64,000 nt of DNA from contig VXAZ01006886.1 in NCBI GenBank assembly GCA_013399875.1, positions 384,107 to 448,106 on the forward strand, read 5' to 3'. A program made the translations under genes and the position numbers. The first letter of the stretch is position 1; every line of letters begins with the position of its first letter. This DNA is from Gymnorhina tibicen (lineage: Eukaryota; Chordata; Aves; Passeriformes; Artamidae). The notes under the pieces were generated by a model. That model was not told the DNA's origin, made no database searches, and saw only the letters and a program-made list of their open reading frames with translations. Below are positions 1 through 64,000 of this stretch, one piece after another.

Positions 1-1659
1 ATGCTGACAGCACAGTTCAGTTTATCTGGGTGCTTTCCCACAGATTGGAGTTTTGCTGGAAATTCAAACTTGTCTTTGAGTTTATGTATTTTCTAAGATT
101 CGATTTGATTTTCAGCTTCAGAGATATTTTAAGATTTTTCTTTATTGTTTTTTTTCTTAAAAAAAAAAATCAGGGTCTGTTTCATTGATCTTCTGTCCAG
201 AAACATCCTGGGCTCTTAAAGAAAACCTGAAGTTTTTGATAAAATGTCTGGCAGCAGGCAGGGGTTGGGCAGGAGATGAATGAGGATGTGCCCATCTGCA
301 TCAGGAACACATAAACACCAGGAATGGTGGCACTCTTGGTAGCAAAGAGCAGATTGTCTCAGTTTTGGGACTCTGTATTTCCACGCACAGGACATAGATG
401 GTAGGGGAATGCTGTTCTTCCAAGTTTAAGTCGGCTACTTTCAGTCAATTCCCTGAAGATAAGATTAGATGGTGATTATTAAGCTCTAAAGTATTTTGGT
501 TTATTTTTTTCAATTTATGTATTTAATTCCTGCCCCCTTTTTTTTGTTTTGTTTAGTAACAGTAATAAACCTACTGCCAGTATTGAACTACTTTGTATAG
601 GATTTACTACTGAAGTTGGAGGTAATAAAAAAAGCTGGATAGTCAGACTTTCAAGCGTGGTGGTGAAGTTATTTAAATGAAAACCAAAACCACAAATAAT
701 ATTAAAAACGACAAAAAGCAGAGAATAGCTGAATCCAGTTATCACAAAACAGTCTTGTGGTGTTTGTCACAAAATTTCCAGGAAAATATTGTCCAGGAAC
801 ACACATGCCCCAGGCAGTACTGGGTGGACAGCTAATTGTAGGGGAGTAGGGGTGGTTGTGTGCATGCCTCTGTCCAGTGTGAAGTGGTTTGTATCTATGA
901 ATGGCTCTGTTCTGCTTTGTATCAGCAAAGAACTGATGTAATACAAAACACTAAGAAATCCATTTGCTTATGTTTCAAATTTTATGGTGGTTCTTGATAA
1001 TTCAATAATGATAATGACAATAATAAAAGGTCCCTTTGGTTCACAAAACATAGTGATTTAGCTGTTTTTATGGTAGTGAATATGTAAGACGGCTTGACTA
1101 ATATTTTTCTGGTTTGCCCAGCATTAGCCAATTCTAGAACAGTTATTATCATAACACTATATATATTTTATGTACTGATAGAAGCTGGAGTGACAGATTG
1201 GACAAAATAGAGAATAAATTTAATAGGGAAATCCATTTTTTCCCATTTTAGTGTTGGGGGGGGGTTATATATAAGGGTAAAGAAAATTACCAAAATTTGA
1301 AAGATGGAAAGTATCTAAGCTATTTGTTTTCTTTTATTGGGTTGAGTCTTAACATGTTCTGAATGGAAAGTTTAGGTATCCTTTTTGGAGACTTGTTCTA
1401 TAACTCTGCATCTAGCTTTGCATGTGTAATTTATACATTATAGTCAAGAATCATTGTGACACTTTGCTGTATTTCTAGACTGTGTATAATGAGTAAGAGC
1501 AGTTAGTTGTCCCTTGACTAGCAGTGCAGTGGGGTTTGCAGCATGTATAGATCTTCTTTGATACAGTCTGTGTGCTTGGTGCTTGGTTCAATAACGTAAT
1601 ATTGTGGCAATCGGTGTGTGAGTAGATTTGGCTTATTAGCTGTGACTTGATGGGGGTCA

Positions 1660-2065
1660 AAATGTAGCTCTCAGCTCCTGTAATGGCACCGTAGTGTCTG
1701 TCACGGGTGAGATCCCTGCCAGGGGTGAGGCTGGGGCTGTGCCAGCCTTGGGAGCCCCCGCTGTCTGTACCTGAGCCTCACCTTTGCCTTGTGAAGCGAA
1801 CAAACCCGGTGGCACCCGGCTGGGCCTGCCTCTCTGGCCTCCTGTGAGGCTGTGGCACGGGGGAGGCTGCCGGGTGCGTGGTTCAGCGCTGGGAGCTGGC
1901 CGAGCAGCCTGGCCCCCAGCCTGGGGCAGGCCCTTGGGAACGACTTCTCCATCCCCAGCCCCGAGCTCGTGCCATGTGTCGGGCTGCTGCTCAGCTCGCT
2001 GTCCCCGCTGTCCCCACAGCCTTGCTCTGAAGTGCACTGCATCTGGGAACATTCCTGTTGTATGA
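1660..2065. other. GC-rich patch within PAX3 intron 4
   Basis: Base composition switches abruptly from AT-rich to GC-rich here and back after about 2065. Overlapping open frames appear on both strands, as expected where stop codons are scarce. They are Pro/Gly/Ala/Arg-rich and show no domain I recognise. It could be a CpG-island-like element, an old GC-rich repeat or simply a local composition change. I see no splice signals that would make it an exon. Confidence 0.4.
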
Positions 2066-3959
2066 GTGGAGGTGGCATTATAAATGACTATTTCTAAACG
2101 TACTGTGACGCAGATTTACATCCAGTGCTCTTCCGAGGCTGTGATTTCTAGAAGAGGAATTCAAGTGGAGCAGAATGTTTTATGTCGACAGCTAATAGTG
2201 TAATCTAGCCTAATGTACAGAGCTGCCCGTGAATATATAAAGAACAGTGAAATTAATAATGCGAAGTATAGAAAATATCGGGAAAATAAATTAGCTAATA
2301 TTTTTTGAAAAATGTGTTAGAAAATATGACACTTCTGAAACAGAAGAGCATCAGGTGTTCTAGGAGCACTGGAGCAGCAGTGTTTGACATTTAATGAAAT
2401 AAATCTCAGAATTAATCCAGAGTTTTGAGGGTCTTGGCTAGTGTTAAAGCAAGATTGCAAACCAGGGTAGCACAAAAAACCCCACCCAAATTTCAGTAGT
2501 ACCATTAATTTAATGCAGTACAGTTGAGCAGTTGTCTAGCAGGCTGCTCAACATATGACTTTATATTCTGAAAAAAAAGCAATTTAATCATGCTGGTGCT
2601 GGCACTGAAACTTCCAAGTCTCTTCTGTCCCTCTTCTGCAGCTGAGACCTTTTTTTCTGTTGCATGTTTTTCATTATTGTGCTGCTTCTCTCCACCTCAC
2701 AAATGCAAGATGCTTTTCCAGACTTTTTCAGTACTGAGTTTCCAGCTGGATGTTTAAGGTCAAAGTTCTTCACATTCTGGTGAGTAATAAAGATTCTGAT
2801 CCGGGATTGGGGTGATGAACACTCTTGCTGAGCAGGAGCAGGGGTAGGGTAGCAGTGGAGGAGTTAAAAAATAAATCCCAGGAAGTGTCGGTGAGGGAAA
2901 GTCTTGTGCCAGGTTGCACACAGAATTAGGCTTGAGTGGATGCAGTATTAATGAGAAAACCTTTTTGAAGAAGTGGGGCTAAAAATGTGGTCTGTGTTTT
3001 TCCAGGTTGTTTGTACTCCTACAGCCTTCTTAGTTATGGGAAGATACCAGCACAATTCCTGGTGAGAATGCACTCATAAGTCACTTTTAAACTGTTATGA
3101 GTATAGTTAATCCTCTTTCTTGGGGGGATAATTCTTCTGCAGGAAAACAACCTTGTATTTGTTAAGTAAATTATTTTTGTGTAGAGAGAAGTCTGAGTTA
3201 TAAATAATAAGTCAGAATTTATGAAGAGGACACCTGTGAACTCCTTTTTTCTGTATACTTGCATTGTGGCTGTAATTATATTACATTATATTTTATGTTG
3301 AAGCTTCTCATTTCAGTTTCATAGCCTTGCTATTTTAAAGAGAAAATAGAAGGCTTCATAGGCAGGATCAGGAAGTTGAGGAAGTTTTCTTAGTGCCACT
3401 TTGTGTCTCAAATAATCAAAACTAGCCAGTCAACATAACCAACTCCCCAAAAATTGTAATTTAAAACAAAATATTAGAGACCTTTAGGCAATTAAGAAAG
3501 TTGAACACCCACACATTTTTACAGAGTACTGAATTCATTAGGAAAATGTAAATCAATAATAATTTAAGTATAGGGTTTTTTATTCCCTAGGCTCTGAAAT
3601 GCAAACTACCAAATGTTCTTTGTCTCAGAAAAAAATTAACAAAGTTAACTTGCTGATTCCTTTTCTTTATAACCCTGGAAAGAACTGTATTAAAACTATT
3701 TGTTTCTTTGGTCTGAGTCTAAGGGTGAAAGTTTAAACCCGAAAGTGTTTTTTGTGGAAGGTAAGGGGAGCGAGGGGGCTGGAGCAGAGGCTGAGCTGGA
3801 CCCCAGCATTTTGCCAAGGGTTAAGGGCCTTATGAACACAATGGGATGTCGATGCTTTTTTAACACTTTCAGCCATATTAACTTATTTTCTGTTGTGGGG
3901 ATGTTTGCGGTTTTTTTAATTTGTTTACTCTTGTTTGTTTGAACTAATCACCACTTAAG

Positions 3960-4910
3960 TGAAAGCCTCTCTGCCTGCCCTGCCTCCTCTTCACCCAGCA
4001 TTTAGCCATGGTGACCAGTCAGGCATAAAAACGTGCTTATCTGCAAATGAATGGCAGCTCTTTGCTTCATTAAAGCCTCTTTCTCTTCTGGCACTCGCAT
4101 TGTGACCCTTTGATATTAATTCAAAGGGCAATTAAAGAATGCGGCCCATCTTTGAAGTAAAGCATTCAGGGCAAGGAATGGGATGAACCTGGGACTCTGA
4201 TGGACTGTGCACATTCAACAGGCCTTTTCAAGGCAGTTTGAAGTGACTCAAAGAAAATGGGCAGGAGAAGGTCAAAGAGAAAAAAGGGGCTAAAGAAACA
4301 GTCTGTATTTGTTCGAAGTATTAGCCAAGCAAACTGCAAATAGCAACAAAATGAAACAGTTAATAGAGCAGCCAGACAGAGGCATGTCAATCACTTAACT
4401 TGAACAGCATTGGGCTAACCAAGGCTTCAGTCCACTGTGTTATCTAATTATCTTGGGAAAGCCAGTAGCTGGAAGTAATAGTATTGTATTTCTTTCTGCT
4501 TACTGCTCAGAAAAGGTGATAAATACTCACAGCTTCATAATTATTCAACATATATACATAAAGAGTGGTGGGTTGGTGGATTGTAGGCAAGCTGCTAGTA
4601 GAAAACCAACAAAAAACCCTTCCCGATTAACCTGAGATGCAGAATGTGAGCATTAGCATGTTTAAAAATCGTGTAAGGGTTTGCATATGGAGCGAGCTAA
4701 GACACGCATGGTTTCCTCTGGAACAAACCTTAAAGACAAACACATTTACAAACCTTGGAGCGTCGTTTTCGATCTTTCCTCCAAATATAGTTTTAAACCA
4801 CATATAATGTTAAGGGTCAGACTTTAAACCACAATAAACAATGAGATTAAGAGCCAAGACTGCAACTCTCCTTACTTAGCATATGCTGTTGTACCTAAGT
4901 GATGTAGCAC
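3960..4910. promoter_or_regulatory. Candidate enhancer block with a TCF/LEF palindrome
   Basis: This repeat-free block keeps isolated CpGs in an AT-rich setting, a texture typical of conserved non-coding elements. At 4106-4128 there is a perfect inverted repeat, CCCTTTGA, 7 nt, TCAAAGGG, and each arm is a TCF/LEF-type core. A third TCF-like core, CTTTGAA, is at 4150-4156, and a TEAD-type GGAATG is at 4175-4180. Further on (4640-4900) are octamer-like TTTGCAT, SOX-like AACAATG and several homeodomain TAAT cores. Wnt/TCF and TEAD inputs to Pax3 are established, and intron 4 enhancers for neural tube and crest have been reported. That this block is one of them is inference. Confidence 0.45.
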
Positions 4911-7900
4911 ACATGGTATGAGATTCCTGCCTTATTTTGCCGTAACAGGGTAAATTAAGGACAAAGTTTCACATGTGCCTCACAGTTTTTTTTGTATTGT
5001 CGGTTAAATTATCCCCATGGGGCTTGATTTTCCACTGGCCCAAATTTGCACATGAAAAACAAATACATGATTTTATTTGCCCAAATGGATGTACCCATAA
5101 ACAGGCATATTTTAAAGTCCTGGCATAAGAAAAGATTCCTGAACTTATCTTCATAGTTGTATTAAATTGTCAAATTATTGAAACAAGGAAATAATAATGA
5201 ATTTGTAATGTGAGAAAAGTGCTCTGGCCTTGATCCAGATGATGCAGAAGATTGTATAATAAGATGCGAACAGAAGTGTGTGAGTGTGTGGCAACAACTT
5301 TTTTTAAATATGTGAAGTTTTACATTACTGAACTACTTGCATCTTGGAGGTGCTTTTTTGGTCTTGATATTTTTTTCCTTTCCTTCTTTTTTTTTTTTTT
5401 TTGTCTGTTTTTAACGTGAATGGATTTTAATTGGAAAGAGTGGGGCTGTTGCTTTGTGCTGGCAAAATCTGCTGCACAGGTGTGCATCAGTTTGCGGGTG
5501 CTGCTGTGACCACCTTTGTGTAAATGTAACTTCAGTCTCCAGTGTGATCCTGTTCGGTGGGATCCCACTTGTGTTAGCAAGCCCTAAGCTGTGTAGCAAG
5601 ATTGGGTGGTACACTTGGTTTGACATGGTAAAGAATTTGCAGCAAAAAACGCTCTACACACATGAAATGGACAATATACAATATGACTTAACGCATGTTA
5701 AAAAATTACTCCATCAACAGCTGGTAATGGTTTACTGTGGAGGAGAAGGAAGAAATAATTTTTTTGTTGCTGTTGTTGAGAAAACAAAAGCATTGGCACA
5801 GTCAAAAAAATCACTTTTGTTGAGATCTTGCATGCTAAATTTTAACCAGAGGGACTTTTTTTTTTCCTGGCTACACTGCACCCTCCTTTGAACTTCAGTC
5901 TAATAAATAATCTAAAAGGCTATTCAGTGTGGTTGTGCTTGTATGAAGGGTTCTGCCATCATACAAGAAGAAATATCATCTTCTCTTTTATAGTGGCCAC
6001 TGTATTTTCTTTTTTAGGAGCAGAAAAGAAGAGGAGTTCTTGTATATGTTAGGCATTGCACTGTTTCAAAGTTACATAATAATAGAAAAAATGGCACTGT
6101 GTGAACACTTCACTGTCTAAGAATTCCAGCTGGAATAACTGTACAGAACCAATGACCTTTGTTTTGTATGGGTCCCTCCTGATGTCCATAGGGTTTTATC
6201 TCTAGTCTGTTGGAGTCAAGGCCATAAATTAAATTTGTTTGGTTGTAAATGGTTCTCCTCTTACAGGAGGGATAAGGGTCTATAAGGATCCCTCTGAATA
6301 TATCAAGATTAACAAAGTATCACTTCATCAGCTGAAAATAGAGAGGATTTTTACAAGGAGCATAGAGCCTTACTGGTGCAAGCTGCCTTGCCTGTATCTC
6401 CAGCTGGACTTGGACCAGGATCCATGGCAGTGGCAGTCCTGTTTGGTGTAGGTGGCTAGCTGGGCTGTTTCCATCATCTCTCTCCTTTGATTTTAAGTTG
6501 TTTCAAATATTATCTTAACTTCTTTCTTCCACTGCAAATGGAAAGTGCACTGTTCTCACTCCCTGGGGCAGCTGTATTTGCCCGGAGCAAGGAAGGTCAG
6601 TGCATGTCCCAGAAGGGTGGTTCCCTCTCCTGCTGGATAGCATTCCAGTTTAATAGACTCTGCAGAGGTAAAATTGGGAATGCAGGACTGCAAAAGGAAG
6701 CAATAGTCTTTATGTTGTGACCAAAGCAAAAGAAGGATGGCTGGATGGAGTCAGCTGAGCTGAGAAAAGAAAACAGAAAGCACTGAAGTCCCATGACGTG
6801 TGTTATCTATTATCTGAACATACAGCAAACCACTTGGGGTTTGAACACCCTGTTCCATGGAAACTTGGAGAGTTGGGATATCTGGCCAAATCTCATCTGC
6901 GTGATTTCGGTTTCAAACCAAGCAAGACCTGGCTGCAACCTGCATTGGTGGGATGGATGCTGCAGCCAGGGCCTTGCTTGGAACAGGTTTTCTTTCTTTG
7001 TTGCAGTTGTCTCTCACAGTTTTGTCCTACAGAAATCTGTCAAAGTGCCTGATCCAAGGGAGCCATCAAGCCCAAAACCCTGAAAACACTACTCCAAACC
7101 CCACATTGTTTGGGGTATGTTTTCTTCTGGAAACAGGAGAGAGCATTTTAGGTCTTCTCAGACATGCATAAGGATTTAATAAAAACTCCAACCCTTGATT
7201 ATTGCTGCTTGCCTAGTAGAGTTTCCTAGATGCTGTGTGTGTGACCAACTCCCCTCTGTCCATGAGACAAGTGTGCCTTGAGGCTGGACACTGCCCTGGG
7301 CCACTCCTGATTGTCAGCCAGGGGACCTGAGATGTGGGGTCAGTGTTCGGGATGCACCCCTCAGGGGGTAGTGGGATGCTTGAAAGCACAAAATTTCTTA
7401 TCTGGGTATTCCACCACCCAACTAAACTGAAGTCTAGTTTACCTATGCAGCAAGAGGTAGAACTTGAGCATCTTTTGCATGAAACTATCTATCCTTGTTG
7501 GTACAAGTGCCTGGTGTCTGTAGTCATTGATTTCTTCAGTGAGTGTTGGTTTGTGCTATGCGGATTTAGCTTTTTAAATGCAAAACTTAATTTTAAGCTG
7601 CTTTTTTCTCTGAGCTTTTGGGAAATATTTTTGCCTAGCAAGAAAACAGAGCCAGCTCTTAGACTATAACATCATAATTGCTGAGGTTGTACTGCATGTT
7701 CTGAACAAAAATAAGGGATAGCTGCTTTGCTAAAACCCCTCATTTGCTGCGTCCCAGTGCTTCTCCTTGAGACTGGAAGCCTTTTATTTGCTGGTGTTTC
7801 TTCCCAGACGCTGATTGCTGCAGTCCTGTGTGCGCGACGTACACTCGATACATCATCTGAGCACTGGAAAGCGTTCGTTCCCTTTGTGCAGTCTCTCAGG

Positions 7901-8639
7901 CCTGATGTAAAACAGGCAGAAGTGCAGCAATTCCTGCCGTAATGTAACATGATTCCAGGAATTAGAAATTTCCAACTCGGAATGTACCAGGAAGTGGCAG
8001 CACGCCTGTGCCGGCGGGGATGGGCCGGCAGTGGGCTCCTCACCCTCTCCTTTTAGTGCATAGTGTGTGTATGGCTGCGAGAACAGAGGGTACACAGGGT
8101 AGGAATAGATGTAAATATAAATGTATCCTTTTTTTTTACTGTAGACTCTGAAACTTCTTCCAAGGATTCAGTCTAAAAAGACCAAGTGTTAGCTAAAAAG
8201 TGGTTCTGAGTGCCTCAGCCAAAAGGCTGGATCCTGCTGACACGGGAATCCGTTTAAGTTTTGCCTTTGGCTTTTATGGCTGCGGGACTGCATCTGAAAA
8301 ATGCCATAAAGTCATCTGAAAAAAGCTGTGAAGCTGCAGAAATACACGGACAAATCTGAAAAGACGAGAGGAGGCTTTTTAGAATATATTATCATTCATG
8401 GGAAGGTTTTTTGTAATGTTAAAGTGCTTGAGTGTTACTGGGAGTTTTACAAAGCTCGGAAACAAAAGATTAAACTCTAAAGGGGAGTATCTTCAGTTTT
8501 GTTTTTTTTTAAATCTGGAAGCCCACTAAATGAAGTAAACATCCATTATACTCAAATTCAAATAACAACTTAAAAAGAGGCGAGAAATGCTTAATAAAAC
8601 ATGTCTAAAATTGATTATTACTAGAAAATAAGTTTTTTC

Positions 8640-9035
8640 CACTTGCAAACAATTGACAGGGTTTAGGAATCAAGTCTGGGGTCAAAGGGTCTTGATGGCC
8701 AAGTCAAAGGGCACCCAGAGATGTATATTAATGCGTGTCAGCTTCTAGATCCTAGAGTCAAGCAGTAGTTCATAAAAGAAACAAGGCATCTTAAGAAGAA
8801 GTGTTATTAGCAAACATCAGGTCAAAGTTTATCTTTGGGTCAGTGTGTACGGGAGGGTCATCCATTCATGCTCCTAACACAGGCGTTATCCTTAAAGCTG
8901 CCTTGGCGCAAGGTGTAAAGGGAAAATAGAAATGTGAAGTTTTAACTGCGAAAATGTGGCAAATTATCAGAACAGTTTGCAAGATTAAGATTTAAATTGA
9001 GCGTCCTTAATGGAGCAAGGGAAAATAGGAATTTT
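8640..9035. promoter_or_regulatory. Candidate enhancer block with clustered TCAAAG sites
   Basis: Two TCAAAGG cores (8682-8688 and 8704-8710) lie 22 bp apart. A further TCAAAG and an opposed CTTTGG follow at about 8822-8838. The first is embedded in GGGTCAAAGGGTC at 8679-8691, which also reads as a direct-repeat-1 nuclear-receptor site, and AGGTCA-type half-sites recur near 8820-8840. TAAT/ATTA cores and isolated CpGs occur through to about 9020. No repeat family is recognisable. The motifs are seen in the sequence; enhancer function is inferred from their density and the PAX3 intron 4 location. Confidence 0.35.
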
Positions 9036-11344
9036 ATTTCAATTATTCTTGGTAGTATTTTTTGTTTCATTCTTTTTTAAATCCAAAGCTAAAACTTACT
9101 TTTGTATGGGCATGCAGGATTCTCAGCAATGTCTTTGCACTCTTGCCTGAGTCAGAGTTGATGCTATAGGGGACAGACATGTCTTTCTTTTGAAAGGACC
9201 AGTATAGCCAATGTCAAACCCTTTGATGTGGAGGTATTGTAAATCTTTCCACGTGATTCTTCCTGGAAGCCATGGATTTCCTAAGAAGCGTGTTGACCAG
9301 TTCATCCCATTTACAACGCTACTTCTGCAGCTCTGCTTTCTCCTCTTCCCACCGCCTTGGGTGTGGGAACCCCGGCGCCCAGGGCAGCCGTGGCCGGGGG
9401 CGCTCCGCCACTCAGACCTGGAGGAATGCTCCTGCTGTGCCGGAGCACACAAAGGCTGCCTACTTGCTTTGACAAGCCCATGCTGCAGAAAATCCTTGCA
9501 ATCTTTTGTGCTTCGTGGTGTTGACTTATTTTAGTTCCACGCTAAGATGCTCCCCATTGAAACAAGCCAAAAAAAAAGAAAAAATGGAATATGGTTCTCT
9601 TAAAAACTGTTATTCTGATGCCTTTAGGAGGCACTTTGCCTGACTTTCTAAAGAGATGTGTTTGAACGGTGCAACTTCGGTTATGCTTTGGAGGGGAAGG
9701 GAAGGGCATAGTTGTAGGAATAATAAATATGACTGTTCACTAAAGCCCATTATGTTTGCATTGAATGGCGATTAAAATATAACGTGCAATGATAACTGAG
9801 TATTTCTGGGAACCAGTGTGACAAGAGGTGACAGAAAAGAGATTATCTGTTGGACTTTTACTTGTATAGTGTGAATATTGTAGACCTGAATTGTGCATTT
9901 AGTGCATACGTTGTGCACTGGAAAGTCCTGAGCTCCAGAGACATCAGCAAAATGGAAAGCCTTGGCATGCTCGGGAAAAAAGTCATGTGTTTGCTGCTCC
10001 TCAGTGCAGTTATAGCAGAAGAGTTCCAGTCTCTTAATTAAGTCTTTCAGTAAATCTTTATGAATTTTGTGTTGGTAAAATATATAAGGAAAGTCTTAAG
10101 AAAAGCGCTTGAGCTGTAACAGTCAAACTTTGATATTTTTTAGACAAAATGCTTTTCCTGTTGGACCCTGGCAGTTGGACAAAACTGACTTTTTTTGGGA
10201 GCACATCATATTTGCTAGGAGAAGTTTCCTGACTCCAGATGGAATTTCTGGTTGGGAGTAGGGGAGAGAGTGCCTGTCCTGTCTGCTGTCAGCAGGGCAT
10301 GTCCCTGCGTTAGGGAAGGAATGTGTTTCCGTGGCACTGAGGTGAAAGCTGTAATCAGACCTCTCTAGGTCCTCCAAGTTCCTCCACTTCATCTGTGTAA
10401 CTACCCTCTATTGGGTATTTGGAGAGTGGGAGAATCAAACTTAAATGCTTGGGGCTTATTTGGGGGGTGTGTGTTGGGTTTTTTGTTTGTTTGGGTTTTG
10501 ATCTGTCTTTTTTCAAGCACTCATTGGACCTTTTAAAGAGTGGAAATAGAGAAGGAGCTACCGGTCTCATAGACTTCAGTTGGTCTCCACTCTAAAGCAT
10601 CCTGAGTGAGTGCCATGACCACATGCCTTTTCCTCTAGACAACAAATGATTCCTTCTCTCTTTCCATTTTTCATGAAAGACTTTAACTAGATTTTGGATT
10701 TTTTTTCTGCTAGCACAGAATCGGGAAGGCGGGGGAGAAAGCTTGGAAGGAGGAATGTGAAATGAGGAGAAGGGCAAATATTCCCTTTCTCACCAAGTTG
10801 CAACCATGGTCCGAAAGCATGAAATGACATCAATTGGAAACATACCCAAACGGCAGAGCAGCTGAACCTTTGCTGGTATAATCTGTCATGGCTCCACCAA
10901 AGTTAATTTGAAAGTCTGCCTGTTCCTAAATAGGTGCGAAGGCCTTCCAGTGAATTGCGTGTTACCATAGGAAATCATATTAAAGGGAACGGCATTTTGA
11001 GAGCCTGTAAGTCATCACTTTTAGTGGTAGCTGCATTGAGTTTGATATAAGCGCTCAGGAAATTTGTGGGGTTGACTTTAACTTTGCGAGAATATCTGTA
11101 CTGCTAAACTGAGAGTTCAAACTCTGTAAAATACTTTGTGCTAGAGCCTGGTCCTGACATAGTTCTAAAATGTGAGCTGCATCATGGGAACAGACTCCTG
11201 AAACCATGTTGTACGTGCAGTGCACAATTCAGAAAGCCAGAAGTTTGTTCAGTGTGTTGGTGGACTCGAAGGCTAAGGAGGACTGTGGGAATCTTGGTTC
11301 CTTCAGTGGCTCAGCAGGATCAAATTTACTTCTAATTCTTTCTC

Positions 11345-11750
11345 CCTAATTCTGGTTGCAAAAGTTAACCAAATAAGAACTTGAATTTATCAGACAGAAT
11401 TAGGAGTTTATCATGTTCCTAATGAAGCTTATGGCAACATTAGTTTACTACAAGACGGTGCCCACTAAAATAATAAACAATTACTTTAAAAGAGGAAAAC
11501 AGCTGAATGCCAATTAAGACAAGCATCGGAACGACAATGTTCCATTTTTCCACTGTACAGAGAATGATTTGTGGCCAAGGGATTACTTTTGAAATTGTTT
11601 TGAATTCTGCCCTTTAATTTATTAAATAAATCCTTCTTAGGAGCTTGATTGCTAATTCACTTTAATTTAGAAAAGCCCCACTGTCTTTGGATGTAGGCAG
11701 AGCCCTCAGGGGTCTATAAAACTGTCAATAGGGCTGTTAATTTGGCTTTT
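11345..11750. promoter_or_regulatory. Candidate AT-rich conserved element
   Basis: This repeat-free AT-rich stretch carries many short transcription-factor cores: homeodomain AATTA/TTAAT, SOX-like AACAATT and GACAATG, and TCF-like CTTTGAAAT and CTTTAAT. It ends in a TATAAA context near 11716. It lacks the degraded poly-T runs of its surroundings. I cannot verify conservation without an alignment. Confidence 0.25.
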
Positions 11751-14700
11751 CTTTTTTTCGTATGGCTTAAAGCTTAATTGTGAGAGCTGGGAAGATGCCA
11801 CAGTTTTGGTTTGCAGGGACTCAAACAGTGTCTTATGGGTTTCAAATCCCATCAGAAGTCATAGGAACCTTCCTGCTGCTGCTGACATGCCAAGCTGGAA
11901 AAGCTGCAAAAAATCTGGGGAGGACTGGGGGTTTGCCGAAAGTGAGTCCCACCTGGTTTTCATGCTGGAATAGGAGATGGACAAGAACCAAGTCCCTCAG
12001 TCTAAATGTCCCTCAGCTTTGGGCGGGTCTGGATCCTGATCAGCATCTGAACTTTTTGTGCCTTAGGCTTGTCTCTAATTGAATCCATGCAAAACCAGAC
12101 ATTTCACATGACTTTGATGCAAAACCATAAATAGGCCCATTTTTTATTCAAAACGAAGTCCAGGTTTGCTTAGAAAGATCACAAACCTCCTACTGAACCT
12201 TGATGGTCCCAGATTATAATGAAAATTGAAGTCTCCAATGCAATAATATTCCTGGAGGCAAAGATGCTTGATTTTTGTCTTTCTAGTTAAATGTGTCACT
12301 GTTCTGAGACAGGCAATGATGTCCCACTTGCTGCAAGTTGGACAGAAGATGGTCTAGACCTTTCCTTACACAGACCCTGGTTGTAATTAAGTTTCTTGGG
12401 TTAGATCCTGATCAAAAAAAACTTTAGTGGCACTTCTAGTGGTTTTATGTCCTATATAGAAGAGTATAGGAATAATTCCAAGTAATATGGGATTAAAAAT
12501 GCAAAACAAAGCATGGGAGCTTGGATAAGATTTTGTTTGGATTGAAACACTTTTTGCAAACTCTTTTTATGAGCAGTCAAATTGGAAAAAAACCCCTCTG
12601 GATATTTGAATTTGGCAAAACAATTTTTGAGTTGAAGGAGACTTTCAAAAAGTGCAAGGATTTTGGTAATACAAATTGTGGTACCTGAGCAGAACAGCGT
12701 GACTGTTATTTAATTTTAATGACAGATGCAGGCTCCTCTTTGAAGATCCCAATCTGAGCATTCACTCTGAAGTTATCCACTGCACATATTGGTTAATCCA
12801 TTTATATGTGATCATATATGTTAGAATTAAGGGAGTGTTCATCAGAACACAGCCTGGGTCAAAGTTTGTTTGTAAAATGTTGTTTGGCAACTGCCCTTGG
12901 TCTGTGATTTGGAAAGTCTGACTGGAGTGTCTGAATAGGTAATTGTCACTGAAAACATCAGAAATGTTTCCAGGCCATCTGTCACTCAGCCACTTGTTGT
13001 TATTTGTATTGCTATGGTAAACAGGAGCCCTGCTCACAGACTGCCACTGTGCTGGGAGCCGCATCAACACAGATCTTGGGACTTCTCTGTGAAAAGGACC
13101 TAATGATGAAAGCACATGAAGGTGCATAGACATTTAGACTTTTAAGTAGAAATGGAGGCTCTTGAACCCTGTGATGAGCAGTGGTCTCAGCTCACTGGTA
13201 GCCAAACTGCAACAGATGTTGGCAAGCTGTCGCAGCAGCAAAGCCCCTCTAGAATTCCTGTCTCATTTGACGTCTATTGAGACAACGAATGTACTAGGCT
13301 TCTGCTGTGAGCCCAAAGGCACAACATTTATATGCTACCAGGGACAGAGGTATTGGAGTTACTGATTACTTGGCCAACAGTAGAAGGAGGCAAAAAGTCC
13401 ACTACTCTCACCAGGTAGCCCTCTTGCATTTGTTTCTGTGGTTTGTGATCCCCTTGGGCAGTATTAAACCTGGAACCCTGGATCTCCCTGTCCTGCTTGT
13501 CTAACAATAAAAAGGAAGCCACTTAGAAAAGCTGCCAAGAGCTGGTTTCTCCATTGGTCTTGGTTTTCCTTTACGGACACAGGAGGCTGGCTGGCAGCGT
13601 GCAGCTTTTATTCTTTTCTGTCTCTCTGCTATTGTGCAGAGTTCACTCTGGCAGGCTCCCCCTGGACGCATCTGGGGCATCTGTCAGGCCCCTCTGTCAG
13701 GCTCTGTCCGGCTGGGTTGCAGGCCAAGTTTTGACTTCCTAATCTGTATTAACCACTTTGATGTGGCTCTCAGCAGGGTTTGACCTAAAGCAGACAGAGA
13801 ATTGCATCTCACAATCCATAGGGTATGAATTGAAGAAAAAAATTAGCATTTTAAAAATTTGCTGTCAAATAAAAAGAAAGAGCATGAGTTTTGCTGAAAT
13901 TCAGTTGGGTTTGAACGCTTGTCTTTTCTAAGCTTCCTAGAAAAGCCCAGCAAAATATGTGTTAATTGTTTGCATAGGCAGGGAAGGCGGGCTGTGTGTT
14001 AGTGGTTGCTGTTCTTCCAGTACTCATCATGGAGGTTTTTCTCTTTCAGACTGGGTTTACAAGATGAGATACTCAAACTCCCATTTTAGGACCTGTTATG
14101 TTTTCATATGGTGGCAGGAAAATGCCAAGCACTCTGGAGAGTCTTCTTTCAAGAAGCCTTCTTGTTTTTGAATATTCTATAATATTATGATGTTTCAGGA
14201 GAAATTAGAAACAAGGAGAACTACTTTTATTCCCACCCAAGAAAGCTCTCTCGTTGCATGTGTTGTGATAGAGCTATTAGGACTCTCTCTTGTGATGCTC
14301 CCGGGCACCCAGCAGTGCATGTGTGAATCTTTTCAGGCTGTGGTGCTCTAAGTTGTGTACAAGTAGAAGAAAAAAGGACTCTGTTGAGTGGTGCCAGAGA
14401 ACTGGAAGGAAAGATGAAACAGGAGCCAGCATTTTTATAGCTGACATAAAGCTTCTCCCAGATCTTCTCCTGCTTCCGCCTGAAATGTTGAGGACCTCTG
14501 GGGAAACAGAGAGAACCTTTAAATAGATGCTATCAATTAACCCTACAGCCTAACAATTTAAGATAGCTGATTTTACAAAGATGAAAGATTGTAGCTAAGA
14601 AACTAGGCATTTTAACTTTTCTGGATTCGTCTGTTTGCATTTTGGCAATTTTTCCCCCTAATTTTAAACACTGCAAATCTGATTTCGGACCACTTTCACT

Positions 14701-17189
14701 GTTATCTTTGAGAATTTGCCCTATTTCCGGAGGGTAAAACCATCAGTTTTAATGAAACCATTGATTTTTCAGTGTGTGGGAGATCATCTAAAAATGAGCT
14801 GCTCTTCATGCTCAAAAAAACCCCACAGGCAGTTTCATTGGGCTCCCTGTTTGGGTAAAAGGAACTAAATTTAAAACTCGGTGTCTTCTGAGTGTGGGCA
14901 TTCCCGATTCCTGAGGATGGGTGAGGGCTACATCTAGAGGCTGGATCCAAAGACCACTGACACAATGTGATTTGCATTTTATACTGAGAACGTAGAACTA
15001 GATTCTTCAGAGTCTGTTTCTTTGGGAATGGCAAGGAGCAAATGAGTCAGATTATGTGGGGCTTTATACCTTATATAGTACTTAAATACTCTCTGTTTAG
15101 ACAATCACATCACTTTAAGTCATTGGAATTCTGGGTGCTTATGTTGTAGGGACGCTGTGGGAGGGCGGAAAAAGGAAATGAGTGAAATTATGTTTTGTAA
15201 TGTTAGTGTCCAAGCAAAGCCTACAGGACTCATCAACAGGCATCCTGACACTTCTGCTGTATGTGTATGCTGAATAGTTAAGAGAAGCCAGTGTGTTTAT
15301 CTCACTAAATTTGGTGCAGAGTTGCTTTTTCAGTTTTTGGGGCTGCTAGTAATTCAGAGAGACAGTTATAAATTGGTTAATATATGTAAAGGTTTCTGAG
15401 CTGGTGATATTAAGTATGTGTATATTTAGTCAAATAATTTTTGACATCTCTACCATTAGGCATTCACGAGCAACCATCATTCCTGTAGGTTTTCAAGAAC
15501 ATTTATCAGCATCTGTCAACAAGTAGTAAATGAGAGCAAATGTATGGGAATTACATATGTCTGTAGTGTAGAGACTGGATCCAGAGTGACTCCCAGCTGG
15601 CACATTTTCCATGCTATAAAGGTGCTGTGGGGCTGGCTGCAGCCCAGCACAGCCCATCACTCCCTTTCATTGACTGCTCTGAGGTCAGCTGGTGTTTTTC
15701 TTTTTGGACTGAAAAATTGTGAGTTTTCTTGGGCAACTAAGCTCCCCAAGTTTCTTTGGAACAGACAGCAAGCTGTATACCTTGCTTTGTTATTAGCAAG
15801 CCAGGGTCCATGTCCTCAGACCGCTGTGCGTGTGCTTTGTTTTCTCATGTTTGTATAGTGTCTGTATTATGGCAGTGCTATGGTCAGGTGACATCTGTGA
15901 GCTCCAACAGCTTTTGTGAGGTTGGTGGGAGACGGTCCCCGGGACGTGTAATTAAAGGATGATGCCAGGAGCTCATGGGCATGAAAACCTCACAGGGTGA
16001 TGAACAAGGAACGTCTGCAGGTGACCAGCTCTTGGATGGACCCAAGGTAATTACTGTAACAGCATCACAGGCACTCTAATGAATGAAACAGCATTGTGTG
16101 CTTCAGGGAATGTTGAGCACAGAGTCCTGCACCCCCCATGCTGGCACCCAAGGCAAGAGCTGGAATGAGAAACCCCGCAGGAAGTAACACAAAGAGGTAC
16201 TGAGCACCCTGCTGCTATCCTGTTGTAGGGTCCTTTTATCCCAAACACTGGAACAACCATAAAGGCAGGGGCTGTCTTTGACCAGTGGGACTGGAGGGCT
16301 CAGTAACCAGTAGGACCAGGTTTCATGACAGAAGATGATGGATTTTGAGGTCAGCACCTCAATTCTTATGTAGTTGTGATGGAAGTGACCTAGAGTTACT
16401 AACAGCTTTGGCTGGAAAAGAAGTATTTGCCAGGAGTAGGTAGTGTCTTGGAAAACCAATCAGAGAAAAAATATTTGATGAAAAATATAAGCTGAAATCT
16501 GACTGAATTCTGAAAAGCGGAGGAAAAAAAATGAGTACTTTTAGTTTTCTCCTACAAAAGTCTCCTGCAAGGTTAAGTGATTTCTAGAGGAAACAGAATG
16601 TATTCAATGACAAAATCCAATATTCCGTTTAAGAAAAAAAAATGTCTGGAAATATTTTGGCCATTCCAAGTCCTGAAAGTGATAGAGATGGTCATAGAAC
16701 TCCGTGTACCTCTGTAGTGGGTAAAAGTGGCTTGAGGGGTGGTCTGGCTGCAGCTGTGCGTTTAAGAAGAGATGATAAACTTGATTTCCCACTGAGACTT
16801 TGAGGACTGTAATCATGACATGGAGATGAAGCTATCTACAACAACTTGCTCTGCCAGTGTTTGGAATCAAGAACGTTATTAATTCAGGTGCTAGAACTAG
16901 TTGAGACAAATATGAAGTTTATTAAAACATTCTCTTTTTTTTTTTTACTTTAGCCATCTGTACAGTTTCTGTTTTCTTCAAAAATATTTTAGCAATACTA
17001 CAAGGGGAATCAGTGAAGCAATGCATAGCTCTTGTTGAAAAATGCTTGTAAGCTTTTTCCATGTTGGTGTGCCCAGTAGTTTGATCAGCTCATGTAACTT
17101 TAGGAGTTCTGTTTGCATGGTGTTGCAAAGAATTAAGGCAAATATAATTTATAGATTTTTTTTTCTTCTGAAAAATCCACACTGCCTTG

Positions 17190-17400
17190 CACAATTGAGA
17201 GACTGCTGACAACTCAATTATTTGCAGTGCTTTAACTCACTAATACAGTCTCATTATTTATCCAGAGACTCCTTCATTTGCTTTATTTAATTTATCAGCT
17301 GACAAATTCCGTCTCCCAGGATACTCAATGTTTTCAGTCTTAATTGGTTACCAATCAGCTCTTCCATCAGCTGATACTGGCTTGAAGACATGATGCCAAT
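17190..17400. promoter_or_regulatory. Candidate E-box/CCAAT regulatory element
   Basis: Two CAGCTG E-boxes (17296-17301 and 17368-17373) flank a symmetric site, ATTGGT-T-ACCAAT, at 17343-17355, which contains CCAAT boxes in opposite orientations. The second E-box sits in a perfect 10-bp palindrome, ATCAGCTGAT (17366-17375). CAGCTG is a preferred site of myogenic and neurogenic bHLH factors. The regulatory role is inferred. Confidence 0.3.
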
Positions 17401-17689
17401 CCTTTCTTAATATGTTCTGGGATTTCTGCAAGAGAGATCTAGCTTTCCTCTTAAGTCTCCCTGTCTTATATTAAAATACCACCTAAAATATCAAATTCCT
17501 AAAGTTTCTTGGGAGAAAACCTAATTTGGATTTGTGTATTTAGTTTCCTTCACCTTTTTTTAAATTTAGGAGACAAAGTTCTTCTCTAATCCTCTGGAAG
17601 GTTTTCCTTGAAATATCTTAGTGTTTGTAAGTGAAAAGGCAAGATGTTGCAATACTTAAATACAGTACTCGTGTTCTCAGCGTTACCAG

Positions 17690-17960
17690 GGATGCTCCCT
17701 GTGGGAAGGGCTGGAAAAATCCCCAGACGTGGGCACTCGTGAGCTCCCGGTGAAAAACAAAGAGCTGTGCTTTCGCCTCCTCTTCCCGCTTTTGCAGAGC
17801 TGCTCGGGGCGGCCGAGCTGCGCTCGGAGGGCCGGCCCGGGTGTGCGCTCTGTGCCCGGGTTAGCGCAGGGCCGGCTCCCTCTCGCTGGGCTCTCTCTGC
17901 CTGCATCTGCTGCGAAAGGTGGGAGAGACTGAGCAAGGGTCAAAGCTTGCCTGGATCCAG
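17690..17960. other. CpG-rich patch in PAX3 intron 4
   Basis: A compact CpG-dense, GC-rich patch centred on about 17800-17890 sits inside AT-rich intron. It contains overlapping open frames on both strands, which is expected at this composition, and none resembles a known protein. It could be an intragenic CpG island, an alternative promoter or a composition outlier. No TATA box or initiator was identified. Confidence 0.4.
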
Positions 17961-18193
17961 CTTTGCTCGTATACCAGTAGAAACAGCAGAGTAGTCTTTT
18001 GAAGCCAGTGAATGGAAACTCTACACAGTCAGCGAGGCAGTCTTGGTTTCGTGGGGAAAACTGTAGCAATTTAATTTTTATTTAGTCATTAAACCTGAGC
18101 TAACCCTTATATGAACACCAACTTCTGAAACCACAGGGAAACCTTCCACAGGCTACATGACTTTTACTAAATCACTTTTTTTTTTTTTTTTTT

Positions 18194-18211
18194 NNNNNNN
18201 NNNNNNNNNNN
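18194..18211. other. Assembly gap (18 N) within a poly-T tract
   Basis: Eighteen N bases are bounded by T homopolymers on both sides (18175-18193 and 18218-18241). This is probably a sequencing or assembly failure at a long poly-T or poly-A tract, so true length is unknown. The lysine-rich antisense frame crossing it is an artefact. Confidence 0.98.
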
Positions 18212-18403
18212 AAGTTCTTTTTTTTTTTTTTTTTTTTTTTTGATAATGCAGCTGTTCAGGTAAATCTGGCTGAGGAGATTGGTTTCCCTTTTTGCCCTCC
18301 GTTGGGCATGCTCCCTGGATTATACACATGCATGTGTGTGTACTCCCCGGACCACAGGATGCAAGTGCTAACTGCAGTTCCTTTATATTTAGTTTCCAAT
18401 GTA

Positions 18404-18457
18404 AAATAATAATAATAATGATAATAATTATAATAATGATAATAATAATAATAGTAA
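18404..18457. repeat. Imperfect AAT-type trinucleotide microsatellite
   Basis: About 54 bp of AAT-type repeats are interrupted by single-base changes (ATG, ATT and AGT variants). It lies about 160 bp after the poly-T assembly gap. The interruptions suggest an old, partly stabilised array. Confidence 0.9.
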
Positions 18458-18879
18458 TCCTCCAGTGCAAATTTACAGCAGTGAAAGTTAGGATCAGACC
18501 CACATGCGAAGCTGTTAAGTACTTTAGCATTACTTGTATCGACAAAGCAAATCTCTTTTTGGCAAAGGAGGTGGGGGAATAAGAAGAGATTTTTGTAGTT
18601 GTATTTGCAGTTTCCTTTTCCCTTCCTTTCACTCTAGAAATTCTTTATCCTTTCATGCACAGTTGAGAATTAGCCATTTATTCTTAGTGCTGGCGATGCA
18701 GTCTTTGATATTTAAAATGGAATGTGTTCCTTTTTGATGCTCTGTGGTTTTGAATGAAGTACATGCTAGCAGATTAATGGTGCAGAACAGTTAGACACTG
18801 GGCATTTTTTTTCTTTTCCATATTATTTCATCATTCAAAAAAAAAAAGAAATACATTTTTTAAAAAGAAGACTCTGTGA

Positions 18880-19470
18880 ATTGTCTATTGTTTGTGCAGT
18901 GAAATTGTTTTCACAGTGTTGTCATTCTCTTCTAAGTTGAAATCATTGAATAGCTATGAGCTGTCACATTTTTTGTCACTTATAACTGCATCAAGCTGTG
19001 CTGACAAAATGTCCCTGCATAACTGTTAATATGCATTGTCATTTTAAGCATGAAACAGTTTAGCTAATGATTTATCTCTTATAATGCAGCACTTGGGGCA
19101 GCTGTATGATTTGTCTCTTTAGCAAGTCAAGTAATTTCTTTAACAAAATGTTAAGCACAGATGGGCCATAGGCTGTCAGTTAACCATTATTGTGCATGCA
19201 TCTGCTTGCCTTCAATGCACTGTTTTATGTATTCAGCCACTTACTTAGGCACAGTTCTCTGAAAAGCGGAACCTACTCTGATTGGCAAATAAAATGTTCA
19301 TTTGTCTCTTCTTCCTATTGTTTTGTTTTGGTAACACATGTCAGCAGCTCAATTACCCAGTTCATTAACAGCTCCCAGTGGACATGATGGCCAACCCATG
19401 ATAAGGAGGGTGATTGTGGCACATATGGTCAATAATAGCCTGTCTCTTGGTAATTGTAAATAAAAGTCAC
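18880..19470. promoter_or_regulatory. Candidate long conserved non-coding element with SOX/POU-like sites
   Basis: About 590 bp lack recognisable repeats and have an even AT-rich composition with intact-looking motif clusters. Two sites juxtapose a POU-type ATGCAT half with a SOX-type ATTGT core: ATGCATTGTC at 19031-19040 and ATTGTGCATGCAT at about 19189-19201. CAATTA and ATTAAC homeodomain cores lie near 19348-19370. This is the block in intron 4 that most resembles a deeply conserved developmental enhancer, but that judgement is by eye only. Confidence 0.35.
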
Positions 19471-21680
19471 TGTTGGCCATTTCCTTTTACTGCAGCTACT
19501 GTTTTCCTTTTCACTTTGTCGTACAAAGCACACTTCTCTATGTGAATCAGCCCAAACAAAATAAAAATACCATCCATTTCTCTCAAGAAGATCACTTTTA
19601 TCACTGCTGTGGTGGTTGTTTCCTTTCTGTGCTGACTTTCCAGCTTAGAGCTCACAGGATATGGGCTTGCTCTTTTCCAATTTCAGCAATGAACTGATTG
19701 CACTTATTAATGAGTTTACTGAAATAGCAACATATTTTCTCAACATTTCTCTCATTCTCTCACTGCAAATTTTTTTAAAGTGCCTGTGGAGTTAAAAAAA
19801 GCCATTTACAATTTTTTTTTTGTAAGTATGCCCTTTACAAATAGCAGTGGTTTTCAAAGGAGTAATTGAAGTGTGACTTAATCCTTGTTAGATGAGCGAT
19901 ATTCCTGTCTGGAACAGAGGCTTTCTTTTTGGTTTCGTTTCTCCTTCTTTGATATATCATAGTCAAAATGCCAGTAGAACTGGTTAAAAGCAATTCTACC
20001 ACTTGTGGGTATATCACGTTGTACTAGGTACTGTGCTATTTCTAGTAAGGTTGTGAATTTCTTTGTATATTTGATGATCCTAAATTTTCACTTTTAATAG
20101 GAAAAGAGAAGCATGTAACAGCATTAGTGTGTTTTGTCATAACCCATCTGAGCAATCTTTTGTGGCTGCTTGTTTCATTCTTTGTTTCTTGAAATTTGCT
20201 TTTGCTTTTCCTCTCAAAGCAAAGGAGTCCAGTTGATAACAAGTTTTGGGCTGTGACTTAATAGGGTAAAACTTGGGTGTCCAAATCTCCCTTCTGTCCT
20301 CTTATCCCACAGATGTTGAAGCACAGAAAATGAACATTGAATTGGGTAAAATTGCAGCTCTGAGTCTCAGTAACCTTGCTCAAAAGTGCTCTGGTGGGAG
20401 CACCAGAACCTAAAATTTAGGGGTGCTCTTCTGTTTCTTGAAGCATGCTTTATCTTAGATAAACACGGCATTCAGTTGTGATGTCTGAAGAGCTCACAGG
20501 TGGCTGCGGGGTGACTCGGGACCCCTGAGCTTGTCCCCTGCTGCCTGCCATATTCATAACTAATCTGTAGTCTCCTCCCCGGGCTGCAGGCACTTGGGGA
20601 GTTGTTGAGTGTCAGAGTTTATTTGTCCTGGTTTGATTAGCACAGACCTGGCAGGGCGTATTTTCTTTTTAATGGCTCCTTGCTGTGACAGCGAGGTTTT
20701 GGGAGGAGGAGGAGGAGAGGGGGAGCTTGGCGTCATGTTTCCCCAGGCAAACACAGGAAAATGAAGGGCTGATGTGCTGGGAGGGAGAGAGCTGCTCTAG
20801 AGTCTTCATTATATTTTGTATGGATATAAGAGCCTGCCCCTAAAGAGGACTGCTGAGAAGGAAGGGGGGGGGGGCTGTTAGCACGAAATAAGGATGTTGT
20901 TCTGTCTTCCTGTGGACTTTATTTTGAGGAAGAAAAGGATGCTTGGTGTGTTCCTATCCTGTCGACTGTTAAAAGCCAGCTGCTGAAAGCCTACCCCAAC
21001 ACAAACAAGGATCCAGGCAGGAATGCCCTGCTGGCCACCTACTGCTGCTCCCGGCCGTCGCAGGGAGCCAGCACCAGAGGTGTGTTTGGGGAGCGCCTCG
21101 GGTGCCTCTGACACCCCCATCCTGGGGCAGTTCTGCTGCTCTCCCTCCCTTTCCTCCTTAATTCCCCCGCAGTGTGACTGGGAGGGCTGTGTTTGAGCCC
21201 CCTGCTTCTGATGGGGAGAGGCAGTGCTGGAGGGACGCCTCCAGGTGCGGAGGTTTGGGGAGGGGGAGCTGGATTAACCCCTGCTGTGCATCCCCTTCAC
21301 CCGGGCTGCCCTCCCCAGCCCCCCGGCCCGCCGCCCCCGCCTCCACGGCAGCCGCCTTTGTGCCTCCCGCATCCTGCCCGGCAGGTGTCACAGCCCTGAA
21401 TGCGGGCAAAGGCCCCGCTGATGGATACCACAGATGGAGCGTGGAAATCGGCCCAATAGGCCTCAGCCACAGGCCATTTCTTAGGACCCAACAAAAGCCT
21501 CCAAATAAGTCAACAAAAATCCCAAAGATCACAAAGAAAAAGTGTCATTTGTCATTTGCTGTGGGTTTGTGTGGGGGTGGTGGCCCCGCTGCACTCCCCT
21601 CGCCTGCACCCGAGCAAACACGAGGAGGTCACTCGCCTCGCCTCGGCCTGGATGGCTGCGGGGATCAGACGGGTGCCGGC

Positions 21681-21925
21681 AGCCACCGCCGCCCCGGGGA
21701 GCCCCGGGGCCGGCAGAACGAACACCCCGGGGAGCCCTACAGCCCACAGGATGCACATCCCAGTGAGCCCCACAGCCAGGAGAACAAACACCTTGGTGAG
21801 CCCTAGAGCTGGGGCTACCCTGTGTGCCCCAGGGCTGGCAGAATGAGCACCCCAGTGAGCCCCACAGTACACAGAATGGACTCCCCAGTGAGCACCAGGG
21901 CCAGCAGAATGAGCCCCAGAGCTGG
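21681..21925. repeat. 33-bp GC-rich minisatellite
   Basis: A degenerate tandem repeat has the anchor AGAAC/AGAAT-(G/A)(A/G)-CACC near the start of each unit and GTGAGCCC in the middle. Anchors fall at 21715, 21748, 21781, 21840, 21873 and 21906, giving spacings of 33, 33, 59, 33 and 33 nt. One interval therefore has about 7 nt deleted from two units. Because 33 is divisible by 3, all six frames repeat every 11 codons. This explains the long but meaningless open frames here, including one of 210 codons on the + strand. Confidence 0.85.
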
Positions 21926-24900
21926 GGTGGTGCAAGGGGGAAGACCCTGTGAAATAAATCTTGCTTAAATAAATATGCGTGGAGGGTAGCTAGCTAATAA
22001 ACAGCTACCAGAACCCTCCCTGACCTTTGCTATTTTTAATGTTTTTTTATTGGCTTTGTTTTAGCAAGATCCATGGCTAGACGATTCATTCTGGCTGTTA
22101 CACTAGGAGGAAGAGGCTGTGTAATATTTTAATAAAAAATGTCACAGTGCGTGAAGAGCTGCCAGAGAAATTGTGCTTCCCCAGGTTGCAGGATGATAAC
22201 CTCTCCCTGATAACCTCTCTGCCTGCCTCTGTCAGGTGCACTGTGTTGCAGCCCTAATGGCATGGGCTTAAATGGTTGTCATGTTATTGTTATTTAATTA
22301 TTCAAATGAAATGTCTTGCTGAGAGGAAGAACAGCCCACAGAATGACCTCTTGTGTGTCATTTTGTTGTTCAGTTTTTGCCCCGATGTGTCTATTTACAG
22401 TGTTTGGAAAAGGGACGGTTGCAGAACTCCAGGTGACCAAAGGCCTGTGACATTGGGCAGTGGGGTTTTGCATTTGTGGTGATAATCGGCATGCAGCATT
22501 TCCTTAGACCACCAGATAGGTCATGAGCATTTAAGGGACAAATAATTTCTCTTTAATTCTGTAATTCCTTTTTTAATTATTCTTTGTGACTCAGCAACTG
22601 GTAGTGCTGTTGGCTGCCTCTCCCATTTTGAGCTGTATAGTAAGCGGGGTTCCGGTGATCCCAAGGAGTCCGGGTCAGGGAATCTCCCAGGGCACTGAGT
22701 CTCCTTTGTCTATTTATAACTTGAGAGGTTGGAAAATTAGCATCATTAGGACACATGTAAAGGGTAGTGATATGCATGTTTTGTGTCTGTGGAGATGGTG
22801 GATGTAGAAATAACTCGGCTAAAATCTCACCAGCTTTGCCTGTGCTGAATAATATCTTTATATATCATGGAAGTCAGTAAACCTGTTAGTGAGATACTGC
22901 TTAGAGAGAGGAAAATGTGCTGTGACTATTGAACATATATAAAATAAATATTGCTTGTCTGAAGGCTGAGGTGTATCCCATTTATGTGCTTAGCCAGTAC
23001 TCTGATTGGCTTCTCACCTATACAAAAGTCTAATAATGGTATTTTAATAGGAAAAAATAAGAATAAAAGCTTCCTTGAGGATAGTCATATTTAAGAATAC
23101 TTTGTAAGAAATAAAAACAGTACAGTTTGTAGTACAGACATGTAACTATCCTTTGAGATTACATTTGTCTGACTTTAACATCACAGGGCAAATAAGACGA
23201 AAGAAGCCAATGTTTTCAATAAAGCTGCACATAGCAGCCAGGCCTGGCAAAAAGTAATGCCAATGAAATCAGATAGATATGAAAGTCATTCATTTGATAT
23301 ATGTTTTTTTCCCTACTTTAATTTTATTACTTTCTCTTTAAATTCTTGCACTTGATTACACATATTGTTCCGGACTCTTAGATACTATGGGGGTTTTTAT
23401 TAATCTGTTTGCTTTGTGCCTTTCATATACTGCTTAATGAAATATGAAGTGAAAATGAAATGAAGTCAGGGTTTCAGTTCTGCATTCTCTTGCAGAAAGG
23501 AATGAGAGCATAGGGAAACATCCCAAGATTTTGCTAATTCTTTATAAAACATTTTTGAAAAGATAATGATATGTCTCCTTATACTTCCCACTCAGCTGGT
23601 GAGGGAGTTCACTTGATAAATTTAGCAATAAATATCCCCTTTAAATTACACAGTTTTAGCTGGCATTTTATAGGCAGATATGTAGATGTTTGAAGAAGTT
23701 CTACACATACATGTGGAGTCTGAAAGAGTATTGAAAGAGTTCCTGACACCTTGGGATTTGACTTCCTTTTCTTTTAAACTCATTGTACACAATCAAGGGT
23801 AGCTTTTGTCAGAGAAGTTGTCTCCAAAAGGGACATTTCTGAGCTCTGTTTCAGATCTCACCACACCAGGTAAGGGCAGAGTGCAGTGGTAGCCAAAGAG
23901 ACCCTGGTAGTGTGGCTGGTATGCTCTCCTCCACCAGCCTAGCTGGGCAGTAAGAGCTGTTCTGCTTAAGGTGGGTGATTTGTATCTGAGAGTGACATCG
24001 GGGAACTATATTTAAAATACCCTGTTTCTTTTTGTTCTTGAATGACAGCATGGAGCTGTCCTGGAGGGTTGTAACTTGGCAGTTGCTGAGGAAGGCAGGT
24101 GTCACCTGGGACTCCAGCTGAGAAGATTTGGGATTTGTCACTAATTCAGACAATGTGTGGTGTTAATTTTGGGATACTCTAGATTGCCTCTTTAATAAGG
24201 ACTGAACTTGAACTGTTTAGGATAGGATGTTTGTGCTGATTCTCCTTTGTTCTAGAGAACAATATTCTCAAGAATGAGAACCTCTTACTCCAGTCTTACT
24301 TGGGACAAACCTTCACTGCAATTAAGAGACTCTGGGAGTTGATGTTTGTTCAGTATATTGATGCTGATCCATAGGAGTTTCTCCTTACGTCTGTGTATGC
24401 TGGGTCCAAGATATTGATGCTCTCTGGAAAATGAAGACACCTTTCACAAGAGAGCCACTGGTCTAACAGTAATTGTTCTTTTTTTTTGGTGTGCAGAAAT
24501 TAATAAACTTTTCAGTTGAATTGTCTGAAAAAGCACTTTGTGTTTCTCATGCTCTAAGTAAACAGATTATTTACAGGTGTATTTATTAGCTCAAACAGCT
24601 TGAGTGAAATTGGAAATGTAAGATAGATAGATATGAACGTGGTGGGGGGTTTTAGCTGGAGCTTGAGAAACAGTTTGCTTCCAAGTACATTACATTAAAA
24701 GGATTATATTAAATCAATGTCTATATCAATAATTTCTTTGGCATTGTTGAAGTAATAGCAGCAATGCTTGTATTTCCATTGAAAAAGCAGTTTCAGCATC
24801 GCTGGGGAGTGTCTGCCCTCTTTAGGTGGTTTCCCTTGAAGACTCAGGCAAGAAGGAATGCTGGTTGCCTGGACTGCAGCTGATGCAAATGAAGACTGGC

Positions 24901-25355
24901 TTTGAAAGTCTACTTTTTGGTTCATTACCGTTTGCTGGAGAAAATGAATGTGGCTGGCTACTGGAAGAGGCTTTGCTGCCTTCACAGTTATAGCTCTGGG
25001 TTCAGCTGTAGCTGGAGTTCACTTGATTGCCAGGGGAAACAAGCAATGCTGCCGGGATCTGGCTGGCCCTGTCTGTGACCTCGCTGTCTCCATGTCTGTG
25101 AAGTCCAGAAAGAGTTTCCATATTGATTTCTCTATAAACTGCTGATTGCAAGAGTTGGTAGCCCCTTCCTGGGTCATGTTCATGCTGTATGTGATTTATT
25201 TCTTGCTGACTTTCCTCAAGTTCTGACTCAGGGTGTGTTAGGGGCCTTTGGTCCAAGACAGGCTCCATATAAAAGGATGGCATTGATTGAGTCAATATTT
25301 TGCCCTTCTTTCTCCTTAACTAAAGCTAATTTTTGCCTTTTTTTTTCTTTTTTGA

Positions 25356-25607
<252 letters not shown>

Positions 25608-26406
25608 TAGCATGTGAGTCCTTTTATATTCTTACGTGATCCCGCTCTGGAGTAGAAGGAAAATGTGAAACAACATTGTTTACAGCTGTAGGGTTTTTAT
25701 GTCTGTACGTGGACATTGGTTTTACAACTGTTTAAGAGAAGTGCTTAAAAAAAACTATTGTGTCTTCCCCATTAATTTTTCCATACCTACCATGAGTATA
25801 ATACTGAATCTTTGGAGAAGAAGAAGGTCTTCTATCCCCATTTGTTTGTTTAATGCCTTTGACAGCATTCTGCATGTAATCAGGTCAACTGTTGTGGCAG
25901 TTCATGGTTACTAAACTGATTTCATCTGTTCTTGTCTGGGTCTTCCAGGCATTAACAAAGGAGAGAAAAACAGTTTTTAAAGGACTGTGTGTCTACAGAG
26001 CCATGCAGGTGACCAAGATGGCTGGTGCAGTATCTGCAGTTCACTTTTAGGTTAGATTTTGAAGTTGACTTGGTATAAATTCTGTAATATCTCTTTTATT
26101 CTCACTCTCAGTTTGATTCAAAAGAAAAGAAATGCTCAAATAACTTCTAAGCCTCCACAGCCTCATGTTGATCTGGATTGTCTAAAACAAGCTAATGTAC
26201 CGGAGCTGTAACACGGAGTTGATTTAAATTTTTTGAAGAAACATGAACCTGTATTTTTAGCTGTCTAAACCCAGGAAAATAGCAGCCAAATTATTCTGGA
26301 ATAAGCTGCACCCCAGAGTTCAAGTTTTGATTAGGACTTATCTGGTTTCATATCAAAGAAACACATCCTGTGAAAATTTAATACTGCAGGCAGAATCTTC
26401 TGCCGC

Positions 26407-26450
26407 TCTTTCACCATTTGACATCTACGAATGTCAAATGGTGGAAAGTA
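26407..26450. repeat. Compact hairpin (inverted repeat)
   Basis: CACCATTTGACAT at 26412-26424 and its exact reverse complement at 26431-26443 enclose a 6-nt loop. Five further pairs (CTTTC/GAAAG) extend the stem beyond a one-base bulge. The total stem is about 18 bp. That is shorter than a usual microRNA precursor unless weaker pairing extends it. It could be a remnant of a palindromic transposon. Confidence 0.8.
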
Positions 26451-29400
26451 CACCCTGTTTAAATCAGTGTGAGTTGCAAGTGTTACTAAGCAAATGTGTG
26501 CTTGGGTAACAAGCAAAATGTTGAAGCTTGTGATCTAACAAAGGAAGAGAAATGAATGGTGACTTGTGGTCTAACCAAGGATACAGGTGAATTTGGTTTC
26601 TTTGGTGAAACTATTATGTTTTGACCTTTGAAACTCAGCCTGAGGCATTCAGACTGTGCAAACTGAAGTAAGCAATACAAAACACCCCTCTGATTTTTTA
26701 AGACAATCATGCCTATTGCAGTATGGCTGTATTATTGAGCATCTGTCTTGAAAGGTCCAGACTTTGAGTTTTACTTGCTAAATGTTTTTGCAGAAGACTT
26801 CACACCACATTTCTTGTAAGTGTTTGTTATGACTGTGGGAGAAAATCAGATGTGTGGATGAATTTGTCTGGAAGGCAAACTCAGGGGTGCATGACTCTTT
26901 TCTTAACATGTTTACTAAGTGAAATGCTTGCAAAACAGCTTCATATATAGACTTGGGCCAGGTAAGACCAAATCAAGCCCCGGGAATCATTTGCACACAA
27001 ACATAATTAAGATAACCGCCTCACAAGTGTTGTTAGCAAGACGAATGGGATCTAGGATATGATGTTTTGGTCTATGTTATCTTTAGTGGAAAAATACGAT
27101 AAAATGAAAAAGACCTTGTTCATGTTTTTCTAAATCAATGACCCACAGCTAGAAGAAAAGCAGAACTCTCATTAACATAACAGCTGTCTTAATGTGGCTT
27201 TAACCCTGTGACTTTTTACATTCCTCATGGCTTCCTTGGTTCCCTCGAGACGCATCCTGTCTCACACCGCTCGTATGATCTACAGCCTCATGAATTCCCC
27301 AGTACCTCTGACATGGATATTTTACCTAACCCAGCATGGAAGAGAGTTCCCAGTCAATCAATGATTAAAATACCAGAACAAAACCTTTCTGGATTAAAGA
27401 TGAGCTGGGGTTGAAGTAACCAGCCTGTGGGCAGTTTCCTAGTGCACTCCATCTGTCTGGTACCCTTGAAGGCTGGCAGAGTGATTTAGCAGTGGATTAA
27501 GGGATACAGGATTTGCCTTATCAGCGTTCAGCACCTCTCTATAGCCCCTTAAAATAGCCACGTATGATGGCCATGAAATAAAAGACGACCTGTGAAAAGA
27601 AAATAACCCTAAGAGACTCGAGGCTGAGAGGGCTGGATAGCCATACTGAAGTAGCATTCAAGCTTTCTTAGTCACACTTCTTTTTTGGTGACAGTATGAC
27701 AGAGATCAGAGATACCAAATTTTATATGGATATATACACAAAGATCTCTTTGACTGCTTCCCAATAAAGCATCATCTAAAAGAGCTGGCTCTTGCAGCCT
27801 GAATCAAGCTAAGCCCAGAAGTTTATTTATTTTTTTCTTTTGGAGCTGTAAGGTTCAATTTTGTAGAGTGGTTTTATATTGTCTAGGTAGTTATTTAGTT
27901 GATTACAACTGGATGAACCTTGCTATTCCCTCAGTCCCTGTGTGTAGCACTTGCATCTCATGTTTTGTTTTCTCTACCCTGCCACCCCCGTGCTTCCCCT
28001 TCCCTTCTGTTCCCTGAGGCTGTCTATTACTCTTGTGAAAGGAAGAGTCTTAAACCACTGAACCATGTTTTTCCTCACTTTCCCACTGCTGAAGGGTAAC
28101 CAAATGCATGTTTCTAACCTGGTTGCTTGGAGGTGGGGAAAAAAAACTTGCCTCTGGTCTGGGATCAAGCTTAGAACATGTCAGCCCCTAAGGGGAATTT
28201 TTGAGCGCTACAAGCAACTGAAAACAGGCTTTACAGTGTGAATGGTTTTTATGTACCTAATCATGGGGACAGGAAAGGCTTTTGGGGAAAGAAGTGTTCC
28301 AACAAACTCCGCGTTGTAAGAGTCATAAGATGTGTAACTATAATCATTGCAAATATTTCAGCACTGGGTGTAATAAAGAGTTAAAATGCTCCCTGCAATT
28401 CCTCCTGCAGCGCCTTTCCACTCAAGGACTGTTGAGTCCTTCCCCCCAGTGTTTGAACCTAGATGTGATGTGGAGCCAGGACAACCTATTCTGCTGCCTC
28501 TTCCAAAGGCATTTGTTCTTCTCTGCACATTAGATGCAGAAGGAAAGGGAGAGTTCTTTGGTCTTGTGCGTTTATCAGATAAAATTCAGAAAGATAAGCA
28601 CTGTTCCAAAGGAGGATCCTTCATTAAAAAAAAAAAAAAATTAGTAATGCTCTGGGAATGTGAAGTTAAAGATTTGCGTATTTTGAGTAAAAATTGCAAC
28701 CTTGCAGTGCTTTACCTGTTCAGTTAAAAACCTCATTAAAACCATCATTAGGTTGCAGTGCAGGCCCTTGAGGTCTATGGCCTGTTTTTACTGACAATCT
28801 GAAGGCAAATTTGAAAAGTGAATTTATTTCCAGTGTAAATCAAAGGCTCTTTCTGAGCTTCAGAGCTGTGGAGTTTTGGTTTCTGTAACGAATGGTGCAT
28901 AAGGAATGAAGTGGGTAGTATCTTTTCTGGCCACCTTTGATTCCCACATCAGGCTTGTTTTTAGACCTAGATGAACTGGGCAAGCTTTGGCAGCAGCTTG
29001 GGGCCTGTTTCAGATTGGTGGTGGGGAGTGTTTACGTCAATCTTTTGGCAAAGGATTTTTAAATAAGCTTCAGGTTCGTCCTGTGGCCAGATAGGAGCCT
29101 GCCTTGGCCAATGGGGGCAGGCCACGCAGGCAAATCTTTTGGGGCTGTGTGTTGATGGCAGGCATCCCAAATTGCCAGAAATGTGGTGCATGAGACTTGT
29201 GTATTGGACCATGTTAAGGAGTGCCCCAGCCTGGGGATCCTTGGGGCAGGAGGCCGTGCTGTGAGAAGCAGTTGGCACATGGCCTCCCTGTTTAACTCCA
29301 AAATGCAGTGAGAAAAATTTGGTTGGATTCTTTTTTGTCCATGAATAATGGTGAAAAAGTAGGACAAGTCAGGAAGAATTCTGAATGCTGACTATTTCCC

Positions 29401-30284
29401 ACCCTGAAGAGTTTCTTCTTAGCCAAATCCCAGTTTTAAACTGATTTGCTTGAAAACATAAAAAAAAAGTTGTTTATCAACAGAGCATGTCTGAAAATTT
29501 AGGCAGATCTCTCCAGGCTACAAGCATGGAATTGAATGTTCCCATGTCAAACTTGTAATTGGCTTGTAAGCTATTGTAAAAACCGTATTATAACCTCAAC
29601 AAATGAGTCCCAAGAGCTCAGAAGTCTTGACTAGCTAGAAGAAAAATTATTTAAAAAAAATATTTTAAGTGTTGTGCTTGCATATTATTTTCTTCGTTTC
29701 ACTGTGGTACATGTAGGGAGAGAGTCTGGAGAGGAGTGAGGGGAAAGGTGAGAGAAGAAGTTATGACTTCTGAGCTAATAGTAGGTTTAAAGGCTCTGGA
29801 GTCCAGTTTCTCAGTTTTAATAGTCTTTTCTCAGTAGAAAACAGTGAAAAGCACTCCCTGAGAAATCACTGGGGAGGGGAAATCTGTGCCAAAAAAAGTC
29901 TTAACTTGCTCTCAGCTCCTCTGAAATGGTTTGAGCCTGTACACTGAACTGCCCAGTCCTATGGGAAGATGGAGCCAAGCAATGTAGAATGGATTCAAGA
30001 ACATTTAAGACCTTTCAGCAGACCTTTACAGTTATTCCTGATGTGGTTTATGGAGAATTTCTAATGCCTTTTCCTGAGACTGAACCTTTTGCATCATAAA
30101 AAGGCTAAAGAAAGAAAATGCTGTGTGCATCCTTGCAGTAGATAACCCTGTAATAGCAGGTCCCCCCTCCCCTGTAAAGGGGAAATCCTTATGGGTAAAT
30201 TAACCAACTGCATTCATATGCAGGCCCAAGAGGACATTTTTAAATATAAAGGAAAAGAGGGATGTGATTTTGATTGTCTCTTTC

Positions 30285-30480
30285 TGTTCCCTGCTGCCTA
30301 AGGGCTCTAATTAGTGTCACTTTAACTTATAAATACACGGTTCAATTTGCTTATTACTCAATAATTTTCAGAACTATTCAGCTGCAGTTTTTTAGAAGTA
30401 TTTTTGTAGGACTGAGTCAAAGTCTTCTCAAAGAAACCTAAGAGATCTGAGTACGTTGGATCACACTGGGAGGTGATTGG
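30285..30480. promoter_or_regulatory. Weak candidate regulatory stretch in intron 5
   Basis: The sequence is AT-rich with CTAATTAG, a palindromic homeodomain core (30306-30313), a TATAAATA run near 30330 and several CAAT/TTAC motifs. It precedes a T/G-rich low-complexity tract (about 30512-30640). Support is only motif density. Confidence 0.2.
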
Positions 30481-33399
30481 GAGTCCCTAATCCCTTTGGC
30501 ACAGTCTATTGGCTTTTTGGTTTGTGTTGTTTTTTTTTGTTTTATTTTGTGTGTGGTATGTGTTTGGTTTCGTTTTGACTTTCTTTGCTTTTGTTTCTTT
30601 TGGTTTTGGGATTTTGTTTGGTAGGTTTTTCCCTTTTATTTCCCCCCTTCTACTCCAGTGTGTTTTCAAAGAACTCTGGTTTCCAGCACATTGATTACTC
30701 GTAGTATCCTAAACAGCATCACTTTCCTTCCCCATGAAGAGCAGCCTTTGGCTGGCAGGGAACCTTCAGCCTTGTGACATTCCCACTGGTGGCCACGGCA
30801 GGTTTCTCTCAGCAGGCTTTGGGCACAGCTTTGGGATGCTGTGAGGGAACATGGTGTGCATCTGTATGCAGTGGACCTTATTCCTATGAGGCTGGGGGCG
30901 TGCAGATGTCACAGCCAAGCTGATTTTTCAACTAGTTGTGCTAAAAAGCTGTTTCTACTCTTTCTTCATCCTATGGCTGGTCCCTGGCAGTGCTCTCCCA
31001 GCAGCTGATCGTACTGATGGTGAGCCAGGATGGAAACTCATCCTACTGCAAAAAAAACAGAAAAGGGAGGATAAAAAACTTCTTTCCTGTGCACACCCTC
31101 GAAGGCCTGCTGAAATGAGTGAGGTCTGACATCTGTAGGGACTGCAGGAGCAGACACTGAGGGTGTCTGTAGAAGTCACACTGCCGTGTTTTGCAAAGGT
31201 AACACAGCTGGCTCTGCCCAGGCTGGTGCAGCTCAGCTTTGTTTGCAGTTTCCTTCTTCAGCCTCCCCTCTTCCCAAGGCACCCCTGCTGCTTCTGGCAC
31301 AGCCCACATTCTTTCCCTGGTGGAACATCCGCCAAGGACTCTGGCTTCCAGGATGGTCAGACTTTGTTTTGAACATGTGAATTTTGTGGGAAGGGAGAGG
31401 TGGGGAATAGTAGGGTGGGGGAGGCAGTTACCATGAAAAATATAATGAGGAAAAAGCGAACCACCCCCCCCTTCCCCCATCTAAAATCCATCTAAAATTA
31501 GAAGTGCCGTTAACAATACATCAGTCTTTTGACTTTGTGTGTTTCTGGCACTCATGCTTGCAATGGTCAGGACTTTGTATAACAAAATATCCACGGGTTT
31601 TTTGCAACATTCACATCTTGAATGTTTTGCCTTGTTGAATCAGGGATCTTTTTGCCTTAAAAGCACATAGAGCACTCTGTGTTTACGATCAGACTGTCGA
31701 AATGTCAAGGCTAATTACACTAGTGTGCTCCCAAGTGAATACATGCATCTTCTAAAGAATATCCTTTTGGGATCAACAAAATAAGATATTGGCATGATCA
31801 CTTGCAAACTACTTTAAGAAAAAATGATAATAAGAGGCAGCATCTAAATATTAGGAAATAAAGATGAAAGAAACCTATTAGTTCACCTTATCCATTCTAC
31901 ATTGGTGCAAAATACAGTTTTTATGTTCTGTTGCAGAGTGATTTCTTTTTTGGTCAGTGCAGTCCCAGGTGCTTGAAAAACTGGGGCCTCCAGTATTTAA
32001 AGGGCTACTTTCCCCCTTTTGTTCTATATTTCATCCTCTTCAGTTCTGTTTTCGAGATAGAAATTTTGGCCAGACATTGGGATTCAAATTTGTTTCCAAA
32101 TCATCTGGATAATTTACATTCCATCTTTGAAAGTGACATAGGAACTGAGGAGTCCAAGCCTCACTAAAATGAGTGTGACTTGGCTTCTGTGCAGACATAG
32201 TTTTTGAATGCTTGGGTCCCTCAGCCAAGCCATACTTCCTCTGTCCATGTTTAGATAGTTTAGAGTTTGATTTCTCTTGTGCCCACCGCAGGGTGGAACT
32301 TTCTCACAGGATGACACTTGGGATCTCCTCCAGGGGTTTCTTTGTACTGGAAGCATCCCCGCAGCTGGGGGATGGTTGTGTGCTTCTCAGAAGGAGATTG
32401 TGGGAGAACAGGAGTGTCCTATGGGGACCTGCTAGATTTGAAAAGGCCTCTCACAAGATGAGGATTTTGTCATGTTGGTGGAAGATGAAATCTGTTGCAC
32501 ATAAAGCAACACTGTATTTAAATCATATTGGAAATGTACAAACAAAAGACAGTATTTCCCCAGGTGCTTACAATATGTTTCTAAGCAGGCACACTGGCTT
32601 GTGGTGACTGGATTTATTTTTAAATTTTGGCTTGAGATTAGCAAAGTTTTTCAAGATTTCTTTAGTGGTAGTAGTGTACACAGATTTTTTTATGATACAT
32701 GAGGATTTAAGAAATAAAAAATTTCTAGCCCCTTGAGAATAGATCAGGTCATCTTACTGTAGTCTAAGGGAAACGTGATTAAAAACCCCAATAATTTCAT
32801 TTAACATAGAATTTAACTGCTTCTGAATAAAGCTTGGGATTTGACTGATTTCAATAAGCATTACATAGAATGTAAATAAAATATTTACATTTGAGTTATT
32901 TAGGTTTCAGTTATTTAGTTTTTAGAAACCTTTTGTTGATTTGTTGGCTTTTTTACTCTTGTTTTCTTATGTGCCTCTACCATTCTGTAGTGAGGAGCTT
33001 GTGTGGCATTAGTGGCAATAAGACTTCCTCCTCAGTTTTGAATTTGTTCAAGGGGTTTTGGTGAGTTAATTTTGGACTAACTCTGGTGCTAGTCAGGTGC
33101 CATCTGCCTTCCTGCCACCCAGGGAAAGCAAGAGGCCAGTGCCAGAGGACTGTGCCAGTGCCATGTGACATGGGTGCCTGTCAAGTAGCACTCAGCACAT
33201 CCCAATCACACAGGACTGAGGTGGCAATGCACAGCCTTGTTTCTGCACAGCCCAGGCAGGTTTCTGCACCCCTGCAGAGTCCCACTTAATATAATGGGGC
33301 TCCAGGTGGCAACAAAGCTCTGCACAAGGATGTTCATTGTGTGGCTCCTGCAGACTTTTTGATACCACTGAGTGTGTCCCTTTCAGGGATGTCTAATAC

Positions 33400-33435
33400 A
33401 GCTGCAGTTCTGGAAATAGCTGCAGTTCTGGAAAA
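33400..33435. repeat. 18-bp tandem duplication
   Basis: The 18-base unit starting AGCTGCAGTTCTGG occurs twice head to tail (33400-33417 and 33418-33435), with differences only at the 3' end. It is small, and slippage is the likeliest origin. Confidence 0.75.
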
Positions 33436-33649
33436 AATGCTAATCTATAAAATGAGCCAAAAATCCGTCTGTAAATAAAAGTATAAAACTTTGCATTTAT
33501 GTAAATCGCTTACTACTGAATTAAAGTTTGGGATCTGACCCATTTTAATAAAGATCTGGAGTTTGAAGGCAAATGCTTATCTGTAGAGGAAACAAAATCT
33601 TGTTACCTCACTTTCCTGAGTGAAATCCATTTACATAGTGTAGTCAGTT

Positions 33650-33790
33650 CATGTTCCCAAAGCATTTGGAGATCATCAGATAACCCTCTTGACCTGAAGA
33701 AGAGAGAGTGTCAAGGAAAAAAGCCGTAGTTAATGACCTGGGTCAGCTAATTACAACAAGCTTGCTGTTCCCTGATCACTCTTTGACCTC
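33650..33790. promoter_or_regulatory. Weak candidate regulatory stretch in intron 5
   Basis: A repeat-free stretch has GATCATCAGATAA, a TTAAT core, CAGCTAATTAC (an E-box half next to a homeodomain core) and CTTTGACC in close succession. Function is inferred from motif clustering only. Confidence 0.22.
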
Positions 33791-35621
33791 CATTATCCTT
33801 CCTCAGTGTTCTTTGGATCTTTAGCAAGGTCTCTTGCTCTACAGACTGAATCTAGACCCATCCTCAGCTACTGCTCATTGCAGGTTTTGCATCTCCACCC
33901 CCGTGCCTTGTCCCTGCCAGCTGCTTTCAGAAATGGTTCATGTGGAGACAGAGGGGGGGTTAGTATGTACAGCAAAAAAACAAGAGAGGGATTTGTGACA
34001 TAGAACAGAGGCTCCACCTATCCCTCTGTCCTGTATCCTAAACCGGAGTGGGAGTGTATAATTGAGGAGTAGATGTTGTGGCCAAAGGAGGAGGCAGCTG
34101 TGTGAACTGAGCATCTCATTCTGAAAAGAGGATGAAGTCAGAACAAACTTCATGGTGACAGATGGCCTATGTCAGAAACCAGATGGCCCAGTGAGTCCCA
34201 CCACCCCTGTCGTGAAATAGCAAGCAGAGGAGAAGCCCACAGTGTAGCCCAAAATGTTGTTACCCTCTTATGTGAGGGCCACTCATGGTTTGTAAATGGT
34301 GTTACACTTAGAATCCCAGTCTGTGATGCCTGATTCATAAGCCAGCAAGGGCTGCTTGCAGGAAGGATGACAGACCTGAGCCCCATCTTATACAAATACA
34401 TCTATATGTGGCTCATCAGCCAACATGCCTCAGTGGCTTTCAGGCCAGGCTGCCTTATAGGCTGTGCAGATTTACTTTATCAGATGTTAACACTCAGTTG
34501 AGATCTTATCTAATTGATTGTATCCATAGATGAGCACCGCAGCTGCTCCAGGTTGTAGGATTATGAGCAACTGGCTGCTTGTTTACAAATGTGTGCGGTC
34601 TCTATTGCCTTAAACAACCATTCTTTCCCTCAGTGCTCCGCCGTGGAGCTGAGAGCTGTAATCAAGAGCCTGCTCTGACCCTGCAACAAGGCACTATGCC
34701 TGCACACTGCTGCAGGCACCCCTGCACTGACTCCTTGCCCTTCCAATTTGTGATGTGTGGAATCGCTATAATATCAAAATTAACAAATGTGTTCTGCAAC
34801 TCCTATTATATCTGCATTTGTGACATCTTGCCTCTTCCTATCTTGGAAGTAGTAAGAGCCATCCAAGACTTGGAAAACTTAAAACATGAACTGAGAATGA
34901 CGTGAAGAAAAGCAGATTTATAGCTAGAATGTCCCACAAATCCAAACACCATCTGGTCGGTGCGCTGTCCTGGGAACGGATTTCAAAGTGGTTCTGAAAT
35001 GCTAATCTAGTACTGAAGTTCTGACCTACTGTTCTAAGCTTATTAAGAGATGTTTTGTACATATGTGAATACATGAAAACTTGCTGGGAGGGAAAATTTG
35101 CTTGTGTATTTTTTACATGGGGCTTGTATTTTTTCAAATTAAAAGCTTAAAGTTCTGTTGGTCGTTAGGGCAATATAGTGTCCCAATATATAAGTACAAG
35201 CACCTTCTAACAGTGCATTAAGTGATGCCACTAAAATTAAATATAAAGACAGTACAGTACAGACTAAATAGCTTTGACTGGTACTTAGATTAAATGAAGA
35301 GGTTTCCCTTTTCTCATTAAATCTGGCACAGTAATGATAGTGATTAAAAACACTAAAACTTGAAAGAGTAGCCAGTTTTTTTCAGGAGAGGTTGTATTTG
35401 GGAGGAAACTAAGGATCAGAATTCCTGTACTGCATCTGTTGAACCATGGAAATGTGTGCCAAGGGCACCTTTCTTGTCTGGGAGCACTGAGTTCAGTGTG
35501 CATCTTCTGCATCTCTCATCTCAGACACTGAGAAATACAGCTTGAAATACAATGCTGTTATTTCTGATACATCTGTATTAAATGTGCAAAAATCAAATGT
35601 TCATATTCAAAACATTTGCAG

Positions 35622-35787
35622 GTCTGGTTTAGTAATCGTCGTGCCAGATGGAGGAAGCAGGCAGGAGCCAACCAACTAATGGCTTTCAACCATCTCATCC
35701 CCGGAGGATTTCCACCCAGTGCCATGCCAACTTTGCCAACGTACCAGCTTTCTGAGCCCTCCTACCAACCCACCTCCATACCGCAAG
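35622..35787 (+). CDS. PAX3: PAX3 exon 6: homeodomain recognition helix and start of transactivation region
   Basis: The exon starts in phase 0 after TTTGCAG and reads [20 protein letters not shown] and on to ...YQPTSIPQ, ending one base into the next Ala codon before donor GTACAG. WFSNRR is homeodomain helix 3, with Ser at homeodomain position 50, the diagnostic residue of PAX-type homeodomains. The Pro/Ser/Thr-rich region follows directly. The 166-bp length matches human exon 6. Two substitutions stand out against the human protein as I remember it: Ser for Thr after GGFPP, and Pro for Thr in QLSE(P)SYQ. Confidence 0.97.
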
Positions 35788-36891
35788 GTACAGCAGCCCA
35801 CAGGTCCTTGGTTAAAATAGTGTTATTGGGGGGTTTCCTGTGCTCATCCATTGTAGAAATATTTTCTTTTCTAATGTGTTGGCTAATCTAGGGTCTGACT
35901 CAGGGAGGACCCTGAAAGCCTGCTTATTTTAACCAAGTAAGAACTCAGATTTGTTTTGCTGCAAGAAAGGGGTGGTTCTGTGTGAAGGGTGCTCTCCAGA
36001 GAAATAATCACCTCCTGCACAGCAGACGTGCAGCTTTGGTAAAGTGATGTACACTCATCCCTGTCCTGCCCCTCCACTGACCTGCTTTGCTGGAAGTGTC
36101 TGGCATGGTGTAGAAGGAGGCAGGTGCACTCTGTCCTCATTGTGATGATCAGTGATGGAGCATTGGAACTTCTGTAAATACTCTGAATATTTATCTGATG
36201 GTGGGAAAAAGCAGTTGTTTGGACCACCTTGTTTCACATCAGACAGTAGCCAGTCTCAGTAGGGTAAAAATTTTTCTTAATGTTATCAGAAATTCTGTGA
36301 ACTTGGATGGATTTGAATGGGAGGGAACAGACCCTCAAATCTAGGCTCTTGTTAGATTTTACTATTAAATAAAAACCTTATGGGTGAAATTTTATAGAAT
36401 AAGTTATGTGCTCTGCTTGCTTCCTTCTTGAGATTTGGATCCTAACTCTTGGTGGATGTTCTAATTGAGGGAATTTTTCAAAGCCCAGGGCTTCTCCCAT
36501 CCATTGCTAGGCTTGATACAAACTGTGGTGGGATTTCTGAGCTGTGACCAGGAAGGGAAAGCCAGTTACCAGTCTTATAAGTAAATAAATATTTTCCTTT
36601 ATTTTTATATATAGACATATATTAAAAAAATATTGCTGACAATATGTGCTCACTAAGGGTTGTCTGAAAACCACATGTCTGTTGCTATGATATTTACAGT
36701 CTGTTTAAGAGTTTTTGTATAAACTCACAGGCTGGTTAAATATCCAGCAATATTATAGATTTACTTCTCTACTTAACCAGTATTTAGATGCAGGTTCTGA
36801 TGCAGTTCTCTTAAGCTGAGCTTCACATAATGAACTTATTATGCCAGAAATAAAGGAGGAAAACATATCAACATGTTTCTTCTGCTTCCAG
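35788..36891 (+). other. PAX3: PAX3 intron 6
   Basis: A short 1,104-bp intron with donor GTACAG and acceptor TTCTGCTTCCAG. I see no repeat, gene or strong regulatory cluster in it. Confidence 0.93.
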
Positions 36892-37106
36892 CCGTGTCTG
36901 ATCCAAGCAGTACCGTCCACAGACCTCAGCCTCTCCCTCCAAGCACTGTACACCAAAGCAGCCTCCCGTCGAACCCAGAGAGCAGCTCTGCCTATTGCCT
37001 CCCCAGCACCAGGCATGGATTTTCCAGCTATACAGACAGCTTTGTGCCTCCGTCCGGGCCCTCCAATCCCATGAACCCTGCCATTGGCAATGGCCTCTCA
37101 CCTCAG
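36892..37106 (+). CDS. PAX3: PAX3 exon 7: transactivation region
   Basis: The exon enters in phase 1 (completing Ala) and reads [20 protein letters not shown] and on to ...[11 protein letters not shown], ending at a codon boundary before donor GTCAGT. It encodes the Pro/Ser/Thr-rich transactivation segment with no DNA-binding motif. The length of 215 bp equals human exon 7. The order and wording are characteristic of PAX3 and differ from PAX7. In human alveolar rhabdomyosarcoma the PAX3-FOXO1 breakpoint lies in the intron that follows this exon. Confidence 0.96.
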
Positions 37107-37639
37107 GTCAGTCCTGTGTTTTCAGACAGAGGATTTGCTGTATACCAGAACCAAAGAGTCTATTCCCTCAGGCCACAGTATAATGAATTGCCAAATTTAA
37201 ACCATAATGTATTCTTTATATAAGCCACATGATTTCAGTTTGCTAGTTTCCTTTTTTTTTTTTTTTTAAATTTTTTTTCCTCCTACTGGCTGAATCAAGA
37301 GTCATAGCTTATAATTAATTTCAACTGATTTATAACGGAATCATGCAGACTTCATGTTTGCATTCACTTGTCAAGCATTTTTAGTGTGCTGCTGTTCTCC
37401 TGAAGGTCCATGGCTAGGCACAGAAAACAGATCTTGTATCTTTTCTTGAATAAAATCTCTTTTAAATAACCTCATCAAGGTTTTACCAAGTGGTCCAGGA
37501 AAATTATGGGCAAGTTGTATGAGGAGAGTTCCAAGGACTGAAAAATGTGTATTGAGATGAGCTATAATCGAGTTATAAATACATAAATTAGGAGTATTAC
37601 TGCTCTTTGGCAATATATAAATGCATGAATACTATAATT

Positions 37640-38350
37640 GTTTTTCTAATTTGCGTGAGCTCTTTTAAGGAAATCATGTTAATAAATTGCCTTGATAATT
37701 GAGTGTCAAAAGATTGGTTAAATTTTCCTACACACGGTATCTGTCTGAAGCTGACATTATTACTTAAAGCTTGAATAGATGGTAGTTTATTTTATTAGCG
37801 AGAGCTTTGCCCAGGTGCTTGGAAAGAGATGTCCACTAAATTCTGAGGAGTCACAAAGAGGATGCAATCTATAATTACAATCAGGAATCTCTTCAGGGCT
37901 GAAAGTGAGAGTTTTAACAGCTTTATCTGCTTTCTACCCTTTTTTCCTCTCAGTGGTTAGAAAAACAGAGAGAAGCTCAGAATGACACAAATGAAAAGTG
38001 AAAAGACAATTATACTCAATTACACACTAATCACTGACTATCACCACTGCCTAAGCAGGGAGAGGGCATTCTAATAGGCAGAAAATGAGATTTTAATGGC
38101 ACAAAGGGTGGCCAAAATAACGACTCGTATATCTTTGCCTCCTTCGTTTTCTTCAACTTGTGGTTTGCATCTCGGGAGTGCAGTTCCTGGTTCCTGTGCA
38201 ACGGTGATAACTCTGTGCAGCTGAAAAGTTCAAAGGCAGTGGAGTTGAAAAGAATGAATAACAAAGGCAATGAAATAAACATTTTTGCCCAAAGGCAAAA
38301 GTTCATAAACCCTTTTTTGTAACGGTAAATGTAATTAAGATTCACAGATT
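37640..38350. promoter_or_regulatory. Candidate enhancer block in intron 7
   Basis: About 700 bp lack recognisable repeats, retain isolated CpGs (near 37655, 37728, 37800 and 38118) and are rich in motifs. These include AAAGATTGG and TTCAAAGGC (38229-38237), AACAAAGG (about 38259-38266) and CACAAAGGG (about 38100-38108), all TCF/SOX-like. Several AATTA/TAAT cores (37876-37885, 38010-38030) and a GGTGATAAC GATA-type site also occur. It is the strongest non-coding candidate outside intron 4; function is inferred. Confidence 0.35.
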
Positions 38351-41117
38351 CCTATAGCATAAAGTGGGGTACAAAACTTTATGGCTTGAAACCTCAGGAA
38401 AAAAATACCAACAGAAAAACAAACGGATGTACTTCCAACAAGACTTGAATAGATTTTGTTGAAAGAATTTTGATTTCTAAATACGAACTCCCACAAAATC
38501 CATGACATTATATTAGTTGCTTCTTTTTTTTTTTAATGGCTAGTTTCATAGTGTGCAAGGCTTCCACATTTTTGACATAATTATCTATCTGGTTTTCAGT
38601 GTTAATCCATGAAGAGTAGTTGTTAGTGTCAGTTTAAATGTGTGTTGGTTCTGGCTATGGAAAATGGGATCTTTTTTTTTTCTCCTTTCACAAAGCTTTT
38701 GTTGTCTGTGACACAGAAGTGGAGCACAACAGTAAAGAAATCTTGTGATGGCTGGGCAAAATGGGACAAAAATGTGAGGCCAGGTTTCCTCCAGCCAAAG
38801 TCTTGCTGATTTGAGGTTTGATGTAATCAAAAGGAGATTCTGTGCTTTTTTACACCCAGCCCTGTCTTTGCACTATGAGACTTCTGTTGTTTTTTTGTTT
38901 TTTTTCCCTTAGACTTTTGAAACCTTTCTCTAACCCAGTGTTTAGCGCTTCTGGCTATGTCCAGCAGCTCTACCAGCAGGTTTGGGGGGATGCTGATCCT
39001 CTAAAGCTGACACCGTGCTTTCATTGCTCAGTGCATAGAGGAGATTACTTATATCCATTTAGATTTGGAACAACTTCTTGGCAACAGAGTGATTACCTCC
39101 AATAGCTGTTAAAAATCTTCCCATCGAACGAACAAATGAAAAACCCAGACCTAAATTCATGTGGTGTTACCAACAGCTCCTCTATATCAGTTTTGATACC
39201 TGAACAATGAGTTAGAGACATTTATAAATTGTAAAGATGTATGAAGTGACACACTCAGAATTTATGTTTCTATAAGGGAGTGATACAGCCTCAGAGATGT
39301 AAATTATGTACAACAAATGGTGAGACTGTAGCAAACCAGTGAAACTCTTGTTGCCCAAAGGAGCCTCAGCTGCTGGGCATGATGTTAGTGTGTGAAATGT
39401 CCCTTAGTTGTGGGGTGTGTCACTGTGTGTCCCCTCTCCATGCTTCCTCAGGGCTCTTCCTGAGGTGCTGAAAGACAGGCTGAGGTAAGGGTAAGTCAAA
39501 AGCCAGCTCTGCATTTGGGGTCTCATGAAAAAGGGAAACAAGAGTTTTCCTGCTGAGTGGGCATGTTGCACTGCTCTGCCTGTGTGCGTGGAATTTAGAT
39601 GAGAAAGAAAGAGGGTCTATTTACTAGCCAGTGCATTTTTGACCACAATAAATCTGGGTGTGTGAGCAATTAACATAATGTTTCCACCCATCCATGTGTC
39701 TCTTGCAGGCAAGTGCTCCTGACAAACTGAGTCTAAAGCTGAATTTGTGGCAACTGTAGTGGGGAGGGGGAAGGGGGGCTTTGTCTGAAGTCCAGATATT
39801 TTGTGATTTAAAAAAACCACCCATAGAACATGCAGAACAAAATCTAATACTAAGATTCACAGGATCATATTCTTAGCAGACTTAAACCTCTTTCTCCCCT
39901 TTGACATCGATTTATTGCAAATTAGGGTCTGACACACAGACCCCAGGGAAACGTTATTTTCTATGTAGAATGGTTCCATTCTAACTTTTTTCTTGAATAT
40001 GATGAACAAATACAGTGTTTAAGGCAAACACTGGTGAAGGCAGAGGACAAGCAGAGACACCTAGGGTGCTGTAATTTTATTTTTATTGTGTTAGCCTTGA
40101 ATTTGGGGGTGAGATGGGACAGTATTTCTCAGTTTTAGGAAGCAGAATGCTCCATTACATACCTGTCTTGCAAGCTGGGTGTTAAAATGTTGTTGATCTT
40201 GTTTAAAAATAGAAGAGAACAGAAAGAGTTCCACCTTATTTAATACTTGGCACTTTTCAACATCAAGACAAGATCTGCAGATATCCTTCAGATGACTGGT
40301 TATTCTCCTCGCTCATCTGGTTTATTCATTACTACCTGGATGTGTGAGAGAACCTCTGACTTGCAGGCATACCATGGGTTGACTTTTGCTGGAAAAAGTC
40401 AAGGATTAATGTCTTGGGGAGCTGGCAGCCTGGAGTGTCCTTGTTTGTATTTCATGAAAAAGCAACTCAACTGCAAGCATGCCATCTCAGCCAGAGCTCT
40501 TTAAATATAATGTCAGAAAAGAGATTATTAGTGTGTAATATATGTAAATTGCATATTTTTATGTTTTCTATGCCTATTATGCAGCTTCTTGCCTCTCATG
40601 CATACATTTATGGGAATATTGTATTTCCTTTTCAAATTAGGTTTTAGTTGCTCAGTGCATTTTCTTTCAACAAATGTTTATTAACTCAGAATTATGAGGG
40701 GGTAGCATATCTGGATGTTAATATATGTATACAGGATTTAGGCATGCTTTTGGATGGGTATGGCACTTTATGATTAGTGGCCATTGCTGGCTTTTTGACG
40801 TGAAGCAGAACAGTGACTGCAGAAACACTTGTCTCACTACTGCAGGTGTATGGTCTTAGTAAAGAGCAGATTGTTTTAAAGACAGGATATCAATATTTTG
40901 AACTGCTTCATTTAAGATAAGGGAAAAGGCTTTTCCGGTGTACATCAGCATCCTCTGACCTCGTCATGTGCTTTTTATTAGTGTCAGCAGCAGAGTTTGC
41001 CCTACACCAGGTCAGGCAGTTTGCTGGTTTGGAGAGTGCTGTTCTGGCTGCTGTGGATTCAGGTGGAGCAACAATACTCTACTTGGATTGCTGCCCACGA
41101 GGCCGTGTGCTTCCTGT

Positions 41118-41149
41118 ATTTAACCTGTAGGATATTTAACCTGTAGGAT
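41118..41149. repeat. 16-bp perfect tandem duplication
   Basis: ATTTAACCTGTAGGAT occurs twice without mismatch (41118-41133 and 41134-41149). The lack of divergence suggests a recent slippage event. Confidence 0.85.
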
Positions 41150-44100
41150 AATCCAGGCTTAAACAGTACTGCAGTGTTAAAGTTTTAATGGGAAAAGAAC
41201 AAATGTGTGTAACATGTCTCCTGCTAGGCATAATTTTTTTCCTCCTTGCCCTCTAGAATACTTCTCAGATCTTCTCTTTCCTCTTCCTTACCTTCTCCCC
41301 CTCTAATTGAAACAAACCTGTAGCTTTAAAGGCTGCAATTTTAAAATGGGAAGTGGATTGAATATTGAATGGTCTGTGTAGGAGATCATAACAGTCTTTA
41401 ACAAAGTTTGCAGTTTCATGCCATTACCTGGAGCTCAGGAATAATCTTGATAAGAAAATCCCAAACATTTCTGTGAACAGTAGTAAAGAGGCAAGCTGTT
41501 TCAAGGTTTCTTTCTTCTACTGTCAAAACATTTCACTGCCTGAGTTTAAGAGTTACCCTGTAACTCCTTTTGGTGAGGTAGATATTAGGCAATGGGCTTC
41601 TCTTAAGTCTTTGAGAGCACTTGGTTTTCATTAACCTGAAGTATGGAACTGATGGCAGCTGTCGAATCAGTTAGATATGTTCATATTGTCTTGTTAACTC
41701 TGTTTTTAAGGGAGGCACAGGAACTGGGGGCTAAAATCTTTCATTCCCTCATTAAGAGGGACAAGAGTGGTGGAAAAAAAGCAACTATTAATTCATTATA
41801 CTTTTCCCTATACCTTCTGTTGGATTACTTTGAACTGTCCACAGAAACATTTCATTTGGGTTCAAGTCCCACAGCAATGAAAAGCTCATGATCTTTGTCA
41901 CAATGCACTTGGCTTTGAGAACTCTTCACTTAATGACCCAAGAACATGAGACAGGGCATGGATTTCTTTGTGAGTTAGAAAGCTAATTCACATGATATAA
42001 TTTTCATGAACACAAGGTTTTTGTTGTTTTTTTTCCCTATTATTTAAAAACAGAAGTTCAGCCAATGGGGTTCATTATTTTTTGTTTCTGTGAATAAAAT
42101 AGATGAGATTCAACAGTTTTGTAATTGTTACTGTGTAAAATAACAACATGTATTATTTCTTTTGTAAATATGCTAATATTTTATAAAAATATTCTATATT
42201 TTATATAAATATACATTTATAGATAATATAACGTACTAAATACAGTAATATAGCAGAAACAATAAACAGGTAACTGTACATTTTTGAATGTCCACTTTAA
42301 CTTTTCTCTTTTGGTTTGTTTTGCTTTCAGGCGTAACAAATCCATATATCCCAGTTGTTGAGGAAAGGTGTGTGAGAGCTGAGCTAGTGACAGCTGGGCT
42401 GGTGTTCATAAACAGCCAGAATCCTTCTTTTGTGTTTAGAGCTGAATAGAAGGTGGGAGGAGGAGAGTTCACAGGCAAAGAGCAACCTAATCCCAAATTT
42501 AGGCTTTTTATAAATTATTTTAAGTAATATTGCCATAGTTGAGGATTTAAAGTCATGAGACTCCAATCTCTGAGGCTGCCTGAAAAAGTTGTGAGATGTT
42601 TAATTTTACAGATATATATTCTTATATATTATGAGTATATGTTCATCTTTGAGCTTTGTTTTACCTTTTCAGTCATCTTTAGTTGGTTTTCATACAACCA
42701 GGGGCTCAAGAATTAGCTGATCTTAGAATTATTTTGGTGATGTTACTAAGTTCTGGGACTCTGTGATGTAGCACTTCAAAAAAGACATGAATTTTGTGGC
42801 AGACTGTAATAATGTTTTGAAAATTGGTAATCCTCTGTAGGTAAAAATGTATTTCATGAAAGAATCAAGTTATCCTCTTAATTATCCTAAATATGCACCA
42901 GTGCACCTTCCCTAATTCCAGTGTAGACACCAGTGATACCTGGTGGTGTGAAATCAGTATGAGGTCTTATTTGATACGAGCATGCAGAGGGTCAGATCAT
43001 CAATGTCCAGAGTCAGTACTTTTGCTCTTATTTTCATCAACCAAGTATGTGGTTGCCAGCTCTTGCTACTTGGCAAAAAGTTCTTTCTGTTTGGTTTCTT
43101 ATATTCAATAGAAATATTCATATATATAAAATGAATCAGCAACAGGGTTCTAGGATCCTAGAGGTATAGATCCATGTAGCTAATTAACTTTAATCAATCC
43201 TCTAAAATCTCTCATTATAGTGCATGATAACAATCCTTTTTGTGTTCTTTCTTGTGCAATATTTTGTTTTTTGAGAGATTTCTCTACAGTGAAGAGAGCT
43301 AACAGCAGGTAATGCCATTCATCTCGGAAGGAGTTTGAAATTTTCAGTGTTAGTGATGAATGAGGGTATCTGACCCACATCTGTTTTACATTAGAATGGA
43401 ACATTGCCCTGACATCGTTAGGAGCATTTGTCAAGATTCCCTGGACAGAGCTTCTGTAAATTACATGCTGCAAATGTGTCAGGGTCAGATAAGAGGATAT
43501 CATTAACTGCGCTAAAGTTTACTCATGATTCTGTCAGTTCAACTTAATATGTTAACTGCCAACCATTTTCCTTGAGCTGTTTCGTTAAATCTTTCATTCA
43601 CAGGAGGGGAAAAATAGTACCACTGTACCCAAAAAATATTGCACATGTTCTTTTCTCATAAATCATATTAATTGCAGGCATGGTCACAAAGCATATTAAA
43701 CACAGGCATGCGTAAATGAATTAAAACATATGAGAATTTTATTGTGCCTATGGAGGGTCCTACATCCTAAAATACCAACCACATTAACAGCCAGAATGTT
43801 TCATTTCAATAACATAAGCTTTTTTATTTTAGTTTAATGGCCTTTATTTTGGTGATAATAGAAGTATTTTCTAACAGCTGATAATGGATCAGACATTGTG
43901 TACGTGCCTTTAAGGCTTTCATCACTGGAATTGTCTTTCTTGAGCATATCCTCAGCTGGTGATTCTGTGCTGATTCCACCAGCAAGGGACTTGTCCTAAT
44001 GAATATTTTGGATTGCTTCAGATGTGTTCTCTGAAAACTTTTCTGTAGAATTTGGTTGTTGCACTCCACTGTGTTTTGTTTGCTTATTCGTAATTTCACC

Positions 44101-45842
44101 TTTGTTTTCTAATAGAATAATTTTATTAATTACATATATTGTATTTTATTATATAAGTACAAGGGCTGTGCATCAATATTCCTGTGTGTTTTGTAAAAGG
44201 TGGGAACAAAATACATGTAGCCAAAAAACTTAAATTTGATTTTTTTTTTTTTGCGTTTATAGGAATTCTACTCTAAAACCAATTGTGTAGTTACTGCATC
44301 ATTTTAATTCTAGGTGTTAGCTCAGGCCTTGGTTTCTGGGTCAGTGAGGCTGACAATTACTAATTTATCTTTCCCAAAGTGATTTAGAAGGAAGTACATA
44401 TTTCCCAGAAATTTGGATGGTATAGAGATTGAATAAATTTATTTTCTACCTTAATTACTACAAAGCAATCATATCTGTTTACTTATAACTATACTGCTTC
44501 ATACCCACAGAAGATCTGCGCTGCAAAATGCAGATCCTTGTGTGTCTCCTGTGCACCACTAAGCTGAGGGTGCTGAGCATCTTGCAGCCACAGCCCATTA
44601 ATGGATTTCTAATTGATTAGGTGAAAGTTAGCCATGCCCTTCCTGTAACTCCTTGTATGGGTGAGAAGGTCATGGCACATACCGTAGCAAAGGCTCCTGT
44701 CCTGAGGCTACTTCCCTTAGAGCTTTCAAAACAGACATGACCAAAAATCTAATTATTTAGATACTAATCAACTGCAGGATGATTCTGAAGGCCTCTGAGT
44801 AAGATATTTCTGAGAAGCTGGTTACTGGTCAGACTTCAGTTTTCTCCAGCTCAGAGACAGACAGCTGTGTCAGTTCTGCTCCAGAATATCTACTAGGTGC
44901 ACATCCACTTAATAAAATGGTGCCTAAAGAGTTGTATTATTTTCTGATTAAAAAGAATTAAAGTAAATCTCACCAACTGCTAATTTTAGTTTATCAAAGA
45001 AAAGATATCTCCATCCAAATAGAGTTGCTACTGATGTTTGAGTGGTATTTGAGATTCCGTCTGGATCCAGGTTTAAATTTCAAGACAAATCTCTAATTTT
45101 AAAATATCTTCCAATCCGAAAGTTTTTGAACTCACTGTTTTTGCTGGCAAAGTCCAAATAATTTTGTCTCGGGTTTTACTCTATTGAAAATGTTATGTGA
45201 AAAAAACCTCTAGTCGAAATACACAGTTGGTAAAATAGTTATTTACCCAAATTAGCAATTGGTCCTAAAAGTGCTGGCAGAGACAGCGTGTCATGTGAGA
45301 GCCCTGAGGCAGAGAAGAGTTACCCTGTGACATGAGCCCAGCCCTTCTCCCTGCTCTTGAACTTGGAACAGAACATGGGGAAGTCCTGTAAATATTGGTG
45401 TCACCCTGGCCCTATGCAGGAATGGAAAGGGTTGTGATTTCACTTGAGATTTCTGCTAAACCCCTGCGCGTTTTAAACCCCAGTCAAAACCATGATACTC
45501 CTGCCAACAGAAATATTTCCCAAAATAGTAATTTTCAATGTAAATGTTCAAATTATCCCATGGTTTTTTCTGTGGCTCTTTCTCTTCCTTTAACTCTATT
45601 AGCGTTAATTTCAAAGGATAAGGATTAATATAACCTGAATGAACATAGGTTCTAATACTGTGTCCTACTGATGCACTGCCAGGTCATTCAGCACGCTACA
45701 TTTTCAGACCATGTCAAATTCCAAAGTTATAAGAAAAATATATGGAATTTCTGAAACAGAGAAGCTTGCTAAAATAGTAGTAATTTTAACAGTTTTCAGA
45801 AACCAATTTTTAGAACAAAAGCTTGAGAGTCCAGTGATTTCA

Positions 45843-45900
45843 ACTTTTGGGGAGTTTTGGCAACTCCCCAAAGTTTTGGGGACGGAGTTTTGGCAAAAAC
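45843..45900. repeat. Hairpin with overlapping direct repeat
   Basis: TTTGGGGAGTT (45846-45856) and its exact reverse complement (45862-45872) flank a 5-nt loop. The motif GTTTTGGCAA follows the left arm and recurs about 35 bases on (45888-45897). This indicates a local duplication with a 4-base difference. Confidence 0.7.
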
Positions 45901-47821
45901 CGCTGTGCAGATAACGTGATTTTTCAATCTGTGGTGATTTCAGAGTTGTTTATTTATTATTAACCCCAAGTTCTTTTAACAGGTTTTGGGCATTGAATAT
46001 ATTTGTTGAATTAAACAGCAAATATCTTACATCCTGAATCCAAATTCATCTTGTTTTTATAACTTAAAAGTTGTAATATTTCAGTACCTGAATGAAGTCT
46101 TTGCATATATTTTGGAAATTCTTTTTGCATGAATGCTTCAGTTTGTGAAACATTCAGCAAATACCACAGGTTAAACTCATGTTTTTCAGTTTAGTGAATC
46201 AGAAGTGAACATTCCAGTGCTGTATATAGTAAGTGAACTTCTTTCTCAGCATTTTTTTTTCGGTGAGATATCTGGGGTGAATTTGATGCAAACGTATTTT
46301 GTGTTCTCGATGCAGGGATCTGGGTTTCTCTTTTTGAACTACTCTGTTTCTACCTCTTGCTTTTTTCCTAATCAGACATGTAAAAACTGGGTTGGTCTTC
46401 TGTCCCACCTAAATCACGATCCCTGGATCTTGTTTCATGTATTTATTTAAAAAACCCAAACCAACAAAAAAACAAACAACTCAGAGCTGGGAACAGAAGC
46501 TGCCTGCAATAATAATACCTTTTAATTTGTCATGGAAAATAAGTACAATTCCAGGAGGAACATCAGAACTTTAGGAAACAGATATGTTCTGATGAGGTTT
46601 AATTTAGTCTTTAAAAAATGGACTCAAATTTAAAAAAATTCTCTTCAGTTTATGGCAAGAATGTCTGCAAAACAAAATGTTTATCAAATCGCACATGTCA
46701 GATAATTGTAATGCCTTTTTGGAGCAAGAACAGCCTGTAAATTATCACAATATGCAGCTTTGGCAGAAATTGTATGTGGCCCATCCGTTAGAAGCTGCAG
46801 AATGTTTGTCAGGCTCTGAAGTGCAATTTATTCCAGCAAAAGTAAGCAAATCTCAGTCATACACTTATTTTCTAAGTGTGCTACAGCAGTGTGCCAGGAA
46901 GGGAAATGTTCACCAACCTGTAGGGAGGGATTTTTGAACAAGAACTTTTTACTGTAGTTTCATGCTTGAAAATACAGATGCTTTTGAAATTTTTTCTTGC
47001 TCTTCTACTGGAAATTATGGCCTAGAGGGCTGGGCTTTTACAGGGACAAGCATGTATTTTCCAGTAAACTCTTTTCAGCTACTGATTTCGTAACTGTCCC
47101 TGTAGAAGCCGCCTAACAAGGGAGTCACAGCTGACTTGAAGTCGCTCTGGAATGCCTGACCCCTTCTGTTGTGTCCTCTAACTCAGATGGTGGAATCGAT
47201 AACTGGTGTTATGGCCAGCACTTTACTCATGCACATTCATTTCTTTACAGCACACAGGGCATGCAGCAGCAGGGGGTATGGCTGCTCTGCCCCTTTCCCA
47301 GCGCCCAGAACATCAGGATTATGTGGGGTTCTTTGTTCCATCAGTAGTACTGCTGGGATCTGCTCCAAACCATTTTCAGTGTAATGATTGCTGATCTTGG
47401 AGAAGAAAATTGTGTGAGCTTTTTCACAGCTTTTTAATATTTGTAGTTCATGCAAGACAGCATGGTTAAACAGCCACTACTTACTTTTTGCTCTCTTATA
47501 ATTTAGTCCTCAAGGAATAAACATCTGCAGAGCTTCCAGCTGGGCCTGGGGTCAGGCACTCTAAAACCATAGAAGTTTTAAAAAATATTTTTCCTTTTTG
47601 TCCCAGTATCACTTCTTATTGCTTGTTAGCCATCAGATTTTATTTTGGTGGATGATGCAACCAAATTCTGCTTCCTCTTGGTATTAGCTACTCAAAACAC
47701 AGTTCAAGTATCAAGTCTACCTGGTTTAGGAAATCAAATTATAGATTTGAGAACTTCTGTGGTTCTGTAAGCAATGCAGTTCTCCATATATTTTAACTCT
47801 TTCTATTATTCTACCTCTTAG

Positions 47822-48592
<771 letters not shown>

Positions 48593-48627
48593 GTGCCTTT
48601 CATTATCTGAAGCCAGATATTGCATAA
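48593..48627 (+). CDS. PAX3: PAX3 exon 9, terminal coding part (PAX3d C-terminus)
   Basis: After GCTTTTTTGCAG the exon completes the Ser codon and reads AFHYLKPDIA, then TAA. This is exactly the PAX3d C-terminus known from mammals. The predicted protein from the Ser onward has the same length as human PAX3d (484 residues in total, if the upstream part is also conserved). The exact match in a distant vertebrate indicates strong constraint on this short tail. Confidence 0.95.
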
Positions 48628-48910
48628 ATGAACTGTCCACTTCAAGTTAAAGCTGGTCTTTTTTTCCGGTCTCACTCCAAGGCTTGGATAAGAGGGATCT
48701 TCTCAACACACTGCAGCCTAAACTGGGGCAGTCCCACTGAGAGAAACAAGTTTGTTATGTTCTCTCCAGTCATAGCTTTTAGTAGACTTTTGAAGGCTGG
48801 ATGAAGCTATACAGAAGACAAAGGCCAAAAGCAATAATGAATAAATGTGACATGCTTCATTATGAGTGGGTATACAAAACAGAGCAGTATTTAACATCAC
48901 AGCCTGGCAA

Positions 48911-48918
48911 ACATTCCA
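48911..48918 (+). promoter_or_regulatory. miR-1/miR-206 8-mer target site
   Basis: ACATTCCA is the full 8-mer seed match for miR-1 and miR-206. Regulation of Pax3 by these muscle microRNAs through its 3'UTR during myogenic commitment is established, including in chick. The site is 284 bases after the stop codon and lies beyond the first AATAAA at 48840, so a transcript ending there would escape it. Confidence 0.7.
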
Positions 48919-49855
48919 TTTTTTTGTTGTTGTTGAAATTAATGTGCATTGATTGGGACAAATGGAACATTTTGAAACTAAACTTAGAGCAGTTGAGCTC
49001 TGCGTACTCTGACTCATCTGACATCCAGTGCTGACTTTAGTCTAACTTTAAAACAGCTCAGTTTCTGAAGCAAGGTTGGGAGAACCTCTCACTGTACACA
49101 CTGGAAATTGTCATCAAGAGGAAACGTCACAGTCCGTAGGAAGCTGGATAAGTGCAAAAGACTTCCCGAGCAACTCTTTGGTTACCTTACCATGCTTTTG
49201 TAATCACCTTGTCAATAAATGTCACTCACAGGTTTTGCTTTACCAAGAGAGGAAATCTTGTGTAACATGAAACTCAGATTTTACCTTTTTGTATGTGTTT
49301 TCCCAGTGTGTTGTACCTTTTTAAACAAACATGGGAGACAAAACCCCACCAACAACGCGACTGATTTTTCACAACTGCCTAGCAATGTGCAATACTGTGT
49401 ACCTCACGCAAACTTTGGGATCATCCAAAGTCATAGATATAGAATCAGAACTATATTTTTGCAGGTACTTTTATTTTTGCAGTGCATAATTCCTGATGAT
49501 AAAATACAGAATTGTTGCAGTCTGCTGGATTGCTGAAATCCAGCTTGCTAATCATGATTTAAAGGTCATCTTCAGGAAACAATATGAAGAAATGATTGCG
49601 TTTACATTTTTTTTAGTGATGTACAGGACATAGACAGAGATGGACCTGTATTTGACACATTTGTTTAAATTATACAGCGATATCCAATATAGAAAGTATA
49701 ATTATAGGAACCAAGGTTTACAAGAAGTTTGCATTGTGACATTTTAGAATGTCAATAAATTTGTGTTTTGTGATGTTGAGAGGAAGAGGGTGATGGAAGG
49801 TGGGATTATTTATTTCTCTCTATTCTTGGAACAAAGAGGGAGGCAGAACACAAAT

Positions 49856-49862
49856 ACATTCC
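49856..49862 (+). promoter_or_regulatory. Second miR-1/miR-206 seed match (7-mer)
   Basis: ACATTCC followed by T is a 7mer-m8 match for the miR-1/206 seed. It is about 945 bases after the first site, too far for cooperative binding. It is present only in transcripts using the distal polyadenylation signals. Confidence 0.5.
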
Positions 49863-50201
49863 TTTTAGCGTTAAGGACTATGAAGTAGTGAGTTAGACTA
49901 GGTTCAGTACAGAGGTTAGTTCACACAATGGTCTTAAGGGTGATGGAAAAATGAAATATTATCTTTGTGTTGCAGCCTCTACAACAACATGTGTTGTAAA
50001 AAAAAGAAAAACCCAAACAAAAAAACCAACAAAAAAAAGAAAACAAAAAAAACAAACGTCTTTCATGTAAAAAGTTCAGTAAATATTTACTATTTATAAT
50101 GAATAAACATTATGAAGACTTGCAAAGCACTGATGATTTTGTCCTAAAATGTAGTATTGTGCTAAATACATTGATACATTTTAATCTGAATATCATGAAG
50201 A

Positions 50202-50207
50202 AATAAA
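50202..50207 (+). terminator. PAX3: PAX3 distal polyadenylation signal (candidate)
   Basis: AATAAA is followed within about 25-50 bases by T/TG-rich sequence (50217-50247), which suits a cleavage site near 50225. AATAAA at 50102-50107 is an equally good hexamer 100 bases earlier and may be used as well or instead. Confidence 0.5.
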
Positions 50208-51404
50208 CCACGTTATCTTTGATGCAAACTGTATTTGTTGTATGAGTGTATTCTGCACACACCCTGGGCTGTGGGAGCCTTGGGCAGCCTCTGTGCCCAG
50301 GTGCTGCTTGTGTGCCATGTGGAGCTCTGTGTGTTTGGGTGTGTGTGAGATAATGAATTACGCATTTTCTGAGTGCTGTTGTACAGGTAGTCTGTCTTCC
50401 TGAGAAGGGAAAAGCCTTTGCCATGCATTCAAAAGAAAATAACATAGGTTTAAACCCGGTACAAGTAGGGCAACCGGGATGGCTTCATACAGTGCAGGAA
50501 CTTTGTAATCAGTTATGGGCGGTATCTGTCCTGAATTATATTTTTTTTTCCTCAGAAACCTCAGGAATTTTTTAATGGGCCTACACGCAAGCTGATTGAA
50601 ACATGGGCAAGACCCTTCAAAATGAGTGGGGTAAATTTTACTGGCACATCAGTGTGCAAGGGAATTTTACTTCACCCTAGGACTGGTGAATGTTTAATTT
50701 CCTCACTATTTTGTAGGGGATGTAACCACCTTGAATTTCTTTCTGCTTTTTTTCCATGTGCATTTTATTTTTATTTTGTTCTTTTAAGTCTAGCCTTCTT
50801 CCACTGCAAAAGGAATACATTTCTTGAAAAGAGGACATTAAAAATGCTGAAAAATGGGGAAAAGAGATTTCTTTTTTTTTCCTTTCCAGTTTCTGTTTCT
50901 CTGATACACTTTTTAATTTCTGTGATAATTAAAATTTAAAACTCTTATTAACACTTATTCCCTGCTCTAAACTGCTATTTTTTTTCTGATTTTTAGAAAG
51001 CCTTGGCCAAAGGACTTGGCCCTTGGCAATTGTCTCGTGTCCTAGGCTTGCTGCAAAGGCCAAGTAAACCTCTATTTTCCACTTGCAATCCCTTTTCTGT
51101 AAACTACTAGATAGAACCTTGCTTGTTTACACAGTTTGGAATTCGGTGATTAATGCCCCTTCCCCTTGTCACAGAGTGATTGAAAAATGTCCTTTTCTGT
51201 TCCAGCAGCTGCAGGGGTGGGACCGAGCTGTGATTTCTCCCCATCCCCTCCATCCCACCACGGTGCTTTACTGACCTCACGTTAGAGAATGGGTGTTTTG
51301 GCTGCTCCATCCTCTTTTCAAGGGTCTCCCAAGCACTTTCTTGTGTGAGAGCCTAATGCAGAGCTGGCAGGAGACTTTGGAAACAAGACAGATGAGGAGA
51401 AAAG

Positions 51405-51486
51405 GCCCTGTCCCTGCCCATGGTGGGGGTTGGAACTGGATGATCTTTAAGGTCCCTTCCAACCTAAACCATTCTATGATTCTTTG
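51405..51486 (+). mobile_element. CR1 LINE 3' end
   Basis: The sequence reads GTTGGAACTGGATGATCTTT, then AAGGTCCCTTCCAACC, then AACCATTCTATGATTC. This is the hallmark 3' terminus of avian CR1 elements, which ends in an ATTCTATG-type octamer repeat (barely more than one copy here). Only about 80 bases are recognisable. CR1 copies are usually 5'-truncated, so a short tail is normal; upstream similarity may reach further than I can see. No coding capacity remains. Confidence 0.9.
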
Positions 51487-54400
51487 AAAATCATCCATTC
51501 TTCTCACAGCCAAGCCATGCAAGCAGGACCTGGGATGGGCTCTTATCATGGGAAGGGAGGAGCCTGCGGCAGAGGGACTAAGCAGTATCTTGATTTATTA
51601 TGGGCTGTGGAAATCTTTGACAGAACTATAAGGATAGCTTGGGATACTGTTGATCCCTTCTTGTTATCACTGTCAAGACTGAAGAGGTTCTTGGGAACCA
51701 CGTGTTTCTGGAATATGAATCCTGAATGCTTAGAAAGTCAAAGGGGAATGAGCCTGCCGTGGATATTGCATTTGACAGAAAAGCCATGCAGTAGCTGGGA
51801 GGAATGTGCTCACAGCAATGGAGTCCAAACCCCACTCACTAATGGGTATGAAATGGGCAGGTCTCAGGGTCCCTCCTCTTATTTTCCTTTTTTTTGTGTG
51901 TGAGTGTGCATCTCTTACAAGATGGAAATCACCACAGCTGCTTAACCTACTGTCTGTCATCTCATTAGAACTGGAAACTTTTGAGAGACAGGTTTTCATG
52001 AAAAAATAGCTTTTCCTTGTGTCACAACCGTGATTTTTAATTTATTATTTTCTTTTAAGTCTTCCTTTATCTAGAAATATCTTCTACTCCCATCGCAATA
52101 TCCAGTATATGCATTTTGCCGTATAATTACTTTAGTATGTATTGCTATTCCTTTATCTGGGCATCAGTGAATGAACTAGGAAAAGAATAATTTTTAATGA
52201 CACATTTATCCTTTTCTTTTCCCTTTATATTTCAGTGTTTCTTACTTAAATAAAAACTAGAAATAAACATTTTTCTCCAATAATCACATGGGGTTTTCTA
52301 CTCAGTATTGCTCAAAAGTCTCTATCCAAATAACAAATGCTGTTGAAGTGTATCTTTCTGAGCTATTTTGAAAGACACAAAATGCCTGTCTGAATCTACA
52401 AATCTTCACTGAAAATAGCTGATTGTCAAACAGGTTCTATGTCCTCAGAAATCCGTTTCTGCACCCGTGTGATACTGGAGTTAGGTTTTTAATCCCTAGG
52501 TTAAGGTTTGTGCAAATTCAAACACAAAATATCTAGTTACAGGTCTGTAACTCATATCTCCAAATGTAATGAAACAATACAAAATTACTTAACTTTGGAA
52601 TTCCAGCCCCACCCCAAATTATCACATGCTACTAATATTTTTTTGTAGCAAAGATGTCTTTGCATTTTCTCAGAAGTATGGCAGACTATAGCATGCAAGC
52701 TATTTGTTATGTCTGAATGCTGTGATGTATCCTCATACATATAAGAAATGCATTCTCTCTGGTTACTGCTGATGTGTAAAGCATGCATTTTTGCTGTATT
52801 GGTAGCCATGAACATTCACAACATATGCTCCCCATAAAGGCCTTAAAATCTCTAAAGTGGATTACAAGAAGGTACCTTTGTATGAAATAAGAAATTAATT
52901 TAAGGAAATATCGATGGGACTGTCAGAAACCTGGAACAGCTTATATTTATAAACTTCTTTGTATTTTTCACTTCAATGTTCTGCTTAATTTCAAGAAAAT
53001 CTGAATCCTGATTAGAAGATCCCATTTTTCATTTATTTTGGCTTTCCCAATGACATCTAGATATTCCCTAGAGCAACTGGAGAGTCCTAGGGTTGTTTAA
53101 AGAATCACATGAGTTCATTTGAATCTGTTCAAGATATTTGTCTATTGTAAAATAATAAAACTTGCAGTCTGCTTCTGTGATCATTGCAGGTAAGAGGCCA
53201 TTTGATGTGTCAGATTTTCACTCCCTGTTCTCTCCCAGCACTTCTGGGCACCTCATCACAGGCTGGGAAATCCTCATCAGTCTCAGGGAGCAAAATGCTA
53301 TAGCTAGAGGTTTAGTCATGTTCAAAAACTTAGAGGTATTTGTCATACAAGCAGGCTTCAAAATTGGGATGTGTACACAGCGCTGGCGCTTGGCTCTGTT
53401 TTGCCGTCATGGCTCCCACAAGCAACTCTTCACAGTGTTCACACACAGTTTAAATCTTTGCTTAGTGCAGTTACATCGCCTCAGAACCAGTGACTGAATA
53501 ACCCAGAGTGGCTGTGGACAGCTTGGGCACTGCAACATTTTGACATGCACTGTTTATTATTCAGCTACTCAGGCAATGTCATGAAAAATCATAATAAAAC
53601 TAGGAAGACACATCACATTTGACCTCTGCTGAATAATTTAATAAAGCCAACTTGACACACAAATATGAAAGTGCAGTTGCTGGTAAGACCGGAACTATTG
53701 CTTCCTTGTCCAAGAATTGGAAGCAGTTCAGAAGCTTTATTAACCATTCAGTATCTTCATCTTCAGCAAAGTTTGTCCCTTAGGCCATAACCAAATGTTA
53801 AGCTACTTGTTTCTCCCTGCACTCCCCTCCTTTTGGCGCTCACACGGGTATCTTTGCTTATGCTGTACACAATTATGGTCTCAGTTCTTCTCATGTCTCT
53901 ACAATTATCCGTGTTTTTTTCTCACAGACTCCGTTTTATTTACACAAACATTTTTCTCCCCATAGTTATGCATTTATTCATAATGATCTCAAGTGTACAC
54001 ACCTGTAAAAATTTAGCTTTAAAAGAGTGATTGTTACAGGTACTCTGCAGATTCAACCCTTGATATTTTATAATTCATCAATTCGGAGACAGAAAAAACA
54101 TCTTTGGAGCCACCCTCATGTGAGTGTCCCCATGGTCAGTACCAGAATAATTAATGAAGGGTACAATTCTCCCAAGGGTTTTGAAATGCTGTTTTGGCCA
54201 CATTTATCCTGGGGAAGGGTCTGTCGAGGCTGGGGGTGGTGTGGCTTGCAGGGACCATCTGGTTCCGCACTACACGAGCCATAGAGCTTCACTGGGGTCT
54301 TGCCCTTCTGTGGAGTTCATGACACAGCATTTGTCTGAACCCTTTTTCCATCATCCCCATCTGAAGTCTCCAGGTGGTGGAACACATTCTTTGCCCTCAA

Positions 54401-55558
54401 TGTCATGGCTTCTCCTCATTTCCTCTCTTTCCCCGTGGCTCCCCAACAAACTTGAGTTCTGCCACTGTGCAGGTGCCCACCAGCCACACCTTTTATCCCA
54501 GTGCCTGCATCAGCTCAACAGAATTTCTCTCTCACTTGCTCTTCCCAAAGACTCCGACCAGCAGCACCGGCACCAACTGCAGCACTCCCAAAATGGCACA
54601 TCACTGTTTCACCTGCTGCTGAATCCTGAGGGAAATATTTATGCAGTCAGGACTGCCTGATCTGAAAAGGGAACTATGAATGTGTGTGAAAAGGCAAGGC
54701 GGAGTTCGGCTTTTCCTTTAGAGGCCAGAAGGGTTTCTAAGTGCAGTGCAGTGTATCTGTGGCAGGCATGGGGTGGGGATGGTGGGGGGCCAAGGGGGGC
54801 CACTGTGGAGTACGTGGGGAGCAGCCAAAATGTGGCCCTCACCATCTGAGAGGACACAGCCCTGAGGAGAGAACAGAGCCACTGCCAGGAGCAGCTTCTG
54901 ACCTGCTGGGACTGGGGAACGTCAAGGGGACAGCACTCTACTGGGGGCTGCTGGTGGGACGGGGCTCAGTGTGTGTGAACCATCTGGTCTCTCTGGTGCC
55001 AGGATGTCCAGATGCCATGTGCAGCGGAAACAGCAACAGCTTTCCCTGCGGGTGGGTGGAGACACAGCAGGAGCCATGCTGGGAATCCTCCGAGAAACCT
55101 GAGGGATTTTTTCTGCTGAGGGTAAAGCCCAAATACAGTTTTCCATGTGGATGTTGTCCTGGGGAAGGTGCACAGTGGGTGGGACGGGAGATGGTGCTGT
55201 GGCCCCTCAGGACCCCTAAAAGTGCATTTTTCTCGAGTGTGTGGGGTCAGCAAAGGGTGGCTGAAGGGAGCAGCCAGGGCAGGGGTGTTCCCAGCCACAG
55301 CAGAGATGCTGCCTTTGGGTAGAGCTCAGTCTGTCCTTTGGGAATGGTTGGGAACAGCATGTTCCATTCCTGGAGTTGGCTCCTGGTGCATAGAGCACTG
55401 TGCAAAATTAAATCCCTCTCCCTTTGCAGGGGCTACTGGGACATGGCAGGGCTGTGCCAGTGCTGCAGTGGCCCCAGATGATCCATGTGTGAGCAGCAAT
55501 GGGGTATGGTAGGGAATAAGATCTCCTGGGGATTTGCTTGGTAACTGCACTTCCCAGG

Positions 55559-56036
55559 TATCCTAGGTTACAATATAGATGTATCTAAGTGTTCTATTAC
55601 CACCAGCTGTGGGCCATTAGCTGTTATCGCCTGCTAATGACCCACCCCTGATAACAGACAATGGGCCATCAAGAAACCCCCACATGACTCATGGACTTAC
55701 CTCATCCTATTGTGAGAGGCTCCACCCAGGAGGGAGGAGCCAAGCATTCCCACCTGGATATAACCTGCCCTCAGAACTGCCTAACTTAGCCCTGTCTATG
55801 GGGTTACCAGTGGACAAAGCTACTACTGGACCTTCAGCTGGAGACCTTCTGTAGGATTATCACTCCAACTGAGCTACTTCATCTGGACTGCTACCACCAC
55901 TCTAACAGGGTGTCAAGTTGTATCTGACTTTGTCAGTGCTTTTCCTTATATTATTTCACTTATTTCTAATTTTATTTTCCTGTTAATTTAAATCCTGACT
56001 TGTGATCTCCCACTGGTTTGTTTTCAAACCAACACA
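55559..56036 (+). mobile_element. Solo LTR of an endogenous retrovirus (ERVL-like)
   Basis: A 478-bp unit is bounded by identical 5-bp direct repeats CCAGG (55554-55558 and 56037-56041). Its ends are inverted: GGTT near the 5' end against AACC near the 3' end, with terminal CA at 56035-56036. The 5' end is TA rather than the canonical TG, probably by mutation. A TATAA box at 55759-55763 fits a U3 promoter in + orientation. A 5-bp duplication is usual for ERVL-type elements. No internal retroviral genes are present, and intact duplications flank the single LTR, so it is a solo LTR left by recombination. I associate the sequence with passerine LTRs from memory only. Confidence 0.85.
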
Positions 56037-59000
56037 CCAGGGCAGCTGTCTGCTCTGGTGAGCCTTTGCCTTGGCCTGACTGTGGTTTCAGAGCATTTTG
56101 TCAGACCCAGTCATGATCCAGACTGTGCCTGCCAGTGCTGAGACCATGGTGGAATCTCAGGTGGGAGGTCTCTGCCAGTCCTGCCAGTGGCCGGGCTGTC
56201 CCAGCCAGGTGCTGACCCTGGGGGCAGGGACAGGGTGCAGGGCTGGCCTGCCCTGCCTCACTGAGAACCAAGCACAGCAAAAGCACCTCTGAGACTCACT
56301 AAAGATAAGTGGTTTGTCTAAAATAACCCTGTAGATTCTGGTAAATCGTTTCTGGGGTTTAGACATGCATCAAGCTTGTGGCAGAAATCCTTGCCTACCT
56401 CCTTTCGTAATCCTTATTCATAAAGGACTACATAAATGCCATCTATCTGCAGGATCTGGAAGGAAGGAAGCAGTTTCTCCACTCCCCACCTAAAGGAAAA
56501 TATAATCTCTGCTAGTGGGGATAGGATCACAAGCTCTCTTGCCAAAAAGGAACTTGGAGTAGTTGAATTTTTTATTGCTAAATATTAAAAAAAACCTCCC
56601 AAAAGGAATATACAGAATAGATAAGGAGCTCAATCTTATGCCCCTGCGCACCCATTTCCCTTTGATTTTTAGTGGACATTTTAGGTGTGTGAGGACCCAG
56701 AGATAGCAAAGATGAGTGAACAAGGCAATTTTGATCTGTGAAACTACAGTTCTGTTACTTCTATTCTGATTCTGCTCAAGTTCATCAGGAAAGATTAACT
56801 TTGGCAGCTTGTTCAGTGACTAAATCTTGATATTTTTGTGGCTTAATTCATAACATAACTGTAAGCTATTGCCCTGTGTTTATATTTCCCATCCATTTCT
56901 CACATTTCCAAAGCATACTGATATGTGATCCTGGCAATTTAGCTACCATAATTGGCATTTTTCTAGGGCCAAAAGGAAACAAATTCCTTATCCTCCATAC
57001 TTCTTTAATTTCTGAAAAACAACAAGTAACATGGTTAATCCTCTTTTTTGATCTTTTCCCCCCCTTTGAGATTTTCTTATGGTCTTTTCCTTTTAATCTT
57101 TTACTTTCTTTTTAATCTTCACTCATTGTCCCCCTGCATTTGAAGAATTTCATGTACTTACATCTCTAAAAAGAATTGGACCACTTTATGGAAATAGCTC
57201 TTTAGGATCTTGTTCAAAGCAACATTATGTACTTTTAACTGTTTGGGGGAGGGTGAAAAAAGGAGAGAAAAAGCAACTTTAAAAGCAGTGTTTGTTTGTG
57301 TAACCTAGCAGAACGTTGATCTGTTCAACAAGATGCAGAAACAGTGTCCGGAACACCCCAAGTTAAAATAAGACCAGATTACTTTAAATGAGCAGGAGGG
57401 TGAATAAACATCTGCCTTTGATAGAGGTTGGGTCCCATCATCTGACTCCTGGTGCAGGTGTGTTTGGGCAAGGGCATTTCAGGAGGGGCCAGGCAGGGCA
57501 GCACAGGTGAGCTCTGTGGTTCACCCACGAGCAGCTCCTCCCGAGCAGGAGGGAATGAGCTGTGCTGTGTGGATGCAGAGCCCTTGAACCTTTCCTGTGG
57601 AGGACACCATTGCAGCCCCAAGTGAGTCTTCCTTTGCACATCATCTTCTCTCAGGTGGCGTGGAGGTAACTCTGTGAGCAGTCATGTGGAAACTGGTGCA
57701 ATGCGGTATCAGTTGTGCTAAGGATGGTGTGCTCTGGCCTCGAGTGGCCTCTCCTCTGGGTGACCTGGGTATGTCACAGCGTGTTTGGGAGGGAGCTTGT
57801 CACACTGAGTTTGTTGGGCCAGGATTCTGGGTTTGTGAGATACCTGTGGGATGAAGCCCACATGTTGACAAGCATGGCCCACTCCTAACACAGTAATTTA
57901 TCTTCCAGGCTTAGGCTGATGTGGCTCTGACTGTCTGAATGGTGGAGAAAGAAAGGTTTTTTGTGCCTTTTATTGAGCATTAAAAAACTGGTGAGATGTG
58001 AGGATGTCAGCACACTGCATAGCATGAGTTAAAACACTTATTTCTAGGAAATAATGGGTGTGCATCTCAAGAATCAGGCTGAAGCTGTGTTTTAAGAGGC
58101 AAGGTGGAGCACAGTGTTCCTTGTTCATTGCATGTCCAAAACTGTCACCATGAATTCACTGGTGTGATTTTTGTCACTCAATTCTTGACCCAGTTGTGGT
58201 GCTGTACTCCTAAAACCTCACTTTAAATTTTTTATTTTGCCAATACCAAAAAGCCCCAGAAACCTGGCCAACAGAGGTCATGTGTTTCTCAAGCAGGCAA
58301 GAAGTTTACAGGGATTAGCATGTGTCCAGCTTAATTTATGCAGAATTGCAGGCTTCTTTTACTGAAGCAAATTCTTTAAAAAGCAAACAAACAGTAAGAG
58401 TTTACAGAGTTCTGGAAAAGTTGCAAAACCTAAATGAAAATCTTTTCCAGTTACATGAATATAAATTGGGCATAGTTCCCCTGAAGATTTTATACTAGTT
58501 TAATGCATGTATTTCATTTGTAGTTAAACTGCAGATAAAGCTTTTCTTCTGTCACCTCAAAACAAGATTAGGTCCCCTGAACCTCTTCTCCTTTATCCAC
58601 AAGAATAGGTGAATTAGATCTCTCCTATAACTTGGCCCCAACCAAGAACAGGATTTGGCATTGCTCTTTATTGGAATTTTAAATCTTTTTCTTTCTTCTC
58701 TTTCTTTTTTTTTTTTTTTTTTTGAGACTAATTTTAAAACAAATAGTTAAAATGTGGAGCTGAGCATTTCTTCTAGAAGTTGCATATTCTAAATGTACTT
58801 ATACCATAGTCTGCTGCTCATATAAAATTACAGACTTCACTTTCATCTTTCTTTTTACAAGAAACCCTTAATGACAAATGCAGGCTGTTTAGTGATACCG
58901 ATATACTGCAATCTTAGCATGTGAATTAGTCATCATACAATCAGTTCAGGGGGTCAGGCCTAAAGAAACAGTGCAGAGTTGGCAAACTGCTAGTCGGGTG

Positions 59001-59749
59001 ATGTGCTCTCCACTTCAAAGTCATGGTGCTTATTCCTCAGAATTCAGATCACAGAAAGAAACAGCTGGTATTGTCGTTTGTGGCAGTAAGGACTTTTTTT
59101 TTTTGTAGCAAGATAAGGTTTCACTACTTTGTAAAACAACAATTTACTTTAGAGTGACCTAGCCTGTAAAACACAATAGGAAGCAGGAATCCACGGAGCA
59201 CTGCTCTGTTATTATCATGCAAGTAGACATGACCTGTGACAAACCACACTGGAGAAGACTTAACCTCCTTGCTCCTTGTCTGAAAATATTCAGTGTAGTC
59301 CACTTGTCAGTGGCAGTCAAGGGTTTCATATTCCAGAATGACTTTATAAGCAGTTCTTTTCTGTTTGGATATTGCTCTCTTGCATATTTCCAGTGTGGCA
59401 CGTACTTTTGGCAGCACACGGCTACAGACTACCAGTCCTAATGCTTAATGCAGACACATTAAAGGTTTCAACTTTCCACCTAAGCTCCAAGGCTGTCAAA
59501 TTTGAGTTCAAATTTAAGTTTTCATGTTCAACTCGTAGATGGCAGCTGACTGGAACACCATATGTTTTTTTTTTTTCTTCCCCTAAACCCCCATCACATC
59601 ACAGTGGTCCTTTTAAAGTTGTTTCACCTAGTAACCTGAGCAGATTTGTTGCCCAAATATTGTGGGGGTAGGGGAATAAAAAATTAAATCACACATTTTA
59701 AACTGCCTGGCAGATGTGTGTCTCAGGGCTTTGTTACTGTTCTATTATT

Positions 59750-59985
59750 GCTATTATTAATAGACTTCACAGACAAGGCAGGCTTATCGGCCAAATGCCT
59801 CATTATCAAATGACTGAGACCCAATAAGGGCTTAACAGCATTCCTTACCAAAAGAGGAAATGGTTCCAGGCCAGATCCAACTCTGCCAGAGCCGGTGGAC
59901 AGAGCCCCACTTCAATGAAGCATCGCTTGGGGCCCCTCGGTGCTCACTCCCCTCTATTTTCTGACACGCTTTTTAATTCCCCAAA
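59750..59985 (+). promoter_or_regulatory. Putative promoter/5' region of the KCNE-like gene
   Basis: The 235 bases before the ATG form a repeat-free block. They contain a TATTATTAATAG run near 59750-59762, a TTATCGGCCAAATG stretch and a CCAATAAGG box (59821-59829). The block becomes GC-richer towards the ATG. KCNE genes often have non-coding 5' exons, so this could instead hold the acceptor of a terminal coding exon: a TTCCAG at about 59864-59869 is one possibility. The transcription start is not identifiable. Confidence 0.3.
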
Positions 59986-60312
59986 ATGAACCAAACAGCT
60001 TTAGCTGCTCTCATCTCGCAATGTGTTCTGCAACTTCTGGAAAGGAACCTGGACACAAGGAGAAATGCTACAGAACAAAAAGAGCCACAATACAAACCAT
60101 ATGACAACGCCTATTTCTTCATCCTCTTTGTCATGTTGTTTTACTCTTTCCTGGCATTAACTGTCTTCTTTGGTTATGTACGCTCGAAGAAAGCGGTTTC
60201 AAAGCAAGATCCTTACCAGGAGTTCATTGAGGATAGGAATCGAAATAAGAAGTGGAACATGACCCGGCCAGTGGTGGTGAAATTTGACTTTGAAGAAGAA
60301 AGTATTCTTTGA
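59986..60312 (+). CDS. KCNE-family potassium-channel beta subunit (KCNE6-like candidate)
   Basis: A 108-residue intronless frame. KCNE proteins are single-pass (N-out) subunits that tune KCNQ1 and other Kv channels. Seen here: no signal peptide; N-glycosylation sequons at Asn2 (NQT) and Asn27 (NAT); a transmembrane segment at about 42-64 (YFFILFVMLFYSFLALTVFF); then GYVRSKK (63-69), the family's juxtamembrane basic motif; then DPYQEFIEDRN (75-85), matching the DP(Y/F)xxYI region of KCNE1, 2 and 3. The position of the activation triplet (FTL in KCNE1, TVG in KCNE3) is Leu56-Ala57-Leu58. The acidic tail (DFEEESIL) resembles no KCNE1-5 tail I know. KCNE4 lacks the DPY motif and is much longer. 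The ATG has A at -3. Family membership is confident; assignment to KCNE6 is inference. Confidence 0.9.
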   Translation: MNQTALAALISQCVLQLLERNLDTRRNATEQKEPQYKPYDNAYFFILFVMLFYSFLALTVFFGYVRSKKAVSKQDPYQEFIEDRNRNKKWNMTRPVVVKFDFEEESIL

Positions 60313-60415
60313 ACTCCTTAAACCAAAATACTCTGCAAAATGCACCGGACTGTCGCTGCTGCCAAGATCTCAAGTGAAGATCTACACATTTATCTTGTTC
60401 GACCGTTGCCCTCAC

Positions 60416-60421
60416 AATAAA
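60416..60421 (+). terminator. Polyadenylation signal of the KCNE-like gene
   Basis: AATAAA lies 104 bases after the stop codon, with T-rich sequence (about 60460-60478) downstream. This would give a very short 3'UTR, and its presence supports a live transcription unit rather than a pseudogene. Confidence 0.6.
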
Positions 60422-60429
60422 TCAGAGTA

Positions 60430-63400
60430 TTGCTTAAAATAGGTAAAGGAAAAGAAGTTTCTTTCTTTTGTTTTCTCATTATCCATTTGTTGCTGGAATA
60501 TATATTTTCTAAATTTTGGAGAAATCTTATAAACTTTAAAATGAGAGCAAAAAGTGGACATTTTTAGCTTTTGGTTCCAGTTCGGTGCAACAAGAATGGG
60601 AATCCATCCTAGAGTGAGACCCTGAATTTAAGACAAAGGACTAGTTTGTGTATGCACATACCCATTCCAGTGGAATGCTCTTGCTTCTGAGTCCTTCAGA
60701 CCTGGGAACTGGCGTGTAGTATCCCTGGGAAGTGCCTCCCTGGAATAGCAGAATGCATTTTGCCTAGACCAGCAAATACTATTTAACATGCAAATACAGA
60801 AAAGCTCCTCTTGCATTCCCTCCCCTCAAAAATTAATTTCATATGCTATGGCAAAAGATTGAAAAAAAACATCTGCAAAATGTAATTAAAATGCATCTAG
60901 TGGAAAAACAGGTTGTGTATTCAGAGTGAGTTTAGAGTCCTTGCCTTGTCCATGTTTTGCATGTATTTATTCTTCACCAGTTTCTAATTGAAGTGTACAT
61001 TTCATTTATAGAGAACGGTAACTACAGCTGATCACAAACCTAACAGGGGAAGGGCTTCTCTGTGTCTGCAGTAAATATTTGCTAAAAGATTGCACAAGCT
61101 TTGCCTAGAGTTGTACTGAACACATTAGACTGCTATCTGACTTATTCATTTTTCTCCTGCCTAATAACTATTGAAAAAAATAAGAGTTCTGACATAGAAC
61201 ATATTGCTGTGCTTAATATAAAAGAACAGTGCTTAAGTGCTCAGTGATATCCTGCATGTGCTATGACACTGCTCTGATAGCACACGTGTTCATCTTCTGA
61301 GCCTTTAACTTGCGTCCTGCCTTAGCCAAGGTCTCCCATTAATGGTATTCACTTGTGTCTTGTGTGTAACTGCTTGGATACATTACACGTGGGGCTGCAT
61401 TACAGAGCCCGTGGCTGCTCAGAGGGCTCTCTGAGCACAGTAATCATTTTCAGGTGTAGGTGGGCTCTGAGTTTTCCTGGTTAATATGCATACAAAGCCA
61501 AAGTGGGGCAAATAAATTTCCATGTATGTATTAACTTTTCTTTTCCTAGTGGGATTATAAGGTTAAGGATTTGGTTTTTCTAAAGTGTGCAGTGTTCATG
61601 ATTATGCATGGACTGTTCTAGGGATGTGTAGATTTTTAATTGTCAATATTCAGAAAAAGATTTTATAAATATTCAGCCTGGGCTGAATGATCAGATGCTG
61701 TTCCTGTTTCCTGGTGGGATGTGTTAAGTGTTTCTGGTGTGTGTGCAAGCAGGGAGGTTGATGCTATGCATAATCCCTTCTCATAAAACTAAAATTTGCT
61801 TCCCACTTACCAGCCTGAATGTTTATAGAAGTAGGTGTTGACTCATCTCAGAGTGCTCAGTCTCTGATGGCTGTGCCAAAGGAAGATAATAAGAATAAGG
61901 TGATACTTTCTCAGTTGTACTTGTTCAGCCTTCAAGGATTTGCTGGTCAGACAGGGGCCATCTGAGGCAGAGGCCACTCCTGTTGTCTGACTGTGGGGGT
62001 GGGATATGTGCAGAACACTGATGTGGAAGGGTATGAACACAAGCATTTCAAAAGGCCAGAAAATGTTCACAGATGTACTTTTGCTCGATTCATCCAACTC
62101 CAATTTGAATGGTTTTGACTATAGTAACAAGACTAGAGCTGCAGTTCTTGCACAAATCAGTGTTTCGTCTATGTAATACGTGTCCTGGCTGCTTCATCTA
62201 CAGAGTTTGGAGTGGAAAAATGAAAGTTCAAGTTATCTGTGTTCACATCATGCTCCTGACTTTGGAGTATGTGAAATTGAAATCACTCTGAGCTGAGTGG
62301 CTTGTGAGGGCTTGGAGCAAATGGGCAGACTGACTCTTTCCAACACAGAGTTCTGGCTGTTTGTGCTCTGAAAGGCTGTGTAAATGTGGATTTGCTCTCC
62401 TGACAGATGATCTTTTACTGTTTTTACCTTGTAGTGAATGATTTTTTATTCTTTGCGTGTATGCTATGTCATCTTAAAAATTAAAGATAATTATTTGAAA
62501 CTTCATTCAAACCCATGTCCTTTATTTCTGTGAGCAGTTTCTGCTTTTGTGTTACCAAGTAATTATCAGATCAGCCTAAATCCCTTAAACATTCTTCAGC
62601 AATGTGCTGCCATTGTCTGGCGTTTAGGCTTTTTGGAAACATTCACAACTCGATTAACAAGAAGACCAAAAGTTCTTCAAACAATTTTACATAGTGCGTG
62701 CCTGTGTGTGTGCCAACAAGATGAGGCTTTTTCCTGTCCTATCTCTGTGCAGTAGTAAAAATGTCTCTTTGTAAATGTTAGCCACAGGACATGTTGGTGG
62801 CACTATTGGCTTTTTTTCTTTGTGTGTCAGAGCCTGTTCATCCCTGCCTGGGAGATCTTATGAGTAACATAAGAGAGAGGATAAATCCATGCTCCCCAGG
62901 CAGATCCTCAGCCATGACAGTGTTTCTGAACCTTCAGCGCACCCTCTGCCCTCCTGACCATCCAGTGAACCGAGTGGAGCTGGAGTAGTTGTAGGTTTGG
63001 AAATGTGGCACAAGACCATAGAATGATGTGCTGGATGCCTGCTCTGGAAACAGAAGGTGGTGAGGGTGGCGAGGGTAGGGATAAATGACGCACATACCAT
63101 TATGTGAAATTTCTGAGGCAGTTAATGCACTGCCTATAATATGAGAATTAGCCACCCCATTCTGTCTTCTGTGTACGAAACCGGTGTCTGTGCAGTGCTT
63201 CCAGAGCCCACAGAGCTCTGATCTGTAACCTTGTCAGTCTCCTTTACAGCCATCTCTGGTTTTCTGTGTGTGGGGTATGAAACAGGAATAGGAGAGCCAA
63301 AATAACTCCATTCATGGTGAGCCCTGGGCTGTGAAGTATGATTTACACCTCTGAGATAACCAGAATGCTCCACGATAAGCACTGGAGAAGGAAGGGGGGG

Positions 63401-64000
63401 AAAGAGGGCATTGCAAAGCACCATAATGAGGACTTAGCCCAGGCAAAGGGCTGTGGTGCTGTAGGAAATAGAGTGGGAGAGGATGTTTGTATCAGCAAGA
63501 CTCAGTTCTACATGCTAATAAGTGCCTTTAACTTTAAAAGTTTTAGCATTTCAAGAAGAGAGGGATTCATTAATTGTCTTTGGTTTGTATTTTTCTTTCT
63601 CTCTCTCTGCTTACTGGTGTTCCGAATTAACATCACTCATCTGGTGATCTTACTGAGAACCTTCTTGTTCCTTCTTCCTTGCTAGTAAGAAACATGCTAA
63701 AACCAATTAGATCACGGGTCTTGCTTTCGTTCCCCTACTTTTTGCTATTTCTTGCGGCCCTCTGTAACACATTGCAGCTGATGTGTGTGGGCTGCTTTTG
63801 GGGAGGCGTCCACTTTGAATTTAGTTTGAGCATTTTGAGATACTCTATGAAAGACTTCACTGAAATGCAGGCATGTTGCAGTTTCCACTCAGCCTTTGTG
63901 AATTAGTACTGCAGCTCTCTCAGACTGGTTTGCAAGAAGGTCTACTTCTGATTAAACTCCTGCTGAGAAATATTAGGTTCTTCTCTAATTTTATTTGCCT
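60430..64000. other. Downstream intergenic sequence
   Basis: I find no gene, transposon or array. Open frames are all under 120 codons and lack recognisable domains. AT-rich sequence alternates with ordinary unique-looking DNA, with short CT-rich tracts near 63.59 kb. Confidence 0.6.

Follow-up and report, generated by a model that had tools for sequence, protein, structure and literature searches.

Within a 64-kb stretch of bird DNA (hereafter, the window) is a small KCNE-family gene with an intact frame, which lies between PAX3 and EPHA4 and on the same strand as both. Judged from its sequence, it is very probably the bird KCNE6, which would act as a subunit of KCNQ1 with a slow current as its likeliest effect. 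It is a conserved vertebrate gene already present in databases under other names; useful additions here are its locus, the finding that a single genome carries it alongside both KCNE3 and KCNE4, and a group of relic-like copies.

The locus and the predicted protein

The intact 108-codon frame encodes a protein of 108 aa (hereafter, P0001) followed by a stop codon, at the coordinates and on the strand where the preliminary description had claimed a KCNE-family gene. The window corresponds to C1640:384107-448106 and the gene to positions 444092-444418 of the same contig. The features, all on the plus strand and numbered within the window, are:

25428..37190 (+), PAX3 homeodomain exons (about 25.4 and 35.6 kb) and Pax7-domain exon (36.9 kb), from motif and sequence matches
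47822..48624 (+), the final PAX3 coding stretches found with PAX3 letters as queries: 47822-48079, then a short last piece to about 48624
59986..60312 (+), KCNE6-type coding sequence, 108 aa, a single open exon
59986..60102 (+), N-terminal part, residues 1-39, presumed extracellular, with sequons N2 and N27 and the conserved Cys13 (alignment, model)
60103..60204 (+), membrane-spanning helix, modelled at residues 40-73, with RSKK at 66-69 (alignment, hydropathy, structure model)
60208..60309 (+), presumed cytoplasmic tail, residues 75-108, with DPYQEF and the end KFDFEEESIL (alignment)
60416..60421 (+), AATAAA hexamer 104 bases past the stop codon, a candidate polyadenylation signal (a sequence match)

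An in-frame TAA at 59974, 12 bases ahead of the ATG, means that the frame cannot be longer unspliced. Apart from it, 31 ATG frames in the window reach 90 aa or more, and some of these are stretches of PAX3 exons, so the length of the frame is by itself unremarkable, and what argues for a gene in the sequence is its conservation, not its length. A sequence scan found neither a CpG-rich start close to the gene nor a splice acceptor that stood out, both points against the KCNE6 reading. In the gene models of four bird species (P0016, P0017, P0022 and P0038) the KCNE part opens at NLDTRKNATEQ and the letters ahead of it differ, which would suit the use of an acceptor at about window position 60045; this shared start may reflect a genuine alternative first exon or an error of gene prediction.

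The PAX3 coding stretches on the plus strand end at about 48624 and the KCNE6-type frame begins about 11.4 kb further on, which agrees with its earlier placing beyond the PAX3 3' end. Paired-domain exons of PAX3 were not found within the 64-kb window using short motifs, and the PAX3 5' end was therefore taken to lie before the window. A search of the genome (1.02 Gb in 2500 contigs) returned one strong full-length match to the KCNE6-type protein. KCNE4 was located at 131114-131605 of the same contig (minus strand), 312 kb from the KCNE6-type gene and 5' of PAX3, the side that the preliminary description gave for human KCNE4. Two EPHA4 ligand-binding exons lie within C1640 605942-610813 (plus strand), about 161 kb past the KCNE6-type gene; the larger has 97% identity over 153 residues to a human EPHA4 domain. 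The gene order in the bird genome is thus KCNE4(-), PAX3(+), KCNE6-type gene(+) and EPHA4(+). The human order agrees with the bird KCNE4-PAX3-EPHA4 order, and the human PAX3-EPHA4 stretch is not known to hold such a KCNE gene.

Three side observations concern this neighborhood. A 34-base inverted repeat (48624-48657 and 60976-61009, 82% complementary, 12.3 kb apart) flanks the end of PAX3 and the KCNE gene; its arms may match by chance or derive from an old repeat. Adjacent open frames at 54154-54660 (168 aa) and 54768-55322 (184 aa) had no family match above the cut-off. A 124-aa KCNE-type teleost protein from Labeo rohita (P0072, among the best 120 of 206 profile matches) has the source name 'Paired box Pax-3', perhaps because its gene sits at pax3, a hint that the fish gene shares this place.

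P0001 matched the Pfam family PF02060 (ISK_Channel, 1.4e-9) with 38.2 bits, above the gathering cut-off of 22.1 bits, and has the single transmembrane helix, N-terminal sequons and basic juxtamembrane motif of KCNE proteins. All the hallmarks named in the preliminary description were located: NxT sequons at residues 2 (NQT) and 27 (NAT), one helix with a hydropathy peak at residues 42-64, RSKK (66-69) and DPYQEF (75-80). A third sequon, NMT at residue 91, falls in the presumed cytoplasmic tail. The structure model was weak (mean pLDDT 65.6, pTM 0.29) and has a further predicted helix at residues 3-23 of the N-terminal part, which by analogy with other KCNE proteins would be extracellular. In the alignment, LAL (residues 56-58) occupies the place of FTL in KCNE1 and TVG in KCNE3. 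The best sequence match in the PDB was KCNE3, and the next were KCNE2 and KCNE1.

Conservation from sharks to a marsupial

A protein search with P0001 matched 49 of 53 candidates at E<=10 (best, 3.4e-63). The 35 rows that carry a species name came from birds, turtles, a crocodile, squamates, amphibians, one marsupial (Sarcophilus) and Erpetoichthys, to which sturgeon, sharks, Callorhinchus and teleosts were added among the best 120 of 206 matches of a profile search. No placental species was found among the named rows (35 in the first search, the best 120 of 206 in the profile search), and no row was named as zebrafish (49 and the best 120 of 206, respectively). The gene is not confined to birds but is ancient; a clade running from sharks to a marsupial, with no placental species among those named rows, fits the KCNE6 of non-placental vertebrates suggested in the preliminary description.

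Identity to P0001 was 95% for row P0002, 94% in Chlamydotis, 82-84% in five near-full-length turtle and squamate rows, 74% in Pleurodeles, 68% in Sarcophilus, 53% in Erpetoichthys, 47% in Scyliorhinus and 44% in Callorhinchus. In an alignment of 43 near-full-length rows picked by the analyst, F48, V49, M50, Y53, L56 and E79 were invariant. An NxS/T sequon was kept at residue 2 in 43/43 rows and at residue 27 in 41/43, and DFEEE at residues 101-105 was present in 29/43. The triplet at 56-58 was LAL in 35 rows, LAF in three, LAM in three, LSL in one and LAG in one.

Candidate action on KCNQ1

KCNE subunits exert their effect on KCNQ1 by way of the membrane helix, and the triplets FTL of KCNE1 and TVG of KCNE3 are tied to slow and constitutive opening, respectively. 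KCNE6 would be the sixth member of the KCNE (MinK/MiRP) family, of ancient origin, and would cross the membrane once as a type I protein with a glycosylated outer end. Its helix would probably lie in the groove of KCNQ1 (Kv7.1) between voltage sensor and pore, like those of KCNE1 and KCNE3, and would alter the gating of the channel, with a slowly activating, IKs-like current as the likeliest effect. A slow current was taken as the most likely because it has been reported for zebrafish KCNE6, which according to a citing review forms complexes with KCNQ1 whose currents are slow and IK-like, even though its homology is to KCNE3 (PMC13054283).

A counterpoint to a slow current is the LAL triplet, which equals neither the slow FTL nor the constitutive TVG. 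This unlikeness to KCNE1 and KCNE3 also favors a same-clade subunit that in birds serves mainly another channel (Kv4, Kv2 or HCN) or trafficking, and not KCNQ1. KCNE proteins are described as partners of several channel families (PMC13031570, PMC13054283). However, the reported action of the zebrafish protein on KCNQ1 and the strong conservation of the membrane helix throughout the clade speak for KCNQ1, and a main role elsewhere appears rather unlikely.

The source paper on KCNE6, as cited in PMC13054283 and PMC13031570, is that of Kasuya et al. 2024 (Commun Biol 7:1662). The name KCNE6 also stands in a table entry that pairs it with Kv6.2 (PMC9843680). We infer that P0001 belongs to the same gene, which the citing papers describe as a KCNE3-like sixth member found in zebrafish (PMC13054283) and in lower vertebrates (PMC13031570); the clade found here includes teleosts. 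Our sequence differs in coming from a bird, and teleost members of the clade differ from it: exact RSKK was present in 0/12 teleost or teleost-like rows (three without a species name) vs 24/31 of the others, and many teleost rows (e.g., P0060, P0061, P0070 and P0087) have longer, Ser/Thr-rich N-terminal parts. Read from these sequence differences, the contacts of the teleost subunit with KCNQ1 or lipids may differ from those of tetrapods. Since the teleost rows lack RSKK, what was reported for zebrafish may not hold for birds.

Relation to KCNE1-5, relic-like copies and implications

In a 46-row tree that included the bird's own KCNE3 and KCNE4, P0001 fell within a separate 29-row clade (support 100/98), while bird KCNE3 grouped with mammal KCNE3 (95/94) and bird KCNE4 with mammal KCNE4 (100/99). 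The same 29-row clade was recovered without these two bird rows (94/98), and a tree without teleosts and KCNE5 gave a 21-row clade (97/97). With KCNE1-5 rows in the phylogeny, the clade spanned fish and tetrapods and lay outside KCNE1-4. Its sister was weakly KCNE2 in the smaller tree (80/40; beside KCNE2, not inside it) and was unsettled in the 46-row tree; the tree program warned of long branches meeting in all three trees.

When 15 tetrapod rows were united with one family at a time, the AU test rejected union with KCNE1 (p 0.0002), KCNE2 (p 0.0077), KCNE3 (p 0.0037) and KCNE4 (p 0.013), the KCNE1 and KCNE2 comparisons using mammal rows without the bird's own copies. Uniting three bird rows with KCNE3 rows that included the bird's own gave p 0.0056. 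Union with KCNE5, represented in trees and tests by one long-branched human row, was not rejected (p 0.099). The preliminary claim that the gene is none of KCNE1-5 is therefore borne out by the AU tests for the first four, and KCNE5 is set apart by the trees, in which the human row groups with KCNE3 and apart from the KCNE6-type clade (83/84 and 91/88, on a long branch).

The AU result for KCNE5 and the differing juxtamembrane motif of teleost clade members would both suit a P0001 that is not the published KCNE6 but a KCNE5-related gene or a seventh KCNE. Against this stands the position of human KCNE5 beside KCNE3, though on a long branch. In addition, the start, the triplet and mostly the tail are common to the clade, and a teleost member, Hypomesus, is named KCNE3-like, which fits the zebrafish KCNE6 as characterized in PMC13054283. 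We consider a distinct gene of either kind improbable. Slightly more doubtful still is a seventh KCNQ1 subunit of jawed vertebrates, not the zebrafish KCNE6, that carried the LAL triplet from sharks to marsupials and was broken in the placental ancestor to leave only relics.

Bird KCNE6 thus remains the preferred reading, and among the other members it shares with KCNE1 (MinK) the RSKK and DP(F/Y) motifs and, as predicted, a slow gating effect. KCNE1 differs in its FTL triplet and long C-terminal tail, and its union with the tetrapod rows was the one with the lowest p value in the tests above. KCNE1 and KCNE2 were both rejected as identities of P0001 on the trees and the AU tests.

Among the matches listed, 13 altered rows (lgn, ena) resemble the marsupial protein (KNPKSKPYD, QEFNE). 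These relic-like rows, picked by eye (P0043-P0049, P0057, P0064, P0068, P0069, P0079 and P0083), clustered together (100/99) in an unrooted 64-column tree, next to the intact rows, of which Sarcophilus was nearest. At the 25 positions identical in 15 intact tetrapod rows, 45/325 of their cells differ: Leu47 is changed in 13/13 and Arg66 in 12/13, to Cys in 11. Read by eye, Pro76 is changed to Leu in 12/13, and several rows lose the frame ahead of the helix or past it. Most simply, these rows would be decayed placental copies, which suggests that the KCNE6-type gene decayed in placentals. The relic-like copies might invite the view that the frame of P0001 is itself a decaying pseudogene, open by chance. 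This is very improbable, as the protein is conserved over its full length, its start unchanged and its end similar across birds, reptiles and Erpetoichthys, and 25/31 of positions 39-69 are identical in the 15 intact tetrapod rows, P0001 included.

KCNE3 (MiRP2), the top PDB match, is 40-42% identical to P0001 across 45 residues in the helix region and shares with it one open exon and a short tail, but it differs in its TVG triplet, its YIKNRVSMI end and its locus, whereas P0001 has LAL and KFDFEEESIL. KCNE4 (MiRP3) shares the contig and neighborhood but lies on the opposite side of PAX3 on the minus strand, and has 163 aa, a long tail and no DPY motif. The same genome holds both, KCNE3 (103 aa, contig C709, C-terminal end SDPYHVYIKNRVSMI) and KCNE4 (contig C1640), so P0001 is neither; KCNE3 was rejected as its identity on this ground, the AU test and the separate clade, and KCNE4 on its own copy across PAX3, the AU test and the short tail of P0001. 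Although source names read KCNE3 in Chlamydotis, Cairina, Anser and Pelobates and KCNE4 in Cyanoderma, Anas, Pseudonaja and Phasianus (together 8/35 of the named first-search rows), a plain bird KCNE3 or KCNE4 is next to impossible, and the eight entries are therefore mislabelled. Among the matches listed, rows from Ambystoma, Callorhinchus, Carcharodon and Hypomesus are named KCNE3-like.

The relic-like copies suggest a placental loss that could be dated. If the gene is expressed, this subunit may help to shape KCNQ1 currents in the tissues of birds, reptiles and amphibians. Placentals appear to be without it, which, given expression, bears on the use of chicken and frog as models of cardiac repolarisation.
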